The position numbers were made by a program, and so were the translations under genes. From Gordonia polyisoprenivorans (GTDB taxonomy: Bacteria; Actinomycetota; Actinomycetes; Mycobacteriales; Mycobacteriaceae), in contig NZ_CP072203.1 in assembly GCF_017654315.1 (NCBI RefSeq), positions 2,170,001 through 2,234,000 on the forward strand: a DNA stretch of 64,000 nucleotides. The letters run 5' to 3'. The number at the start of each line of letters is the position of its first letter. The stretch's first letter is position 1. Below, piece by piece: positions 1 to 64,000 of this stretch. The notes under the pieces were generated by a model. The model was not told the DNA's origin, made no database searches, and worked only from the letters and a program-made list of their open reading frames with translations.

Positions 1-1
1 C

Positions 2-406
2 GCGCACACCGACACCGGCACCCCGAGACTCGCGGCGAGTGAGATCGCCGCCGTCGTGGGGGTTGCCGGTGTCGGTGTGGCGTGCGCATTGAGCCCCGCA
101 GGAATCGAGCACGGGCCGATCCTGTGTCCGTTCCGTCTGGTCACCGGATTGCCGTGTCCCGGGTGCGGATTGACCCGGTCCTGGGTCTACGGCGTCCACG
201 GCGACTGGGCGCAGTCCTTTGCCGCGCACCCGTTCGGGCTGCCGATGATCGCGGCGATCCTGGCACTCGCGATCACCGCGGTGATCTGCCGGGTGACCCG
301 CCGCCGACTACCCCGGCTGGAGCGGTTGCTGTGGAATCCGGTGGCCAAAGTGGTCGTGGCGGCGTGGCTGATCTTCGCGGTGGTGCGGATCATCCTGGTC
401 ATCTGA
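2..406 (+). CDS. DUF2752 small membrane protein (5' end may lie outside window)
   Basis: The protein carries the DUF2752 hallmark, a CPFRLVTGLPCPGCGLTRS segment (two Cys-containing turns followed by TRS), then two hydrophobic helices. The family has no established function; members are small integral membrane proteins. A GTG start at 56 gives 116 residues, but the frame is open without a stop to the left window edge, so the true start may be further left or outside. It converges on the asparagine synthetase gene, whose stop lies about 30 bases away. The family call is firm from the motif, the start is not. Confidence 0.75.
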   Translation, partial: AHTDTGTPRLAASEIAAVVGVAGVGVACALSPAGIEHGPILCPFRLVTGLPCPGCGLTRSWVYGVHGDWAQSFAAHPFGLPMIAAILALAITAVICRVTRRRLPRLERLLWNPVAKVVVAAWLIFAVVRIILVI

Positions 407-436
407 GCGGGGCGGGCGCCGACGCGGGCGCGCAGC

Positions 437-2278
437 TCAGTCGAGCACCAGCTCGGGGGAGTACATGTCGATCCAGTGATACAGGTCGAGCACCCGATCC
501 ATCTGGTTGCGCAGCCCGGTGTCGCAGGTTGCCGCATCGGCGGCGATCATCGCCGACACCGCGTCGCGGTCGACCAGCGCGAACACCTCATGATCGCGCT
601 CGCCGACCATGTCGGTGAGCTGATCCTGCAGCGTCTGGGTGTACTTGGTGTCCTGTGTGGACGGATACGGGCTCTTGGTGCGGTCGATCACCGACTGCGG
701 CAACACATGTGACGTCGCGTGGCGCAGCAGGCTCTTCTCCCGGCCGTCGAAGGTCTTCATCGACCACGGGGTGTTGTAGACGTACTCGACGAGCCGGTGG
801 TCGCAGAACGGGACGCGGACCTCGAGCCCCACGGCCATCGACGCACGATCCTTGCGGTCCAACAACATTCGGACGAATCGCGTCAGGTGGAGATGACTGA
901 ACCGGCGCATCCGCCGTTCGTCGTCGGATTCACCGTCGACGACGGGGATGGTGGCGAGCGCACTGGCATACTGGTCGGCGATATAGTTCTCGACGTCGAG
1001 ACGCCGTTGGAGATCGCCGGAGAGCATCGCGTGACGATCGCGCGTCATCGCCGAGGAGAAGGCCAGCCACGGGAAAGTGTCTGCGGCGCGGGCATTCTCG
1101 TCGAAGAACCAGCGGTACCCGCCGAAGACCTCGTCGGCCGACTCGCCCGACAGGGCGACCGTCGACTCCGAGCGGATCGCGCGGAACAGCAGGTAGAGCG
1201 AGGTGTCCATGTCGCCGAGCCCGGCGGGGATGTCGCGGGCGCCGATCACCGCACGCCGGACCTCCGGGTCGGTGAGGTCGGCCGGGTTCAGCACGACGTC
1301 ACGGTGCATCGATCCGACATGCGCGGCGACGTCACGCACGAACGGCGAGTCCGGGGTGTCGCGCATCTCGTCGGGGGTGAAGTTCTCTTCCTGTTCGGCG
1401 AAGTCCACCGAATAGCTGTGCACGCGTTGGCCTTCGGAGCCCAGGCGGGCGGCAGCCAAACCGGTCAGGGCGCTGGAGTCCAGGCCGCCGGAGAGCAGTA
1501 CGCAGCGCGGCACGTCGGCGACGAGCTGTCGATCGACGATATCGGTGAGCAACTCGCGAACCGTCGCGACCGACGTCTCGAGGTCGTCGTCGTGGCCGTG
1601 CGCCGGCAACGACCAGTAGGTGCGGGTGCGCAGGCCGTCGCGGCGGACGGTGACGATGGTGCCCGGCTCCACCTCGGAGATGTTGCGCCACAACGACCAT
1701 CCCGGCGCCTTGGTCATCGCGAACAGCTCGCGCAGACCGTCGAGGTCGACGGTGTGGGGGACCAGAGGGTTGGCGAGGATGGCCTTGGGCTCCGAGCCGA
1801 AGACGACGCCGTCGTCGGTGCGGGAGAAGTAGAAGGGCTTGATGCCCAGGCGATCACGCACCATGGTCAGTTCTTCGGTCCGCCCGTCCCAGATGGCGAA
1901 GGCATACATGCCGTTGAGGCGATCGGCCACCTCGGCACCCCACTGCACGTAGCCGCGCAACACCACCTCGGTGTCCGAGTCGGTGACGAATTCGTGTCCG
2001 AGGGAACGCAATTCGGTACGCAACTCGCGGAAGTTGTACGTTTCGCCGCTGTAGACGATCGCCAAGGTACCGGCCGGGGTCTGCACCGTCATCGGCTGAT
2101 GGCCGAGGGGGAGGTCGATGATGGCCAGGCGTCGGTGACCCAGCCCGACGTGCGGCTCGAGATACGTGCCGACGTCGTCGGGGCCACGGAGCGCCATCGT
2201 CGAGGTCATCGCCTCGATGACGTGGCTCTCGCGTCGTAGATCGTGGTCGAAACCCACCCATCCGGTGATACCGCACAT
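437..2278 (-). CDS. asnB: Asparagine synthetase (glutamine-hydrolysing)
   Basis: Converts aspartate, glutamine and ATP to asparagine and glutamate in the cytoplasm. The 613-residue protein has the two expected parts: an N-terminal class II glutamine amidotransferase domain (about residues 1-210) and a C-terminal ATP-pyrophosphatase synthetase domain with the SGGLDS loop near residue 262. The ATG at 2278 is chosen because it places the catalytic Cys at position 2 (MCGITGW), as the mature enzyme requires; an in-frame ATG three codons upstream is less likely. A GAGAGG ribosome site lies about 8 bases before this start. It is a single gene with its own AT-rich upstream region. A natural-product amidotransferase of the same fold is possible but nothing nearby suggests one. 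Confidence 0.9.
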   Translation of the reverse strand: MCGITGWVGFDHDLRRESHVIEAMTSTMALRGPDDVGTYLEPHVGLGHRRLAIIDLPLGHQPMTVQTPAGTLAIVYSGETYNFRELRTELRSLGHEFVTDSDTEVVLRGYVQWGAEVADRLNGMYAFAIWDGRTEELTMVRDRLGIKPFYFSRTDDGVVFGSEPKAILANPLVPHTVDLDGLRELFAMTKAPGWSLWRNISEVEPGTIVTVRRDGLRTRTYWSLPAHGHDDDLETSVATVRELLTDIVDRQLVADVPRCVLLSGGLDSSALTGLAAARLGSEGQRVHSYSVDFAEQEENFTPDEMRDTPDSPFVRDVAAHVGSMHRDVVLNPADLTDPEVRRAVIGARDIPAGLGDMDTSLYLLFRAIRSESTVALSGESADEVFGGYRWFFDENARAADTFPWLAFSSAMTRDRHAMLSGDLQRRLDVENYIADQYASALATIPVVDGESDDERRMRRFSHLHLTRFVRMLLDRKDRASMAVGLEVRVPFCDHRLVEYVYNTPWSMKTFDGREKSLLRHATSHVLPQSVIDRTKSPYPSTQDTKYTQTLQDQLTDMVGERDHEVFALVDRDAVSAMIAADAATCDTGLRNQMDRVLDLYHWIDMYSPELVLD

Positions 2279-2296
2279 AGAACGCACCTCTCGATT

Positions 2297-2325
2297 TCAT
2301 TAGAGAAACTAACTATCTTCGTAAA
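2297..2325 (-). promoter_or_regulatory. Candidate asnB promoter
   Basis: In the AT-rich gap upstream of asnB the minus strand reads TTTACG (2320-2325), a 17-base spacer, then TAATGA (2297-2302). Position and spacing fit a housekeeping sigma promoter with a leader of about 15-20 bases carrying the GAGAGG ribosome site. The match to consensus is moderate. Confidence 0.4.
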
Positions 2326-2401
2326 CCCGTTGTAACACGAGGTCCCGAAGACGTCGAGAAAGCGTGGTGAGATGTCGGTGTTGCCGGATATGCCCGACGG
2401 C

Positions 2402-2743
2402 TCAGAGGATCTCGTCGATTGCGTCGAGGGGGCGGGCGAGGCGGGTGCCCTTGTCGGTGACGACGAACGGTCGCTCGACGAGGATCGGGTGCGCGACCAT
2501 CGCGTCGAGCAGATCGGACTCCGACGCCGAGGCGAGATCGAGGTCCTTGTAGAGCGATTCACGCTTGCGTGCCGCCTGGTGCGCGGTCAGGCCTGCGTCG
2601 GCGAAGAGTGTCTCGAGTTGGGCCCGCGTGTACGGCTCGTCGAGGTACTTGACGACGGTCGGCTCGATGCCGGCCTCACGGAGCTTGTCCAGGGCCTTGC
2701 GGGACGTCGAGCAGCGTGGGTTGTGGTAGATCGTCGCGTTCAC
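2402..2743 (-). CDS. arsC: ArsC-family (glutaredoxin-type) arsenate reductase-like protein
   Basis: A 113-residue thioredoxin-fold protein of the ArsC/YffB family. The motif HNPRCSTSR near the N-terminus carries the single catalytic Cys (residue 11) used by glutathione/mycothiol-linked arsenate reductases. GTG at 2743 is preferred over the GTG three codons earlier because family members begin only a few residues before the first beta strand. It follows the MFS gene by 10 bases on the same strand, so the two are probably cotranscribed. No other ars gene is present, so arsenate as substrate is a family-level inference; some ArsC-like proteins have other or unknown roles. Confidence 0.75.
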   Translation of the reverse strand: MNATIYHNPRCSTSRKALDKLREAGIEPTVVKYLDEPYTRAQLETLFADAGLTAHQAARKRESLYKDLDLASASESDLLDAMVAHPILVERPFVVTDKGTRLARPLDAIDEIL

Positions 2744-2753
2744 CCGACCCACC

Positions 2754-3929
2754 CTATTCCAGTGCGCCGGCGCGTCCGGGCAGCCGTGCGGTCAATGCCA
2801 GGGCGACCGTCGCGCACAGTGCGCCGACGACGATCGGGGCCAGCACGCCCGCTCTGTCGATGGCCTGCGCGCCGACGAGCGCGCCCACGCCGATGGCCAG
2901 GTTGAAGGCCGTCGAATACACGGTGGTCGCGGCCTCGCGGTGGGCGGGCGCGGTCCGCAGCACGGTCGTCTGCAATCCGATGGGGATGGCGGCGTAGCCG
3001 ACGGCCCACACCATCAGCGCAACCAGGGCAAGGGGCGGGACTGTGGTGGTCGCCGCCACCAGCCACAGTGCCACCGCGAGTACCCCGATTACCGTCGCGA
3101 GGCCCGCACGGGCGGAGGTGAGGCGGGTGAGCAGGGCTCCGGCGGCGAAGTTGCCGGCGACGCCCGCGGCCCCCATCACCAGGAGCACGGCACTGACCAG
3201 GTCGTCGTCGATGCCGATACCGTCGACGATCAGCGGTGTCACGTAGGTGTAGGCGGCGTACGCACCGGTGATCACGACGGCGGTGATGACCACCGTGAGC
3301 CGCAGGTCGCGGTTGCGCAGCATCGACGGCAACCGTCGCAACGCGACCCCGCCTGCGGGCCGGGTCGGCCCGAGCAGCGTTGCGAGGGCTGCGAGGGTCA
3401 ACGCCGACAACCCGGCCAGCGCCCAGAAGGCGGCCCGCCAGCCGAGTTGCTGGCCGGCCAGGGTGCCCAACGGCACGCCCAGCACCGAGGCGATCGACAC
3501 CCCGGAGAAGGTGATCGTGGTGGCGCGCACCGCATATCGCGGTGGCACGAGCAGCAGGGTGGTCGGCGCCACGATCGTCCACAGCAGCCCGAGAGCGCCG
3601 CCGATCAGCACCCGCACGATGATCAGCGTCGCGAAACCCGGGGCCATCGCGGTGAGCGCGTTGCCGAGGGTGAAGACCGTCATCACCGCGATCAGCAGCA
3701 GTCGCCGATCTACGCGCCGGGTCGTCGTCGACAACGTGGGCGCAGCGATCGCGGCGACGAAGGCGACCGCGGTGACCACCAAGCCGACCGAACCGTCGGA
3801 GACCCCGAGATCGGCGGCCATCGGCTGCAACAGGCCGATCGGCATGATCTCGGTGGTCGTGACGGTGAACACGCCCAAGCCGAGTGCGCCGACAGCGGCC
3901 CAGGTGCGGGCGCTGACGCGGTCGGTCAC
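2754..3929 (-). CDS. MFS transporter, DHA1-type efflux pump
   Basis: A 391-residue protein with the twelve hydrophobic segments of the major facilitator superfamily. The N-terminal stretch with VTTTEIMPIGLL matches the DHA1 branch that includes sugar-efflux and chloramphenicol-type pumps. Substrate cannot be read from sequence. GTG at 3929 is chosen over an ATG 22 codons upstream because a perfect AGGAGG (3937-3942) lies 7 bases before it, and the upstream ATG would fall inside the hairpin that follows prs. The ArsC-like gene follows by 10 bases. Confidence 0.8.
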   Translation of the reverse strand: MTDRVSARTWAAVGALGLGVFTVTTTEIMPIGLLQPMAADLGVSDGSVGLVVTAVAFVAAIAAPTLSTTTRRVDRRLLLIAVMTVFTLGNALTAMAPGFATLIIVRVLIGGALGLLWTIVAPTTLLLVPPRYAVRATTITFSGVSIASVLGVPLGTLAGQQLGWRAAFWALAGLSALTLAALATLLGPTRPAGGVALRRLPSMLRNRDLRLTVVITAVVITGAYAAYTYVTPLIVDGIGIDDDLVSAVLLVMGAAGVAGNFAAGALLTRLTSARAGLATVIGVLAVALWLVAATTTVPPLALVALMVWAVGYAAIPIGLQTTVLRTAPAHREAATTVYSTAFNLAIGVGALVGAQAIDRAGVLAPIVVGALCATVALALTARLPGRAGALE

Positions 3930-3969
3930 GGGCGATCCTCCTCTCGCGGTCGGGCAGGGAAGGGCGACA

Positions 3970-4016
3970 CGACTGCGGGCCGCCTCGACCATCATGATCG
4001 TGGCGGCCCGCAGTCG
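3970..4016 (-). terminator. Perfect 15-bp hairpin downstream of prs
   Basis: Arms 3970-3984 and 4002-4016 are exact inverted repeats (CGACTGCGGGCCGCC) around a 17-base loop, 32 bases after the prs stop. There is no T tract, as is common for actinobacterial terminators. It separates the glmU-prs unit from the MFS-arsC unit. Confidence 0.7.
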
Positions 4017-4047
4017 CAGGACGAAGGCGCGGTGCCGGTGCTAACGG

Positions 4048-5025
4048 TCAGGCGATGCCGTCGAAAAGACTTGTCACCGATCCATTTTCGAAAACCTCGC
4101 GGATGGTCTGGGCCAGCAGCGGGGCGATCGAGAGCACGGTGAGCTGTTCGAAGTGCTTCTCCGGCGGGATCGGCAGGGTGTCGGTGGCGATGACCTCGGT
4201 CGCCCCGCAGTTGGCGAGGCGCTCGGCGGCCGGGTCGGAGAACACGGCGTGTGTGGTGGCGATGACGACGTCGCCGGCACCGGCATCCTTGAGCTTGCTG
4301 ACGGCGCCGGCGATCGTGCCGCCGGTGTCGATCATGTCGTCGATCAGCACGCAGGTGCGGCCCTCGACCTCACCGACAACACGGTGTGCGACAACCTGAT
4401 TGGCGACCATCGGGTCGCGGGTCTTGTGGATGAACGCCACCGGGGCGCCGCCGAGGGCGTCGGCCCACTTCTCGGCCACCCGCACGCGTCCGGAGTCGGG
4501 GGAGACGATGGCGATGTTGTCGGTGCCGTACTTCTCGCGGACGTACTCCGAGAGCTGCCCGAGGGCGTGCATGTGATCGACCGGCCCGTCGAAGAAGCCC
4601 TGGATCTGATCGGTGTGCAGGTCGACGGTGATGATGCGATCGGCGCCCGCGGTCTTCATCAGATCGGCGATCAGGCGAGCCGAGATCGGTTCGCGGCCAC
4701 GGTGCTTCTTGTCCTGACGGGCATACGGATAGAACGGCAGGATGACGCTGATGCGCTTGGCCGATCCGCGCTTGAGCGCGTCGATCATGATGAGTGCTTC
4801 CATCACCCACTCGTTGAGCGGGGCCGGGCAGCTCTGCAGCACGAAGGCATCCGACCCGCGCACCGACTCCTCGAAGCGGACGAACAACTCGCCGTTGGCG
4901 AAGTTGCGCGCGGTCTGCGGCGTCAGCTTGATGCCGAGTTCGTCGGCAACGGCCTGCGCGAGCTCGGGGTGCGCACGCCCCGCGAACAGCATCAGGTTCT
5001 TCTGGTTGTCGGTCGTCCAGGTCAT
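4048..5025 (-). CDS. prs: Ribose-phosphate pyrophosphokinase
   Basis: Makes PRPP from ribose 5-phosphate and ATP, feeding purine, pyrimidine, histidine and, in Mycobacteriales, decaprenyl-phosphoryl-arabinose synthesis. At 325 residues it is the usual length. The PRPP-binding loop VLIDDMIDTGGT and the flexible SPDSGRVR segment are intact. ATG at 5025 begins MTWTTDNQKN, the usual N-terminus; an open frame continues upstream but has no family similarity. It follows glmU on the same strand with an 82-base gap, the order seen in M. tuberculosis (Rv1018c-Rv1017c), and ends at a strong hairpin. Confidence 0.95.
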   Translation of the reverse strand: MTWTTDNQKNLMLFAGRAHPELAQAVADELGIKLTPQTARNFANGELFVRFEESVRGSDAFVLQSCPAPLNEWVMEALIMIDALKRGSAKRISVILPFYPYARQDKKHRGREPISARLIADLMKTAGADRIITVDLHTDQIQGFFDGPVDHMHALGQLSEYVREKYGTDNIAIVSPDSGRVRVAEKWADALGGAPVAFIHKTRDPMVANQVVAHRVVGEVEGRTCVLIDDMIDTGGTIAGAVSKLKDAGAGDVVIATTHAVFSDPAAERLANCGATEVIATDTLPIPPEKHFEQLTVLSIAPLLAQTIREVFENGSVTSLFDGIA

Positions 5026-5107
5026 GGAAACTCTTCTACTCGGGGCTGGTGGTCGGGACTCGATGGTGTTCTGATCGGGTGGTGGCCCAGACTGCAGGCG
5101 GATTCGC

Positions 5108-6610
5108 CTACGGTCGCCGTGTTTCGTCGATGGTGGTCTCGTCGATGGTGGGTGCCGAGGGCGTCTCGGCGGCCGCGCGAGCGGCCTGCGCGGCGGCCGT
5201 GTCCGGACGCTTGCGGACCACCCAGTCCTCGATGTTGCGTTGTGCACCTGCCGAGACCGCGAGGGCGCCGGGCGGGACGTCGTCGCGCACGACGGTACCC
5301 GCACCGGTGTACGCGCCGTCACCGATCTGTACAGGTGCGACGAACATATTGTCAGAACCGGTCCGGCAGTTCGAACCGATGACCGTTTGATGCTTGTTCA
5401 CCCCGTCGTAATTGACGAAGACGCTCGAGGCGCCGATGTTGGATTCGTCACCGATCCGCGCGTCCCCGACATAGGTGAGGTGGGGGATCTTGCTGCCCGC
5501 ACCGATGACCGCGTTCTTGGTCTCGACGAAGGTGCCGATCTTGCCGCCGACGCCGAGGACCGTGCCCGGGCGCAGGTAGGCGAAAGGGCCGACCAGCGCG
5601 TTGTCGCTGATGGCAGCACTACTGCCGTGGGTGCGGATGACCTGCGCACCACGTCCGACGACGACGTCGGTGAGCGTGCAGTCCGGTCCGATGACGGCGT
5701 CCTCGCCGATCGTGGTCGCGCCCTGCAGCTGGGTTCCCGGCTCGATCCGCACGTCTTCGGCGATCGTGACGTCGACGTCGATCCACGTGGTCGCCGGGTC
5801 GACGACGCTCACCCCGGCGAGCTGATGACGACGCACGATCCGTCGATTGAGTTCAGCTGCCAGCTCGGCGAGCTGCGCGCGGTCGTTGCATCCGGCGACG
5901 AGCATCGGATCGTCAACAGTGAAGCCGTGCACCGACTTTCCGGATTCACGGGCGATCTCGACGACGTCGGTGAGGTAGTACTCGCCCTGGGCGTTATGGG
6001 TGGAGAGCCCGCGGAGCGCGGTGCGCAGCGCGGTCGCGTCGAAGGCGTAGACCCCGGCATTGACCTCCGTGATCGCCAACTGTTCGGGGGAGGCGTCCTT
6101 GTGTTCGACGATCGCGTGGACCCCGCCGTCGTCGTCGCGGACGATGCGTCCGTAGCCGGTCGGGTCGCCGGCGTGGAACCCGGTGACCGTGACCGCGGCG
6201 CCACCGTTGGCGGAATGGGTCTCGACGAGGGCACGTAGCGTCGGCCCGTCGAGCAGGGGTACGTCGGCGGCGGTGACCACGACGGTGCCGGTGAAGTCGT
6301 CGGGTAGCGCTTGAAGGCCGGCCCGGGCGGCGTCACCGGTACCGAGCGGTTGGTCCTGGACGGCGACCGAGACCGGAACGCCGAGCGACTGCGAGGTGGA
6401 TTCCACCGCCGCGGTCACCCGCTCACGTTCGTGTCCGACGACGGCGATGACGTGCGCGGCGCCGAGGTCGGCGGCGGCATGCAGGGCGTGCCCGAGCAGG
6501 CTGCGACCGGCGATGGTGTGCAGGATCTTCGGGGTCTTGGACCGCATACGGGTACCGGCACCGGCGGCGAGGACGATGACGGCGGTCGTCGTGGGGGACG
6601 TCTGTGTCAT
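5108..6610 (-). CDS. glmU: Bifunctional UDP-N-acetylglucosamine pyrophosphorylase / glucosamine-1-phosphate N-acetyltransferase
   Basis: Makes UDP-GlcNAc for peptidoglycan and arabinogalactan linker synthesis. The 500-residue protein starts with the nucleotidyltransferase motif LAAGAGTRM and a KTPK segment, then after about residue 260 shows the hexapeptide repeats of a left-handed beta helix acetyltransferase, ending in a charged tail. ATG at 6610 is preceded at 5 bases by GGAGG. First gene of the glmU-prs unit, divergent from the FabG-like gene with a 211-base shared upstream region. A TACTAT element on the minus strand near 6714 is a possible -10 box. Confidence 0.96.
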
Positions 6611-6821
6611 GTCGACCTCCGATGGAGCTGGTCTGTGGGTGCGTTGGCGTCGGGCGGGAGTCGCGCGTCGAGACGATCCGGCGCCGGCCCCGCCGCACGG
6701 CAACGGCCCGATAGTACTGACCGGTTCGCGGCCGCCGACCGGCGTCCCCCGGCAGGAATGCTGCCTGATAGAACCAAAGGGACCCACATCACACCCGATG
6801 ATCAGCAATGAAGGGAAGCCG

Positions 6822-7577
6822 ATGAGCACCCAGAAGACAGCAATCGTGACCGGTTCGGCACGCGGGATCGGTGCAGCCGTCGCCAAGCGACTGGCCGCCG
6901 ACGGGCTGGCCGTGGCGGTTCTCGACCTCGACGAGGCGAACTGCGCCGACACGGTCAACGCCATCACCGAGGCCGGGGGCAAGGCCATCGCCGTCGGTGC
7001 CAATGTGGCCGACGAGGCGTCGGTTGCCGCGGCGGTCGACAAGGTCGTCGCCGAACTCGGCGCCCCGACCGTCGTCGTCAACAACGCCGGCGTCCTGCGC
7101 GACAACCTGCTGTTCAAGATGAGTGTCGACGACTGGGACACCGTGCTGGCCGTTCACCTGCGCGGTGCGTTCAACGTCACTAAGGCCGCCCAGAAGCACA
7201 TGGTCGACGCCGGCTGGGGTCGCATCGTGAACCTGTCGAGCACCTCGGCGCTCGGCAACCGCGGGCAGGCCAACTACTCGGCGGCCAAGGCGGGCATGCA
7301 GGGCTTCACCAAGACCCTCGCGATCGAACTCGGCAAGTTCGGCGTCACCGCCAACGCCATTGCGCCGGGCTTCATCGAGACCGACATGACCGCTGCCACC
7401 GCGGCCCGCGTCGGCATGGACTTCGAGGAGTTCAAGAAGCTCAGCGCCTCCCAGATCCCGGTCAACCGCACCGGCGTGCCAGAGGACATCGCCCACACCG
7501 CGTCGTTCTTCGTCAGCGAAGGCGCCGGATTCGTCTCCGGTCAGGTCATCTACGTCGCCGGCGGCCCCAAGGACTGA
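6822..7577 (+). CDS. fabG: SDR-family 3-oxoacyl-ACP reductase-like protein
   Basis: A 251-residue short-chain dehydrogenase with the NAD(P) motif TGSARGIG, the NNAG motif, the catalytic Ser and YSAAK (Tyr-x-x-x-Lys), and a C-terminal VAGG. Best match by eye is the FabG group that reduces 3-oxoacyl thioesters, but many such paralogues act on other substrates. ATG at 6822 follows AAGGGA by 5 bases. It stands alone, divergent from glmU, and ends 10 bases before a long terminator-like hairpin. Confidence 0.8.
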
Positions 7578-7587
7578 CCTCCGAGCC

Positions 7588-7652
7588 TCCCGCTGCTCCG
7601 TTTCCTTCCGCGCGTCGACCTGATCGAGCGGGAGGGAAACGGACTAGCGGGA
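7588..7652 (+). terminator. Terminator-like hairpin between fabG and tRNA-Gln
   Basis: Two 22-base arms (7588-7609 and 7631-7652) are complementary except for three positions and enclose a 21-base loop. The hairpin begins 10 bases after the FabG-like stop codon and lies just ahead of the tRNA gene. No T tract follows. Confidence 0.65.
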
Positions 7653-7702
7653 ATCGATGCGGACCCACGCGCCGCCCTGTGGCACAATCAGGTCCGCGTT
7701 AT

Positions 7703-7774
7703 TCCCCCATGGTGTAATCGGCAACACTTCTGATTTTGGTTCAGGCATTCCAGGTTCGAGTCCTGGTGGGGGAG
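7703..7774 (+). tRNA. tRNA-Gln (anticodon TTG)
   Basis: The acceptor arms TCCCCCA (7703-7709) and TGGGGGA (7767-7773) pair perfectly. The T arm is CCAGG-TTCGAGT-CCTGG, and the anticodon stem TCTGA/TCAGG closes a 7-base loop with TTG at 7736-7738, reading CAA. The D arm GTGT...ACAC is intact. The 3' CCA is not encoded (GCCC follows), so it must be added after transcription. Confidence 0.95.
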
Positions 7775-7783
7775 CCCTTCACT

Positions 7784-7879
7784 GCCGACAGCGCTCTCTA
7801 TTCCGCCGACAGCGCCCTGCCCCTTGCCGACAGCGCTCACCATCGCGACGACAGCGCTCTGTATTCCGCTGACAGCGCC
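7784..7879 (+). repeat. Five-copy 21-bp tandem repeat next to tRNA-Gln
   Basis: The 12-base core GCCGACAGCGCT recurs at 7784, 7805, 7826, 7847 and 7868, a period of exactly 21 bases, with minor changes in copies 2, 4 and 5. The 9-base parts between cores are partly conserved (CTCTATTCC in copies 1 and 4). The array fills most of the gap between the tRNA and the 3' end of the convergent lipoprotein gene and lies outside any supported gene. Confidence 0.85.
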
Positions 7880-7898
7880 GAAACCCGCCGCCGTCCGC

Positions 7899-8725
7899 TC
7901 ATCGACAGATGTCGGTCGGCGAGGTGTTGCTGCCGATCTTGAGCTTGCGGTACGCCCGAACGCCATTGCACATGCCGATGTCGGAGGCCACCAGCGTGTA
8001 TCGCGAGCTGGGGCCAGTCGTGGAGCAACCGATGCCCGTGCCGAACGCGACGTCGTTGCCCCAACCCTGCCAGGTGATCTGATCGATGGAGTTCGAGCAG
8101 GAACCCAGCGAAATCGAGCTGGGTTGGGCTGTGTCATAACCGGTTTCATTCTCCGATCCGGCTGCGCCGAGCACCACCGCCGATGCCGCCGGGGTCGATG
8201 ACGGCGCCGTCGTCTGAGCGCTCGCCCACGACTGTGGCCCGATCCCGATCGCCGACTCCTCGGTGACCATCGCGCCGTTCTGGATCACCTGGAAGCCGGT
8301 GCCGGTGATCACATAGCGGGCGCTGTCGGCAACGTTGACAGCCACATAGCCGGTGCCTTGGGGTAGACCTCGTAGAGCTCGATGTTGGCGCCGTCGGCGA
8401 TCCGGTAGCCGCGGTAATAGAGCCGGTTGATCTCACTGCGGCACACGACCAGTGCGGACTTGGCGGTCCGCATGTACATCTCGGCACGGTCGGTGCCACG
8501 GCACCGCGCTTTGCCGTTGTAGGCGGTGAAACCCTGCACATCGACGTCGCTCGCCGGTACGAGCGGCACAGTCGTCGGCGTCGTGGCGGTTGGTGGTGCT
8601 CCGGTCGAATGCGCCGACGTCACCGACGGTGGGGAGCCGCTGGGTGTCCCCGACGTCGTGCAGCCGGTCAACGCCACTGCCGTCGCCACGCAGAGAATTG
8701 CACCCGCGATCGCGAGTCTTCTCAT
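7899..8725 (-). pseudogene. Secreted lipoprotein of unknown function, frameshifted
   Basis: The first part (8725 to about 8357) encodes a lipoprotein signal (MRRLAIAGAILCVA..., lipobox LTGC), a Thr/Ser/Pro-rich linker and a globular start ending ...NIELYEVYPK. The continuation, GTGYVAVNVADSARYVI and onward to a C-terminal domain with paired Cys residues, is in a different frame. At about 8356-8361 the minus strand reads CCCAAGGCACCGG; one extra G would join the two frames smoothly into about 275 residues. ATG at 8725 has a GTGGGAG ribosome site. I do not recognise the family beyond an exported actinobacterial lipoprotein. Either a recent pseudogene or a one-base sequencing error in a G run. 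Confidence 0.7.
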
Positions 8726-8908
8726 GGTCTCCCACCTCGAGCCGATCGGTGTTTGGTCACGAATGAATAGCACGCGACCGGGCTGCCCGCGGTACGCATG
8801 CGGCGCCAACATCGGCAATCCACCCGAACGTATGACACCCCCGGGCGTATGAACGGCCGACCCTGCTGCGCCTCATCCTCAACGCAAGGTCGGTGAATGC
8901 CGAAACCG

Positions 8909-8937
8909 TTGACAATCTCTACGGATATGAATATCGT
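8909..8937 (+). promoter_or_regulatory. Candidate promoter of the vanillate operon
   Basis: A perfect TTGACA (8909-8914) is followed after 17 bases by TATCGT (8932-8937), in a locally AT-rich segment about 78 bases before vanA. The palindrome at 8953-8976 lies directly downstream, in the right place for a repressor to block it. Confidence 0.6.
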
Positions 8938-8952
8938 GTGCTCCACGTCACC

Positions 8953-8976
8953 AACTATCTACATACATAGGTAGTT
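8953..8976 (+). promoter_or_regulatory. Palindromic operator candidate upstream of vanA
   Basis: A 24-base imperfect palindrome with arms AACTATCTA and TAGGTAGTT (9 of 12 symmetric pairs match), placed about 16 bases after the candidate -10 box and 38 bases before the vanA start. Its AT-rich symmetric form suits a PadR, GntR or MarR repressor as used for van genes in actinobacteria. No such regulator is encoded next to it. Confidence 0.5.
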
Positions 8977-9014
8977 CACACACGCGATGCAGCCCATCGT
9001 ATGAAGGACACGCC

Positions 9015-10142
9015 ATGACCGACCTCGGTCCCGCGGGAGCCACCGCGAAGAACATGCAGTTTCCGCTCAACGCCTGGTACGCAGCCGCCTGGGACCACGA
9101 GGTCGGCTCGACGCAGATCCTGGCTCGCACGGTCGTAGGCAAACCGCTGGCGCTTTACCGCACCGATTCCGGACGCCCGGTTGCGTTGGCCGACGCGTGT
9201 TGGCACCGCCTGGCACCGCTATCGATGGGTAAACGGATCGGAGCCGAGGAGATCCAATGCCCGTATCACGGACTGCGGTACAACGCCGCCGGTCGCTGCA
9301 CGCGGATGCCCGCCCAGGAGACCATCAATCCGTCGGCGATGGTCGCGTCGTATCCGATCGAGGAGCGCCACCGGTACCTGTGGGTGTGGCCCGGTGACCC
9401 GACCCTGGCCGACCCGTCGACGATCCCGGACATGTTCCAGATGGATTCGCCGGAGTGGGCCGGCGACGGTCTGACCATCGACGTGCGCGCCAATTACCAA
9501 CTCGTGGTGGACAATCTGATGGATCTCACGCACGAGGAGTTCGTCCACTCGTCCTCAATCGGTCAGGATGAACTCAGCGAATCCGAGTTCATCACCACCC
9601 ACGACGAGAACACGGTCACCGTGACCCGGTGGATGCACAACATCGACGCCCCGCCGTTCTGGCTGAAGAATATGCGCGACAAGTTCCCCGGATTCACCGG
9701 CAAGGTCGATCGTTGGCAGATCATCGAATTCCAGGCGCCGGGCACGATCCGCATCGACGTCGGAGTCGCCAAGGCGGGCACCGGCGCTCCAGAAGGCGAT
9801 CGAAGTCAGGGCGTCAACGGATTCGTCATGAACACCATCAGTCCGGTCGATGAGCGTACGGCGATCTACTTCTGGGCTTTCATGCGCAACTACCGCCTCG
9901 ACAGCCAACTCATCACCACCCAACTACGCGACGGAGTGCACGGTGTCTTCGGCGAGGACGAGGAGATGCTCACCGCGCAACAGGCGGCCATCGAGGCCAA
10001 CCCCGACCACGAGTTCTACAACCTCAACATCGACGCGGGCGGGATGTGGGCGCGTCGCATCGTTGCCCGGATGATCGAGCAGGAACGCAGCGCCATCACC
10101 AACATCGATGCGCTCACCGCCACCGCAGGGCCACGACGATGA
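9015..10142 (+). CDS. vanA: Vanillate O-demethylase-type Rieske oxygenase subunit
   Basis: The terminal oxygenase of a two-component aromatic O-demethylase, converting vanillate-type methoxybenzoates to hydroxylated products plus formaldehyde. The 375 residues show a Rieske [2Fe-2S] site, C62-x-H64 (ACWHR) and C82-x2-H85 (CPYHG), and the mononuclear iron site DLTHEEFVH with H173 and H178. Start ATG at 9015 has GAAGGA 6 bases upstream. Its stop overlaps the vanB start by four bases (ATGA), and a transporter follows, which together support vanillate or a related aromatic acid as substrate. The exact substrate cannot be told from sequence; other demethylases such as those for dicamba or syringate look alike. 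Confidence 0.85.
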   Translation: MTDLGPAGATAKNMQFPLNAWYAAAWDHEVGSTQILARTVVGKPLALYRTDSGRPVALADACWHRLAPLSMGKRIGAEEIQCPYHGLRYNAAGRCTRMPAQETINPSAMVASYPIEERHRYLWVWPGDPTLADPSTIPDMFQMDSPEWAGDGLTIDVRANYQLVVDNLMDLTHEEFVHSSSIGQDELSESEFITTHDENTVTVTRWMHNIDAPPFWLKNMRDKFPGFTGKVDRWQIIEFQAPGTIRIDVGVAKAGTGAPEGDRSQGVNGFVMNTISPVDERTAIYFWAFMRNYRLDSQLITTQLRDGVHGVFGEDEEMLTAQQAAIEANPDHEFYNLNIDAGGMWARRIVARMIEQERSAITNIDALTATAGPRR

Positions 10143-11107
10143 CGGACAACCAGATCGAATGGCTCCGCGGCCGGGTGGTGTCGAACGTTCCTGCGGCCGA
10201 GGGTATTGCGCGAATCGAGATCGTCACCGACCGGCCCCATCACGCGCCGCCGGGGGCGCACCTCGACATCCGGCTGCCCGACAACGACACCCGCTCCTAC
10301 TCGATCGTGCACGGCTCGCCCGACGGAACGTCGGTGACGCTCGGCGTCCGGTGGTCACCGACCTCACGTGGCGGCTCGCACTATATGCATGGCCTACGTG
10401 CCGGCGACGAGGTCGAGATCACCGCACCCCTGCAGAACTTTCCGTTGCGCGTCGGCGCGCAACGTTATGTGCTCCTCGCCGGCGGCATCGGGATCACCGC
10501 GATGGCGGGAATGGCCGCGGTGCTGGCCCGACTCGGTGCCGAATACGAGATCCATTACGTCGGCCGAAGCCGCCGGGTGATGGCTTTCCTCGACGAGCTA
10601 CAGGTGCTCCATGGCGACCGGATCACGGTGTACGCCAACGACGAAGGCGCCTACCTCGACGTCGCCGACATCGTCGACGATCTCGACGAGAGCACCGAAC
10701 TCTACATGTGCGGACCCATTCGACTCATGGACGACACCCGCCGCCGTTGGCTCGCCCGCCGACTCCCACAGGCGAACCTGCGGTACGAAACCTTCGGCAA
10801 CAGCGGCTGGTTCGATCCCGAACCCTTCGAGGTCGCCATCCCGAGCCTCGACTTCCGCACCACCGTCGGTACTTCCGAGACCCTCCTCGGTGCCCTCGAG
10901 CGCGCCGGACTCGACGTCATGTCGGACTGCCGACGTGGCGAATGCGGCCTGTGCGAGTTATCGGTTGTCGAGGTGTCCGGCCGGATCGACCACCGCGACG
11001 TCTTCTACAGCGAGAAGCAGAAGACCGAAGCAAAACGATTGTGCGCATGTGTATCCCGGGTCGTAGGTGGCGGATCGACGCCGATCCTCACCCTCGAGAA
11101 ACCCTGA
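10139..11107 (+). CDS. vanB: Vanillate O-demethylase-type reductase subunit
   Basis: Passes electrons from NAD(P)H through FMN and a plant-type [2Fe-2S] cluster to VanA. The 322-residue protein has an N-terminal flavin-binding barrel with RSYSIV, an NAD-binding region (LLAGGIGIT, YMCGP) and a C-terminal ferredoxin domain with C264, C269, C272 and C302 in the C-x4-C-x2-C...C arrangement. ATG at 10139 overlaps the vanA stop by four bases, so translation is probably coupled. A vanK-like transporter follows after 51 bases. Confidence 0.88.
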   Translation: MTDNQIEWLRGRVVSNVPAAEGIARIEIVTDRPHHAPPGAHLDIRLPDNDTRSYSIVHGSPDGTSVTLGVRWSPTSRGGSHYMHGLRAGDEVEITAPLQNFPLRVGAQRYVLLAGGIGITAMAGMAAVLARLGAEYEIHYVGRSRRVMAFLDELQVLHGDRITVYANDEGAYLDVADIVDDLDESTELYMCGPIRLMDDTRRRWLARRLPQANLRYETFGNSGWFDPEPFEVAIPSLDFRTTVGTSETLLGALERAGLDVMSDCRRGECGLCELSVVEVSGRIDHRDVFYSEKQKTEAKRLCACVSRVVGGGSTPILTLEKP

Positions 11108-11158
11108 ACGCCAGGGCCTGGAACCCTTTTCGCCCACCACGACCGATGGAGAACAGTC

Positions 11159-12538
11159 ATGTCTTCTGCGACCCTCGACCCCCGACTCGTCGTCGAACAA
11201 CACCCCATGAGATCTCGACAATGGATCTGCGTGGCACTCATGGTCGTCCTGAATGCGCTCGACGGATTCGACGTCCTCGCCAGCGCTTTCGCGGCGCCGG
11301 GCATCGCCAAGGACTGGGGGATCGCCCGAGGTGAGCTCGGCGTCATCCTGTCCGCAGAGCTGATAGGTATGGGCATCGGGTCCGTCGTACTCGGCGGACT
11401 CGCCGACCGACTCGGCCGCAAACCGGCAATCCTGTTGTGTCTGAGCGTGATGTCGGTCGGCATGTTCCTCGCGGCAACCGCCGACGGGGTCGCCTTCCTG
11501 GTGGCGGTCCGTCTGATCACCGGCCTCGGTATCGGCGGCATGCTCGCCGCGATCAACGCGGTGACCGCCGAGACGTCGAGCGCCAAGGGCCGCAGCATCG
11601 CCATGTCGGCGATGGTCGTCGGCTACCCGGTGGGCGCGGTGATCGGTGGTCTGGTGGCGCAACACTGGTTGCTGGTGGCCTTCGACTGGCGTTCGGTCTT
11701 CGTGTTCGGTGCCATCGTGTCGGCGGTGATGATCCCGCTGGTGCTGCTGCTCGTGCCCGAGACCCCCGCCTACTATGCAGCACGACGCCCTGACGATGCG
11801 GTGCGCAAGATCAACCGGAGCCTCAAAGCGCTGCAGCTTCCGCTCATCGATGCTCTGCCCAAACGCGTTACCGCAGCCGAGAAGCCACGGGCTCTGGATC
11901 TGCTGCGCAAGCCCGGTCTACGTCGCACCACGGTGTTGCTCGCGCTCGGCTACACCTTCCACACCATCACCTTCTATTACGTGTTGAAGTGGGCCACCCA
12001 GATTGTCGCCGACCTCGGGTACTCGCCCGCGCAGGCGGCAGGCGTACTCACCTGGGCCAACGTGGGTGGAGCGATCGGCTGTCTCATCTTCGGAATCGCC
12101 ATGCGCTGGTGGGACATCAAGATCCCGCTGGCACTGTCCCTGATTCTCGGCGCATTGCTGGTCTTTGCCTTCGGCATGGGCAAGGACACCCTGCTCGGCT
12201 GGCAGGTCGGCGCGCTGCTCGCCGGGATGTTCACCAATGCGGCCATGGTGGGCTACTACTCGGCGTTCGCACGGTGCTTCCCGGCATACGCCCGAGCAAC
12301 CGGCACCGGAATCGCCCTGGGCGTCGGACGATTGGGTGCGGCGAGTTCGCCGCTGCTCGCGGGCTTGATGTTCCAGGTCCTCGGCGACCAGAGTCTGCTC
12401 CAGGTATCCGGGATCATGGGGCTGGGATCGCTTGTCGCGCTGGTACTGCTGTTCGCCCTACCGATGCGCGACGCCGACCGGGCGATGGCCGAAGAGACGG
12501 AGGTTCGCTTACCCACGAAGTCCGCCGAGCCGGCTTGA
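11159..12538 (+). CDS. vanK: MFS aromatic acid:H+ symporter (VanK/PcaK type)
   Basis: A 459-residue, twelve-helix transporter of the aromatic acid:H+ symporter branch. Near the first helix it has LDGFDV, the Asp-containing pattern of that branch, and the loop motif GGLADRLGRKPA between helices 2 and 3. It probably imports the vanillate-type substrate of the two preceding genes. ATG at 11159 has GGAGA 6 bases upstream. The symbol rests on operon context; PcaK-like specificity for other hydroxybenzoates is equally possible. Confidence 0.8.
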   Translation: MSSATLDPRLVVEQHPMRSRQWICVALMVVLNALDGFDVLASAFAAPGIAKDWGIARGELGVILSAELIGMGIGSVVLGGLADRLGRKPAILLCLSVMSVGMFLAATADGVAFLVAVRLITGLGIGGMLAAINAVTAETSSAKGRSIAMSAMVVGYPVGAVIGGLVAQHWLLVAFDWRSVFVFGAIVSAVMIPLVLLLVPETPAYYAARRPDDAVRKINRSLKALQLPLIDALPKRVTAAEKPRALDLLRKPGLRRTTVLLALGYTFHTITFYYVLKWATQIVADLGYSPAQAAGVLTWANVGGAIGCLIFGIAMRWWDIKIPLALSLILGALLVFAFGMGKDTLLGWQVGALLAGMFTNAAMVGYYSAFARCFPAYARATGTGIALGVGRLGAASSPLLAGLMFQVLGDQSLLQVSGIMGLGSLVALVLLFALPMRDADRAMAEETEVRLPTKSAEPA

Positions 12539-12626
12539 GCGGGCAACGGGTTGCGACGGCGTGGACTCTGCTGCTGCGGACTCCGCCACGGCCCCGCGTC
12601 GGCCAACTCGGGTGTAGCGTCCACTC

Positions 12627-13352
12627 ATGAGCGAACGAGAGCCGTCCGGCCCCACCCTGCGCTACGGGATCGACGCCATCTATGTTCCGATCGTCCTCGG
12701 TGCGGCGACGGTCGTCCTCGTCGTACTCGGCATCGTCGGATCCAATGTCTGGTTGGTCGTGATCGGACTGTTCTTTTTGGCCCAAACGGCAATGTATCTG
12801 TACACGACGCTCATCGGGAAACATCAAGTGTGGAGCGGGTTACTGGACTGGCTTGGCCTACAGGGATCCGAGCACGTACTGGATCTCGGATGCGGCCGCG
12901 GCGCGGTCCTGGTCGCTGCTGCTCGTCGGCTGGACTCGGGTTCGGCCACCGGAATCGATCTATGGCGATCGGTGGACCAGAGCGGCAATGACCAGACGCG
13001 CACCCGCATGAACGCCGAAGCCGCGAGCGTCGGTGACCGCGTCGAACTCGATACCGGCGACCTGCGTTCGTTGCCCTATCCCGATGCGTCGTTCGACGTC
13101 GTTGTGAGCTCCCTTGCCATCCACAATATTTCGGGCATTCAGGGGCGCTTGCGTGCCATCGATGAGGCAGCGCGGGTCCTGCGTCCGGGAGGGCGCCTCT
13201 GTATCGCAGACATTCGCAGCGTCGGCAAATACGCCCAACGCCTACGCGAACTGGGCATGGTCGAGGTGAATGTCCGACGGATCGGCCCGAACGGCTGGTT
13301 CGGCGGGCCGTGGGAGGCGATGGCGTCGGTCACCGCCGCGCGACCGAAGTGA
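12627..13352 (+). CDS. Membrane-anchored class I SAM-dependent methyltransferase
   Basis: The 241-residue protein has two hydrophobic helices within about residues 15-60 and then a Rossmann methyltransferase domain with VLDLGCGRG (SAM motif I) and a conserved VLRPGGRL motif. Substrate unknown. The start is well placed: TAGCGT (12615-12620) sits 6 bases before ATG 12627, suggesting a leaderless transcript. It stands alone after the vanillate operon and converges on the CitE-like gene. Confidence 0.75.
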   Translation: MSEREPSGPTLRYGIDAIYVPIVLGAATVVLVVLGIVGSNVWLVVIGLFFLAQTAMYLYTTLIGKHQVWSGLLDWLGLQGSEHVLDLGCGRGAVLVAAARRLDSGSATGIDLWRSVDQSGNDQTRTRMNAEAASVGDRVELDTGDLRSLPYPDASFDVVVSSLAIHNISGIQGRLRAIDEAARVLRPGGRLCIADIRSVGKYAQRLRELGMVEVNVRRIGPNGWFGGPWEAMASVTAARPK

Positions 13353-13393
13353 TTCGCGGACCGGAGTGACCGTGCTCGTGTGGCGGTGCAGCG

Positions 13394-14254
13394 TCAGAGC
13401 ACGGCCATGCCGAGGCGCTCGGCGCGGGCCACCAATGCCTTGGCTCGCACCAGATTCGGAAGATCGCTGCCGTCGGTGACATGCTGCCCATCACCGAGAC
13501 GGTCGATGAGGCGACGGGCATGTGCGACCTCGCTGTCGGTGGGACTCAACACGGTGTTGATGACCCCGGCATGGTCGGGACGAAGGCACAACCGACCGGT
13601 CATTCCCATCGACGCAGCATGCATGGTGTCGGCGTGCAGGTCGTCGGCGTCGGCGGCCCGCGTGGGCCCGTCGATCGGTCCCGGTAGCCCGGCCACCCGA
13701 GATGCGATCACCAGGCGAGCTCGCGGATAGGCAAGGGCCATCGGATCATCGGCCATACCGGTATCGCGGCGGAAGTCCCCGGACCCGAAGGCCAGACGCA
13801 CACACGACGGGTGTCGGGCGATGAGAGTGGCATCTTCCACACCGACGGCCGACTCGATCAGCGCGACCACGGGCACACCAACGCCGAGACGGCCGGCCGT
13901 TGCCGCCACATCGTTGGGACTCTCGCATTTGGCGAGTACGACGCCGCGCAGCCCGGATGCCCCGGCGAGAACGGCCATGTCGGCGGCCCAATCCGGGGTT
14001 CCCGTCTGGGCCACACGCACCCAGGCGCTTGTCGAGCCGAGGAATCGGCGGACTGCCTTCCGTCCTGCCTGCTTGAGTGCGGCGGCCAGACCGTCCTCGA
14101 GGTCGAGGATGACCGCATCGGCGTCGGATCGCAGTGCGGTGTCGATCAGTTCGGGCTGGTCGGGTGTTGCCGGGGTCAGCAGCCAGCTGCGGGCGATGTC
14201 GAGATCGGGGCGGGCTGTCGGGTCGAGGGTCGAAGCGGTGGTGTCGAACGCCAT
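13394..14254 (-). CDS. HpcH/HpaI-type CoA ester lyase (CitE-like)
   Basis: A 286-residue TIM-barrel protein of the CitE group, with the opening WLLTPA, the metal-binding Asp in ILDLEDG and the phosphate/CoA-binding Arg segments. Relatives cleave citryl-, malyl- or citramalyl-CoA; the standalone actinobacterial members are often of uncertain substrate. ATG at 14254 has GGCAGGA just upstream. A longer reading of the frame to 14572 has no family similarity. It is a single gene, divergent from the small membrane protein, with a 189-base gap between them. Confidence 0.75.
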   Translation of the reverse strand: MAFDTTASTLDPTARPDLDIARSWLLTPATPDQPELIDTALRSDADAVILDLEDGLAAALKQAGRKAVRRFLGSTSAWVRVAQTGTPDWAADMAVLAGASGLRGVVLAKCESPNDVAATAGRLGVGVPVVALIESAVGVEDATLIARHPSCVRLAFGSGDFRRDTGMADDPMALAYPRARLVIASRVAGLPGPIDGPTRAADADDLHADTMHAASMGMTGRLCLRPDHAGVINTVLSPTDSEVAHARRLIDRLGDGQHVTDGSDLPNLVRAKALVARAERLGMAVL

Positions 14255-14443
14255 GTGTCCTGCCTTTCCGTTGACGTGCCCATGGTTGCGCGCCGACACC
14301 TGTCGGCCAAGGTTGTTGTCATTGTGTTCACATCCGAACCGACGTGCGGATGAGACCTCGGTCACTTTCGCGTGCTCATCCCGGCAATCCGGTCGACTAA
14401 CTCCCTGATTGCCGAAAGTGCAGGCAAGGGGAGGTGGGCAATC

Positions 14444-14707
14444 GTGAAGTGGGGACACAGACGTGTGGAGGTGTCGATCGGATCGGCACGAATCACCGGG
14501 GCGTGGGCGTACCTGGTCAGGACGGTGCTCTTCGTTGCCGGGTGTGGGCTTCTCGCGGCAGCACTCGCGCACATGGGAGACCTCGGAACGTGGTCGCAGC
14601 GGTGGGGTGTCATGCCGGTGGCGACGGTGTTCGCGCTGGTGCTCGTCGTCGGCGGCGTCCTGTTCTATCTCGGTGCGGTCGCCATCGTCGCGTGGCTGAT
14701 CGGCTGA
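14444..14707 (+). CDS. Small membrane protein, function unknown
   Basis: An 87-residue protein with two clear transmembrane helices (about residues 22-42 and 57-83) and a short basic N-terminus. I do not recognise the family. GTG at 14444 is chosen because AAGGGGAGG (14426-14434) lies 9 bases upstream; ATG at 14372 would add 24 polar residues that look non-coding. It is divergent from the CitE-like gene and converges on mqo. Confidence 0.5.
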   Translation: MKWGHRRVEVSIGSARITGAWAYLVRTVLFVAGCGLLAAALAHMGDLGTWSQRWGVMPVATVFALVLVVGGVLFYLGAVAIVAWLIG

Positions 14708-14731
14708 AGGAGACTCGTCGGGTCCGAGGGC

Positions 14732-16395
14732 TCACGCTGACACACCGGCCTGAGCACCTGGCCCATCCAGACCCAGCGATCGCGCGGTGACGGCAAGTGC
14801 GTCATGGACCCCGTCGACGGTCCGCGGCGGATTCGACTGTGCGGGAACGGCGGCGGCCATCACCTCGTGCCACAGCGCACGCCAGTGGTCGGGGAACGCG
14901 CGCCGCAATACCTCGATCATGATCGGCACGGCGGTCGACGCCCCGGGAGAAGCGCCGAGTAAACCCGCGATCGATCGATCCGCGCTGACGACGAGTTCGG
15001 TGCCGGTCCGCAGTACTCCGCCCCGGTCCGTATCCGGGGTGACCAACTGTGCGCGCTGACCTGCGGCGAGCATGTCCCAATCGGCGGGATCAGCTCCGGG
15101 GTAGAAGTGCTGGAGTTGCGCGAATTTGGTCGACTCACGGGCGATCAGCTGCGATACGAGATATCGCACCAGCGCGAGATTGTCTCGGCCGGCGGCACTC
15201 AGCGTTCGCAGGTTGTGCCACCGCAGTGTCGCGAAGAAGTCGGTCCAGGCGCCGTGTGCGAGAAGCTTGGTGCTGAAGGTGGCGTACGGGCCGAACATCA
15301 GATAGGGCGTGCCGTCCACGACGCGTGCGTCCAGGTGGGGAACCGACATCGGCGGGGCGCCGAGCGGAGCTTGGCCGTACACCTTGGCCTGATGCTGTTG
15401 AACCACCGACGGGTTCGCGCACCGGAAGAACGCCGCGCCCACCGGCAGCACCCCGTAGCCGCGGACCTCGTCAACGCGTGCGCGCTGCAACAACGTCAGT
15501 GCCTTGCCGCCCGCGCCGACGAAGACGAATCGCGCGGTGATCTCGAATCGTTCACCGTCAGAGGTCCGTCCGCGAGCGGCCCACCCGCCCTGGGAATTCC
15601 GACGCAGCGTCCTGATTTCGTGATCACAGGTGACCGTGCCGCCGGTGCGCGTGCTCACGGCGAGCATCTCGCGGGTCAGCGCGCCGAAGTCGACGTCGGT
15701 GCCGTCGGCGACCCGCGTTGCCGCGACGGTTTCCTCGGAGTGGCGGTCGGCCATCACCAAGGGCGCCCACCGGGCGATCTGTGCGCGGTCTTCGCTGTAC
15801 TCGACATCGGCGAAACATGCTTGCCGTTTCAAGGTTTCGTACCTGCGCCGCAGATAGGTGATGTTGCGTTCGCCGAATACCACATCGAGATGCGGTGTTG
15901 CCGAGACGAATCGGGATGGTTCGACGAGTCCATTGTCGGCCAGGTACGACCACCATTGCCGGGTCGCCAGGAACTGCTCTGCGATACCGACCGCGTTCGC
16001 CGGATCGGTGGGGTCCGGCATTGTGGGCGTGTCGCCCAATTCCCTTTGCGCGTCTTTGCGGTTCGATGTCTCCCTGGCCGCGTTGTCGTCGGTCACGATA
16101 GCTCCGCTATCGCTCCCTCCTCCGCCTTGCCAGGAAACCATCGACCCCGCAAATCCATCGCAGAGGAATTGGGCCACACGCCCTTGTTGAGCTCGCAGTA
16201 TCCGCTGTGGCCGGTACCCGCGTTGTTCCAGGCATTGCTGCTTTCCTGGGCCACGCCCGATCCACGCTCCACAACGGTTGTACGCCAATCTGGTTGGAGA
16301 ACGGCGAGCATCGATGCGAGCGTGGACGACATGATTCCGCCGCCGATCATGAGAACGTCGGTCGGCGCGAGGGTGCGATATCGGTGACTGGGCAT
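14732..16395 (-). pseudogene. mqo: Malate:quinone oxidoreductase, interrupted by a 159-bp palindromic element
   Basis: Mqo is a peripheral membrane FAD enzyme that oxidises malate and passes electrons to quinone. The N-terminus (from ATG 16395, AAGGA site 5 bases upstream) has the FAD motif [10 protein letters not shown] and the family segment [11 protein letters not shown] up to CELN. The rest, from TPTMPDPTDPANAV onward, is in another frame and begins after the 159-bp repeat at 16025-16183. In the first frame translation would stop at 16093. Removing a net 152 bases restores ...CELN-Y-TPTMPD... and a protein of about 503 residues, the normal length. The gene as it stands cannot give a full-length enzyme. 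Confidence 0.85.
16025..16183. mobile_element. 159-bp palindromic repeat inserted in mqo (copy 1)
   Basis: The element starts GGGCGTGTCGCCC and ends with its near-complement GGGCCACACGCCC. The similarity of the two halves extends through most of the length to a central hairpin GATAGC-TCC-GCTATC. A second full copy of the same 159-bp length lies at 61173-61331, about 87% identical by my count. TTGT flanks both sides (16021-16024 and 16184-16187) and may be a target duplication, although restoring the mqo frame by removing one TTGT plus the element does not work, so the boundaries need checking. It has no credible coding capacity and would need a transposase from elsewhere. Confidence 0.75.
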
Positions 16396-16467
16396 GGTGT
16401 CCTTTCCGTGGTGTCAGCTCAGTGTGTGCCGCAGGTAATCGATGCGTCCAATGATTGTTTGGGACGA

Positions 16468-16482
16468 TATGATCGGAATATG
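16468..16482 (+). promoter_or_regulatory. Leaderless promoter of the LysR gene
   Basis: A TATGAT -10 box (16468-16473) ends 6 bases before the ATG at 16480, so transcription should begin at or next to the start codon. It lies in the 84-base gap shared with the divergent mqo. Confidence 0.55.
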
Positions 16483-17370
16483 GATGAATTGGTCGAGGCG
16501 CTCGCACCCTGCCTTCGGGCGTTCGACGAACTCGACGCGCACGCCGGACACATGACGCGCGCAGCGGCGTCGCTGGGGATCCCGCAGTCATCAATGAGCC
16601 GTCGAATCCACGCTCTCGAGCGGGAACTCGGCATGGAGCTGGTTGTTCGAGAGGTTCGGACTGTCGCGATGACCCCGCGCGCACGCGAACTCGCCACCAG
16701 GATGCGGCCGATACTCCGTGAACTCGCCGGGGTGTTGGCCGACACGGTGTCGGCGGCTGATGCCGACACCGGGACGGTGCGCCTCGGCTACCCGCTGACG
16801 TTGGGGTCGGGCTCGATGCCCGAGATCCTTGCCGCGTTTCGTCGTCGGCACCCGGGCGTACACCTGCATCTCAAGCAGGCCCACGGCCAGGCGCTCGTGG
16901 ATGACCTGCAGTCCGGAGAACTCGACCTCGCGGTGGTCATTCCGCCACCGGAGAAGTTGCCGCACAGACTGATCGGCCGCCAGAGCATCGTGATCGTCGT
17001 TCCCGACGATCATCGGCTGGCTCATCACCGACGTCTGCGCATCAGCGCGCTCAGCGGGGAGACCTTCATTGCCAATCCACCGAGTTACCACCTGCGACGA
17101 ATGACCGAGGAGATCTGTCGGGCCGCAGGGTTCGAACCGCAGGTCGCGATCGAGATCACCGAGTTCTCCTCGATCGTCGAGCTGGTCTCACGCGGCCTGG
17201 GGATCTCATTGCTGCCGCGGGGTATGGCCGGTGCCGGAATGGTCGAGATAGCGCCTATAGGGGGAATTGAGCGAGATATCGCACTCGTGGTGGGTGCGGC
17301 CGGCGAGACCGCAGTGACGACGACGCTGCATGACTTCCTGCGCGAAGCACTTCGATCCACCCCGCTGTAG
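16480..17370 (+). CDS. LysR-family transcriptional regulator
   Basis: A 296-residue LysR regulator: N-terminal winged helix-turn-helix (about residues 10-65, with MTRAAASLGIPQSSMSRRI) and a C-terminal periplasmic-binding-protein-like effector domain. ATG at 16480 is supported by the TATGAT box 6 bases upstream. LysR genes usually control their divergent neighbour, here mqo, with an 84-base intergenic region; the broken state of mqo makes that role obsolete unless it has other targets. Confidence 0.85.
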   Translation: MDELVEALAPCLRAFDELDAHAGHMTRAAASLGIPQSSMSRRIHALERELGMELVVREVRTVAMTPRARELATRMRPILRELAGVLADTVSAADADTGTVRLGYPLTLGSGSMPEILAAFRRRHPGVHLHLKQAHGQALVDDLQSGELDLAVVIPPPEKLPHRLIGRQSIVIVVPDDHRLAHHRRLRISALSGETFIANPPSYHLRRMTEEICRAAGFEPQVAIEITEFSSIVELVSRGLGISLLPRGMAGAGMVEIAPIGGIERDIALVVGAAGETAVTTTLHDFLREALRSTPL

Positions 17371-17492
17371 TGCGGCTACCGGGTTGTCGTCTCACGATAT
17401 GAAATGCGTTGGGTTGCCAAGTCGGGCGACGGCGGGCAGACTGCGAAACACTGACCACGGGCGCCCGACGGGCGCGGGAGGGAATGTGCCGC

Positions 17493-19100
17493 ATGGCCGA
17501 TGCGCACCAACAGTGCAGGTCATCGGCGTTCGCGTCCCCGGTGAGCAGGCGCCGGTTCTTGTCGTTGTCGGCTGCTGCGGGCATGGGAGTGGTTGGGGCG
17601 TCAGCTCTGTCGGCGTGTGCCCCGAGCGCCGGTTCGGGATTGGCGGACTCGCCCAACACCATTCGCGCGGCCATTGCAGGGGAGCCCGATCAGCTCGACC
17701 CGCACAAGACCAGCTCGTATTTCTCCTTCGAAATCCTCGAGAACGTCTTCGACACCCTCGTCGAGCCGAACGAGCAACTGCAGATGGTGCCCGCCCTCGC
17801 CCAGTGTTGGGAGGTCAGCCCGGACGCCACCCGATGGACGTTCACCCTGCGGCCCGGGGTGCAGTTCCACAACGGTGATCCGCTGACCGCCAACGACGTG
17901 GTGTACTCGTATCGCCGGATCATCGACCAACAGCTCTCCAGCTCATGGCGATTGGAGAACGTCGCCACCGTCGAGGCACCGGATGCCCAGACCGTCGTCC
18001 TCACCACCACATCGCCGAGCCCGAACCTGCTCGCCAACATCGGTGGGTTCAAGGGCATGGCGATCGTGAACCGCCGCAATGTGGAATCCGGGGAGATCAC
18101 CACCCGCCCGATCGGTACAGGCCCCTTCGCCTACGAATCCGGCTCGCCCGGAACGTCACTGGTCCTCAAGGCTCGTCCCGGCCACTGGTCCGGCGGTCCG
18201 CACGTGGACGGGGTCGCCTTCAGTTTCATCTCCCAGGGCACCACCGCGGTCTCGGCCGTACGCTCCGGCGAGGTCGACTGGACCGATTCCATTCCCGCAC
18301 AACAGATCGGCATCCTGCGCAACGACGACGCGCTCACCGTCGGCACGGTGGTCGCCAACGACTACTGGTATGTGACCATGAACTTCGCGAAGGCACCGTT
18401 CGGCGACACCAGGATTCGGCAGGCGGTCGCCTACGCCATCGACCGGCCGTCGATAGCGCAGGTCGTCGGCTACGGCACCGCCACCCCCAACCAGCTTGCC
18501 ATCCCCAAGACGAGTCCGTGGTTCACCGAATACGACCGCTACACCGCAGGCCTGACACGCGATGCGGCCCTGGACAAGGCGCGCGGGTTGCTCAGAGCTG
18601 CCGGCCACCGCTCACTGCCCATGGGCCTGATGGTCACCACCGAATACCCCGAAACCGTCACCGCCGCCCAGGTCGTCGCGTCCAATCTCGCCGACGTCGG
18701 AATCGACGTGACCATCGAACAACTCGACTTCGGGGTGTGGCTCGACAGGCAATCCCAGGGCAAGTTCGACGCGCTGCTCCTCGGGTGGCTGGGCAACATC
18801 GACCCCGACGACTATTACTACGCCCAACACCACACGGGCGGCACGTCGAATTCCCAGAAGTACTCCAACCCGGCGGTCGATCGCCTCCTCGACGCCGGGC
18901 GCACCGAACTCGACGTCACCCGGCGCAAGTCGATCTACGCCGACGCCGCCACCCGCATCGCCGACGACGTCAGCTACCTCTACCTCTACAATCCGTCGGC
19001 CACCCAGGCCTACACCACGGCATTGCTCGACTACACGGTGCGCTCGGACAAGGCCATCCGCTTCCGCGACGCGCGCCTGGACAGGAGCCGCGGACAATGA
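17493..19100 (+). CDS. ABC transporter substrate-binding lipoprotein, peptide/nickel (SBP_bac_5) type
   Basis: Binds a peptide or other small solute outside the membrane and delivers it to the permeases that follow. The 535-residue protein begins with a Tat-type signal (SRRRFLSLSAAAG) ending in a lipobox (LSAC), then shows the family 5 pattern including DQLDPHKTSS, PDATRWTFTLRPGVQFHNGDPL and the later MNFAKAPFGDTRIRQAVAYA region. ATG at 17493 lies 9 bases after GGGAGGGA; an ATG at 17484 is too close to that site. Its stop overlaps the next start by four bases. The solute is not predictable. Confidence 0.85.
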   Translation: MADAHQQCRSSAFASPVSRRRFLSLSAAAGMGVVGASALSACAPSAGSGLADSPNTIRAAIAGEPDQLDPHKTSSYFSFEILENVFDTLVEPNEQLQMVPALAQCWEVSPDATRWTFTLRPGVQFHNGDPLTANDVVYSYRRIIDQQLSSSWRLENVATVEAPDAQTVVLTTTSPSPNLLANIGGFKGMAIVNRRNVESGEITTRPIGTGPFAYESGSPGTSLVLKARPGHWSGGPHVDGVAFSFISQGTTAVSAVRSGEVDWTDSIPAQQIGILRNDDALTVGTVVANDYWYVTMNFAKAPFGDTRIRQAVAYAIDRPSIAQVVGYGTATPNQLAIPKTSPWFTEYDRYTAGLTRDAALDKARGLLRAAGHRSLPMGLMVTTEYPETVTAAQVVASNLADVGIDVTIEQLDFGVWLDRQSQGKFDALLLGWLGNIDPDDYYYAQHHTGGTSNSQKYSNPAVDRLLDAGRTELDVTRRKSIYADAATRIADDVSYLYLYNPSATQAYTTALLDYTVRSDKAIRFRDARLDRSRGQ

Positions 19101-20062
19101 ACGGATTCGGTTGGCCCCTCGTACGTTTCATCCTGCTGCGCCTGCTCTACTCGGCGATCGTCCTGCTCGGGGTGATCATCGTGGTGTTCTTGCTGATCCA
19201 GGTGGTGCCCGGCGACCCGGTGCGCATCGCGTTGGGCACCCGGTACACCCCGCAGGCCTATGACGCCCTGCGGCACGCCTCGGGTCTCGATCAGCCCGCA
19301 TTCACCCAACTCGTCCACTACATCGGCAACGTGTTCACCGGCGATCTCGGCGTGAGCTTTCGTGACAACGAACCGGTGACCACCACACTGCTGCAACGAC
19401 TGCCGGCCACGATCGCGCTCGCCCTGTCGGCCATCGTCGTGGCGCTGGTGATCTCGATCCCGCTGGGCACGTGGGCGGCGATGCGCGAAGGACGGATGGC
19501 CGACAATAGTATTCGCGTCCTGTCGCAGTTCGGCATCTCCGTCCCCGACTTCTGGATGGGCATCCTGCTCATCGCCGTCTTCTCGACCGCACTGGGATGG
19601 CTGCCGTCGGCAGGCTATCGCCCGTTGTCGGCGGGACCGGTGCCGTGGCTCGAACACATCGTGTTGCCGGCGATCACCGTCGGGGCCGTCACCGGCGCCA
19701 TCATGACCCGGTATGTACGCACGGCGGTGCTCGAGGCGGCCAACGCACCCTTCGTCGTCACCGCGCAATCCAAGGGACTCAGTCGCCGCCGAATCCTGGT
19801 CGCTCACATCGGCCGCAACGCGCTGGTGCCCGTGCTGACCATCTCGGGCATCCAACTCGCGGCGCTACTCGGCGGCGTGATCGTGGTGGAGGTGGTCTTC
19901 GCCTGGCCGGGGTTGGGCAAACTCGTCTACGACTCCGTCGCCGCCCGCGACTACCCGATGCTGCAGGGCGCCATCCTGTTGATCGCGGCGGTCTTCCTGG
20001 TCGTCAATCTCGTCGTCGACGTGCTCTACGCCATCATCGACCCGAGGATTCGGCTCTCATGA
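19097..20062 (+). CDS. ABC transporter permease, DppB type
   Basis: A 321-residue permease with six hydrophobic segments, the N-terminal LLRLLYSAIVLLGVII helix, the VPGDPVR motif following helix 1, and the cytoplasmic EAA-like loop ending in the SKGLSRRRIL region. It forms the channel with the permease half of the next protein. Start and stop overlap both neighbours by four bases, which indicates a tightly coupled operon. Confidence 0.85.
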   Translation: MNGFGWPLVRFILLRLLYSAIVLLGVIIVVFLLIQVVPGDPVRIALGTRYTPQAYDALRHASGLDQPAFTQLVHYIGNVFTGDLGVSFRDNEPVTTTLLQRLPATIALALSAIVVALVISIPLGTWAAMREGRMADNSIRVLSQFGISVPDFWMGILLIAVFSTALGWLPSAGYRPLSAGPVPWLEHIVLPAITVGAVTGAIMTRYVRTAVLEAANAPFVVTAQSKGLSRRRILVAHIGRNALVPVLTISGIQLAALLGGVIVVEVVFAWPGLGKLVYDSVAARDYPMLQGAILLIAAVFLVVNLVVDVLYAIIDPRIRLS

Positions 20063-22695
20063 CCCTGACCGGGCCCACGGCCGCCCCGGCCGGAACAGCG
20101 GTGTCGACGGATTCGGCGTGGCGATTGTTCTTGCGTAATCGCGCCTCGGTGGCGGGGGTGATCGTGCTCGTGGTGGTCATCGTGTGCGCGATCTTCGGCC
20201 CGCTGATCGCGCCGTACGGCGCCAACGACATCAACGTGCCCGACGCGTTGTCCGCACCGAGTTGGTCACACTTGTTCGGCACTGACGACCTCGGCCGCGA
20301 CGTGTTCTCCCGAGTGGTTCTCGCCGCATCGGTCAGCATGCGGGTAGCCGTTGTCGCCGTGGCCATCTCGCTGATCGTCGGAGTCGTTCTCGGCATGTTC
20401 TCCGGATTCGCCGGCGGTGTGGTCGACACCGTCCTGATGCGGATCGTCGACGTGATGTTCTCTTTCCCGGTGATGCTGCTCGCGCTCGCGATCGTCGCGA
20501 TCCTCGGGCCGGGCGTCACCTCGGCGATGGTGGCGATCGGCATCGTCTACATCCCGATCTTCGCGCGGGTCGCGCGCGCCGACACCCTTCGCGTGCGACA
20601 GACGCAGTACGTCGCCGCGGCGACGACGATGGGGGTCTCGACCTCGCGCACCCTGTTCTCCCATGTGCTGCCCAACATCTCGGGCCCGGTCGTGGTGCAG
20701 ACGTCGATCTCGCTGGCGTTCGCGATCCTCTCCGAGGCAGCCCTGTCGTTCCTCGGGTTGGGGGTGCAGCCGCCCGAACCGTCCTGGGGCCGAATGCTCT
20801 TCGATGCCCAGGGATTCATCACCAGCGCCTGGTGGATGGGAGTCTTCCCCGGCCTGGCGATCCTGTTGACGGTGTTCGCGTTCAACCTCATCGGCGACGG
20901 TGTGCGCGACGTCCTCGACCCACGGCAGCGAACCCTGCTGCGCAACCGCCGCTCTCGGCGATCGCGCCGCCGCACGGCCGTATCACCCGCGTCGCCACCG
21001 GCCGGTCGCCGACACGACTCGAACACGGCCGACCCGGGCCTTCAGGATGCCGGGTCCGCCCCGGTACTGGCCGTCACCGACCTCGTCGTCGGGGTAGGCC
21101 CCAGGGAGATCGTGCACGGCGTCGGATTCAGCGTCGCCAAGGGCGAAACCCTGGGCATCGTCGGCGAATCCGGATCGGGCAAGTCCTTGTCGGTGCTCTC
21201 GGCCACGGGCCTGTTCGACGCGCCGAGTGCCTACATCACCGGTAGCGCGCGCATCGGCGACACCGAAGTGATCGGCGCCTCCGACGCGGTCCTGCGGTCG
21301 GTGCACGGCGCGCGTGTGGGATTCGTGTTCCAGGACCCGTCGTCGAGTCTCAATCCGCTGCTGACCATCGAAGAACAACTGACCGAGGGGCCCCGACGTC
21401 ACCTCGGTCTCAGCCGGTCGGCGGCCCGCGAGCGGGCGCTGAAACTCCTGCGGGATGTGCACCTACCCGACCCGGAAACACGGCTGCGGTCCTATCCGCA
21501 CCAGTTGTCGGGCGGACAGCGTCAGCGCGTGATGATCGCAGTGGCACTGGCGTGTGACCCCGACGTCCTCATCGCCGACGAGGCGACCACCGCCCTCGAC
21601 GTCACCACCCAGGCCCAGATCATCGATCTCGTCGCCGACCTGCAGCGAGAGCGCGGAATGGCGGTGGTGTGGATCAGCCACGATCTCGGTGTCATCGGCC
21701 GGATTGCCGACCGCGTCATCGTGATGCGGTTGGGCGCAGTGATCGAAAGCGGCGCGGTCGCCGAGGTCTTCGCGCACCCGCGTAACGATTACACCCGCAC
21801 ACTGCTGGATTCACGGCCGCTGCTCAGCCGAGTCGCCGACCGTGCCGAACCCGAATCGGCGGTGGCGGCCGAGGAATCGCCGATCGTCGCGGTCCGCGGG
21901 CTAGGGGTGGACTTCACGGTGCGACGCAGTACCGGACGCGAAACCCTGCTCGCGGTACGGGATGTCGATGTCGCGGTCACCGCCGGCACCACACTGGGCA
22001 TCGTCGGCGAATCCGGGTCGGGCAAATCCACGATCGCCGGCGTGCTCAGCGGACTCGTCACCAGTGGTGCGGGCACCACCGTGCGCGGCAGCATCGAGGT
22101 CGACGTCGACGGACGTACCATCGACGCCGTCGGGGTCCGCGGCGCCGACGCCGCGCTTCTGCGCCGGCAGGTGGCGATGGTGTTCCAGGACCCGGGTGCC
22201 TCGCTCGATCCGCGAATGACCGCGCTGGCCTCGATCGCCGAGCCGCTGCGCACACACGGATTCGTGTCCGGGCGTGAAGCGCTGCGTACGCGTGCCGAAC
22301 AACTCCTCGCCGACGTCAGCCTCGACTCCTCGTTCCTGCGTCGCTACCCGCACGAGATGTCCGGCGGGCAGCGCCAACGAGTGTGTCTGGCAAGGGCTCT
22401 CGCCTCCGACCCGCAGGTGCTGATCCTCGACGAATCCACCGCCTCCCTCGACGTGTCGGTGCAGTCGGCGGTACTCGATCTCCTGGCGCAACTACAGCGG
22501 GAGAAGAATCTGACCTACCTGTTCATCGCGCACGACCTCGCCGTCGTCGAGCAGATCAGCGACACGGTGGCGGTGATGCAGGACGGTCGCGTCGTCGAAC
22601 ACGGGCCGGCGTCGCGGATTCTGCACGATCCCGAAACCGAGTACACCCGAAAGCTGCTCGCGGCGATCCCTCCGGAGACACCGCAGCGCGCCTGA
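20059..22695 (+). CDS. Fused ABC permease (DppC type) plus two ATPase domains (DppD and DppF type)
   Basis: One 878-residue reading frame contains three usually separate subunits. Residues about 20-295 are a DppC-like permease with helices and an EAA-like loop; an Arg-rich linker of about 45 residues follows. The first nucleotide-binding domain has Walker A GESGSGKS near 369 and LSGGQRQR near 483; the second has Walker A GESGSGKS near 649 and MSGGQRQR near 767. Both keep Walker B (LIADEATTALD, LILDESTASLD). Dual-ATPase fusions are common in actinobacteria; having the permease fused too is less usual. I see no stop or frameshift at the junctions. The start overlaps the previous stop (ATGA). 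Confidence 0.85.
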   Translation: MTLTGPTAAPAGTAVSTDSAWRLFLRNRASVAGVIVLVVVIVCAIFGPLIAPYGANDINVPDALSAPSWSHLFGTDDLGRDVFSRVVLAASVSMRVAVVAVAISLIVGVVLGMFSGFAGGVVDTVLMRIVDVMFSFPVMLLALAIVAILGPGVTSAMVAIGIVYIPIFARVARADTLRVRQTQYVAAATTMGVSTSRTLFSHVLPNISGPVVVQTSISLAFAILSEAALSFLGLGVQPPEPSWGRMLFDAQGFITSAWWMGVFPGLAILLTVFAFNLIGDGVRDVLDPRQRTLLRNRRSRRSRRRTAVSPASPPAGRRHDSNTADPGLQDAGSAPVLAVTDLVVGVGPREIVHGVGFSVAKGETLGIVGESGSGKSLSVLSATGLFDAPSAYITGSARIGDTEVIGASDAVLRSVHGARVGFVFQDPSSSLNPLLTIEEQLTEGPRRHLGLSRSAARERALKLLRDVHLPDPETRLRSYPHQLSGGQRQRVMIAVALACDPDVLIADEATTALDVTTQAQIIDLVADLQRERGMAVVWISHDLGVIGRIADRVIVMRLGAVIESGAVAEVFAHPRNDYTRTLLDSRPLLSRVADRAEPESAVAAEESPIVAVRGLGVDFTVRRSTGRETLLAVRDVDVAVTAGTTLGIVGESGSGKSTIAGVLSGLVTSGAGTTVRGSIEVDVDGRTIDAVGVRGADAALLRRQVAMVFQDPGASLDPRMTALASIAEPLRTHGFVSGREALRTRAEQLLADVSLDSSFLRRYPHEMSGGQRQRVCLARALASDPQVLILDESTASLDVSVQSAVLDLLAQLQREKNLTYLFIAHDLAVVEQISDTVAVMQDGRVVEHGPASRILHDPETEYTRKLLAAIPPETPQRA

Positions 22696-22762
22696 GAATC
22701 GGCCGGGAAGGTGCTGACGGAGAGACGCGGACACGTTCAGGTTCGGCGCCTACCGTGAACTC

Positions 22763-23431
22763 ATGACCTCGACGTTGACCAGCGCACCTGTCTCCGCAAT
22801 TCTCGACCGACTCTACGAGCAGGCCGCACAAGGCGGGCGACCGTCGGGTCCGCGATCCGCGCGTCCGCCCGCCGAGCTCTCGCCACAGGCGAAAGCCGAC
22901 GCCGCCGAGGATCGCTACATGGCGATCGCCCGGGACACCGGCATCCTGGCGTACTCGCTGATCCGCTCGGCGCGCCCGGCAGTGGTGGTGGAGTTCGGTA
23001 TGTCCTATGGCATCTCGGCGCTCTTTCTCGCCGCGGCGCTGCGCGACAACGCCCTGGCCGACCCGGCAGCGGCCGGACATCTCTACACCACCGAACTCAG
23101 TGCCAAGAAGGTCTCGGCCGCCGAGGAGACCTTCGCCGAGGCGCAACTCGGCGATCTGATCACCATCCTGGCCGGCGACGCCCGCGACACGCTCGAATCG
23201 GTGTCCGGGCCGATCGGGTTCGTCCTCCTCGACGGCTGGAAGGACCTCTACATCCCGGTCCTCGATCTCCTCGAGCCGAAGCTGGCACCGGGCGCGATGA
23301 TCCTGGCGGACAACACCTCCCACGCCGAGTCGGCGACCTACCTCGATCGTGTCCGCAACTCCGGCGAGTACGTCGGCGTCGGGCTGCCCGCCAAGCACGA
23401 CGACACCGTCGAACTCAGTTGTCGACTCTGA
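22763..23431 (+). CDS. O-methyltransferase-like class I SAM protein
   Basis: A 222-residue protein with a Rossmann-type core: VVVEFGMSYGISALFLAAAL resembles SAM motif I, and FVLLDGWKDLY and GAMILADNT match later strands of the O-methyltransferase/caffeoyl-CoA group. Substrate unknown. TACCGT (22751-22756) ends 6 bases before ATG 22763, giving a leaderless start and suggesting it is not part of the ABC operon 67 bases upstream. The SRPBCC gene follows after 87 bases with its own similar start. Confidence 0.7.
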   Translation: MTSTLTSAPVSAILDRLYEQAAQGGRPSGPRSARPPAELSPQAKADAAEDRYMAIARDTGILAYSLIRSARPAVVVEFGMSYGISALFLAAALRDNALADPAAAGHLYTTELSAKKVSAAEETFAEAQLGDLITILAGDARDTLESVSGPIGFVLLDGWKDLYIPVLDLLEPKLAPGAMILADNTSHAESATYLDRVRNSGEYVGVGLPAKHDDTVELSCRL

Positions 23432-23518
23432 CCCGATCTTCACGGCACGGCACGGCACGGCGAGGCCAGCGCCATCGAAGCGGTGTTGCCGACGCGGCCG
23501 CCACGCTAGGCTCGACCG

Positions 23519-23965
23519 GTGACCTCCGCAGACGATCGCATCCGCTCCGCGTCCCGCGACATCCACGCCGACGCCGCAACGGTTTTCGGGTTGATCGCCG
23601 ACCCCGCGCGGCAGCCGGACTGGGACGGCAACGACAACCTCGCCGAACTCGTCGACGGCACACGCATCCACGGCGTGGGCGACGTGTTCTCGATGCGCCT
23701 GACCAACGGGCAGGTTCGCGAGAACCGCATCGTCGAATTCGACGACAACCGCCTCATCGCGTGGAAGCCCAACGAGCCGGGCAAGCCGAGCCCCGGTCAC
23801 CTGTGGCGGTGGGAGATCGAGCCGAACGACGACGCGTCGGTTCGGGTGACCCACACCTACGACTGGACCGAACTCGACGACCCGGTACGCATGGAGCGTG
23901 CCCGGGCGACGACGCCCGAACGACTGCGGGCGTCGATCGATCGGCTCGCCGCACTCGTTGAATGA
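23519..23965 (+). CDS. SRPBCC (START-like) domain protein
   Basis: A 148-residue polyketide cyclase/START-fold protein, with the typical opening ...RDIHADAATVFGLIADPARQPDWDG and the later RWEIEPNDDASVRVTHTYDWTE strand pattern. Such proteins bind hydrophobic ligands; the specific role is unknown. GTG at 23519 follows TAGGCT (23507-23512) by 6 bases, so the message is probably leaderless. A very strong hairpin begins 6 bases after its stop. Confidence 0.75.
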   Translation: MTSADDRIRSASRDIHADAATVFGLIADPARQPDWDGNDNLAELVDGTRIHGVGDVFSMRLTNGQVRENRIVEFDDNRLIAWKPNEPGKPSPGHLWRWEIEPNDDASVRVTHTYDWTELDDPVRMERARATTPERLRASIDRLAALVE

Positions 23966-23970
23966 TTCCT

Positions 23971-24007
23971 GGTGATGTTGTGCCCGCAACCCGGGCACAA
24001 CATCACC
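23971..24007 (+). terminator. Strong 16-bp hairpin after the SRPBCC gene
   Basis: Arms 23971-23986 and 23992-24007 are exact inverted repeats around a CAACC loop, starting 6 bases after the stop codon at 23965. No T tract follows; the stem alone is strong enough to suggest termination. Confidence 0.75.
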
Positions 24008-24124
24008 CGCAACGGGCGCGCACAATAGTTCGGTGCGATAGCCGCCATCGCCGATTGAACATCACGAACATCTGTGGCAGTCTGGCGCTGTGGTCGGGGA
24101 GGGGCCCCGCCCGGGGAGGAAGTC

Positions 24125-24409
24125 ATGGCTGCTCGACGGACGATGGTGCGCACGCTCTCGGGTATCGGTATCGGGGTGATGCTCTCGGCGGGAGCCGCTC
24201 TCGCTGCCGGAACCGGCCAGGCCGATGCCGCTCCGAACATCCACTGCGCCGGTCAGATCTGCCACAACTACGGTGATCAGATCGGCATCGGATTCGGGAC
24301 CTATCAGTGCCCCAACGGAATCCAGTATCCGTCGTTCGCGGTGGTGCCGCCGTTCGGCACCGCAGCGGTGTACCCGGCCAACTGTGGTGGCGTGAAGTCG
24401 CTCTACTGA
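24125..24409 (+). CDS. Small secreted protein, function unknown
   Basis: A 94-residue precursor with a signal peptide (basic start, hydrophobic core about residues 12-30, likely cleavage after ADA near residue 34). The mature part of about 60 residues has four Cys (HCAGQICHNYG, YQCPNG, ANCGG), probably in two disulfides. ATG at 24125 has GGGGAGGAAG just upstream; a longer frame from 24074 is rejected. I do not recognise a named family. It converges on the Ser/Thr kinase gene, with stops 29 bases apart. Confidence 0.7.
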   Translation: MAARRTMVRTLSGIGIGVMLSAGAALAAGTGQADAAPNIHCAGQICHNYGDQIGIGFGTYQCPNGIQYPSFAVVPPFGTAAVYPANCGGVKSLY

Positions 24410-24437
24410 CGTACTCGCCGCAGACGATGCCGCCCGG

Positions 24438-25622
24438 TCAGGTCAGCGCGACCAGCAGTGCCACGACGATCACGATGACGGCGAGAAAGACCACCGCGCC
24501 CACGATCACGGCCACACGGGTGCCGGTGCCCTGCGGTGACACCCGAGCCTGCGGATGCGGAACCGGCTGCGGCCCAACCGGAAAGCTCACCTGCGGTGCC
24601 CCCAACTGGGGTGCGCCCAACTGGGGTGCTCCCATCTGGGGTGCTCCCATCTGGGGTGCGCCCATCTGCGGTGCGCCGGTCGCGGTGCCCACCGGCGGGA
24701 TGTAGGTGACCGGTGGGAGTTGTCGGCCGATGGTGACGTGCGGGTTCACCGCCGCCGGTGGATTCGGCATCGACGGCGCCGAGGGTATCGGCGGTGCCGC
24801 CACGATCCGTCCCTCCAGGGCGTCGGTGGCGGCGTGCGCCAGCTCGCCTGCGGTGACGAACCGCTCGGCGGGATTCTTCGCCATGCCGCGTGCGACGACG
24901 GCGTCGAACGGGCTGTGCAGGATCGGCGGCGGCGAGTTGAGGTGTGCGGCGACGAGGACCTGGAGGTCGCCGGCGCCGAAAGGTGCCGAGCCGGTGAGGC
25001 ATTCGACGAGAACACAGGTCAGCGCGTAGATGTCGGTGGCCGGTGTCGCGATGTTGCCCGCACCGAAGCGTTCCGGTGCCATATAGGCAAACGATCCGAC
25101 GGCCGCGCCGGTGTCGGTGAGCCGCGGATCGGTGGTGGTCTGGGCCAACCCGAAATCGACGAGGTAGGCGAAATCGTTGGTGTCGATGAGGATGTTGTCG
25201 GGTTTGACGTCGCGGTGCACGAGCCCGGCGGCATGCGCGGTGTCGAGTGCGTGGGCGATCTGCTCGATGATCGACACGGCGCGGTCGGGTGCCAGCGGGC
25301 CCGCCGCCAGGAGCTTGCGCAAATCGCCCCCGCCGGCCACGATTCGCATGTCCAGGAACAGGAATCCGTCGATCTCGCCCCAGTCGTGGATGGGGATCAC
25401 GTGGGGATCGCTCAACTGTGCCGCCATCCGCGATTCGCGCAGGAACCGCTCGCGGAACAGTGCGTCACCGGCGAACTGCGGAGACAGCAGCTTCAACGCG
25501 ACGGTGCGCCCGCGACGGGAGTCGCGGGCCTCGTAGACCTCGCCCATGGCGCCACGGCCCAGCAACCGTTGCAGGGTGTAGTCACCCAGAACGGAGCCGC
25601 TGCGGTCGGCGGGGTCGTGCAT
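24438..25622 (-). CDS. Transmembrane serine/threonine protein kinase (Pkn type)
   Basis: A 394-residue Hanks-type kinase: glycine loop GRGAMG (22-27), Lys44 in VALKLL, HRDVKPDN with D138, and DFG at 156-158, followed by an AxxPERF-like activation segment. After the kinase domain comes a Pro-rich linker with a five-residue repeat (GAPQM/GAPQL, about residues 311-341) and one transmembrane helix near the C-terminus (about 366-392), with almost no extracellular sensor. It therefore resembles small anchored mycobacterial Pkn kinases. ATG at 25622 has GGAGGA upstream. Its regulon cannot be told from context. Confidence 0.85.
   Translation of the reverse strand: MHDPADRSGSVLGDYTLQRLLGRGAMGEVYEARDSRRGRTVALKLLSPQFAGDALFRERFLRESRMAAQLSDPHVIPIHDWGEIDGFLFLDMRIVAGGGDLRKLLAAGPLAPDRAVSIIEQIAHALDTAHAAGLVHRDVKPDNILIDTNDFAYLVDFGLAQTTTDPRLTDTGAAVGSFAYMAPERFGAGNIATPATDIYALTCVLVECLTGSAPFGAGDLQVLVAAHLNSPPPILHSPFDAVVARGMAKNPAERFVTAGELAHAATDALEGRIVAAPPIPSAPSMPNPPAAVNPHVTIGRQLPPVTYIPPVGTATGAPQMGAPQMGAPQMGAPQLGAPQLGAPQVSFPVGPQPVPHPQARVSPQGTGTRVAVIVGAVVFLAVIVIVVALLVALT
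24591..24680 (-). repeat. 15-bp tandem repeat in the kinase linker
   Basis: Six consecutive 15-base units of the form CTGGGGTGCKCCCAW run from 24591 to 24680 on the plus strand (units 3 and 4 identical, the outer ones diverged). On the coding strand each encodes one GAPQ(M/L) pentapeptide, so copy-number change would keep the frame. Confidence 0.85.
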
Positions 25623-25952
25623 GCTGCGGTGGTCCTCCTGCTCGCCCGGGCGCCGAGCGGATTCGTTCCGGCGGGACGTCTTCTCGCGGTACGCTACCCG
25701 TTCGGTGTCACGGCCGCGGGCAGGACTCGCGCAACCAGCACCCCCGCCACCGTTCCGGGTGTGCTGGCCGGTTCTCCAATCAGCTCCGAACTTGCAGGGC
25801 GCCAACATCATTCGTCGAGACCCGTCGATCACACCGGCCGAGTCCGTGCGGGGACGCGGGGTCGGTCATACAGACGGCCCGGTCACCCCAGATGGGGACC
25901 GGGCCGGGTGTGGACGGGGGTCATCGAGCCGCCGCGGCTCGACACGCTCCCG
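25623..25952. other. 330-base gene-free gap between kinase and drug pump
   Basis: No supported gene. It must hold the kinase promoter (minus strand, just right of 25622) and contains the hairpin at 25876-25905 that ends the pump transcript. Short open frames here have no family features. Confidence 0.6.
25876..25905 (-). terminator. Hairpin downstream of the DHA2 pump
   Basis: GGCCCGGT (25876-25883) pairs with ACCGGGCC (25898-25905), with an inner CCCC/GGGG pairing after a two-base bulge. It lies about 48 bases past the pump stop codon on the minus strand. Confidence 0.55.
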
Positions 25953-27476
25953 CTAGTGGGCGGCCACCATGACCTCGTCACCCTCGGTCACCGGCAGCGG
26001 TCCGCTGCGGATGACGAACGCGGCGATCAGCGCGCCGAGCGCGAACACGCCGGCCGCCACCCAGAAGGCCACGGTGTAGGAGTGCACGGCGGCCATCATC
26101 TTGAGCTGCTCGAGGCTCGTTGCGTGTGCGGCATGTGACGTCGCATAGGACGCTGCGGCACTCGAGGCGATGGTGCTCAGCAGGGCTGTCCCCACCGAAC
26201 CGCCGACCTGCTGCATGGTGTTGACCGTGGCCGACGCGACGCCCGCGTCCTCGGGCGAGACGCCCGAGATCGCGCCCTGCATGGCCGGTGCCATCGAGGC
26301 GCCGAGGCCGACGCCCATGATCAGCAGGCCGGGCAGGATATTGGCCGCATAGGTGCTCGAGTCGTCGAGCTGGGTGAGGAACACCATGCCGACCGCCGCG
26401 ATCGACAAACCGATGGTCATCAACCAGCGCGGGCCGAAGCGGGGCAGCAGCACCGCGGTCGAGGTCGTCGCGGTGACGATCAGGGCGCCGATCATCGGCA
26501 GGAACGCCAGGCCGGTGCGGACCGGGCTGAACTGCAGGTTCTGCTGCAGGTAGTAGGTGAGGAACAGGAAGATCCCGAACATCCCGATACCGACGATGAA
26601 CACCGCGAGGTAGGAGCCACCGCGAGTGCGGTCGAGGATCACGCGCAGCGGGAGCAGGGCGTGCGGGGTGCGCGACTGCAGCCACACGAACAGGGTCAGC
26701 AGGGCGGCGCCGGCCACCAGCCAGGTGATGGTCGCCCAGTCGTTCCAGCCGTTGGTCTCGGCGTTGGAGAAGCCGTACACGATGGAGAACAGGGCCGCCG
26801 ACACCGTCACGACGCCGGGGAGATCCAGCCTGGGCCGGACCTCGGCCCGATGCGGACCGATGAACAGGACGGCACCGACCAGGGCGATCGCGGCGATCAC
26901 CAGATTGACGTAGAGGCACCAGCGCCAGTCGGCCCACTCGGTGAGCATGCCGCCGAGCAGCAGGCCCAGGGCGCCACCGCCACCGGCGATCGCACCGAAG
27001 ATGCCGAAGGCCTTGCCACGCTCGGACGGATCGGTGAACGTCGTGGTGAGCAGCGACAGTGCGGCCGGAGCCAGCAGCGCGCCGAACACACCCTGACCGG
27101 CGCGTGCGGCGACGAGCATGTCGAAGTTGACCGCGGCACCGCCGACCGCCGACATGACCGCGAATCCGACGAGGCCGATGATGAAGGTGGTCCGCCTGCC
27201 CAGCAGGTCGGAGAGGCGGCCGCCGAGCAGCAGCAGGCTGCCGAAGGCGAGGGCATAGGCGGTGACGATCCATTGCCGGTCGGCGTCGCCGAACTGCAGG
27301 GCGGTTTGTGCGTGCGGCAGTGCGATGTTGACGATGGTGGCGTCGAGCACGACCATCAGCTGGGCGAGGCCGAGCACGCCCAGGATGACCCACCGCAGGC
27401 GATGGTGCCGGTCGGCTGCCGACTCGGCGGGAACCGCGAGTTCGCCGTCTCCGGACTTCTCGAGAGTTGTTGTCAT
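25953..27476 (-). CDS. MFS drug efflux transporter, DHA2 (EmrB/QacA) family
   Basis: A 507-residue transporter with fourteen predicted helices. It shows the DHA2 motif LDATIVNIALP in helix 1 and GGRLSDLLGRR in the loop after helix 2, which mark the proton-driven multidrug exporters. It is divergent from a TetR gene with a 93-base gap that contains two matching palindromes, so it is very likely the regulator's target. Drug specificity unknown. Confidence 0.88.
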   Translation of the reverse strand: MTTTLEKSGDGELAVPAESAADRHHRLRWVILGVLGLAQLMVVLDATIVNIALPHAQTALQFGDADRQWIVTAYALAFGSLLLLGGRLSDLLGRRTTFIIGLVGFAVMSAVGGAAVNFDMLVAARAGQGVFGALLAPAALSLLTTTFTDPSERGKAFGIFGAIAGGGGALGLLLGGMLTEWADWRWCLYVNLVIAAIALVGAVLFIGPHRAEVRPRLDLPGVVTVSAALFSIVYGFSNAETNGWNDWATITWLVAGAALLTLFVWLQSRTPHALLPLRVILDRTRGGSYLAVFIVGIGMFGIFLFLTYYLQQNLQFSPVRTGLAFLPMIGALIVTATTSTAVLLPRFGPRWLMTIGLSIAAVGMVFLTQLDDSSTYAANILPGLLIMGVGLGASMAPAMQGAISGVSPEDAGVASATVNTMQQVGGSVGTALLSTIASSAAASYATSHAAHATSLEQLKMMAAVHSYTVAFWVAAGVFALGALIAAFVIRSGPLPVTEGDEVMVAAH

Positions 27477-27497
27477 GGGGACTCCCTGTGGACTAGG

Positions 27498-27514
27498 TGG
27501 AGGACCTGCCTCCG
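27498..27514. promoter_or_regulatory. TetR operator candidate, site 1 (TGGAG-N7-CTCCG)
   Basis: TGGAGGACCTGCCTCCG lies in the gap between the divergent pump and TetR genes. The outer bases form an inverted repeat (GGAG/CTCC), and the same TGGAG-N7-CTCCG frame recurs 44 bases away at 27542-27558. Confidence 0.5.
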
Positions 27515-27541
27515 GTTACCTGGGTGACAACGGCACTCAAC

Positions 27542-27558
27542 TGGAGATGATTCCTCCG
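27542..27558. promoter_or_regulatory. TetR operator candidate, site 2 (TGGAG-N7-CTCCG)
   Basis: TGGAGATGATTCCTCCG repeats the half-sites and spacing of the site at 27498. It sits immediately upstream of TAATCT (27565-27570), the likely -10 box for the TetR gene, where a bound repressor would autoregulate. Confidence 0.5.
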
Positions 27559-27575
27559 TTTGCTAATCTGTGACC

Positions 27576-28253
27576 ATGACCACTGCATCTGCGTCGGATA
27601 CGTCCGCTTCGTCGGGAAAACCGCTGCGCGCGGACGCCGAGCGCAACCGGCTGCGGATCATCTCCGCGGCACGGGGACTCTTCGCCGAGCGCGGACTCGA
27701 CGTGTCGCTCGACGACGTCGCCGAGGCCGCCGGCGTCGGGGTGGGCACCGTGTACCGGCGCTTCGCCAATCGGGACGACCTGGTGTTCGGCGTTTTCCTG
27801 GAACACCTGAAATCGGTGGTCGCCCGGACCGGCGAGGCGATCGACGACGAGGACCCGTGGAATGCCGTGGTGGGGTTGATGACCTGGATGTGTCAGGTGA
27901 TGTCGGAGGATCGGGGTCTGGCCGCGATCATCATGACGATCGACCACAGCAACCCCGAGATCGAGGCCCTCAAGGCGACCCTGTCCGAGCGCATCGAGAA
28001 GATCTTCGACCGGGCGATGGCCGCGGGTGTGCTCCGGCCGGACCTGACCCCGACCGACTTCTACGCGCTGTTCACCATGCTCAAGGCGGTCTCCGAGGTC
28101 ACCGAGCAGTGCGCGCCGGGTACCTGGCGTCGCTACCTCGATCTCATCCTCGACGCCGTCAGCGCCGAACCGTCCCGTACGCCGTTAGGAGCGCCACCGA
28201 TGACCCCGGAGCAGATCCGCGAGATGCAGAAGGCGCACAAGGCCGGACGGTGA
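27576..28253 (+). CDS. TetR-family regulator of the DHA2 pump
   Basis: A TetR repressor of about 225 residues with an N-terminal helix-turn-helix (LDVSLDDVAEAAGVGVGTVYRRFANRD region, residues about 40-65) and an all-helical ligand domain. ATG 27576 is preferred since TAATCT (27565-27570) ends 5 bases before it, implying a leaderless message; GTG at 27570 would add two residues. It is divergent from the pump and converges on the osmoprotectant operon. Confidence 0.85.
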   Translation: MTTASASDTSASSGKPLRADAERNRLRIISAARGLFAERGLDVSLDDVAEAAGVGVGTVYRRFANRDDLVFGVFLEHLKSVVARTGEAIDDEDPWNAVVGLMTWMCQVMSEDRGLAAIIMTIDHSNPEIEALKATLSERIEKIFDRAMAAGVLRPDLTPTDFYALFTMLKAVSEVTEQCAPGTWRRYLDLILDAVSAEPSRTPLGAPPMTPEQIREMQKAHKAGR

Positions 28254-28265
28254 GGACCCGGGCGA

Positions 28266-29270
28266 CTAGGTGATGAGTTTCTCGCTCTTGAGCCAGTCGT
28301 AGGCGACGTCGGACGGATCCTGACCGTCGATGTCGACGCGGCCGTTGAGTTCCTGCATGAGTTCGTCGGTCAGACGCTCCGAGATCGTGGCCATCAGCGG
28401 CGCGATCTCCGGATGCGCCTTCAGGACGGATTCACGGACCACGACGGTCCCGCTGTAGGGCAGGAAGTACTTCTTGTCGTCGACGAGCACCTTGAGGTCG
28501 AGGTTCTTGATGCGGCCGTCGGTGGTGTACACCATGCCGAAATTGCACGGCGAACTCTTGGCGGTGGAGGTGTAGACCACGCCGGAATCCATCTGCGTGA
28601 CGTTGCCCGAAGGAACCCCGTTGGGGGCGTCGTAGGGCATGTCGTAGGTCTTGAGCATGGGCAGGAAACCGTCTGGGCGCGAGAAGAATTCGTCGTTGAC
28701 GCAGAAGGTGCGCTGATCGACGGGCAAGCGGGCGATGTCCGACATCGTCGTGACGTTGAGCCGCTTGGCCGTCGACGACGACGCCGCGAACGCGTAGGTG
28801 TCGTTGAAATTGGCCGGCGGCAACCACACCAGATGATTCTGGGCGAGTTCGACGTCGTGGACCTGCTGCCACAACTGCTGGGGGTCGGGGATGACCTTGG
28901 TCTCGTGCAGGTACGTCACCCACGCCGTACCGGTGTACTCCCACGCCAGATCCGCTGCGCCATTGAGCATCGCCTGGCGGCTCGAGGCCGATCCGGGTGC
29001 GTTGGTGAGGTCGGTGACATCGGCGCCGGCCGCCGCGAGGTAGGTGGCGGCGATCTTGCCCAGCAGGATGCTCTCGGTGAAATTCTTGGACGTGACCGTG
29101 ATCTCGGCCCCGGCGAGTGGCGTCTTGCCGTCGGGCAGTGCGGACTTGTGAAAGGTGCCCGACGAGCTGACCAACCCGCATCCGGCGATCACCAAGACAC
29201 TGACGGCGAGGATCAGCACCGCCGACAGCGGGCGGCGTCCGGGGCGGTTCGAACGAATCAGGGTCGACAT
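28266..29270 (-). CDS. Osmoprotectant ABC transporter substrate-binding lipoprotein (OpuBC/OpuCC type)
   Basis: Captures glycine betaine, choline, carnitine or related compatible solutes. The 334-residue protein has a lipoprotein signal with lipobox IAGC (Cys31), then the OpuAC/ProX-like fold with TVTSKNFTESILLGKI and LAWEYTGTAW, both hallmarks of the quaternary-amine binding family. It is the last gene of a four-gene operon; its ATG overlaps the preceding permease stop by one base (TGATG). Confidence 0.85.
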   Translation of the reverse strand: MSTLIRSNRPGRRPLSAVLILAVSVLVIAGCGLVSSSGTFHKSALPDGKTPLAGAEITVTSKNFTESILLGKIAATYLAAAGADVTDLTNAPGSASSRQAMLNGAADLAWEYTGTAWVTYLHETKVIPDPQQLWQQVHDVELAQNHLVWLPPANFNDTYAFAASSSTAKRLNVTTMSDIARLPVDQRTFCVNDEFFSRPDGFLPMLKTYDMPYDAPNGVPSGNVTQMDSGVVYTSTAKSSPCNFGMVYTTDGRIKNLDLKVLVDDKKYFLPYSGTVVVRESVLKAHPEIAPLMATISERLTDELMQELNGRVDIDGQDPSDVAYDWLKSEKLIT

Positions 29271-30073
29271 CAGATCCCTCGCGGTGTGGCCACCAGCTCG
29301 ACGAGCCGGCCGAGCCAATCGATGGTCAGGGCCAGCAGACCCACCAGGATCGCCCCGGAGATCAGCAGTTTCGGCAAGAACAACGTGATGCCGGTGGTGA
29401 TGAGTGTCCCCAGGCTGGTGGCGCCGATGAAGGTACTCAGGGTCGCGGTACCGACCAGGATGACCAGCGCCGTGCGCACACCGTTGAGGATCACCGGCAC
29501 GGCCAGCGGCAGCTCGACGAGTACGAGCGTGCGGACCGCGGACATGCCGATGCCGCGCGAGGCCTCGATCGTGCGGCGGTCCACCTGCTGCAGACCGACG
29601 ATGGTGTTCTGCAGGATCGGCAGGATCGCGTACACCACCAAACCGACCACCGCAGTGCGGAATCCGGTCCCGAGCCAGAAGGTGAACAGCACCAGCAGGC
29701 CCACCGCCGGGGCGGCCTGACCGATGTTGGCGATGTTCACCGCGATCGGGTTGAGCCAGCGCATCGACGGGCGGGTCAGCAGGATTCCCAGGGGGATCGC
29801 GATGACCACCACGATCACCGTCGCCACCAGGGTCAGTTTGATGTGGTCGAGGATCGTGGTCTGCAGGGTCGACCACGACAGCGCGGCGCTCTCGGTCTCG
29901 GTGAAGGTCGTGGACTGATACCAGATGATGTAGCCGGCGCCGATGACGACGATGAGCAGCGGCTCCAGCCACACGTCCATCGGGAACCGCCGAAACCGTT
30001 GCAGCGCCGAACTCATCGCACCGGGTCGCTCGGCTGCGATCCCGGTGGCGCCGGTCGCCTCGGGGCTCGTCAT
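29270..30073 (-). CDS. Osmoprotectant ABC transporter permease (OpuBB/OpuBD type), second
   Basis: A 267-residue permease with six helices and the EAA-like cytoplasmic loop (IEASRGIGMSAVRTLVLVELPLAVP), characteristic of quaternary-amine uptake permeases. It pairs with the other permease encoded at 31371. It begins within the last codons of the ATPase gene (ATGA overlap) and ends overlapping the binding-protein start. Confidence 0.85.
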   Translation of the reverse strand: MTSPEATGATGIAAERPGAMSSALQRFRRFPMDVWLEPLLIVVIGAGYIIWYQSTTFTETESAALSWSTLQTTILDHIKLTLVATVIVVVIAIPLGILLTRPSMRWLNPIAVNIANIGQAAPAVGLLVLFTFWLGTGFRTAVVGLVVYAILPILQNTIVGLQQVDRRTIEASRGIGMSAVRTLVLVELPLAVPVILNGVRTALVILVGTATLSTFIGATSLGTLITTGITLFLPKLLISGAILVGLLALTIDWLGRLVELVATPRGI

Positions 30074-31374
30074 GCGCCCGACGCCGTTCGTTCGGCGTCC
30101 ACGTCGTCCTCGCCGTCGTCGATCGCGGCCACGATCGGTGTCTCGATGGGGCCGGTACCGTCGGCGTGTTCGATGTAGGAGGTGTGCGACTCTTCCTCTC
30201 GCGCTTCGGCGAGCTGTGCCTGGATGATGTCCATGACCGATTTGATGCCCAGGGAGCCGATCACCGCGCCCCGTCGATCGGTCACCAGTGTTCCGCCCTG
30301 GCTGGCGGCGAGCATGGTGTCGAGTGCGTCGTTGAGGGTGGAGGAGGATGCGACCACCGGGAGTCGTTGGTCCACATAGTCCGACACGGTTTTCTTGCTC
30401 GCGAGTTCCTCCAGCGACGGCCACGCACGTGGGTGGCCGGCCTGGTCGACGACGACCACCCATTTGTGGCCGGCTGCGCGGGCCCTGGTCAGCGCGTCGG
30501 CCGCCGGCTCGCCCACGTGGACGGTCGTCACCTCGTCGTGGGCGACGTCGCGGACCCGCGACAGGGTCAGATGTGCCAGTGTCGCACCGGATCCGATGAA
30601 TTCCTCGACGAACGGCGTGGCCGGGTTGGCGAGGATCTCCTCGGGCGTGGCGTACTGCTCGACGTGGCCGCCCTGCGACAGGATGAGCACCTTGTCGCCG
30701 AGTTTGGTGGCCTCCTCGAAATCGTGGGTGACGATCACGATCGTCTTGCCGAGTTCCTTCTGGATACCGATCAGGCTGTCCTGCAAGCGAACCCGGGTGA
30801 TCGGATCGACCGCGCCGAACGGTTCGTCCATGAGTAGGACGGGTGGGTCGGCGGCGAGTGCGCGGGCCACACCGACGCGCTGCTGCTGGCCGCCGGACAT
30901 GTCCTTGGGGAGCCGGTGGGCGAATGCGTCGGCGTCGAGGCCGACGAGGTCGAGTAGGTACTCGGTGCGCTCGGCGATGCGTTTCTTGTTCCAGCCGAGC
31001 ACTCGGGGAATCGCGCCGATGTTCTTGGCGACGTCCCAGTGCGGGAACAATCCGCCGGACTGGATGACGTATCCGATCGACTGCCGCAGCTTGTCGGGGT
31101 TCTCCTTGGTGACGTCGCGGCCACCGATGTAGATCCGACCCTCGGTCGGCTCGATCAGCCGGTTGATCATCTTCAGGGTCGTCGTCTTGCCGCATCCGGA
31201 CGGTCCGACGAACGCCACGATGTGCCCGGCGTCGATGTCGAGATCGAGGCGCTCCACAGCGGGTTTGTCCTGTCCCCGATATCTTTTGACGACACCCTCG
31301 AGGGTGATCGACGCGCCGGTGACGGTGCGGTCGGTGGCGGCCGCCGAGACGGTGGCGTCGGCTGGCTGGGTCAT
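30070..31374 (-). CDS. Osmoprotectant ABC transporter ATPase with CBS domains (OpuBA/ProV type)
   Basis: A 434-residue ATPase: Walker A GPSGCGKT (57-64), signature SGGQQQR, Walker B LLMDEPFGAVD, and from about residue 270 onward a pair of CBS domains, which in OpuA-type systems sense ionic strength or cyclic di-AMP. The CBS arrangement and neighbours identify the quaternary-amine class. Start overlaps the upstream permease stop by four bases, and its own stop overlaps the next start. Confidence 0.88.
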   Translation of the reverse strand: MTQPADATVSAAATDRTVTGASITLEGVVKRYRGQDKPAVERLDLDIDAGHIVAFVGPSGCGKTTTLKMINRLIEPTEGRIYIGGRDVTKENPDKLRQSIGYVIQSGGLFPHWDVAKNIGAIPRVLGWNKKRIAERTEYLLDLVGLDADAFAHRLPKDMSGGQQQRVGVARALAADPPVLLMDEPFGAVDPITRVRLQDSLIGIQKELGKTIVIVTHDFEEATKLGDKVLILSQGGHVEQYATPEEILANPATPFVEEFIGSGATLAHLTLSRVRDVAHDEVTTVHVGEPAADALTRARAAGHKWVVVVDQAGHPRAWPSLEELASKKTVSDYVDQRLPVVASSSTLNDALDTMLAASQGGTLVTDRRGAVIGSLGIKSVMDIIQAQLAEAREEESHTSYIEHADGTGPIETPIVAAIDDGEDDVDAERTASGA

Positions 31375-32024
31375 TTCAGTCCCCTCGAGATGGTGAGTCG
31401 GCCGAGCAGAACGAGCAGGGCATCGAAGACCAGGGCGACGATGACGATGAGAATCGTTCCGGTGAGGGCCATTTCCAATGCGTTCGCGCCGCCGAGGCGC
31501 GAAAGTCCGCTGAAGATGAGCGATCCCAGGCCGGGACCGAGTACATAGGCGACGATCGCGGCGACACCGACGATCATCTGCGTCGACACCCGAATGCCGG
31601 TGAGGATCACCGGCCAGGCGATTGGTAGCTCGACGGTGAGCAGTATTCGCCACCGCGACAACCCGATTCCGCGCGCCGCTTCGACGACGCTGCCCGGTAC
31701 CGAGCGCAGACCGACGACGGCATTGCCGATCACCGGCATCGTCGCGAAGAACGCGAGCATGAGGAACGACGGCACCACGCCGAGGCCGAAGGGCACGATC
31801 AGCAGTGCCAACAGGGCCAGCGACGGAATCGTCAGGGCCACGCGGCTCGACGTCAGCGTCAGCGCCGATGCCAGCGGCAATCGATACACGAGAACGGCGA
31901 CGACGATCGCGATCACCGTCCCCACGAGGACGGTTTGAAATGCCAGGGAGGCGTGCTGATACGTCAGGAACGTCAGAGTGCTTGCGTGCTGCGAGATGTA
32001 GTCCCAAAGGTGCACGTCCGACAT
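31371..32024 (-). CDS. Osmoprotectant ABC transporter permease, first
   Basis: A 217-residue permease with about five to six hydrophobic helices and an EAA-like loop (VEAARGIGLSRWRILLTVELPIAWP). It is the first gene of the operon. ATG at 32024 is preferred to one four codons upstream because GAAGGG lies 5 bases before it. The 271-base gap to the divergent TetR gene contains a palindrome at 32161-32187. Confidence 0.85.
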   Translation of the reverse strand: MSDVHLWDYISQHASTLTFLTYQHASLAFQTVLVGTVIAIVVAVLVYRLPLASALTLTSSRVALTIPSLALLALLIVPFGLGVVPSFLMLAFFATMPVIGNAVVGLRSVPGSVVEAARGIGLSRWRILLTVELPIAWPVILTGIRVSTQMIVGVAAIVAYVLGPGLGSLIFSGLSRLGGANALEMALTGTILIVIVALVFDALLVLLGRLTISRGLK

Positions 32025-32160
32025 CCCTTCACGCATGGGGCACTTGCGCGGTAGACGCAATCGACCTTCGATCACCTTACGGCGGAATGTGCGGCGCGGT
32101 GGGGCAATTCGCGCGCAAAGGTCCCACCCGGCCGTCGAATCGGCACGATAATGCCGTTGC

Positions 32161-32187
32161 TGACCTGCATAGATATCGATGAGGTCA
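32161..32187. promoter_or_regulatory. Palindrome in the gap between the Opu operon and a TetR gene
   Basis: TGACCT (32161-32166) and AGGTCA (32182-32187) are exact inverted repeats 15 bases apart, and inner bases are partly symmetric (GCAT...ATG). Size and position suit a TetR-type operator, though nothing identifies the binding protein. Confidence 0.35.
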
Positions 32188-32295
32188 CAAAGATTCCCGG
32201 TGAGTCGATCGACGGTGTCGCAGGCCGGGGCTTGCAGGTGTTGGGGCCTGTTCGGCGGATGTCGTGGTTTCCGTCGAGGTCGTAAGCTGGTCGGC

Positions 32296-32991
32296 ATGGC
32301 AATCAGTCGTCCCACCGACAAATCCGACGAGGTCCAGCGTGCTCCGCGGGCCCGGATGACCGGTGCGCAGCGGCGGCTGCAACTCATCGAGGTGGCGCGA
32401 GGATTGTTCGCCGAGCGTGGTTTCGAGGCGACCTCCATCGAGGAGATCGCGCAGCGCGCCGGGGTGTCCAAACCGATCGTGTACGAGCATTTCGGCGGCA
32501 AGGAGGGGCTCTACGCCGTCGTCGTGGACCGGGAGATGGAGACGCTCCTGGAGATGGTCACCTCGTCACTGAGCAAGAACCGGTCGCTGTATCGCATCCA
32601 GCAGGTGGCGCTGGCGCTGTTGACCTACATGGAGGAACGCACCGACGGCTTCCGGATCCTGGTACGCGGTGACTCCACCAACAGCAGCGAGACGGCCACG
32701 TATTCGAGCCTGCTCAACGATGCCATCAGCCAGGTGGAGCACATCCTGGCCGGCGACTTCGAGCGGCGTGGTTTCGAGCCGACGCTCGCGCCCCTCTATG
32801 CGCAGGCGCTCGTCGGCATGGTCTCGGTGACCGCACAGTGGTGGCTCGACGTGCGCGAGCCGTCGAAAGAGGTGGTCGCCGCCCATCTGGTGAACCTGTG
32901 CTGGAACGGCTTGACCCGCCTCGACCCGCATCCCGAACTCGTCGGGCCCGACTACGTCGAACCCGATCACCGCACGCCCGAGACGGACTGA
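32296..32991 (+). CDS. TetR-family regulator (Rv1019-like)
   Basis: A 231-residue TetR regulator with an N-terminal HTH (FEATSIEEIAQRAGVSKPIV region) and a YEHFGGKEGLY recognition segment. In M. tuberculosis a TetR gene (Rv1019) lies directly before mfd, and here this gene occupies the matching place, with one gene between. TAAGCT (32283-32288) ends 7 bases before ATG 32296, indicating a leaderless start. Its target is not known; the divergent Opu operon is a candidate only by position. Confidence 0.8.
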   Translation: MAISRPTDKSDEVQRAPRARMTGAQRRLQLIEVARGLFAERGFEATSIEEIAQRAGVSKPIVYEHFGGKEGLYAVVVDREMETLLEMVTSSLSKNRSLYRIQQVALALLTYMEERTDGFRILVRGDSTNSSETATYSSLLNDAISQVEHILAGDFERRGFEPTLAPLYAQALVGMVSVTAQWWLDVREPSKEVVAAHLVNLCWNGLTRLDPHPELVGPDYVEPDHRTPETD

Positions 32992-33006
32992 GAACCGAGA
33001 GCGTCG

Positions 33007-33795
33007 TCAGGTCAGCACGACGCTGCGTTTGGACAGTCCCATCCAGAAACCGTCGATCGCCTCGTCGGGCCGCTGTTCGGGATCGTCGCCCGCGCCGAGT
33101 GCGACGAACAGCGGTGCGAAATGCTCGATGGTGGGGTGCGCGTAGGGCATTCCCGGTGCCCGGCGCCGAAAGTCGATGAGCGACTCCACATCCCCGGCCG
33201 CGAAACACTCGTGCGCCCATGCGTCGAACTCGGCCGACCACGTCGGGGCCTGTGCGTCGGGACGCCGATCGGTCAGGTACGGAAGTCCGTGTGTGGTGAA
33301 GCCGGAGCCGATGACGAGCACGCCCTCGTCACGCAAGGGGGCCAGTCGCCTCCCGAGCGCCAGCAACGCCTCCGGGTCGAGCGTCGGCAACGACACCTGG
33401 AGGACCGGGATCTGCGCGTCGGGATACATCACGGTCAACGGAACGTAGGCGCCGTGGTCGAGGCGTCGGCGGGCGTCGTGGGCGACCGGGGTGCCGTCGG
33501 GCATCAGTGCCTCGACCCGGGCGGCGAGGTCGGGTGCGCCCGGCGAGTTGTAGGTGGTGCGGTAGAAGCGTTCGTCGAATCCCCAGAAGTCGTAGGTCAG
33601 CGGCGTGCGCGAGTCGGTGGAGCCGATCGTCAGCGGCGCGGCCTCCCAATGCGCCGACACGACGAGGATCGCGCGTGGTCGGGGGAGTCGCGCGGCCAGC
33701 GTGCGCAACTGCTGCACCCACAGTTCGCTGTCGACGAGTGGCGGGGCGCCGTGGCTCAAGAACAGGACGGGCGCGCGTGACGGTGCTTCTGACAT
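33007..33795 (-). CDS. LigB/DODA-type extradiol dioxygenase
   Basis: A 262-residue class III extradiol dioxygenase-like protein (YgiD/4,5-DOPA dioxygenase group). It keeps the N-terminal FLSHGAPPL with its metal-ligand His, VVSAHWE with another, the YDFWGF segment and LDHGAYVPL. The plant-type name is historical; bacterial substrates are mostly unknown. The second Met (33795) is preferred because TATCGT (33802-33807 on the minus strand) ends 6 bases before it, fitting a leaderless start; ATG 33801 would add two residues. Divergent from mfd. Confidence 0.78.
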
Positions 33796-33878
33796 GGTCA
33801 TACGATACGAAACAGAACCGCGGTCCGTTTCATTTCGTGGCGATCCGCCCGCGCGACGGTGGCCTTCGGCACACGACC

Positions 33879-33894
33879 TACAATCGCACGAGTG
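33879..33894 (+). promoter_or_regulatory. Leaderless promoter of mfd
   Basis: TACAAT (33879-33884), a near-perfect -10 box, lies 7 bases before a GTG at 33892. A transcript would begin at the start codon. This argues against the earlier GTG at 33859, which would put the promoter inside the gene. Confidence 0.65.
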
Positions 33895-36800
33895 TCCTCT
33901 TCACCTGCCCTCGCCGGGCTCGCCGCGGTCACGTGCTCGGACGCATCGCTGTCCGCCCTGCGCGAGAAGGGCGACACCCCCCGTCTCGACATCACCGGAC
34001 CCGACGCCGCGCGGCCCTTCGTGGTGGCCGCGCTCGCGCACGGCCCCGCGCCGCTGCTGGTGGTCTCGGCCAACGGTCGTGAGGCCGATGACCTGACCGC
34101 GGAACTGGCCGAACTCCTCGACGATCCCGACGCGGTCACGCAGTTCCCGTCGTGGGAGACCCTGCCGCACGAACGTCTGTCGCCGAGCGCCGACACCGTC
34201 GGTCGCCGCCTCGCGGTGCTGCATCGACTCGCCGAGCCGGGGCAGACGCCGCTACGGGTGGTCGTGACGACGGTGCGCTCGCTGGTGCAGCCGATGGCAC
34301 CGGGTCTCGGTGAGGTCCGCACCATCACGCTGCGTGAGAACATCGAGATCGACTTCGACACACTGCTCGCCGACCTCGTCGAGATGGCCTACGAGCGCGT
34401 CGACATGGTCGGTCGTCGGGGTGAGTTCGCGGTCCGCGGAGGCATCCTCGACGTGTTCCCGACCACTGCGGACTACCCGGTTCGAGTGGAGTTCTGGGGC
34501 GACGAGATCACCGAGATGCGGGCGTTCTCGGTGGCCGATCAGCGCAGCCAGCCCGAGGTCGACGCCTCGGTGGTGCAGATCCACCCGTGCCGCGAACTGG
34601 TCCTGACCGATCAGGTGCGCAACCGCGCGGCCGACCTCGCCGCCGAACATTCCGCGGATCAGGCGTTGTCGGAGATGCTGACCAAACTCTCCGAGGGCAT
34701 CCCGGTGGAGGGGATGGAGGCCCTCATCCCGGCACTGGTCGACGGACGGATGCAGTTGCTCACCGAGGTCCTGCCGGACGGGTCGCGGGTGTTGATTCTC
34801 GACCCGGAGAAGGTCCGGACCCGCGCCGCCGACCTCGCCGCGACCGGGGCGGAGTTCCTCGAGGCGTCCTGGAACGCCGCCGCACTGGGTGCCTCGGCGC
34901 CGGTCGACACCCGCGGCGGTACCGCCGGAATCGACTTGCAGGCCAGTGCGTATCGGCCGCTGGACGAGGTTCTCGAGACCACGGTCGAGGCCGGGAGGTC
35001 CTGGTGGACGTTGAGCCCGCTGTCGTCGGGTTTCGACACCGAATTCGACCTCGACCTGACCCCGGGGCCCACTCCGCACGGCAGTGACGACGAGATCGCG
35101 CAGACCTTCGCCATGCTCCGCGCGCACGTCGCCACCGGCAAACCCGCGGCAATCGTGGTGGCCGGCAAAGGGACCGCGACCCGCACCGCCGAACGGCTCT
35201 CGGACGCCGAGGTTCCGCACGTGCTCGCCGACGCCGGTGCCCCTCCGGTCCCCGGGGAGGTGAGCGTGTACTGCGGCACCCTGCGGCGCGGCGTGATCGC
35301 CCCCTCGGCCGGGCTGGTGATCGTCACCGAGAGCGACCTGACCGGAGCGCGGGTCGCGGCCGTGCGTGACGGTCGGCGGCTTCCGGCCAAGCGGCGCAAC
35401 CAGGTTGATCCGCTCGCGCTGAGCGCCGGTGATCTCGTGGTGCACGACCAGCACGGCATCGGCAAGTTCGTCGAGATGATCGAACGCACCGTCTCGGGCG
35501 CGCGGCGGGAGTACCTCGTCCTCGAATACGCCGCCGGCAAACGCGGGCAACCCGGCGACCGCCTCTACGTGCCGATGGACGCCCTCGACCAGCTCTCCCG
35601 CTACGTCGGCGGTGAGCAGCCGTCCCTGTCGAAACTCGGCGGTTCGGATTGGCAGAACACCAAACGCAAGGCGCGCAAGGCGGTTCGTGAGATCGCCGGT
35701 GAGCTCGTGCAACTCTACGCCGCCCGCCACGCCGCCCCGGGCTACGCCTTCAGTCCCGACACGCCATGGCAGCGTGAGATGGAGGACGCCTTCGACTTCA
35801 CCGAGACCGTCGACCAGATGACGGTGATCGGCGAGGTCAAGGACGACATGGAAAAGGCGGTCCCGATGGACCGCGTCATCGTCGGCGACGTCGGCTACGG
35901 CAAGACCGAGATCGCGGTGCGCGCGGCGTTCAAGGCCGTCCAGGACGGCAAACAGGTTGCCGTGCTGGTCCCGACAACCATTCTGGCGCAACAACATCTG
36001 CAGACCTTCACCGAACGGATGGCCGGGTTCCCGGTGCGGGTGCGTGGCCTGTCGCGCTTCACCGACACCAAGGAGTCCAAGGAGATCATCGAGCAGATGG
36101 CGCAGGGGTCGGTCGATGTCGTCATCGGCACCCATCGTCTGCTGCAGACCGGGATTGTCTGGAAGGACCTCGGTTTGGTGATCGTCGACGAGGAACAGCG
36201 CTTCGGCGTCGAGCACAAGGAACACATCAAGTCGCTGCGCACCCACGTCGACGTGTTGACGATGTCGGCGACGCCGATCCCGCGTACCCTGGAGATGTCG
36301 ATGGCGGGCATCCGGGAGATGTCGACGATCCTCACCCCGCCCGAGGAACGCCACCCGGTGCTGACCTATGTCGGTGCCTACGCGCGCAAGCAGGTTGCCG
36401 CGGCGATTCGCCGAGAACTGTTGCGCGACGGGCAGGTCTTCTACGTCCACAACCGGGTCTCGACCATCGACAAGACCGCCAAGGACATCGCCGACATGGT
36501 GCCCGAGGCACGGGTGGTGGTCGCACACGGACAGATGAACGAGGATCAGCTCGAGCGCACCGTGTCCGGATTCTGGAACCGCGAATACGACGTGCTGGTG
36601 TGTACCACCATCATCGAGACCGGACTCGACATCTCCAACGCGAACACGCTGATCGTCGACCGTGCCGAGAATCTCGGCCTGTCGCAGCTACATCAGCTGC
36701 GTGGACGCGTCGGCCGCAGCCGTGAACGCGGATACGCCTATCTGCTCTACAGCCCCGAGAAACCGCTCACCGAGACGGCCTACGACCGCCTGGCGACCAT

Positions 36801-37467
36801 CGCGCAGAACAACGAGCTCGGCGCCGGAATGGCGGTGGCGCTCAAGGACCTCGAGCTGCGCGGGGCCGGAAATGTCCTCGGCGCAGAGCAATCCGGACAC
36901 GTCGCGGGCGTCGGCTTCGATCTGTACGTCCGCCTGGTCGGCGAGGCGGTGGAGGCCTACCGGGCCGCGGCCGACGGCACACCGGTCACCACCGAGGAAT
37001 CGACGGAGGTGCGCATCGATCTGCCGGTCGACGCCCACATCCCGGTCGAATACGTCGACTCCGATCGTCTGCGTCTCGAGGCGTATCGCAAACTCGCCTC
37101 GGCCACCGACGACGACGAGGTCTCCGCGGTGCTCGCGGAGTTGCTCGACCGGTACGGCGAACCGCCGGAGGAGACCCGACGACTTGCGGCGATCGCCAAA
37201 CTTCGTCTGCGATGCCGAGAACGGGGTGTCGCCGAAATCGGTGCAGTCGGCACCAACGTCAAGATCTCGCCGCTGCATCTGCTCGACAGTGAACAGGTCC
37301 GACTCAAGCGGCTGTATTCGGCGGCGTCCTACCGCGCCACCACATCGGTCGTGACGCTGCCGATCCCGCGCACCGGTGGGGTCGGGTCCGCGCGCTTGCG
37401 GGACAACGAACTCATCGACTATCTGACGACGTTCCTGACGCAGCTCAAACCCACTCCGGCCGACTAG
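33892..37467 (+). CDS. mfd: Transcription-repair coupling factor
   Basis: Displaces RNA polymerase stalled at DNA lesions and recruits UvrA. The 1191-residue protein has the UvrB-like N-terminal modules, an RNA-polymerase-interacting CarD-like domain (about 480-560, with [17 protein letters not shown]), a superfamily 2 helicase core with Walker [10 protein letters not shown] near 665 and [10 protein letters not shown] near 764, and the C-terminal TRCF domain. Length is close to the mycobacterial protein. GTG 33892 is set by the TACAAT box 7 bases upstream. It converges on the M48 peptidase gene. Confidence 0.96.
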
Positions 37468-37479
37468 GAGTCGGTGGGC

Positions 37480-38607
37480 TCAGGATTCGGTGGGCTCGGA
37501 GCCGGGGGCGTCAGAGTCGGGGGCCGGCGGGGGCTGGTTCGCCTCGTCGTACTTCTGCTGGGCGTTCGTCCGCCATTGGGAGAACTTGCGGTTGACGGTG
37601 ACCGCGACGTCGGCCGCGGCCTGCCCGACGCCGTCGACCACACCGGAGAGTCCGTCGCGCAGCCCCTTGACCAGTGGGTCCTGCGACTCATCGAAGTTGT
37701 CGCGATAGGTGCGGGCGGCCTCGCCGACGTCGTCGGAGAACTTCGCGGTGTCGTCGTCGGTGCGCAACGGGTATGTGCCGGAGAGGATTCGGCCGTACTC
37801 GCCGCGGTCGACCCAGCGGGAGAGTTCGGCTGCGCGCAGCACCGAGAAGGGATGGGTCGCCAACTCGAGATTCAACAGTTTGAGCACGCCGTCGCGCAGG
37901 TCCCCGGTGCGCTCGTACTCCCGGGCCTGCGCCACGAAGGCTTGGGTGTCCATCTGCTCGAGGTGTTTGCCGCCCGCGAGCTTGAGCTCGACCCGTAGCG
38001 CGACGTCGAGGTCCTGGCAGCACAACAGGCCGGCGCGATCTCCGGAGAGCTCGGATTTGCGCTGCCACTCCATCAGCGCGGCGACCACCGCGCGCAGGGC
38101 CCATCCACCGATCGGGATGAAACCGATGGACGCGGCGAGCCGGGTGAGGTGCATGAGCATCGTGCGGTACACCGCATGGCCGGAAAGTGCGTGTCCGAGT
38201 TCGTGTCCGATCACAAAGCGCATCTCGTCGTGATCCATCAACTCGTACATCGCCGAGGTCACCACGATGAACGGGGTGTCCATGCCGATGCAGTAGGCGT
38301 TCACGATCGGTGACTGTGTGACGAACAGTTCGGGTGTCGTCGGGGCATCGAGGGTGGCGACGCACTCACCGAGCAGAGTATCGAGGTCGGCGAACTGCTT
38401 GTCGCTTGCGCGCGCCGACGTGGCCAGATACATGAGGCGGTGCTGACGCTCCCGAAGCAGCCCCGACAGCGTCTTGAGGACCTGGTCGAATCCCTTGAGC
38501 TTGCGCAGAGCGGTCAGCGCGGTGCGGTCGGACGGATGTTCCCAGGTGCGCGAACTGATCCCGGGGAACTGCGCTCGCGACGCGACGACCTCGGTGGAAC
38601 TCGACAT
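37480..38607 (-). CDS. M48-family metallopeptidase
   Basis: A 375-residue zinc metallopeptidase-like protein with HELGH (His135, Glu136, His139) and a third-ligand candidate Glu186 in KSELSGD. Hydrophobic segments flank about residues 150-178, so it may be membrane associated, as HtpX/Ste24 relatives are. The C-terminal 60 residues are low complexity and rich in Pro, Asp and Glu. ATG 38607 has GGAGGAAAG upstream. It converges on mfd with 12 bases between stops. Substrate unknown. Confidence 0.85.
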   Translation of the reverse strand: MSSSTEVVASRAQFPGISSRTWEHPSDRTALTALRKLKGFDQVLKTLSGLLRERQHRLMYLATSARASDKQFADLDTLLGECVATLDAPTTPELFVTQSPIVNAYCIGMDTPFIVVTSAMYELMDHDEMRFVIGHELGHALSGHAVYRTMLMHLTRLAASIGFIPIGGWALRAVVAALMEWQRKSELSGDRAGLLCCQDLDVALRVELKLAGGKHLEQMDTQAFVAQAREYERTGDLRDGVLKLLNLELATHPFSVLRAAELSRWVDRGEYGRILSGTYPLRTDDDTAKFSDDVGEAARTYRDNFDESQDPLVKGLRDGLSGVVDGVGQAAADVAVTVNRKFSQWRTNAQQKYDEANQPPPAPDSDAPGSEPTES

Positions 38608-38910
38608 GTGGCTTTCCTCCCACGACACGGATCTCCGACGATTCGGACAGGGTATAGGGTAGCGAATCAAGCATTGATCATCGGCAATAGAGTGTGGATG
38701 TTCATGCGGTCGGACGACTCCGGAGCCGGCTGCCCGAGTGGTCAACGCGATGGGCGCACATGGCCGGCGTCGTCCTGTGAGACCCGCTCGGTGACGTCCC
38801 ACGATGTCGCTTGTGCAGCGATTACCGTTGTGATGTTGTCGGTGAGCTACCGCGATGTTGTTCCCTACCGTGTGCTGTTGTCGCAGCCCGCAGACGAAAG
38901 GCACCTGGAG
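38608..38910. other. 303-base gap between M48 peptidase and mazG
   Basis: No convincing separate gene. The mazG frame is open back to an ATG at 38698, but the 71 extra residues look non-coding and known MazG proteins begin at the MTVVLLDPLRP-like sequence. The AT-richer part near 38650-38695 (GTATAGGGT, CAATAGAGT) probably holds divergent promoters. Confidence 0.5.
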
Positions 38911-40068
38911 ATGACGGTGGTCCTGCTCGATCCGCTCCGCCCGGACATGATTCCCGTGCGCGCGCGTGCCCACCTGTCCGGCACCGTCTTCGTCACCGAG
39001 GACGTCCCGACCACCGTGCTGTGGGATCTCGACCACTTCGAGCCGGTGTTCGCCGAGGACGGGATCGCCGGGACGCTGTTGTCGACCGATCGACGCCATC
39101 CGCTCGTGGCGGCACGAATCGCGCAGGGAGACCAGGTGATCGCCGCGACGATCCCGAGTGGCAGCGACCTGCTGCCCGCGGTCGCGTTGATGGACACGTT
39201 GCGCCGCAATGGTCCGTGGGAGAGCCGGCAGACCCATGCCTCATTGCGACGCTATCTCCTCGAGGAGGCCTACGAACTCCTCGACGCCATCGACGCCGGG
39301 GATCAGGCAAGCCTGCGGGAGGAGCTGGGAGACCTGTTGCTGCAGGTGCTCTTTCATGCCCGGATCGCCGCCGATGATCCCACCGAGCCCTTCGACATCG
39401 ACGCGGTGGCCCGCAGTTTCACCGAGAAGGTCAGCGGCCGCACGCCCGGAGTGCTGTCCGGTGCCCATGCCGACCTCGAGACGCAGATCCGCGAGTGGGA
39501 GGAACGTAAAGCCGCCGAGAAGAACCGCGGATCGGTACTCGACGGGATCGCCACCACGGCGCCGGCGTTGGCGCTCACCCAGAAGGTCCTCGAAAGGCTC
39601 ACCGCCGCGGGATATCCGGTGCAGCGCATCGACCCGGCCGTCCTCTCGGTGACCGTGACCGCCGGGGACGACAGCGTCGAGGATCAGGCGCGTCGCCGCA
39701 CCCTGGCGCTGATGGCGCAGGTCCGTGCTGCCGAGGAGCGAGCGGCTCGCGACGGTGTGACCCTCGACGGCCCGGACTCCTGGGCGGCCGTCCTCGATGC
39801 GACGGCAGGGCTCGACGGTACGGCCGTACCGGAATCGGTCGATGCGGATGTGGCCGAGGGGGAGTCGCGCCGCGAAGTCCCCGCCGAGGCTCGGACGGAG
39901 ATCACCGACGAGATTCCGGTGGCGACCGAGTCTGCCGCCGAGGAGGTAGGCGATTCGGTGGCGCCGGGTGAATCGGGCTCGTCGGGTGCGGGTGTCGCCG
40001 TCGAGGTCTCCGAGGAGGAGATCATCGACGTCGAGGTCGTCGACACGACCGAACCGCCCACACACTGA
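38911..40068 (+). CDS. mazG: Nucleoside triphosphate pyrophosphohydrolase
   Basis: Hydrolyses (d)NTPs, including oxidised ones, to monophosphates. The 385-residue protein has the MazG metal-binding helices, EEAYE around 118-122 and EELGD around 137-141. Residues 1-95 form the N-terminal domain typical of mycobacterial MazG, and the last 90 residues are an acidic, Glu/Val/Ser-rich tail absent from the shorter M. tuberculosis protein (325 residues). ATG 38911 begins MTVVLLDP, matching the usual mycobacterial start. It follows mfd in the same relative order as Rv1020-Rv1021, with the M48 gene between. Confidence 0.9.
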   Translation: MTVVLLDPLRPDMIPVRARAHLSGTVFVTEDVPTTVLWDLDHFEPVFAEDGIAGTLLSTDRRHPLVAARIAQGDQVIAATIPSGSDLLPAVALMDTLRRNGPWESRQTHASLRRYLLEEAYELLDAIDAGDQASLREELGDLLLQVLFHARIAADDPTEPFDIDAVARSFTEKVSGRTPGVLSGAHADLETQIREWEERKAAEKNRGSVLDGIATTAPALALTQKVLERLTAAGYPVQRIDPAVLSVTVTAGDDSVEDQARRRTLALMAQVRAAEERAARDGVTLDGPDSWAAVLDATAGLDGTAVPESVDADVAEGESRREVPAEARTEITDEIPVATESAAEEVGDSVAPGESGSSGAGVAVEVSEEEIIDVEVVDTTEPPTH

Positions 40069-40088
40069 CCGGCGCCCGCCGGCCGGCC

Positions 40089-40814
40089 TCACCCGCGTTC
40101 GTCGCCGGTCATTGTGTTCATGATCGAGAACGTCACCTGGTCGGGACGATAGCGGTCGTCGGAGTACTCGAACGGTCGCCCCTGGGGGTCATAGCTGGTC
40201 CGCCGCTCCCGCAGGAGCGGTGCACCCGAATCGATCTGGAGTGCTTCGGCGTCGGTGGCATCGGCGGCGACGGCGTCGAGTTCGTGGCGCATCGAGGCGA
40301 ACTGCACCCCCTCGTCCACGAGATGATCGGTGATCGACCCCTTGTCGGGGTCGAAGTCGAACAGACTCGCCCCGACATCGGTGGTGAAGCGGCTGCGCTC
40401 CAGCAGCGCCGGAATGCCGTCGAGGGTGCGCAGTCGGACCACCTCGACCAAGAAGTCGTCCACCCCGATCTGCAATGCCTCGGCGATCTCGGCGGTCACC
40501 CGGGTGCGGGACACACTGATCGTGTGGTTACCCGGTTCCCGACCGGTCGTCAGCGCCCATTGCGAGAACGGGGTGAACGACGACAACGTCTGCGTCGGGG
40601 ACTGCGGCCGTCGGACGCGGGCGGGTCGTCCGCGGGTCGTGTAGATGAAGCCCTCGGTCCGTAACTTGTAGAGCGCCTGCCGAATCGGGCCGCGCGAGAC
40701 CTGCCATTGATCCATCAGAACGGTCTCCGGCGGTAACTCGTCGCCAGGTTGATACGTGCCGTCGACGATCTGGTGGCGCAGCGCCTCGTAGATCTCCTGA
40801 TATCTCGGCGACAC
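40089..40814 (-). CDS. GntR/HutC-type regulator of the phosphonate operon
   Basis: A 241-residue regulator with an N-terminal winged helix (YQEIYEALRHQIVDGTYQPGD and VSRGPIRQALYKLRTEG regions) and a C-terminal UTRA effector domain as in PhnF and HutC. GTG 40814 is preferred to GTG 40838 because GGAGG lies 5 bases upstream. It is the third gene after the FAD oxidoreductase and HAD hydrolase genes, 109 bases after the latter. A 13-base site identical to one in front of the operon lies in that gap, suggesting self-regulation. Confidence 0.85.
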   Translation of the reverse strand: MSPRYQEIYEALRHQIVDGTYQPGDELPPETVLMDQWQVSRGPIRQALYKLRTEGFIYTTRGRPARVRRPQSPTQTLSSFTPFSQWALTTGREPGNHTISVSRTRVTAEIAEALQIGVDDFLVEVVRLRTLDGIPALLERSRFTTDVGASLFDFDPDKGSITDHLVDEGVQFASMRHELDAVAADATDAEALQIDSGAPLLRERRTSYDPQGRPFEYSDDRYRPDQVTFSIMNTMTGDERG

Positions 40815-40869
40815 CGACACCTCCGTTTGTGACCACACTGCAGTCCGCTCGCATACTGTACTACTTCTG

Positions 40870-40882
40870 TACTTGTATACCT
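40870..40882 (-). promoter_or_regulatory. Operator candidate TACTTGTATACCT, copy before gntR
   Basis: The plus strand reads TACTTGTATACCT, the exact complement of the site at 42840-42852. It lies between the HAD hydrolase stop and the GntR start, with further GTAC-type half-sites just to its left (CTGTACTACTTCTGTAC). GntR/UTRA regulators commonly bind GTATAC-centred palindromes. Confidence 0.6.
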
Positions 40883-40923
40883 AGGTCGGAGTGGCGATGA
40901 GCAGTTCTGAATCCCGCAGGCGA

Positions 40924-41607
40924 TCAGCGGCGGATGAGCCCCCTCAGGTCGGCAACGCTGTCGACGACTTCGTGTGCGCCCGCGGCACGCAGCGCCTCGA
41001 CGTCGTGGGCCCCGGAGAGCACTCCGACGACGAGTCCGGCGCCGGCGCGCAGCCCCGTGGTGACGTCGGACGCGGTGTCGCCGACCACAATCATGGCCTC
41101 GACAGCGCTGGTGCGGGTCGTGATCAGGGCGGCCAGCGGCATGTCGGGGTGGGGGCGGCCGCGGAGTTCCTCGCCGGGGCAGAGGACGACGTCGGCGATG
41201 TCGCTCCAGCCGAGCGCCTCGAGGATGGCTTCCTGGGTCTGCTGTGCGAAACCGGTGGTGAGGGCGATCTTCACGCCGATCTCCCGGCAGTGGGAGAACA
41301 GTTCCTCGGCGCCGGGCATCGGGGAGCACCGGCCCACGCCGACGAGCTGGGCATAGGTCCGTTCGAACTCCTTGTTCGCCGACTGCGCCTGTTCCTCGTT
41401 GCCGTTGGCGAGGTGGCGGAACACGGTGATCTTCGACTGCCCCATGGTCTCGGAGACGTAGTCGAGCATCGCCGCGCGGTCCGCGTCGGTGCGCGACAGC
41501 CCGGCGTGCTCGTCGGCGGCGCGGAAGCTCGCGATCACGAGTCCCTCGTCGGAGACGGTTGTGCCCGCCATGTCGAAGATGATGAGTTCGGTGGGGAGAG
41601 TGGACAT
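40924..41607 (-). CDS. Phosphonatase-like HAD hydrolase
   Basis: A 227-residue HAD enzyme. FDMAGTT holds the nucleophile Asp12, and METMGQSK-like residues (TMGQSKI) align with the MGxxK motif of phosphonoacetaldehyde hydrolase PhnX, so Lys59 may form the Schiff base that activates C-P cleavage. It belongs to the phosphonatase-like group found beside FAD oxidoreductases of the type encoded upstream. Likely reaction: phosphonoacetaldehyde or a close analogue to aldehyde plus phosphate. ATG 41607 has AGGAG 9 bases upstream; an ATG 12 codons earlier overlaps the preceding stop. Confidence 0.75.
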   Translation of the reverse strand: MSTLPTELIIFDMAGTTVSDEGLVIASFRAADEHAGLSRTDADRAAMLDYVSETMGQSKITVFRHLANGNEEQAQSANKEFERTYAQLVGVGRCSPMPGAEELFSHCREIGVKIALTTGFAQQTQEAILEALGWSDIADVVLCPGEELRGRPHPDMPLAALITTRTSAVEAMIVVGDTASDVTTGLRAGAGLVVGVLSGAHDVEALRAAGAHEVVDSVADLRGLIRR

Positions 41608-41642
41608 GTGGGGTGTACTCCTGTGGTGGTCGGTGGTGGACA

Positions 41643-42788
41643 TCAGACGGCGAAACTGGTGGACGGATCGAATGCTGCGGTGACGCTGGACTCGGCGAGA
41701 CCCATGCCGGTGGTCATGCCGATGCCGGTGGTGACGGTGACGATGTGGGTGCCGGGAAGTGGCTCGCGCAGCAGGAATTCACGGCCGGGTGCCGTCGCAT
41801 ACACACCCTGCCAGCGCTCGATGACGTCGATGCTGTTCACCCCGAACAACTCTCGGGTGACCTCGAGGAGGCAGGCGAATCCGTCCTCGCCCTGGAACGG
41901 CGATTCGGTGACCTCGCGGAGGTGGGTATCGCCGATCAACAAGGTGCCGTCCGGTTGGGGTGTGTACATCTGGTGAAGATCGAGTGCGGTGTATCCGGGG
42001 TGGGCGGTGTGCAGCCGCTGGGCGACCCGGTGCACCGACGGCATCGTCTCGAAGGCGCTGTAGCGCAACAGTGACCACCCGGTGAACAGGGGCGTGGTCA
42101 GCGGGAAACGGGTCGGCACAGCGGCTTTGATCATGTGCAGGCGGCACCGCTGCAGGCCGATGTCCTCGGCGACCTCGGGGAAGAGCCGATCGATGTCGTG
42201 ATTCACCGTGATGAAGGTGGTGCCGGCACGCAGCTCACCCCGTGAAGTACGGACCACTCCGGTGTCGAAAGACGTGGCTGCGGTGCGCCAGAAGAAGGTG
42301 ACGCCCTGCGTCTCGAGCCACGCGGCGATCCGTGGGGCGGCGGCACGTGGGTCGACCTGGAGGTCGGCCGGTAGGTACATGCCGCCGACCACGCCGTCGG
42401 CGGCGGCCGGAACCCGCTCGAGGACGGTGTCGCGGTCGAGGAGTACCGCCGCCGCCGATCCGTGAGCCTGGGAGAACTCGCTCATCACGTCCAGTTCGTC
42501 GGCGTGCCGGGCCAGGACCGTGGTACCGGTCGGCGCCGCCCAGAATCCCGCCTTCTCGGCGAGATAGAGCCAATGACGGCGTCCGGCACGTGCATAGTCC
42601 AGGGTTTGTCCGGACTGGGCGGTCATGCAGGCGTGCCCGAAGTTGCGGACCGACGCGCCCGCGACCTGGTCGTTGTGCTCGACGACAGCGACGGAGAGCC
42701 CGCGGCGTCGTGCGTGATAGGCGTGGGCGAGGCCGACGATGCCGGCCCCGACGACGACGACGTCGTAAGACGTGCCAGGTGAGGTCAT
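41643..42788 (-). CDS. FAD-dependent amine oxidoreductase of the phosphonate-linked (TIGR03364) type
   Basis: A 381-residue DAO-family flavoprotein with the N-terminal dinucleotide motif VVVVGAGIVGLAHAYHARRRG (GxGxxG) and the later VNHDIDRLFPE and TGIGMTTG segments. Proteins of this group sit next to phosphonatase-like hydrolases and are thought to oxidise aminoethylphosphonate or N-methyl derivatives to the aldehyde. No aminotransferase (phnW) is present, consistent with this enzyme supplying the aldehyde. First gene of the operon, with an operator candidate about 50 bases upstream. Confidence 0.75.
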   Translation of the reverse strand: MTSPGTSYDVVVVGAGIVGLAHAYHARRRGLSVAVVEHNDQVAGASVRNFGHACMTAQSGQTLDYARAGRRHWLYLAEKAGFWAAPTGTTVLARHADELDVMSEFSQAHGSAAAVLLDRDTVLERVPAAADGVVGGMYLPADLQVDPRAAAPRIAAWLETQGVTFFWRTAATSFDTGVVRTSRGELRAGTTFITVNHDIDRLFPEVAEDIGLQRCRLHMIKAAVPTRFPLTTPLFTGWSLLRYSAFETMPSVHRVAQRLHTAHPGYTALDLHQMYTPQPDGTLLIGDTHLREVTESPFQGEDGFACLLEVTRELFGVNSIDVIERWQGVYATAPGREFLLREPLPGTHIVTVTTGIGMTTGMGLAESSVTAAFDPSTSFAV

Positions 42789-42839
42789 GGTCGTAGCTTT
42801 CCGTCGCGCCGGCGTGATGTCAATACTTTCTGAGAAGAA

Positions 42840-42852
42840 AGGTATACAAGTA
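42840..42852 (-). promoter_or_regulatory. Operator candidate TACTTGTATACCT, copy before the oxidoreductase
   Basis: On the minus strand this reads TACTTGTATACCT, identical over 13 bases to the site before gntR. It lies 52 bases upstream of the oxidoreductase start and next to a CTTTCT/AGAAAG palindrome (about 42825-42840). Confidence 0.6.
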
Positions 42853-43172
42853 ACGTGACAGCTGGGCTACACGGGGTAAGCGTGGGGTTACGAGATCGAG
42901 AACGTTCGCCGCCGGATAACGCATGTGGATCATCCTCGAGGAGAACAAGATCAGCTCGGCGTCCGACGCCCACGTGCCGTGAGTGGACTCCGGGCCGAAG
43001 TGTCGGGCAGGTTCGCTGGTCGCCATCCGCAGGATGGTCGTGATACGCGCCTTGTTCGCGGATCTCCGCGACCGTTCGTCCGCGTCGAGGCGTTGAGCGA
43101 GGTAGGCAGAGTACCGCAGGTTGCCCGGAGTTCCGGGCGCCGGGGCCGTCCGGTCGGTCCTTGTGGTGCGAC
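42853..43172. other. 320-base gap, possible gene remnant on the minus strand
   Basis: No complete gene is supported. On the minus strand, roughly 43110 to 42900, one frame reads protein-like and GC-rich at third positions (segments such as KARITTILRMATSEPARHFG and WASDAELILFSSRM) but has no start or recognisable domain, and its extension over HigA is an antisense frame. It may be the remains of a lost gene. Confidence 0.35.
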
Positions 43173-43457
43173 TCAGCTTGCCAGAGGCGTGATGTCTGAG
43201 ACATCGGTTGTCGCGCGGGCGATCTCGAGGTCGTAACGAGTTTGCATGTTCAGCCAGAAGGTCTCGGACTGCCCGAAGAGACGTCCGAGTCGAATGGAGG
43301 TATCGGGGGTTATTGCGCGACGGCCGTGGATGATCTCGTTGATGCGGCGCGGAGGGACGTGGATCAGCTCGGCCAGCTTGCGCTGAGAGAGGCCGTAGTC
43401 GGGTAGGTAGTCGGCGGCGAGTGTCTCGCCGGGATGGATCGGTTCGAAGTCGGGCAT
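43173..43457 (-). CDS. higA: HigA-type antitoxin (VapI/XRE family)
   Basis: A 94-residue helix-turn-helix protein with the HigA signature: HPGETLAADYL, LSQRKLAELIHVPPRRINEI and ...GQSETFWLNMQTRYDLE. It should neutralise the toxin encoded just upstream and repress the pair. ATG 43457 has GGAG 6 bases upstream; a TTG four codons earlier is unlikely. It follows the toxin by 15 bases, the toxin-first order usual for higBA. Confidence 0.85.
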   Translation of the reverse strand: MPDFEPIHPGETLAADYLPDYGLSQRKLAELIHVPPRRINEIIHGRRAITPDTSIRLGRLFGQSETFWLNMQTRYDLEIARATTDVSDITPLAS

Positions 43458-43472
43458 GGGTTTCTCCAAGAG

Positions 43473-43754
43473 TTAGTGGTAGTCGACGATCTCCACGTCG
43501 ACGGGTCCAACCGGTGTCCAGGTGAAGCACAATCGGTACTGGTCGTTGACGCGGATGCTGTGTTGTCCGGCGCGGTCGCCGGACAGTGGTTCGAGTCTGT
43601 TGCCGGGAGGGGATGCGAGGTCCGCGAGTCGCTGGGCGGCGTCGAGGGCTTGTAACTTACGGTGCGCCACCCGAGTGAGCTCGGGTCCGAGGCGGGGTAC
43701 GAACTTTCGTGCCCACACCCTTTCTGTGTCCTTGGTGGCGAACGACTGGATCAC
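43473..43754 (-). CDS. higB: HigB-type toxin (RelE superfamily)
   Basis: A 93-residue basic protein with the RelE/HigB pattern: VIQSFATKDTERVW at the start, a central LDAAQRLADLASPPGNRLEPL and the conserved HSIRVNDQYRLCFTW near the end, carrying the Arg and Tyr residues used for ribosome-dependent mRNA cleavage. GTG 43754 is the only suitable start and lies 6 bases after a TACACT -10 box, so the message is probably leaderless. The antitoxin gene follows. Confidence 0.8.
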   Translation of the reverse strand: MIQSFATKDTERVWARKFVPRLGPELTRVAHRKLQALDAAQRLADLASPPGNRLEPLSGDRAGQHSIRVNDQYRLCFTWTPVGPVDVEIVDYH

Positions 43755-43760
43755 CCTTCG

Positions 43761-43789
43761 AGTGTAACGTGTACCGTTACGCAGCTCAA
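43761..43789 (-). promoter_or_regulatory. higBA promoter with embedded operator
   Basis: The minus strand has TTGAGC (43784-43789), a 17-base spacer and TACACT (43761-43766), which ends 6 bases before the higB GTG. The spacer and -10 region are covered by the inverted repeat GTAACG...CGTTAC (43764-43780), ideally placed for autorepression by HigA. Confidence 0.65.
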
Positions 43790-43830
43790 TCGCGGACAAG
43801 TGGTCGACCGGACATCTCTTGTATGCATCC

Positions 43831-43850
43831 TTGCATGCAAGGTGTAGGGT
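43831..43850 (+). promoter_or_regulatory. Operator and leaderless promoter of the FCD GntR gene
   Basis: TTGCATGCAA (43831-43840) is a perfect 10-base palindrome, with a related TATGCAT just upstream. It abuts TAGGGT (43845-43850), which ends 6 bases before the ATG at 43857. A regulator bound here would block its own promoter. Confidence 0.55.
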
Positions 43851-43856
43851 CGCGGC

Positions 43857-44495
43857 ATGCCCGCACAGTTGTCCAACGCCGCCGACGAGGCGTACACCGC
43901 CACTCGCGAGCGCATCATCTCCGGCGCGCTCGCCGGTGGCACGCTGCTCAGCGAGGTCGAGGTCGGCGCCGACCTCGGCCTGAGTAGAACGCCTGTGCAC
44001 GAGGCGTTCCTGCGGCTGGCCTCCGAGCAGTTCCTCACTCTCATCCCGCGCCGCGGAGCGGTGGTCAGCCCGGTCACCGCGACCGAGGCCGCCGACGTGC
44101 TCGCCATGCGTCAGGCCATCGAAAGTGCCTCTGCGCGCCAGGTTTTCGCAGCGGGCGGTCCACCGGCAGAGTTTCGTGAGTTGATCGAGCGCAACCTTGC
44201 CCGGCAGGCCGGTCTCGCCGCGGACGCCGACGTCGACGGCTTCGTCGAGGCCGACGACGAGTTCCATCTCTTGGCGGTGCGTGCGTCGAACAACCCGATC
44301 GCCGCGCACTTCTACGAGCTCCTGCGCGGGCGGCAACAGCGTCTGCGCAATGTGCTGTTGCGGATCGATCCGGCCACCCTCCCGGCCTCGCACGACGATC
44401 ACCAACGGCTGGCGGCCTGCCTGTTCGCCGGGGAGCGCGAGGAGTACGAGCGCCTCCTCGAGGCACACCTCGCGCGCTATCAGGGGGCGATATGA
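43857..44495 (+). CDS. GntR-family regulator, FCD subgroup
   Basis: A 212-residue regulator with an N-terminal winged helix (ATRERIISGALAGGTLLSE, LGLSRTPVHEAFLRLASE) and a C-terminal helical FCD domain. FCD regulators usually respond to carboxylic or sugar acids. ATG 43857 follows TAGGGT by 6 bases. Its stop overlaps the MFS start by four bases, so regulator and transporter are cotranscribed at the head of a six-gene rightward cluster. Confidence 0.85.
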   Translation: MPAQLSNAADEAYTATRERIISGALAGGTLLSEVEVGADLGLSRTPVHEAFLRLASEQFLTLIPRRGAVVSPVTATEAADVLAMRQAIESASARQVFAAGGPPAEFRELIERNLARQAGLAADADVDGFVEADDEFHLLAVRASNNPIAAHFYELLRGRQQRLRNVLLRIDPATLPASHDDHQRLAACLFAGEREEYERLLEAHLARYQGAI

Positions 44496-45748
44496 GTTCG
44501 TCGATGCCCATCCGCGCCGGCACCGCCGTGTCGCCGCGTGACCAGCGTGGTCCGGATCGTCGGCCATGGGTCCTGGTGTTCGGCGCGCTGTTCGTCTGCG
44601 CCTGGTCGGGCAACCAGTTCAGCCCGCTGTTGTTGATGTATCGCGACGTCGAGCACTACTCGTCGGCGACGGTGACCCTGTTTCTCGGGGTCTACGTCGC
44701 GGGATTGGCTCCCGCACTGATCATCGCCGGAGCGGTGTCGGATCACCTGGGCCGCCGGTTGCCGATGATCGCCGGCGTCGCCTTCGGTGTGGCGGGCAGC
44801 GCGCTGTTGGCGTTCGATGAGCTCGGCCAGTTCCCGATCATCGCCGGACGACTGTTGGCCGGCATGTCGGTCGGGACGGCGATGTCGGTGGGCACGAGCT
44901 GGCTCAAGGAATTGTCGGCGGCGCCGTTCGATCCGGCCGCCGACCGCGGCGCCGGCGCTCGTCGGGCGTCACTGGCGTTCACCCTGGGCTCGGCCTCGGG
45001 TGCGTTGATCGCCGGGTGTATCGCCCAGTGGGGGCCGATTCCGCAGATTCTCCCGTTCGTCCTGCACATCGCTGTGTCGGCGCCGTTCCTGGTGCTGATC
45101 GGCCGCGCACCGGAGACGGTGCGACCCCAGGCGTCGGCACCGATCTCGGCCCGGCTGCGGGTCACCTCCGCGCGTCACCGGCGCTTCGTGCGTGTCGTGA
45201 TGATCTGTGGCCCCTGGCTTTTCGTCGCCTGCGGGCTCTCCTACGGCTACCAGCCGGTGCTGCTGGCCGACGCCGCGGGTGGCCTCGGGCTGGCGTACGC
45301 CACGCTGCTCAGCGTCATCGCGCTCGGTGCCGGTGCTGCCATCCAACCGCTGGCGCGCCGCATCGACTCGCAGTCGAGTGCTCGCGGACTCATCGTCGCA
45401 CTGGTGATCCTCGTCGTCGGGATGGCGGTCATGCTGGTCGCGGTGACCACCGACGATCTGCTCGTCGGGGTAGCCGCGAGTGTGGTGCTCGGCTGCGGCT
45501 TCGGCATCGGGCTGGTGTCGGGGTTGTTGGAGGTCCAACGGATCGCGCCCGCACACGAACTCGCCAAACTCACCGGCGTCTTCTATGCGGTCGCCTACAC
45601 CGGTTTCGCGGTCCCGACCCTGTTGGCCGCGCTGACGCCGCCGTTCACCACCGTCGAGTTGCTGCTCATCCTGGCCGCACTGCTCCTCGTGTCGCTGCTG
45701 GTGGTGATCGGCGGATCACGCAAGCATCTGCCTGCCACACTGGGGTGA
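44492..45748 (+). CDS. MFS transporter, substrate unknown
   Basis: A 418-residue, twelve-helix major facilitator protein with the loop motif GAVSDHLGRRLP after helix 2. Second in the cluster and translationally coupled to the FCD regulator (ATGA overlap). It may import the substrate or export a product of the hydrolase, dioxygenase and sulfatase encoded downstream; sequence alone does not decide. Confidence 0.78.
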   Translation: MSSSMPIRAGTAVSPRDQRGPDRRPWVLVFGALFVCAWSGNQFSPLLLMYRDVEHYSSATVTLFLGVYVAGLAPALIIAGAVSDHLGRRLPMIAGVAFGVAGSALLAFDELGQFPIIAGRLLAGMSVGTAMSVGTSWLKELSAAPFDPAADRGAGARRASLAFTLGSASGALIAGCIAQWGPIPQILPFVLHIAVSAPFLVLIGRAPETVRPQASAPISARLRVTSARHRRFVRVVMICGPWLFVACGLSYGYQPVLLADAAGGLGLAYATLLSVIALGAGAAIQPLARRIDSQSSARGLIVALVILVVGMAVMLVAVTTDDLLVGVAASVVLGCGFGIGLVSGLLEVQRIAPAHELAKLTGVFYAVAYTGFAVPTLLAALTPPFTTVELLLILAALLLVSLLVVIGGSRKHLPATLG

Positions 45749-45773
45749 GCCGCGGCGAGGAGGACATCGGGAA

Positions 45774-46661
45774 GTGGATCTCACCATCGTGCACCTGCGC
45801 TACTTCCTCGCGGTGGCCGAGGAACTGCACTTCACGCGTGCCGCGCAGCGCCTGCACATCTCGGCGCCCTCGCTGAGCCAGCAGATCCAGCAACTCGAAC
45901 GCCGGACCGGCGTCACACTGTTTCGCCGCACCTCGCGGCAGGTCGAACTCACCGCCGACGGTGCCGCCCTCGTCCCGCTCGCTCGTGAGGCCATCGCCGC
46001 GATGGATGCCGTGCGCGCCTGGGCCGACGGTTCGGGCACCGCGTCGGTGCTGCGCATCGGGATCGCGGCGTCGAGCGAGATGAGTAATCGGCTGCTCGCG
46101 ACGGCCGTCGAGCGTCACCCGGACGCGACCTGGCAGATCCACGGCCTACCGCTCACCGATGCACTGACCGCGCTGCGCTCGGGAGAGGTCGACGTGTCGT
46201 TGATGATCGCCGATCAGCCGCCCGCCGAGCCGACGGGGATCGTGGTGCGACCGTTGTGGTCCGAGGATCGGGTGCTCGTCGTCAACGAGCGGCATCGTCT
46301 CGCCGGGCGGGATGCGGTGACGCTGGCCGAGACCGACGACGAGACCTTCATCGGGATGCGTGGTGGCGGCGACTCACAGAGTTGGTTCGTCGATCCGCGC
46401 CCCAGTGGTCGACATCTCGAGATCCGGCCATTGGCAACGCATTTCGACGATGTGTTGCAGCTGTGCAGCGGCGGGGTGGGAGTCAACATCTGCGGGTCGT
46501 CGGCCATGGTGACCCACGCGCGACCGGGTTTGCGATATATCCCGATCGTCGACCTGCCGCCGGTCACGACCTACCTGTGTCACCCGCGCGCCAAGCCGAA
46601 CGCCCTCGTCGATGCTTTCGCCGCCATTGCCGAGCGGATCGCCGCCGAGATTCGATCATGA
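45774..46661 (+). CDS. LysR-family transcriptional regulator
   Basis: A 295-residue LysR protein: winged helix at residues 1-60 (LRYFLAVAEELHFTRAAQRL, PSLSQQIQQLERRTG) and a LysR effector domain. The GTG start at 45774 has AGGAGG 10 bases upstream. Unusually for a LysR gene it lies inside a same-strand run, 25 bases after the transporter and 30 before the hydrolase, so the cluster carries two regulators of different families. Confidence 0.83.
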   Translation: MDLTIVHLRYFLAVAEELHFTRAAQRLHISAPSLSQQIQQLERRTGVTLFRRTSRQVELTADGAALVPLAREAIAAMDAVRAWADGSGTASVLRIGIAASSEMSNRLLATAVERHPDATWQIHGLPLTDALTALRSGEVDVSLMIADQPPAEPTGIVVRPLWSEDRVLVVNERHRLAGRDAVTLAETDDETFIGMRGGGDSQSWFVDPRPSGRHLEIRPLATHFDDVLQLCSGGVGVNICGSSAMVTHARPGLRYIPIVDLPPVTTYLCHPRAKPNALVDAFAAIAERIAAEIRS

Positions 46662-46691
46662 GGCCCGGCCTCATGATCGTGAGGCGATTCC

Positions 46692-47729
46692 ATGTGGACC
46701 AGATCACATTCCCGCGGCGACACTGGCACGGTGAGTTCCTCCCCGCCCGACGCCGTGCAGCGCGACGTCGTCTACCGCACCCGGCCGTCGGGTGACCTGC
46801 TACTCGATCTCGTCGGCCCGTCAGACCTCGGACCCCATCCGGCCATCGTCTTCGTGCACGGTGGCGGATGGTTCACCGGCGACCGCACACTGTGTCCGGA
46901 CCTGCACCGTCATTTCGCCGCAGCCGGATTCGTGATGGCAAGCATCGACTATCGACTCAGCGGTGACGCCCGATTCCCGGCTCAACTCCACGACGTCCGC
47001 GCGGCGATCGACCATCTGCGTTCCCGCGCAGACGAATACGGCATCAACCCCGAACGCATCGGGGTGTGGGGTGCCTCGGCCGGCGGTCACCTCGCCGCGC
47101 TCGTGGGGCTCAACGCGCATCGCGCGCGACTGCCCGGCGAGGACGCCGACGTCGACGCCCGTGTGTCCGCCGTCGCCGAATCCTACGGTCCGGCAACGCT
47201 CGTCGCCGGCGACGTGGCACCCGGACAGCCGCTGCCCGGCGGCTCCGCACCGGCTCTGACTCCCGAGGGGCGGCTCCTCGGGGGCGACCCCGCCGATCTC
47301 GGCGACGCCGCCCGCGCGGCGAGTCCGCTGTATCACGTTCACCGCGACGCCCCACCCTTCCAGATCTCGCACGGTACCGCCGATGTCCTCGTCGGCGACG
47401 ATCACAGCCGCCTGTTGTTCCGCGCGCTCGCCGACGCCGGGGTGGAGGCCGACCTCTACCTCGTCGACGGCTACCGGCACGGTTTCCTGAACCCGCCCCG
47501 ACGATCCGACGTCCCGGGTCCGCCGGCGATGGACGAGGGCAGGCTCGCCGCGGAGGGGGCCGCTCCCGCTCTGCTGCACTCCGCCCGTGACGGGCGGCAG
47601 ACCCAGGGCCGCACCGACTTCGGATTCGACGAGATCGCCGGCTTCTTCGTCCGTCATCTGCACCCCGACGCGTCGGTCTCGTCGTCGACCCCGTCTCGAC
47701 CCGCCCACACCCCAGGAGAGAACTCATGA
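46692..47729 (+). CDS. Alpha/beta hydrolase (HSL/acetylesterase-like)
   Basis: A 345-residue esterase-fold protein with the HGGGW oxyanion motif, nucleophile elbow GASAGG and a late catalytic His in DGYRHGF. Such enzymes cleave carboxylic esters, for example acyl groups on sugars or phenolics. ATG 46692 has GAGG 8 bases upstream; a GTG at 46731 is also possible. The last 60 residues after the catalytic His are unusual but still rich in preferred codons. Its stop overlaps the bicupin start (ATGA). Confidence 0.75.
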   Translation: MWTRSHSRGDTGTVSSSPPDAVQRDVVYRTRPSGDLLLDLVGPSDLGPHPAIVFVHGGGWFTGDRTLCPDLHRHFAAAGFVMASIDYRLSGDARFPAQLHDVRAAIDHLRSRADEYGINPERIGVWGASAGGHLAALVGLNAHRARLPGEDADVDARVSAVAESYGPATLVAGDVAPGQPLPGGSAPALTPEGRLLGGDPADLGDAARAASPLYHVHRDAPPFQISHGTADVLVGDDHSRLLFRALADAGVEADLYLVDGYRHGFLNPPRRSDVPGPPAMDEGRLAAEGAAPALLHSARDGRQTQGRTDFGFDEIAGFFVRHLHPDASVSSSTPSRPAHTPGENS

Positions 47730-48799
47730 CCACCACCATCGACCCGGATGCCATGCATGATCGTGCCCCGATCATCGATGTCCTCCCCGGTGAAGCCGTC
47801 CCGTATCGCCTCGCGAGCGGGGAGGGGCTGCGCTACGAGATCGACAACCAGCTCTGGACGGTCATCGCGCGAACCGCCGACACCGGCGGATTGTTCGACG
47901 CCGCATTCATTCTCGGCCCGCGAGGCGCCGGCGCCGCATTCCATGTCCTGCCGAACCATCAGCGCTCCTACCACGTCTTCGAGGGATCGGTGCAGTTCTG
48001 GCTCCCGGGGCGCAGCCGTGTTCTCGCGCCCGGCGACTCCATCCACGTACCGCCGGGAACGCCGGTCGCCTACCGCATGCTCGGGCACTGCTCGCGCATC
48101 CTGTTCTTCTCCGCACCGGGCGGTGCGTTGGACGCCCTCGCCGGCAGCGGTGCGGGGGTGAACTCCCACATCTACTCCGCCGATGCCCGAGCAGGCGTCA
48201 AAACGCCGCTGATAGAACTCTTCTCGTCGGTCGGTGCACGTGCCCACGACGAGGCGCCCGCGGCGGCATCCGACGAGTGGGACGACGCGTTGCCGTCGGG
48301 GCCGCAGGGATACTTCCTGCGGGCACTTACCGGGGATCGGCGCGCCTGGCCGGACTCCCTGAACTCCTATCAGGCGCGCGGTGCCAACACCGGAGGCCGG
48401 TACTTCTCGGTGCTCACCCTCGGTGGCCGGTCGCCGTACATCCCGCAGCACTTCCATCGGCACCACACGGAGAACTTCTTCGTCCTCTCCGGTCGGGTAT
48501 GGCTGTACGTCAACGGCGTCGAAACCCTGCTCACCGCCGGGGATTACCTGCACGCACCGGCCGGCACCATCCACAGCTTCGCCTTCGACGCGCACACCAC
48601 CCAGATGCTGGGCATCCTGACCTCCGATGTGTTCGAGAACTTCTTCGACGTCACCGGCGAGGCCACCGACGACCTCGTCTACACCGAGGGTCTGATCAAC
48701 CCGGAGCACATGATGGGCAAGCTCGGCGCCGCCATGGCCGACCTCGACCTCGAGTTCGTCGGTCCGCCGCCGACGCGGACACGTGGACTCGATCTCTGA
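47726..48799 (+). CDS. Quercetin 2,3-dioxygenase-like bicupin
   Basis: A 357-residue two-cupin protein resembling bacterial quercetinases (QdoI type), which cleave the flavonol ring to a depside and CO. The opening PYRLASGEG matches the family. The C-terminal cupin keeps a full metal site, H242-x-H244-x4-E249 and H283. The N-terminal cupin has lost it: the aligned region reads HVLPNHQRSYH with Leu and Ser replacing ligands, and the late His is replaced in GTPVAYRM. It probably has a single active site. Translationally coupled to the hydrolase upstream; the sulfatase follows after 42 bases. Substrate is inference. Confidence 0.72.
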   Translation: MTTTIDPDAMHDRAPIIDVLPGEAVPYRLASGEGLRYEIDNQLWTVIARTADTGGLFDAAFILGPRGAGAAFHVLPNHQRSYHVFEGSVQFWLPGRSRVLAPGDSIHVPPGTPVAYRMLGHCSRILFFSAPGGALDALAGSGAGVNSHIYSADARAGVKTPLIELFSSVGARAHDEAPAAASDEWDDALPSGPQGYFLRALTGDRRAWPDSLNSYQARGANTGGRYFSVLTLGGRSPYIPQHFHRHHTENFFVLSGRVWLYVNGVETLLTAGDYLHAPAGTIHSFAFDAHTTQMLGILTSDVFENFFDVTGEATDDLVYTEGLINPEHMMGKLGAAMADLDLEFVGPPPTRTRGLDL

Positions 48800-48841
48800 C
48801 CGTTCGCGACGGCAGAACAGTGCTGCGTGCATCATGGGACG

Positions 48842-50359
48842 ATGCCCATTGACGATGACGATGTGCACGACAGTGCGGAGCCGGGTCGGAGCGCGCCGGA
48901 TCGGACGGCAGGAGTACCGGCCCGCGAGAACGTGATCCTGGTGCATTGGCACGATCTCGGCCGTCACCTGAGTTGCTACGGCGCCGACGGCGTCGAGAGC
49001 CCGCATCTGGACCGGCTGGCGGCCTCGGGTATCCGCTTCGCCGATGCACACGCCACCGCGCCGCTGTGCTCGCCAGCGCGCGGGTCGCTGTTCACCGGGC
49101 AGTATCCGCACCGCAACGGGCTCGTCGGGTTGGCCCATCACGGGTTCGCCTATCGCGAGGGGGTGCGCACGCTGCCGCAGATCCTGGGTGAGGCGGGCTA
49201 CCGGACGGTCCTGTTCGGCATGCAACACGAGAGCACCGATCCGACGAGCATCGGCTTCGACTCGGTCGACGTGTCCGACTCGCGCTGCGACTACGTCGTC
49301 GCCGAGTCGCAGTGGTGGTTGGGCCACCACGTCCGCACCGCACCGCATCGGCCGTTCCTGCTGACCGCGGGGTTCTTCGAGACCCATCGCCCTTATCCCG
49401 AGGACGAATATCCGCCCGCCGACACCTCCGGGATCGACGTTCCCGGATTCCTGCCCGACACCGCCGACGTGCGGGAAGACCTGGCAGGACTGCACGGCAG
49501 CATCACCAAGGCCGACGCCGCGGTCGGCCGGCTGCTCGAGACGGTCGACGATCTCGGGCTCACCGAGAACACGTGGATCGTCTTCGTCACCGACCACGGC
49601 CTGGCGTTTCCCCGCGCGAAGTCGACGCTCTACGCGCAGGGCACCGGGATCGCGCTGATCATCCGACCGCCGGCGGCGCGTGCGATGTCACCGCAGGTTT
49701 ACGACGGCTTGTTCTCGGGGGTCGACCTCACCCCGACGATCCTCGATCTGCTCGGGCTCGGCGTGCCCGCCGATGTCGACGGCGGCTCGCACGTCGCGCA
49801 ACTGATCCGAGCGGGTCGGTCGGTACGCGAAGAGGTCTGCCGCGAAGAGGTCTACACCGAGAAGACCTACCACGACGCGTTCGACCCGATCCGCGCCGTG
49901 CGGACCAAACACCACAGCTACATCGAGAACTACGCGCACCGACCCGAACTGCTGCTGCCCCTCGACATCGCCGACAGTGCCTCGGCGCGCTCCATCGATC
50001 CGGCGGTGACCGAACGCGACCGACCCCGTGTAGAGGTCTACGACCTCGATTCCGATCCGGATGAGCGTAACAATGTCGCCGAGGATCCCGCCTACTCGCA
50101 GATCCGCGCCGATCTTGCCGACCGTCTTGCCCGGTGGCGGACGAGCACCGGTGACGAGCTCCCACCCGAACCCGAGGGCACCGCCATCGCCGAGCGATTC
50201 ATGGCGGCCTTCCACGCGAAAGCCCTCGACACCGCGCCGGAAGAAGAGGCCCTGCCCTCACGTCGCCCGCTCGGTGCGCGACGTGAGCTCGACGGCGACA
50301 TCACCTCCGGCGAGGGCGATGCGGTGCGCGCGTCCACCGCCGATCGCACACCCCGCTGA
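48842..50359 (+). CDS. Type I sulfatase
   Basis: A 505-residue formylglycine-dependent sulfatase: LCSPARGSLFTG gives the C-x-P-x-R signature with Cys76, which must be converted to formylglycine. The metal-site opening reads VHWHDLG instead of the commoner DDxG, as in a subgroup related to N-sulfoglucosamine sulfohydrolase. FVTDHG and GVDLTPTILDLLG are present. No signal peptide, so it should act in the cytoplasm. Last gene of the cluster and next to the sulfation operon. Its sulfate ester substrate is unknown. Confidence 0.82.
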   Translation: MPIDDDDVHDSAEPGRSAPDRTAGVPARENVILVHWHDLGRHLSCYGADGVESPHLDRLAASGIRFADAHATAPLCSPARGSLFTGQYPHRNGLVGLAHHGFAYREGVRTLPQILGEAGYRTVLFGMQHESTDPTSIGFDSVDVSDSRCDYVVAESQWWLGHHVRTAPHRPFLLTAGFFETHRPYPEDEYPPADTSGIDVPGFLPDTADVREDLAGLHGSITKADAAVGRLLETVDDLGLTENTWIVFVTDHGLAFPRAKSTLYAQGTGIALIIRPPAARAMSPQVYDGLFSGVDLTPTILDLLGLGVPADVDGGSHVAQLIRAGRSVREEVCREEVYTEKTYHDAFDPIRAVRTKHHSYIENYAHRPELLLPLDIADSASARSIDPAVTERDRPRVEVYDLDSDPDERNNVAEDPAYSQIRADLADRLARWRTSTGDELPPEPEGTAIAERFMAAFHAKALDTAPEEEALPSRRPLGARRELDGDITSGEGDAVRASTADRTPR

Positions 50360-50420
50360 GCGCTTCACCCCGATCGCGAAAAGTCAACAATTACCCGCGT
50401 ATTGAGGCTAAAAGCCCAGG

Positions 50421-50448
50421 TTGCGCTCGGTTTCGGCGTAGTTAGACT
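50421..50448 (+). promoter_or_regulatory. Leaderless promoter of the stf0 operon
   Basis: TTGCGC (50421-50426) and TAGACT (50443-50448) are 16 bases apart, and the latter ends 6 bases before ATG 50455. This separates the sulfation operon from the sulfatase cluster. Confidence 0.6.
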
Positions 50449-50454
50449 GAGCCG

Positions 50455-51255
50455 ATGCCCCACCCGCAGAGCTACCTGGTGTGTGCGAGCCAGCGTAGCG
50501 GTAGTACCTTGCTCGTCGAGTCGCTCGCGGCCACCGGGGTGGCCGGAACGCCCGAGGAGTTCTTCCAGTACTTCGCCTCGTCCTCGGAATCGCCGCAGCC
50601 CCGTGAATGGTTTGCCGGAGTGCGGGATTCGGCGATACTCGACCTGCTCGACGAGATCGACGTCGGTGCCGTGGACAGCCGCGACTTCACCCGGTGGCAG
50701 GCCGATGTCCTGGCCGCCGGTCGCAGCGCGAACGGGGTGTGGGGCGGCAAATTGATGTGGAATCAGACGCCGCTGCTCATCGCGCGGACCCGGGTGGGCT
50801 CCGGATCGTTGCGGACCGCCCTGCGTGAACTCCTCGGGGCCGATCCGCTGTTCGTTCATGTATTCCGCGATGACGTTGTGCCACAAGCGGTGTCGATGTG
50901 GCGTGCGGTACAGACGCGGGTCTGGCGCGATGGCCACGGTCCGCATTTCGACCCGGCTCGTGATGAGCGTGCGCAGTACAACGCCGAGGGGATCGCTCAT
51001 CTCGCGGCGATCCTCGCCGACCAGGAACGGCAATGGCGCCGCTGGTTCGCCGACGAGGCCATCACGCCGATCGACATCGAATTCGGTGAACTGGTCAAGG
51101 ATCCGCAGGGCACGACTGCCGGCGTGCTCGCCGCGCTGGGCCTCGATCCGGATCTGGCGCCACCCCCGCCGATCGCACCGCAGTCCAACGCGAGGTCCAA
51201 GGAATGGGCGCAGCGCTACCGCCGCGATGCGGAAAGGAACGGATATCCGCTATGA
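50455..51255 (+). CDS. stf0: Trehalose 2-sulfotransferase (Stf0 type)
   Basis: Transfers sulfate from PAPS to trehalose, the first step of sulfolipid-type glycolipid synthesis in mycobacteria. The 266-residue protein matches Stf0 along its length: SQRSGSTLLVESL (PAPS 5'-phosphosulfate loop), GVAGTPEEFFQY, PQPREWFAGV, NGVWGGKLMWNQTPLL and QAVSMWRAVQTRVWR. The gene directly precedes cysD (ATGA overlap), so donor synthesis and use are cotranscribed. Whether this organism makes sulfotrehalose lipids is not shown; another disaccharide acceptor is possible. Confidence 0.9.
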   Translation: MPHPQSYLVCASQRSGSTLLVESLAATGVAGTPEEFFQYFASSSESPQPREWFAGVRDSAILDLLDEIDVGAVDSRDFTRWQADVLAAGRSANGVWGGKLMWNQTPLLIARTRVGSGSLRTALRELLGADPLFVHVFRDDVVPQAVSMWRAVQTRVWRDGHGPHFDPARDERAQYNAEGIAHLAAILADQERQWRRWFADEAITPIDIEFGELVKDPQGTTAGVLAALGLDPDLAPPPPIAPQSNARSKEWAQRYRRDAERNGYPL

Positions 51256-52214
51256 CCTCTCCCGACGCCGCTGCCCCCGAGAACGAGGCCGCCGCATTCG
51301 ATTATGTTGCCGCACTGCGCATCCTGGAGTCCGAAGCGGTACACATCATCCGCGAGGTGGTCGCCGAACTCGAGCGACCGGTGCTGCTGTTCTCCGGCGG
51401 CAAGGACTCGATCGTGCTCCTTCGGCTGGCCGAGAAGGCTTTTCGTCCGCACCCACTGCCGTTCCCGATCCTGCACGTCGACACCGGCCACAATTTCGAC
51501 GAGGTCATCGAGTTCCGGGACCGGCGCGTAGCCGCGAGTACCGACAACCCCGCGGGCATCACACTCATCGTGGCGTCGGTACCCGACGCGATCGCCGCCG
51601 GGCGCATCGCCGAATCGACCGACCCGTCGGGATCACGCAACCGGCTGCAGACCCGGGTCCTGTTGGGCGCCTTAGAAGAAGGGGGATTCGACGCCGCGTT
51701 CGGCGGTGCCCGCCGCGATGAGGACCGTGCCCGCGCCAAGGAGCGGGTGTTCAGCTTCCGCGACGAGTTCGGACAATGGGATCCGCGGGCCCAGCGTCCC
51801 GAGCCCTGGTCGCTGTACAACGGCCGCATCCGGCGTGGCGAGTCGGTGCGGGTGTTCCCGTTGTCGAACTGGACCGAGACCGACATCTGGCGCTACATCG
51901 AACTCGAGGGCCTCGACCTGCCGTCGATCTACTACGCGTCGCAACGCGAGGTCTTCGACCGGGACGGAATTCTGCTTGCGGTGTCGCCGTTCTCACAGCC
52001 GACCGCGGCCGACGACGTGCGGACCGAATGGGTGCGGTACCGCACCGTCGGTGACCTCACCATCACCGGTGCGGTGCGGTCGAGGGCCACCACGATTCCC
52101 GAGATCATCGCCGAGATCAGCGAGGCGACCGTCTCCGAGCGGGGGGAGACCCGCGCCGACGACCGCACCTCGTCGGCGGCGATGGAGGACCGCAAGCGAG
52201 AGGGATACTTCTGA
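51252..52214 (+). CDS. cysD: Sulfate adenylyltransferase small subunit
   Basis: With CysN, forms adenosine 5'-phosphosulfate from sulfate and ATP, driven by GTP hydrolysis. The 320 residues include the PP-loop SGGKDS, the GGARRDED segment and the C-terminal DDRTSSAAMEDRKREGYF that ends family members. Overlaps stf0 by four bases and cysNC by one (TGATG). Confidence 0.95.
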   Translation: MTSPDAAAPENEAAAFDYVAALRILESEAVHIIREVVAELERPVLLFSGGKDSIVLLRLAEKAFRPHPLPFPILHVDTGHNFDEVIEFRDRRVAASTDNPAGITLIVASVPDAIAAGRIAESTDPSGSRNRLQTRVLLGALEEGGFDAAFGGARRDEDRARAKERVFSFRDEFGQWDPRAQRPEPWSLYNGRIRRGESVRVFPLSNWTETDIWRYIELEGLDLPSIYYASQREVFDRDGILLAVSPFSQPTAADDVRTEWVRYRTVGDLTITGAVRSRATTIPEIIAEISEATVSERGETRADDRTSSAAMEDRKREGYF

Positions 52215-54103
52215 TGAGCACCGCGATCTCCGCTGGGCACCGCCAGATCCTGCGGCTGGCGACGGCGGGCAGCGTCGACGACGGCAAGTCCACATTGATC
52301 GGACGGTTGCTGCACGACACCGGCAGCCTGCCCACTGATCATCTGGCCGGCGTCACCTCCTCCGACGGCGACGTCGACCTGGCCGCATTGTCCGACGGTC
52401 TGCGCGCCGAACGCGAGCAGGGCATCACCATCGACGTCGCCTACCGGTTCTTTGCCAGCGACACACGCAGTTACGTTCTCGCCGACACCCCGGGCCACGA
52501 GCGCTACACCCGCAACACCTTCACCGGGGCGTCCAATGCCCACGTGGCCGTGCTGCTCGTCGACGCCCGCCACGGTGTGCAACGCCAGACCCGCCGCCAC
52601 GCCCGGATCGCGACCCTGGTCGGGGTGCCGCACGTGATCGCCGCGGTGAACAAGATCGACCTGGTCGACTACTCACAGCAGCGCTTCGGTGAGTTGCAGG
52701 ACGAATTGACCGAACTCGCAGTGCAATTGGGGATCGGTGAGATCACGGCGATCCCGGTGGCCGCCACCCTCGGCGACAATGTGGTCCACCGCTCGGCCAA
52801 CACGCCGTGGTACGCGGGACCCACCCTGCTGGAGTATCTCGAGGCGGTGGAGCTGGCGGCACCGTCGCCGCAGTCGCGGGAACTTCGGTTGCCGGTGCAG
52901 TGGGTGTCGCGCCCCGGGCCCGACGGAAAGCGGACCTACACCGGCCGCGTGGCCGCGGGCACCCTCGCGCCCGGTGACCCCATCACCGTGCTGCCGTCCG
53001 GGTCGGTCAGCACGGTGACGGCGGTGGACACCCTCGACCCCCAGCGGCCCGTCGCGGTCGCCGGGCTGTCGGTGTCGGTGCAGCTCGCCGACGAGATCGA
53101 CGTCGGCCGTGGCGATGTCATCATCAGCGGCGCGCCCGACGCACACCTGCCGGTCTCGGCCCGAGAACTCTCGGCCACATTGTGCTGGCTGTCGTCGGCG
53201 CCTCTGCACGCCGGGGACCGCGTTGCCCTCAAGCAGGGCGCGACCACGGTGCGCGCCACCGTGCAGTCGCTGGAACGACGCCTCGACCCCGAATCGCTAC
53301 TCGAGGTCGTCGGACCAACAGAGTTGGGGCTCAACGACATCGGTACGGTGACGTTGCGGACCTCATCGGTCGTCGTGGCCGACACCTACGCACAGAACCG
53401 CGACACCGGCGCGTTCATCCTCATCGACGAGGCCTCCAACGACACGGTGGCGGCCGGCACGATCCTCGAGGCACGGGAGGTCATTCCGGGCAAGGCGACG
53501 CGCAATGACATCAAGTGGCATCCGAGTTCGCTGCAGCGATCCGAACGGTGGGCCAAGACCGGACAACGCGGGGCGACGGTGTGGCTGACCGGATTACCCG
53601 CGTCGGGCAAGTCGACCGTGGCGGTGGCGCTCGAACGTGAACTGGTCACCCGGACGCGGGTGGCCTATCTCGTCGACGGTGACAACATCCGGCACGGCAT
53701 CTCCGACGACCTCGGTTTCTCACCCGGTGACCGCGCCGAGAACATCAGGCGCGTCGGGCATCTCGCGCGTCTGTTCGCCGACGCCGGGGTCATCGCGATC
53801 GCGTCGATGGTCTCGCCGCTGCACTCCGATCGGGAGATCGCCCGCGAACTGCATCGCGCCGCCGAGCTCGACTTCATCGAGGTACACGTGTCGACGCCGG
53901 TCACCGAGTGCGAACGACGCGACCCCAAGGGTCTCTACGCGCGGGCGCGGCGCGGTGAACTCAAGGGCCTCACCGGGATCGACGCACCCTATGAGAAGCC
54001 GCAATCACCGGATCTGCGTTTCGATACCACCGGTGCCGACATCGACGAACTCGCCGGCCGTGTGCTCGCGCTGCTGGTCGAACGCGGAATCATCGACGAG
54101 TGA
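52214..54103 (+). CDS. cysNC: Bifunctional sulfate adenylyltransferase large subunit / APS kinase
   Basis: The 629-residue protein fuses a CysN GTPase (P-loop GSVDDGKSTLIGRLL near 19, DTPGHERY, NKIDL) to a C-terminal CysC kinase (GLPASGKST near 460, DGDNIRHG). The fusion makes PAPS directly, the donor used by stf0. It ends 18 bases before the convergent serine hydrolase gene. Fused CysNC is the rule in Mycobacteriales. Confidence 0.95.
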   Translation: MSTAISAGHRQILRLATAGSVDDGKSTLIGRLLHDTGSLPTDHLAGVTSSDGDVDLAALSDGLRAEREQGITIDVAYRFFASDTRSYVLADTPGHERYTRNTFTGASNAHVAVLLVDARHGVQRQTRRHARIATLVGVPHVIAAVNKIDLVDYSQQRFGELQDELTELAVQLGIGEITAIPVAATLGDNVVHRSANTPWYAGPTLLEYLEAVELAAPSPQSRELRLPVQWVSRPGPDGKRTYTGRVAAGTLAPGDPITVLPSGSVSTVTAVDTLDPQRPVAVAGLSVSVQLADEIDVGRGDVIISGAPDAHLPVSARELSATLCWLSSAPLHAGDRVALKQGATTVRATVQSLERRLDPESLLEVVGPTELGLNDIGTVTLRTSSVVVADTYAQNRDTGAFILIDEASNDTVAAGTILEAREVIPGKATRNDIKWHPSSLQRSERWAKTGQRGATVWLTGLPASGKSTVAVALERELVTRTRVAYLVDGDNIRHGISDDLGFSPGDRAENIRRVGHLARLFADAGVIAIASMVSPLHSDREIARELHRAAELDFIEVHVSTPVTECERRDPKGLYARARRGELKGLTGIDAPYEKPQSPDLRFDTTGADIDELAGRVLALLVERGIIDE

Positions 54104-54121
54104 TGGCCACCGAGATCGCGC

Positions 54122-55544
54122 TCAGCCCACCCGGTGCGGTGCCTGTGCGGTGAGCGGCGGGCAGGTGATGGCGAAGCAACCCGGGTTGCCCGACAGCGGC
54201 GCACGCAGCGGGGTGTTGCCGCACGACAGTACGGTGCAGTCACCCGGGGCGTCGGGGCCAATGCCGAGTGCGCCGAGGGTGATGTTGGGGTCGGCGAACT
54301 GCATCGGGTCGAGATTCAGGTTCATCGCGGGCAGGTAGGGACCGGGGTCGGGCAGGCGCGGAGAGCGGAAGGCTGCGACCAGCTTCCGGAAGAAGGTGTG
54401 ATAGAGCTCGCTGATCGGGCTGGCGCTGAGATCGGTGGCCGGATCGGGGGATACGTCGCCGAGGAACCCGTTCCAGCTCACCATCAGTCCCAGACTGGGG
54501 ACGATGAAATTGTTCTGCTGCAGGAATCCGACCATCGCGTAGGCGTCGGAGGGCAACCCGGCCAATGGGGCCTGATCGACCGTCTGACGGGACGGGAAGG
54601 ACGGCCCGGTACACGGAGAACTGTTGACCCAGAACAGATACCCGTAACAGTGATTCGTCGGCGAGGGCGTCCGCAACCGCGTGATGTAGTCGGAGTCGAT
54701 GATGCGCTGGGATCGCCATACCCCGTCACCGGCCATCAACAGTCCGAGCCTGGCATAGTCGGCCGGCGGCATGAACAGAAACGCGTAACCGTAGGTGTTC
54801 CCGGACCGGTCACGTGCCCAGTAATAGTCGTGGGCATCGATCCCCAACGGACCGAACAGGTTTCGCTGAGCGAATTGCTGAAGGTCCTCGCCGACGGCCC
54901 GCTGTACGACGTAGGCGAGAAGATCCGGACCGTGCTGGGTGTACTCGAAGAAGGTCCCCGGACGGTGGGTGACCGGCAGCGCAAGAGCCTGTTTCGCGAT
55001 GTTCGGATCCACGTCGAGGCCTGCGGTGACCGCCTCACTGAGGATCGACTGCGACAGGCCGGAGGTCTGGGTGAGGAGATCGGCGACGGTGATCCGTGCA
55101 TGCGCGGCATCGGCCTCTCCCGGCGGGAGATACCGCGATCGATGCATTCAGGTCGAGTCTGTGCTGCGTGTAGGCGATCCCCGCGAGCATCGAGATCACA
55201 CTCTTGGTGGAGCTGAACAGATTCCACGGCACATCGCCGGTGACTTCGTTCAGCGGTCCACTGCCGATCAAGCAGTTGTTGCGGAAGACCTGGATGTGCG
55301 TGCGCATCCGGGACGCGGCGAAGGCGATGGCGTCGTCGAGACCGGCCTTGTCCACCCCGAGACGCTCGGGTGCCATCACGGTCGGCTGTGCACCGGCCGG
55401 CTGTGCACACGAGGCCAGTGGCGGTGGGGCGGCCGCTGCCGGAGCGCGGGTGCCCACCATCGCGGTCACCGAGGCCACCACCGCGAGCACGACGACAAGC
55501 ACATTCACGAAGAACTTCCGCGAAACCCGCGTTTCGGACACCAT
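54122..55544 (-). pseudogene. Secreted serine hydrolase (beta-lactamase/class C PBP type), frameshifted
   Basis: The N-terminal part from ATG 55544 has a signal peptide (KFFVNVLVVVLAVVASV..., cleavage near AAAAP) and the catalytic SSTKSV (Ser-x-x-Lys). It runs to LDLNASI, and the continuation RYLPPGEADAAHARITVADLLTQ is in another frame. The break lies at about 55133-55142, where the minus strand GCATCGATCGCGGTAT looks like the loss of two bases from a GATCGATCGG-type stretch. Rejoined, about 474 residues with YGYLFWV and other family segments. Recent pseudogene or sequencing error. Converges on cysNC. Confidence 0.72.
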
Positions 55545-55647
55545 CTCACCCCTGAACCCGACTGCACCGATATCGCAGTCTGGCACAGGCCATGCATCGA
55601 CCGCGGCCGAACAGGCAAGCCGATGTGGCAGAGCAGAAGGCGCAGGC

Positions 55648-56943
55648 TCAGCCCTGGTAGCCGAACATCTTCTTGCCGTACCAGTCACCGATCTCGGTCA
55701 GGCCCGGTGGGACCGCGAACAGCGAACTGGAGATCGGGGAGATGTACTCGTTGAGGGCATCCTGGGCCAGGTTGTTCTGGATGCGGGCGAACTGATCGTG
55801 GGCGTTCTTCTGGTAGGCGATGAAGAACAGACCGGCCGACAGCGTGCCGGTGCGAGTGTCGATCCCGTCGGTGAAGTTGTACCCGCGGCGCAGGAGCTGG
55901 GCACCGCCGTTGCTGTCGGGGTGGGCCAGGCGCACGTGAGAGAAGCGGTCGATCTTGGTGCGGCCGTCAGTTCCCTTGACCGTGAAGTTCAAATCGGTGA
56001 ACTCGCCGCCACCGGACAGTGGTGCGCCGGAATCCTTGGTGCGCCCGAAGATCCGTTCCTGATCGGAGATGTCGTCGGAATCCCAGGCCTCGATGTGCAT
56101 GCGGATCTTGCGGGTGACGAGGTAACTGCCGCCCTTCATCCACGGCTGGTCGGTCTCGTCGCCGACCCACACCCATTTGTCGGCGACGGCCGGCTCCTCG
56201 GCCTTGATGTTGGCCGTTCCGTCCTTGAAGCCCAACAGATTTCGTGGCGTCACCTGGTCGGTGCTGGTCGCCGAAGCGCGGCCGAACCCTTCCTGCAGCC
56301 ACCGCAGGGTGACCACGCTGCGCCCGATGCGGGCGAGGTTGCGCACGGCGTGGAAGGCCACCTGTGGGTCCTCGGAGCAGGCCTGCACGCAGATGTCACC
56401 GCCACTGATGGACGGGTCGATGGTGGTGTCGACGGCCAACTGGCCCAGAGGTTTCAGTGCCGCGGGCATCTTGGCGCCCAGGCCCAGCCGGTCGTCGAAG
56501 AAACTCGGCCCGAATCCCACGGTGATGGTGAGACGGTTGGGGCCCAGGTCGAACGCCTCTCCGGTGTCGGCAGGAGGTGCCATCGGGCGCGACTCGACCG
56601 GACCGACCGGTTTGCCCTGGGCGAGCAGGCTTGCCGCCGCAGCCCACCGCGCCATCATCGTCTCGACCTGTGCGACCGTCGTCGGTTTGAGATCGAACGC
56701 GGCGAACACGAGTGAATTCTGTTGGCGTGTGGTGATGCCGGCCTGGTGCTCGCCGTAGAACTCCACGGTCTCGGTGGCCGGATCGCTGCTTTCGTTGCCG
56801 GTGGCGGCGTAGGTGATCCCCGCGCCCGCGGCACCACCGACAGCCAAGCCGGCACCGGCGATGCCGGCGCCGGTGAGGAACCCTCGTCGGTTCACCCGGC
56901 CCCGTTTCTGCGCTGTGGGTTCTGGCGTGTCGGTGGTGCTCAT
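55648..56943 (-). CDS. efeB: Dye-decolourising peroxidase of the Efe iron system, Tat-exported
   Basis: A 431-residue heme peroxidase with a Tat signal (NRRGFLTGAG) and the DyP pattern: GFKDGTAN (with the conserved Asp), later FSHVRLAHPD with the heme-ligand His candidate, and FFIAYQKNA. It acts outside the membrane in EfeUOB ferrous iron uptake or heme iron release. Last gene of the efeU-efeO-efeB operon, 43 bases after efeO. Confidence 0.9.
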   Translation of the reverse strand: MSTTDTPEPTAQKRGRVNRRGFLTGAGIAGAGLAVGGAAGAGITYAATGNESSDPATETVEFYGEHQAGITTRQQNSLVFAAFDLKPTTVAQVETMMARWAAAASLLAQGKPVGPVESRPMAPPADTGEAFDLGPNRLTITVGFGPSFFDDRLGLGAKMPAALKPLGQLAVDTTIDPSISGGDICVQACSEDPQVAFHAVRNLARIGRSVVTLRWLQEGFGRASATSTDQVTPRNLLGFKDGTANIKAEEPAVADKWVWVGDETDQPWMKGGSYLVTRKIRMHIEAWDSDDISDQERIFGRTKDSGAPLSGGGEFTDLNFTVKGTDGRTKIDRFSHVRLAHPDSNGGAQLLRRGYNFTDGIDTRTGTLSAGLFFIAYQKNAHDQFARIQNNLAQDALNEYISPISSSLFAVPPGLTEIGDWYGKKMFGYQG

Positions 56944-56986
56944 GGGGTGTCGAATTCTCCTGTGATGCGGTGCCGGGGCGGTGCCG

Positions 56987-58180
56987 TCAGCTGGCGGCGG
57001 CGATCTTTCCGCCGGCCTGCGACAGCGGATCCTTGACCGCGATGATGGCTGCGGCCATATCCCGCTTCTGCTGTTCGGTCACGTCGTTGAACGGCTTGAA
57101 TCCGCCGGGCCCGTTGGGATCCCGGAAGCTGTCGATCAGCGAGTCGACGCGGTCGAAGGCCTGCTGGATCGTCGTCGTCAACTGCGGATCGATCTCGTTG
57201 AGGGCGGGCTTGACGATGGCGAACGCCTGCTGGCTGCCCTCGATGTTGGCCTGCATGTCGACGAAGTCGATATGCGAGTAGGACTCTTCCTCACCGGTCA
57301 GCTTGCTGGTGGACACCTCGTCGAGGAGGTCACCGGCACCGTTGATGATGTCGGCGGGCTTGACGGTGAACGAGGGCTCGTTGACCAGGCGCTGCAGATC
57401 CTTGACGTTCGTCAGGAGGGTGGCCGCGACCGGCTTCATCCCGTCGAGGTTGCCGGCCTCCCACAGTTGCTTCTCGATGACGTGGAAGCCCTGCCAGGTG
57501 TCGCCGGGGCCCAGGGCGTCCGGGCGGGCGTCGATGGCGACGTCGAGGTTCACCGCGTTGTCGGTCGAGCAGTCCGAAGCGCCGTTGGCACAGAAGGATC
57601 CGGCGATCGGCTCGATGCGCTCGTAGTACGGGCGGGCCTTGATGTAGGCGTCCTTGGCGGCGACGACATCACCGGCGTTGACGGCGTCGACGAGGGTTTG
57701 GGTCGCCGTGGTCAGACTGTTCACCTGGGTGACCACATATTGCTTGTACTCGGCCGCGGCCGCGTTGAGCTGGTCGGCGACGCTACCGGTGGCCTTGGTG
57801 GCCGTGCCGGTGACGGTGAAGGTGGTCTTCTCGTTGGTCGCGCCCGGGCAGTAGATCTCGTAGGTGCCGCCATCGAGCTTGTGGGAGAACGACGTTGCCG
57901 CCATACCCGGCGCGATGTTCTCGCGCTCGGCGAGGATCTTGCCGTCCTGCAACAGCTCCACCTCGCTGACCGCCGCCGCGTTGGTGTTCTTGATCTCGAA
58001 GGTGATCGGCCCGGCGTCGACCTTGTCGGGGGTGACCTTGCAGCCGTCGTTGGTCATCTCGACGGTGACGGTCTTCGTCGCACTCGACGAATCGCCGTCG
58101 TCGCTGCTGCTGCTGCAGGCGGCCACACCTACGATGGCCACGGCGGTCGCCGACACGGCAACCAGTCTGGAAGCCCTCAT
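56987..58180 (-). CDS. efeO: Iron uptake lipoprotein of the Efe system
   Basis: A 397-residue extracytoplasmic protein with a lipoprotein signal (lipobox GVAAC), an N-terminal cupredoxin-like domain (about 35-125) and an imelysin/M75 domain with the HVIEKQLW (HxxE) motif near 232. It presents iron to EfeU. ATG 58180 overlaps the efeU stop by four bases. Confidence 0.9.
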   Translation of the reverse strand: MRASRLVAVSATAVAIVGVAACSSSSDDGDSSSATKTVTVEMTNDGCKVTPDKVDAGPITFEIKNTNAAAVSEVELLQDGKILAERENIAPGMAATSFSHKLDGGTYEIYCPGATNEKTTFTVTGTATKATGSVADQLNAAAAEYKQYVVTQVNSLTTATQTLVDAVNAGDVVAAKDAYIKARPYYERIEPIAGSFCANGASDCSTDNAVNLDVAIDARPDALGPGDTWQGFHVIEKQLWEAGNLDGMKPVAATLLTNVKDLQRLVNEPSFTVKPADIINGAGDLLDEVSTSKLTGEEESYSHIDFVDMQANIEGSQQAFAIVKPALNEIDPQLTTTIQQAFDRVDSLIDSFRDPNGPGGFKPFNDVTEQQKRDMAAAIIAVKDPLSQAGGKIAAAS

Positions 58181-59904
58181 CGGGTTCTCTCCTTTTTCTC
58201 GGGCGGCGCCACCACGGCGGCCGGGTCCACATCCGGGGTCACGTCGGGTCCCGAGGGCTCCGATGTGGTCGGGTCACCGCCCCCGGACACCGGGGCTGAC
58301 GGTGCCGATGGGGTCGGTCGACGGCGCGACGCCATCGCGAGAAGCGCCGCGAGCACGGCCAGTACCGCTGCGATGACGGTGAGGGTCAGCGGGACCGTCA
58401 CGCCTCGCGAATGATGGCGATTGAGCTGATCATTCGCGGCCCCGAGCGCGGTGAGGTCGGCGGCGGTGGGCTGATGTCCGGTCTCGAACGTGGCGACCTT
58501 GCCGAGCACGACCGCCGACCCTTGTTCCGGGGTGGCCGTCGCGGTGATCGCGTAGCGCACATCGGCGGCGAGCGGGCGGTCGAAATACGGATCGACCGAG
58601 ACGGTCACCGAGGCGCTGACGACGTAGACCACCGGCGCGGACTCACCGAACCGGCGGGTGTCCAGACCCACCGGCAGACGTCCGCCATTGCCGGCGACGA
58701 TCTGGGCGACGCTCACCCGCGTCGGAGCGCCCGGTACCAAGGCGGTGATCGGCAGGTTCGGGGTGACGACCTGGTCGAAGGTCGGCGCGGACAGGCTGCC
58801 GAACGTGGTCGTCTCACCCCCGGACAGTCGTTCGAGGGGGGTCGTGACGGCGCCGCTGGTCAGCACTCCGGTCGCGGAGTCGGCGCCTGCCTTCGACACC
58901 GACACCGAGACGTCCGCGGGTACCTGCACCGTCGTGCCGGACAGGATGCCGCTGGTGGTCGGAGACCCGGTGGACGGCGTCGCCAGCGTCGACGACGGCA
59001 GCGCGGGGGTGGCCGGCGCGGTGAGGAACACGACGAGCGCGGCGATTGCGAGCACTGCGGCGCAGGCTCCGGTGGCGATCGCGGCGAGACGCCGCGGGAA
59101 TGCGCGCCCGGCCGGCCACAGGACGATCGTGCCGACCACCAGCACGTAGATCAGCCAGCCGAGGACCTCGATGAGCACCGGTTTGGGTTGTAACCCGAGC
59201 ACACCGGTCAGCAACGACGACTGCACCGAACCTGGCCGCACCAACCAACTCAGGTCGACGACCTGCTGTTGTCCGATGTCGAGCCATCCGGCCTCGTGGG
59301 CGGTGTGCAGGGCCGTCATCACCAGTCCGGCGGCGACGAGTACCAGCAACAAGCCGGTGATCTTGAAGAAGCGGGCGAGATTGATGTGGACCCCGCCGCG
59401 GTAGATGCCGTATCCCAGTGCCACCGCGATGGCGATGCCGAGGATCGCCCCGGCCGCCGAGGGCACAGCGTTGCCGCTGGCGTTGAACGCCGCGACGAGG
59501 AAGACGGCGGTCTCGAGCCCTTCGCGCAGCACCGCCAGGAACGCCATCAGCACGAAGGCGAACGCCGACCCGTTGGCCATCGCCTCGGATGCGGCGGATT
59601 CCAAGTCCCCCTTGAGGTCTCGGGAATGCTCGCGCATCCAGACGATCATGTAGGTGACCATCGCGACCGCGATGGCACCGATGACCGTTTCCAGGGCTTC
59701 CTGCTGCTGTTGGGGCAGATCGCGGGAAAGCACCTCCAGGCCGATCGCCACGGCGACGCAGATGAGGACCGCGACGATCACGCCGATCCACATCCAGCGC
59801 AGCGCGTCACGGCGTTGCTGGCGCCGCAGGAATGCGGCGATGATCCCGACGATGAGGGCTGCTTCGAGGCCTTCGCGGAGGCCGATGATCAGGGTTGCGA
59901 GCAT
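58177..59904 (-). CDS. efeU: Iron permease of the Efe system with long extracytoplasmic insert
   Basis: An FTR1-type permease. The two iron-binding REGLE motifs are at about residues 10 and 128, in a seven-helix N-terminal part (1-290). About 285 further residues follow: a Ser/Thr/Pro-rich and beta-rich extracytoplasmic part (about 300-495), one more helix and a cytoplasmic Pro-rich tail, giving 575 residues against about 280 for E. coli EfeU. First gene of the operon. An IdeR-like box lies about 190 bases upstream. Confidence 0.88.
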   Translation of the reverse strand: MLATLIIGLREGLEAALIVGIIAAFLRRQQRRDALRWMWIGVIVAVLICVAVAIGLEVLSRDLPQQQQEALETVIGAIAVAMVTYMIVWMREHSRDLKGDLESAASEAMANGSAFAFVLMAFLAVLREGLETAVFLVAAFNASGNAVPSAAGAILGIAIAVALGYGIYRGGVHINLARFFKITGLLLVLVAAGLVMTALHTAHEAGWLDIGQQQVVDLSWLVRPGSVQSSLLTGVLGLQPKPVLIEVLGWLIYVLVVGTIVLWPAGRAFPRRLAAIATGACAAVLAIAALVVFLTAPATPALPSSTLATPSTGSPTTSGILSGTTVQVPADVSVSVSKAGADSATGVLTSGAVTTPLERLSGGETTTFGSLSAPTFDQVVTPNLPITALVPGAPTRVSVAQIVAGNGGRLPVGLDTRRFGESAPVVYVVSASVTVSVDPYFDRPLAADVRYAITATATPEQGSAVVLGKVATFETGHQPTAADLTALGAANDQLNRHHSRGVTVPLTLTVIAAVLAVLAALLAMASRRRPTPSAPSAPVSGGGDPTTSEPSGPDVTPDVDPAAVVAPPEKKERTR

Positions 59905-60093
59905 TGTTGCCCCCGCTCCATGCGATGCGGACGATGCGGCATGCTGCCGGAAATGCCCGTTTCCTCGGCTTCTGGACGGGCGGTGGCATCACGGTCGTCG
60001 ACCGTGAACTGCGAGGGCGTTATGCCCGCCACCAGCTCCATATGCGGCTTTCTTTCTCCAGTGCACACCGTGTTCCGCGCCGTGCGACGCAGT

Positions 60094-60112
60094 GTTGGTG
60101 AGGCTAACCGAC
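60094..60112 (-). promoter_or_regulatory. IdeR/DtxR-type iron box upstream of efeUOB
   Basis: The 19 bases GTTGGTGAGGCTAACCGAC match the IdeR consensus TTAGGTTAGGCTAACCTAA at 14 of 19 positions, best in the AGGCTAACC core. A TANNNT element on the minus strand (TACTGT, about 60115-60120) is adjacent. The distance to efeU (about 190 bases) implies a long leader or another promoter nearer the gene. Confidence 0.5.
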
Positions 60113-60223
60113 GACAGTATGCCCTTTCCTCGGGAACCGGACACGCTTGGGTGGAGTTGAGAACAATGTCGGGCTTCGACGCGTCGACGAGTGGAGTCCG
60201 GCGTCGGGGATGTGTCACCCTGT

Positions 60224-60295
60224 GTCGTTCGTGCGGTCGTCGTCGTTCGTGCGGTCATCGTCGTTCGTGTGGTCATCGTCGTTCGTGTGGTCATC
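60224..60295 (+). repeat. Four-copy 18-bp tandem repeat upstream of the LpqU-like gene
   Basis: GTCGTTCGTGYGGTC recurs at 60224, 60242, 60260 and 60278, exactly 18 bases apart (copies 3 and 4 nearly identical). It lies in the divergent gap between efeU and the lipoprotein gene, closer to the latter. Confidence 0.8.
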
Positions 60296-60351
60296 GGGGA
60301 GAGGCCGACAACGAGGTGCAATACGCGTGGTCCACACGCGCAGGAGGGGTA

Positions 60352-61119
60352 GTGAGGGTGCAAGCGGGTAGGGGCGCGCGTCAGTATCGCACGCTGATCG
60401 TCGTCGCGATCGCTGCGGTCGTCGGATCGATGACCCTGACGAGTTGTCTCGACATCGGTTCACTGAACCGACCCGACATCCCCGACGGCATCCCGCCCGC
60501 GCCCGGCGTCCAGCAGCCCTACATCGACATCGACCAGCCGGGCCGGACCGCCGACGCCATGGCCGACTGGGCTCGTCCGATCGCCGAGGGCACCGGCATC
60601 CCGCTGATCTCCCTCGAGGCATACGGCAACGCCGCCGAGATCCAACGCCAACAGCATCCCGAGTGCGGGCTCGCGTGGACGACCCTCGCCGGCATCGCCG
60701 GTGTGGAAAGCAAACACGGCACCTACCGAGGCGCGCATATCGCCGCCAATGGTGATGTGTCGCCGCCGATTCGGGGAGTGCCGCTCGACGGCACCCGCGG
60801 CAACATGGAGATCCCCGACACCGACCACGGCCGGCTCGACGGTGACGCCACCCACGACCGTGCGATGGGGCCCTTCCAGTTCATCCCGCAGACCTGGGAG
60901 CGTTATGGCGTCGACGCCAACGGTGACGGCAAGGCCGACCCGGACAACATCGACGATGCGGCGCTGTCGGCGGCCCGCTACCTGTGCGTCTCCTCCGGCG
61001 GAGACCTGACCACCGCGGCCGGCTGGGAGAAGGCGGTCAAGGTCTACAACAACTCGATGGCCTACGTCATCGACGTCCGCAATCACGCCAACGCCTACTC
61101 CGTCAACGTCCGCTACTGA
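60352..61119 (+). CDS. LpqU-like lipoprotein with lytic transglycosylase domain
   Basis: A 255-residue precursor with a lipobox (LTSC) after a hydrophobic segment, then a soluble lytic murein transglycosylase-like domain. GIAGVESKHGTY carries the catalytic Glu near 118, and MGPFQFIPQTWERYG and AARYLC follow as in the family. It should cleave peptidoglycan at the cell surface. Gene order mazG ... this gene - eno - ftsB matches Rv1021-Rv1024, where Rv1022 is LpqU. GTG 60352 has AGGAGG 4 bases upstream; GTG 60358 is the alternative. Confidence 0.85.
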   Translation: MRVQAGRGARQYRTLIVVAIAAVVGSMTLTSCLDIGSLNRPDIPDGIPPAPGVQQPYIDIDQPGRTADAMADWARPIAEGTGIPLISLEAYGNAAEIQRQQHPECGLAWTTLAGIAGVESKHGTYRGAHIAANGDVSPPIRGVPLDGTRGNMEIPDTDHGRLDGDATHDRAMGPFQFIPQTWERYGVDANGDGKADPDNIDDAALSAARYLCVSSGGDLTTAAGWEKAVKVYNNSMAYVIDVRNHANAYSVNVRY

Positions 61120-61134
61120 CGTCGGGGTCCCTGG

Positions 61135-61170
61135 CGCAAAGCCATCGCAGAAGAATCGGGAGACATGCCC
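61135..61170. repeat. 36-bp tail copy of the palindromic element
   Basis: These 36 bases are identical to the right end of the full copy (61296-61331), CGCAAAGCCATCGCAG...GACATGCCC. Only TT separates the tail from the start of the full element at 61173, so this looks like the remains of a tandem or nested insertion. Confidence 0.8.
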
Positions 61171-61172
61171 TT

Positions 61173-61331
61173 GGGCATGTCTCCCGATTCCCTTTGCGCG
61201 TCTTTGCGGCTCGATGGCTCCCTGTCTGCGTTGTCGTCGGCGCCGATAGCTCCGCTATCGGCGCCTCCTCCGCCTTGCCAGGAAACCATCGCCTCCGCAA
61301 AGCCATCGCAGAAGAATCGGGAGACATGCCC
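61173..61331. mobile_element. 159-bp palindromic repeat upstream of eno (copy 2)
   Basis: Starts GGGCATGTCTCCC and ends with its exact complement. The centre is a perfect 12-bp hairpin GGCGCCGATAGC-TCC-GCTATCGGCGCC. Same length as the copy in mqo, about 87% identical. It begins 54 bases after the lipoprotein stop and ends 67 bases before the eno start, so it may serve as a terminator and lies upstream of the eno ribosome site and perhaps its promoter. Confidence 0.78.
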
Positions 61332-61334
61332 TAG

Positions 61335-62681
<1,347 letters not shown>

Positions 62682-62694
62682 TTAGCTAGGGTCC

Positions 62695-63381
62695 ATGGCC
62701 GATGCCGATGGGCGTTTCAACTCCGAGCGCGACGGGCGTCGGCGGGCGAAGCGATCCACCAGGGATCCGCGTTCGGCCGAACGCGCCCGCCGTGCCCCTC
62801 GTCGCTCCGCGTCGTCGTCGCGTCGTACCCCGGTCTCGGTGATCGAGACCGGGGAACAGGAGATCCATCGCGACGACGTCGACTCGGTCGACGAGATCGA
62901 CGCCGACGCAATCCCCTCCGACGACGCGTCCCGACGGGCGTCGTCGCGGGGGAGTCGTGCGCCACGTCGGCGCCCCACCATCGCCGACTCGGTCGTGGCG
63001 CGCGTGCGCGGACTCGACGCCAAACGTGCGGTGATCATGGCGCTGGTCGTCGGTGTGGTCGCCATCGCTCTGGCGCCGTCGCTGCGCAACTACTATCAGG
63101 GCCGCTCGGAGTACAACCAGGTCGTCGCCTCCAACGAGCAGCTGCGCCAACAGGTGACCTACTACCAGAAGAAGGTCAACGAGCAGGGCGATCCGGCTTA
63201 CAAGGAGGCCCAGGCGCGGGAGCGATTGGGCATGGTCCGGCCGGGTGAGACCGGATTGGTCATGATGTATCCGGGCGACGCCGGCAAGCAGGCCGCCGAA
63301 CAGGCCGCGCAGAAGCATGCGGCCAACCCGTGGTACAGCAACCTCTGGGAAACGGTGGCCACGCCACCCGACGGCCGGTGA
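62695..63381 (+). CDS. ftsB: Cell division protein of the FtsB/DivIC family
   Basis: Septum assembly factor that bridges FtsL and FtsQ. The 228-residue protein has a long basic, disordered N-terminal cytoplasmic region (1-105), one transmembrane helix (about 108-127), then a short coiled coil (SNEQLRQQVTYYQKKVNEQ) and the family ERLGMVRPGE segment. It sits 13 bases after eno and before DUF501, matching Rv1024. Confidence 0.88.
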   Translation: MADADGRFNSERDGRRRAKRSTRDPRSAERARRAPRRSASSSRRTPVSVIETGEQEIHRDDVDSVDEIDADAIPSDDASRRASSRGSRAPRRRPTIADSVVARVRGLDAKRAVIMALVVGVVAIALAPSLRNYYQGRSEYNQVVASNEQLRQQVTYYQKKVNEQGDPAYKEAQARERLGMVRPGETGLVMMYPGDAGKQAAEQAAQKHAANPWYSNLWETVATPPDGR

Positions 63382-63427
63382 CCGGCGTTTTCTCTCCGTC
63401 GCCCCGCGGCGGCTACTGTGACCACTC

Positions 63428-63952
63428 GTGAGCATCTCCTCCGACGATCTGGTGGTTGTCACCGCCCAACTCGGCCGCGAGCCACGCGGGGTGATCGAGG
63501 TCAGTTACCGCACCCCCGACGGTGTTCCGGCCGTCATCAAGACCCGGCCACGGTTACCCGACGGCACACCGTTCCCCACGCTGTACTACCTGACCGATCC
63601 ACGCTTGACGTCGGAGGCGAGTCGACAGGAATCGGCCGGTGTCATGAAAGACATGACCGCGCGGCTGGCGACCGACGAACAGCTGGCCGCCGCCTATCGC
63701 GCCGCACACGAGTCCTATCTGGCCGAGCGCGATGAGATCGATTCTCTCGGAACGGATTTCACCGGCGGCGGGATGCCCGACCGGGTCAAGTGTCTGCATG
63801 TGTTGATCGCGCATTCGTTGGCCAAGGGGCCGGGGGTGAATCCGCTCGGTGACGAGTCGGTGGCTCTGGCCGCGCAGGCCGGATTGCGTGGAACCGCCAT
63901 TCCGGCCGACTGGCCGTCGGCGCCCGTCGATGAGAACGGAGATGTCGGATGA
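63428..63952 (+). CDS. DUF501 protein (Rv1025-like)
   Basis: A 174-residue conserved actinobacterial protein with the DUF501 pattern: TRPRLPDGTPFPTLYYLTDP and MPDRVKCLHVLIAHSLAKGPGVNPLGD. Molecular function unknown; the gene is almost always between ftsB and ppx. GTG 63428 lies 8 bases after TACTGT (63414-63419). Its stop overlaps the ppx start by four bases. Confidence 0.9.
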   Translation: MSISSDDLVVVTAQLGREPRGVIEVSYRTPDGVPAVIKTRPRLPDGTPFPTLYYLTDPRLTSEASRQESAGVMKDMTARLATDEQLAAAYRAAHESYLAERDEIDSLGTDFTGGGMPDRVKCLHVLIAHSLAKGPGVNPLGDESVALAAQAGLRGTAIPADWPSAPVDENGDVG

Positions 63953-64000
63953 GTGTGGTCGCCGCCGTCGACTGCGGTACGAACTCGATTCGCCTGCTGG
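63949..64000 (+). CDS. ppx: Exopolyphosphatase/ppGpp phosphatase family protein, 5' end only
   Basis: The 17 visible codons read MSVVAAVDCGTNSIRLL, the phosphate-1 motif of the Ppx/GppA actin-like ATPase family. ATGA overlap with DUF501 and the Rv1025-Rv1026 order support the call. The gene continues beyond the window. Confidence 0.85.
   Translation, partial: MSVVAAVDCGTNSIRLL

Follow-up and report, generated by a model that had tools for sequence, protein, structure and literature searches.

The window, a 64,000-nucleotide stretch of the Gordonia polyisoprenivorans genome (C1:2170001-2234000; the genome is G000 below), contains two copies, A and B, of a repeat unit (Table 1). Each copy is 159 bp long and the two are 87% identical, exactly as a sequence-only reading of the window had noted when it described two full copies of equal length and about 87% identity. 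That reading also placed one copy in a gene and the other between genes, and this holds: copy A lies inside a gene for malate:quinone oxidoreductase (mqo), and copy B is bordered on one side by a gene with a match to SLT_2 (transglycosylase) and on the other by eno, the enolase gene. The terminal inverted ends and the central hairpin that it had pointed out were recovered as well, the terminal inverted repeats (TIRs) of copy A being 19 nt long and 95% complementary and the central hairpin of copy B having 12-nt arms that are 100% complementary. When compared with shuffled sequences, the predicted fold of copy A had a z-score of -7.7 and was better than 200 of 200 shuffles, and that of copy B (folded within a 226-nt stretch) had a z-score of -7.1, with 0 of 200 shuffles as good.

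Table 1. Coordinates of the repeat copies, their cores and the adjoining genes, in positions of the window.
Feature	Position	Strand	Remarks
Downstream part of the interrupted malate:quinone oxidoreductase (mqo) gene	14732..16024	-	Mqo profile 72-466
Copy A, 159 bp, inside mqo	16025..16183	+	Flanks TTGT on both sides, TA not preserved
Core of copy A	16074..16133	+	Covariance model R1, 90.7 bits
Upstream part of the interrupted mqo gene	16184..16395	-	Mqo profile 3-61
Right-end remnant of another element, adjoining copy B	61135..61170	+	Stands alone in relative G027
Copy B, 159 bp, between transglycosylase-like gene and eno	61173..61331	+	Left flank TT, right flank TA
Core of copy B	61222..61281	+	Covariance model R1, 71.4 bits
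eno (enolase), with copy B in its upstream region	61398..62681	+

The two parts of mqo match separate stretches of the Mqo profile and lie in different reading frames, and copy A therefore interrupts the gene; partial matches around C1:3154573 mark a second mqo-like locus. The repeat has no gene of its own. Open reading frames do run through the window copies, but the core at the centre of the unit is 60, 61 or 63 bp long among elements, which breaks any shared reading frame, and a peptide encoded by the core was ruled out on these grounds. Elsewhere in the window we noted an 18-bp tandem repeat (60224-60296; 4.1 copies, 96% matches), a 15-bp tandem repeat (24591-24677; 5.8 copies, 91% matches) and a tRNA gene (7703-7774), the latter being the sole Rfam match at the gathering threshold within the window.

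Copies, flanks and an empty site

A search of the complete genome (6,033,879 bases in one contig, C1) returned eight matches at E ≤ 0.001, namely six full copies, a lone end of 37 nt at C1:4619472 and a weak core-only match at C1:2351997. With four full copies outside the window in addition to A and B, the repeat is not confined to the pair first seen; neither these four nor the remnant adjoining copy B had been noted in the sequence-only reading. The dozens of copies that had been predicted are not reached in this genome, though one relative has at least 17 core matches. Three of the full copies (C1:1404205, 2003319 and 2961317) are 195 bp each and contain a common 36-bp internal insert, and these insert-bearing copies are 98-100% identical to L004. 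The insert (L004-L006) is itself a hairpin repeat and resembles a hairpin repeat in other members of the genus (L033, L034, L041-L045). The occurrence of this marked version at three places provides good evidence that the element has moved. The empty site in a relative, proposed as a check by the sequence-only reading, turned up in G031, in which mqo is continuous and devoid of the element, the net difference of 161 bp corresponding to 159 + 2.

Flanks were analysed in 67 copies from 66 loci of seven genomes (G000, 6; G027, 17; G033, 3; G048, 16; G030, 9; G019, 12; G025, 4), a non-random sample in which 60 loci were taken from the listed matches to the core model, copy-rich genomes first. To place the ends, eight end patterns drawn from the same data were matched fuzzily, with up to 4 mismatches, and the best match was taken; with this procedure both ends could be placed in 67/67 copies, and the element measured 159-161 bp in 58/67 despite the eight kinds of end. 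TA flanks were present on both sides in 38/67 copies, on one side in 24/67 and on neither side in 5/67. A TA target site duplication is accordingly found for the MITE family as a whole, with none at copy A, which is among the five, and one side at copy B, which has TA on the right only. After the TA, each of the eight end types starts with G, such that an element inserted into a stop codon at its TA would regenerate TAG. The junction TAG was itself the stop of an open frame of 240 codons or more in 21/67 junctions, versus 7/67 and 4/67 in the other frames and 41/604 at other TAG sites, a cut-off that was picked after inspection of the data; at 120 codons the corresponding values were 25, 16 and 11 of 67 and 93/604.

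The region upstream of eno was compared in the 24 orientable loci among 30 that were fetched, 330 nt being examined in each. The present genome has the remnant plus the full element, G031 has an element that lacks its left end, and G027 has the remnant only; the other 21 of the 24 loci gave no good match to the core, the end or the right arm in these 330 nt, the best right-arm match having at least 7 mismatches of 20. Since the state in G027 could alternatively have arisen by recombination between two direct right-end copies, only mqo counts as a clean empty site. Copy B stops directly at TAGGCTTTG (61332-61340). Of the 21 loci that lack the element, 7 likewise have this sequence upstream of eno, and in G027 the lone remnant precedes the same TAGGCTTTG that lies before eno. 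As TAGGCTTTG resembles a -10 box, the insertion of copy B may alter the eno promoter.

Insertion sequences with matching ends

The end pattern TAGGGCRTGTCTCCCAA was detected, with at most 2 mismatches, in 34 of 59 genomes of the genus, and the matches listed mark out elements 943-979 bp in length, of which two lie in G000 and others in G016, G031 and G002. The two in G000 (C1:2336702-2337679 and C1:2951330-2952308) measure about 980 bp; in one of them 315 codons form an uninterrupted open frame, which is broken up in its counterpart. IS5 family-model tests were run on two elements: the protein of L050 (G000) matched NF033580, the IS5 family, with 259.4 bits, as well as DUF4096 and DDE_Tnp_1, and L057 (G031) matched NF033580 with 144.2 bits and DDE_Tnp_1, with DUF4096 in its first frame. 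IS5-family insertion sequences with DUF4096 and DDE_Tnp_1 (NF033580) go by the label IS427 group. The right ends of the IS5 elements in G000 agree with the MITE end over 17 nt and their left ends do so with two mismatches, while in G031 the ends of the IS and of the MITE L017 share 20 nt. For G027 (17 core copies), the matches listed include no IS whose ends correspond, though the MITE ends of this genome are IS5-like.

These data make a strong case that the repeat is a MITE with IS5-type ends that targets TA, and it probably borrows the transposase encoded by a larger transposon that resides in this genome. Under the mechanism that we propose, the 159-bp unit would be a non-autonomous MITE devoid of a gene, the ends of which would be recognised by the resident IS5-family DDE transposase (of the ~980-bp IS with ends TAGGGCGTGTCTCCCAA); this enzyme would then move the MITE into TA dinucleotides, duplicating the TA. 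The IS5 transposase as the actual mover is what we infer here, next to the copies, ends, flanks, empty site and marked version observed above. The MITE resembles the IS5-family (NF033580) elements in its ends and TA flanks and differs from them in having no transposase and in its centre, as the core model gave no match at E ≤ 0.1 in seven IS5-type loci (L050, L051, L054-L058). It uses IS5 ends and may or may not be a deletion derivative of the IS.

Two other movers have to be weighed against the IS5 transposase. One is a RAYT (Y1 HUH transposase), which would move a REP/BIME-type element as single-stranded hairpin DNA. The sequence-only reading had left the choice between a MITE and a REP element and had asked for a transposase or RAYT with matching ends; its MITE half is borne out by the copies, the TA flanks, the empty site and the IS5 elements with matching ends, and its REP half is not. 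Like REP elements, the repeat has hairpin form, and its size and intergenic copies would suit as well, but its inverted ends are long and correspond to those of DDE insertion sequences, it is flanked by TA in most copies, and PF01797 (Y1) was found in 0/59 genomes of the genus, with 5/14 control genomes positive. This largely refutes a RAYT for the genus, and we give the idea next to no credence. The other is the IS630 element that starts at C1:5308708, the sole PF13358 match in the genome, which is of interest because a core with IS630-type ends exists in G023 (see below). Its left end reads TAGTGTCGCGCGTCGTAA, unlike the end TAGGGCRTGTCTCCC that the MITE has in common with the IS5 elements, and this IS630 element is very unlikely to be the mover in this genome.

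One core under different ends

The central ~60 bp of the unit form a core, GCnGCGTTGTCGTCG-hairpin-CTCCTCCGCCTTGC, that is kept while the ends change: other Gordonia elements have the same centre and different ends. In G002, G023 and G058 there are elements 1121-1127 bp long whose ends resemble TAGTGTCGCGTGTCGTTAATT, and the two that were tested, L375 (G002) and L376 (G023), matched NF033545, the IS630 family, with 273.8 and 260.6 bits. The core-bearing MITE L040 (G023) shares 21 terminal nt with the IS630 element L376 at the left end and 17/21 at the other, which means that one core is found with IS5-type ends (G000, G031) and with IS630-type ends (G023). A weak core-model match in the IS630 loci L374 and L375 (17.2 bits, E 0.053) was judged to be due to chance. 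Between end types the terminal 20 nt have 61% identity and the core 83% (means over 622 pairs, a random part of all pairs), compared with 90% and 93% within an end type (164 pairs, likewise a random part). The core is common to different end types and genera, a feature that the sequence-only reading, right about the MITE, had not seen. The retention of a core across transposase families appears to be new, the MITE itself being of a known kind.

Elements of 60-85 bp that have the same kind of end and lack the core were also found (L060 in G027, L061 in G032, L064 in G004), none of the three giving a core-model match, and in G027 six pairs of ends lie 61-85 bp apart versus 14 at full length among the 45 end-pattern matches listed. 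As such core-less elements occur, the core is not strictly needed for movement; the three loci are potential natural controls for the core. In Micromonospora, core-bearing elements of ~165 bp have ends like TAGAGCGACCGGCARTAGG (L134, L105; G260/G330), and no IS with such ends was seen among the matches listed.

The range of the core was determined with a covariance model (R1) built from 24 distinct cores, the 96-bp insert-bearing form being omitted. R1 matched at least 25 of 59 genomes of the genus, with at least 17 matches in one genome, and at least 47 of 397 genomes of the order, belonging to 26 of 85 genera, counts that may be too low given that 93 candidates per genome were scored in the genus scan and 13 in the order scan. 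Four of the 47 genomes are Gordonia, and 19 match weakly (best E-value above 1e-5). A 24-base pattern, GCGTTGTCGTCG-(8-38)-CTCCGCCTTGCC, was present in at least 120 stretches of the genome collection, with 80 loci among the matches listed, in genera that include Nocardia, Rhodococcus, Nocardioides, Pseudonocardia, Micromonospora, Kribbella, Streptomyces and Actinomadura, and in a few Bacillota MAGs. The non-actinobacterial pattern loci (L122, L133, L151, L152, L166, L173, L174, L192) all appear to be metagenome-derived. Inverted arms exceeded the 99% shuffle level at 60 of the 76 loci with enough flank; the 16 below that level include L133, L152, L166, L173 and L174, with L122, L151 and L192 not among them. 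Owing to this origin and to the weak arms at several loci, the Bacillota matches need contamination checks. L174 (a Kofleriaceae MAG), which has both the pattern and a model match (32.7 bits), was counted as chance, its arms not being inverted.

The exact 24-base pattern was absent from viral contigs, and viral carriage was set aside. Phage sequences gave 7 records, the best with E 0.1 and none covering more than 27% of the query, and plasmids gave 90 records at E ≤ 10 and only 2 at E ≤ 0.5 (best E 0.2, at most 15% covered). A literature search confined to open-licence papers found no description of the repeat under Gordonia MITEs, IS5/IS427 MITEs in Actinobacteria or palindromic Micromonospora MITEs, and one may still be in print; fragments of the core sequence led only to open-licence papers with unrelated titles.

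Structure of the core and its possible role

In the alignment of 24 cores, the hairpin stem had 20 double-change cells compared with 4.0 in shuffles and at most 2 when the partner was slid, and the number of further pair types was reached by 27/500 shuffles. A wide alignment was then assembled from 77 of the 107 loci L095-L201 (84 matches, 82 distinct), omitting 12 Gordonia loci and 18 others, several of them from genomes already represented. Here 242 double-change cells were counted versus 74.7 ± 9.3 in shuffles and at most 52 in slid versions, in an alignment fitted to the model and composed mostly of sequences chosen by an exact pattern that fixes the unpaired strands and not the stem. Two of the five covariation measures were not extreme, namely pairs with double change (10 versus 8.8; 56/500 shuffles) and further pair types (31 versus 26.8; 23/500). 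In the five inner apical pairs 368/376 cells were Watson-Crick, with 2 G.T and 2 A.C; over all 12 pairs there were 816 Watson-Crick, 41 A.C, 6 G.T and 58 other cells, most of the A.C cells coming from a single position that pairs poorly (columns 31 and 82). G-U pairs are usually tolerated in RNA helices, and a covarying stem with almost no wobble pairs suggests a structure that would form at the DNA level. The purine strand folds ~1 kcal/mol better than the other strand, and a strand-specific fold was dismissed on account of this small difference.

We propose that the inner ~60 bp would be a separate conserved module, consisting of two well-kept unpaired strands around a short, variable paired stem. 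It would act in DNA as a folded hairpin or cruciform and would have no part in end recognition; our best guess is that a protein common among bacteria binds it and thereby promotes the persistence or spread of the element. Alternatively, the structure could be transcribed, as a terminator, processing site or attenuator of the sort reviewed for ERIC, and the strong predicted RNA fold and the long open frames that often stop at the element edge would be in keeping with this. The near absence of G-U pairs from the covarying inner stem, on either strand, speaks against an RNA, as does the outcome with Rfam, which gave no match over the element in the window and, with Rfam 15 at 8 loci, two sub-gathering matches that both lie outside the element; we consider a transcribed structure improbable. 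A weightier alternative is that the core has no function and belongs to one old MITE, the ends of which drifted or were exchanged while the core was kept by common descent and recent spread. Common descent is indeed indicated by the nearly constant length across end types and by the arms adjoining the core, which look alike by eye, and the existence of core-less elements fits a dispensable core too. Neutral descent is not an easy fit to unpaired strands that are kept while the stem turns over with compensation in 26 of 85 genera of the order, an objection that is limited by a wide sample picked largely by the exact pattern fixing these very strands. We regard a functionless core as a real possibility, albeit not the favoured one.

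Taken together, an IS5-moved MITE with a conserved inner module that would act as a DNA structure is a highly probable explanation of the data as a whole. More tentatively, and with the odds against it, the core could be a portable DNA-hairpin module that does not depend on the transposase family and has been combined with ends of the IS5, IS630 and other types across Actinomycetota, and possibly in Bacillota, because a protein conserved widely in bacteria recognises it and helps the elements to spread or survive.

Several known repeats are comparable. RUP of Streptococcus pneumoniae, for which mobilisation by IS630-Spn1 has been proposed (PMC2229807), is likewise short and gene-less, targets TA and has ends like those of a resident IS; it differs, as far as the relevant part of that source goes, in being 107 bp long, in having been described for one species and for IS630 only and in having no functional DNA motif reported. 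The Gordonia MITE, by contrast, has IS5-like ends in this genome and a core that is common across end types and genera. Correia/NEMIS of Neisseria and ERIC of enterobacteria are also short repeats with TIRs and a terminal TA, and they are set apart by their description, the same part of the source giving other hosts and describing no core across end types (PMC2229807).

What distinguishes the present family is the retention of one structured core through a switch of the ends, and hence likely of the transposase source, between at least two transposase families. Bacterial MITEs are usually described for a single host and a single parent IS. If the core is under selection, it would point to a host factor that is exploited by many gene-less elements, with the motif offering a direct handle for a search, and it would also provide an explanation for a widespread class of near-palindromic repeats in the genomes of actinobacteria.
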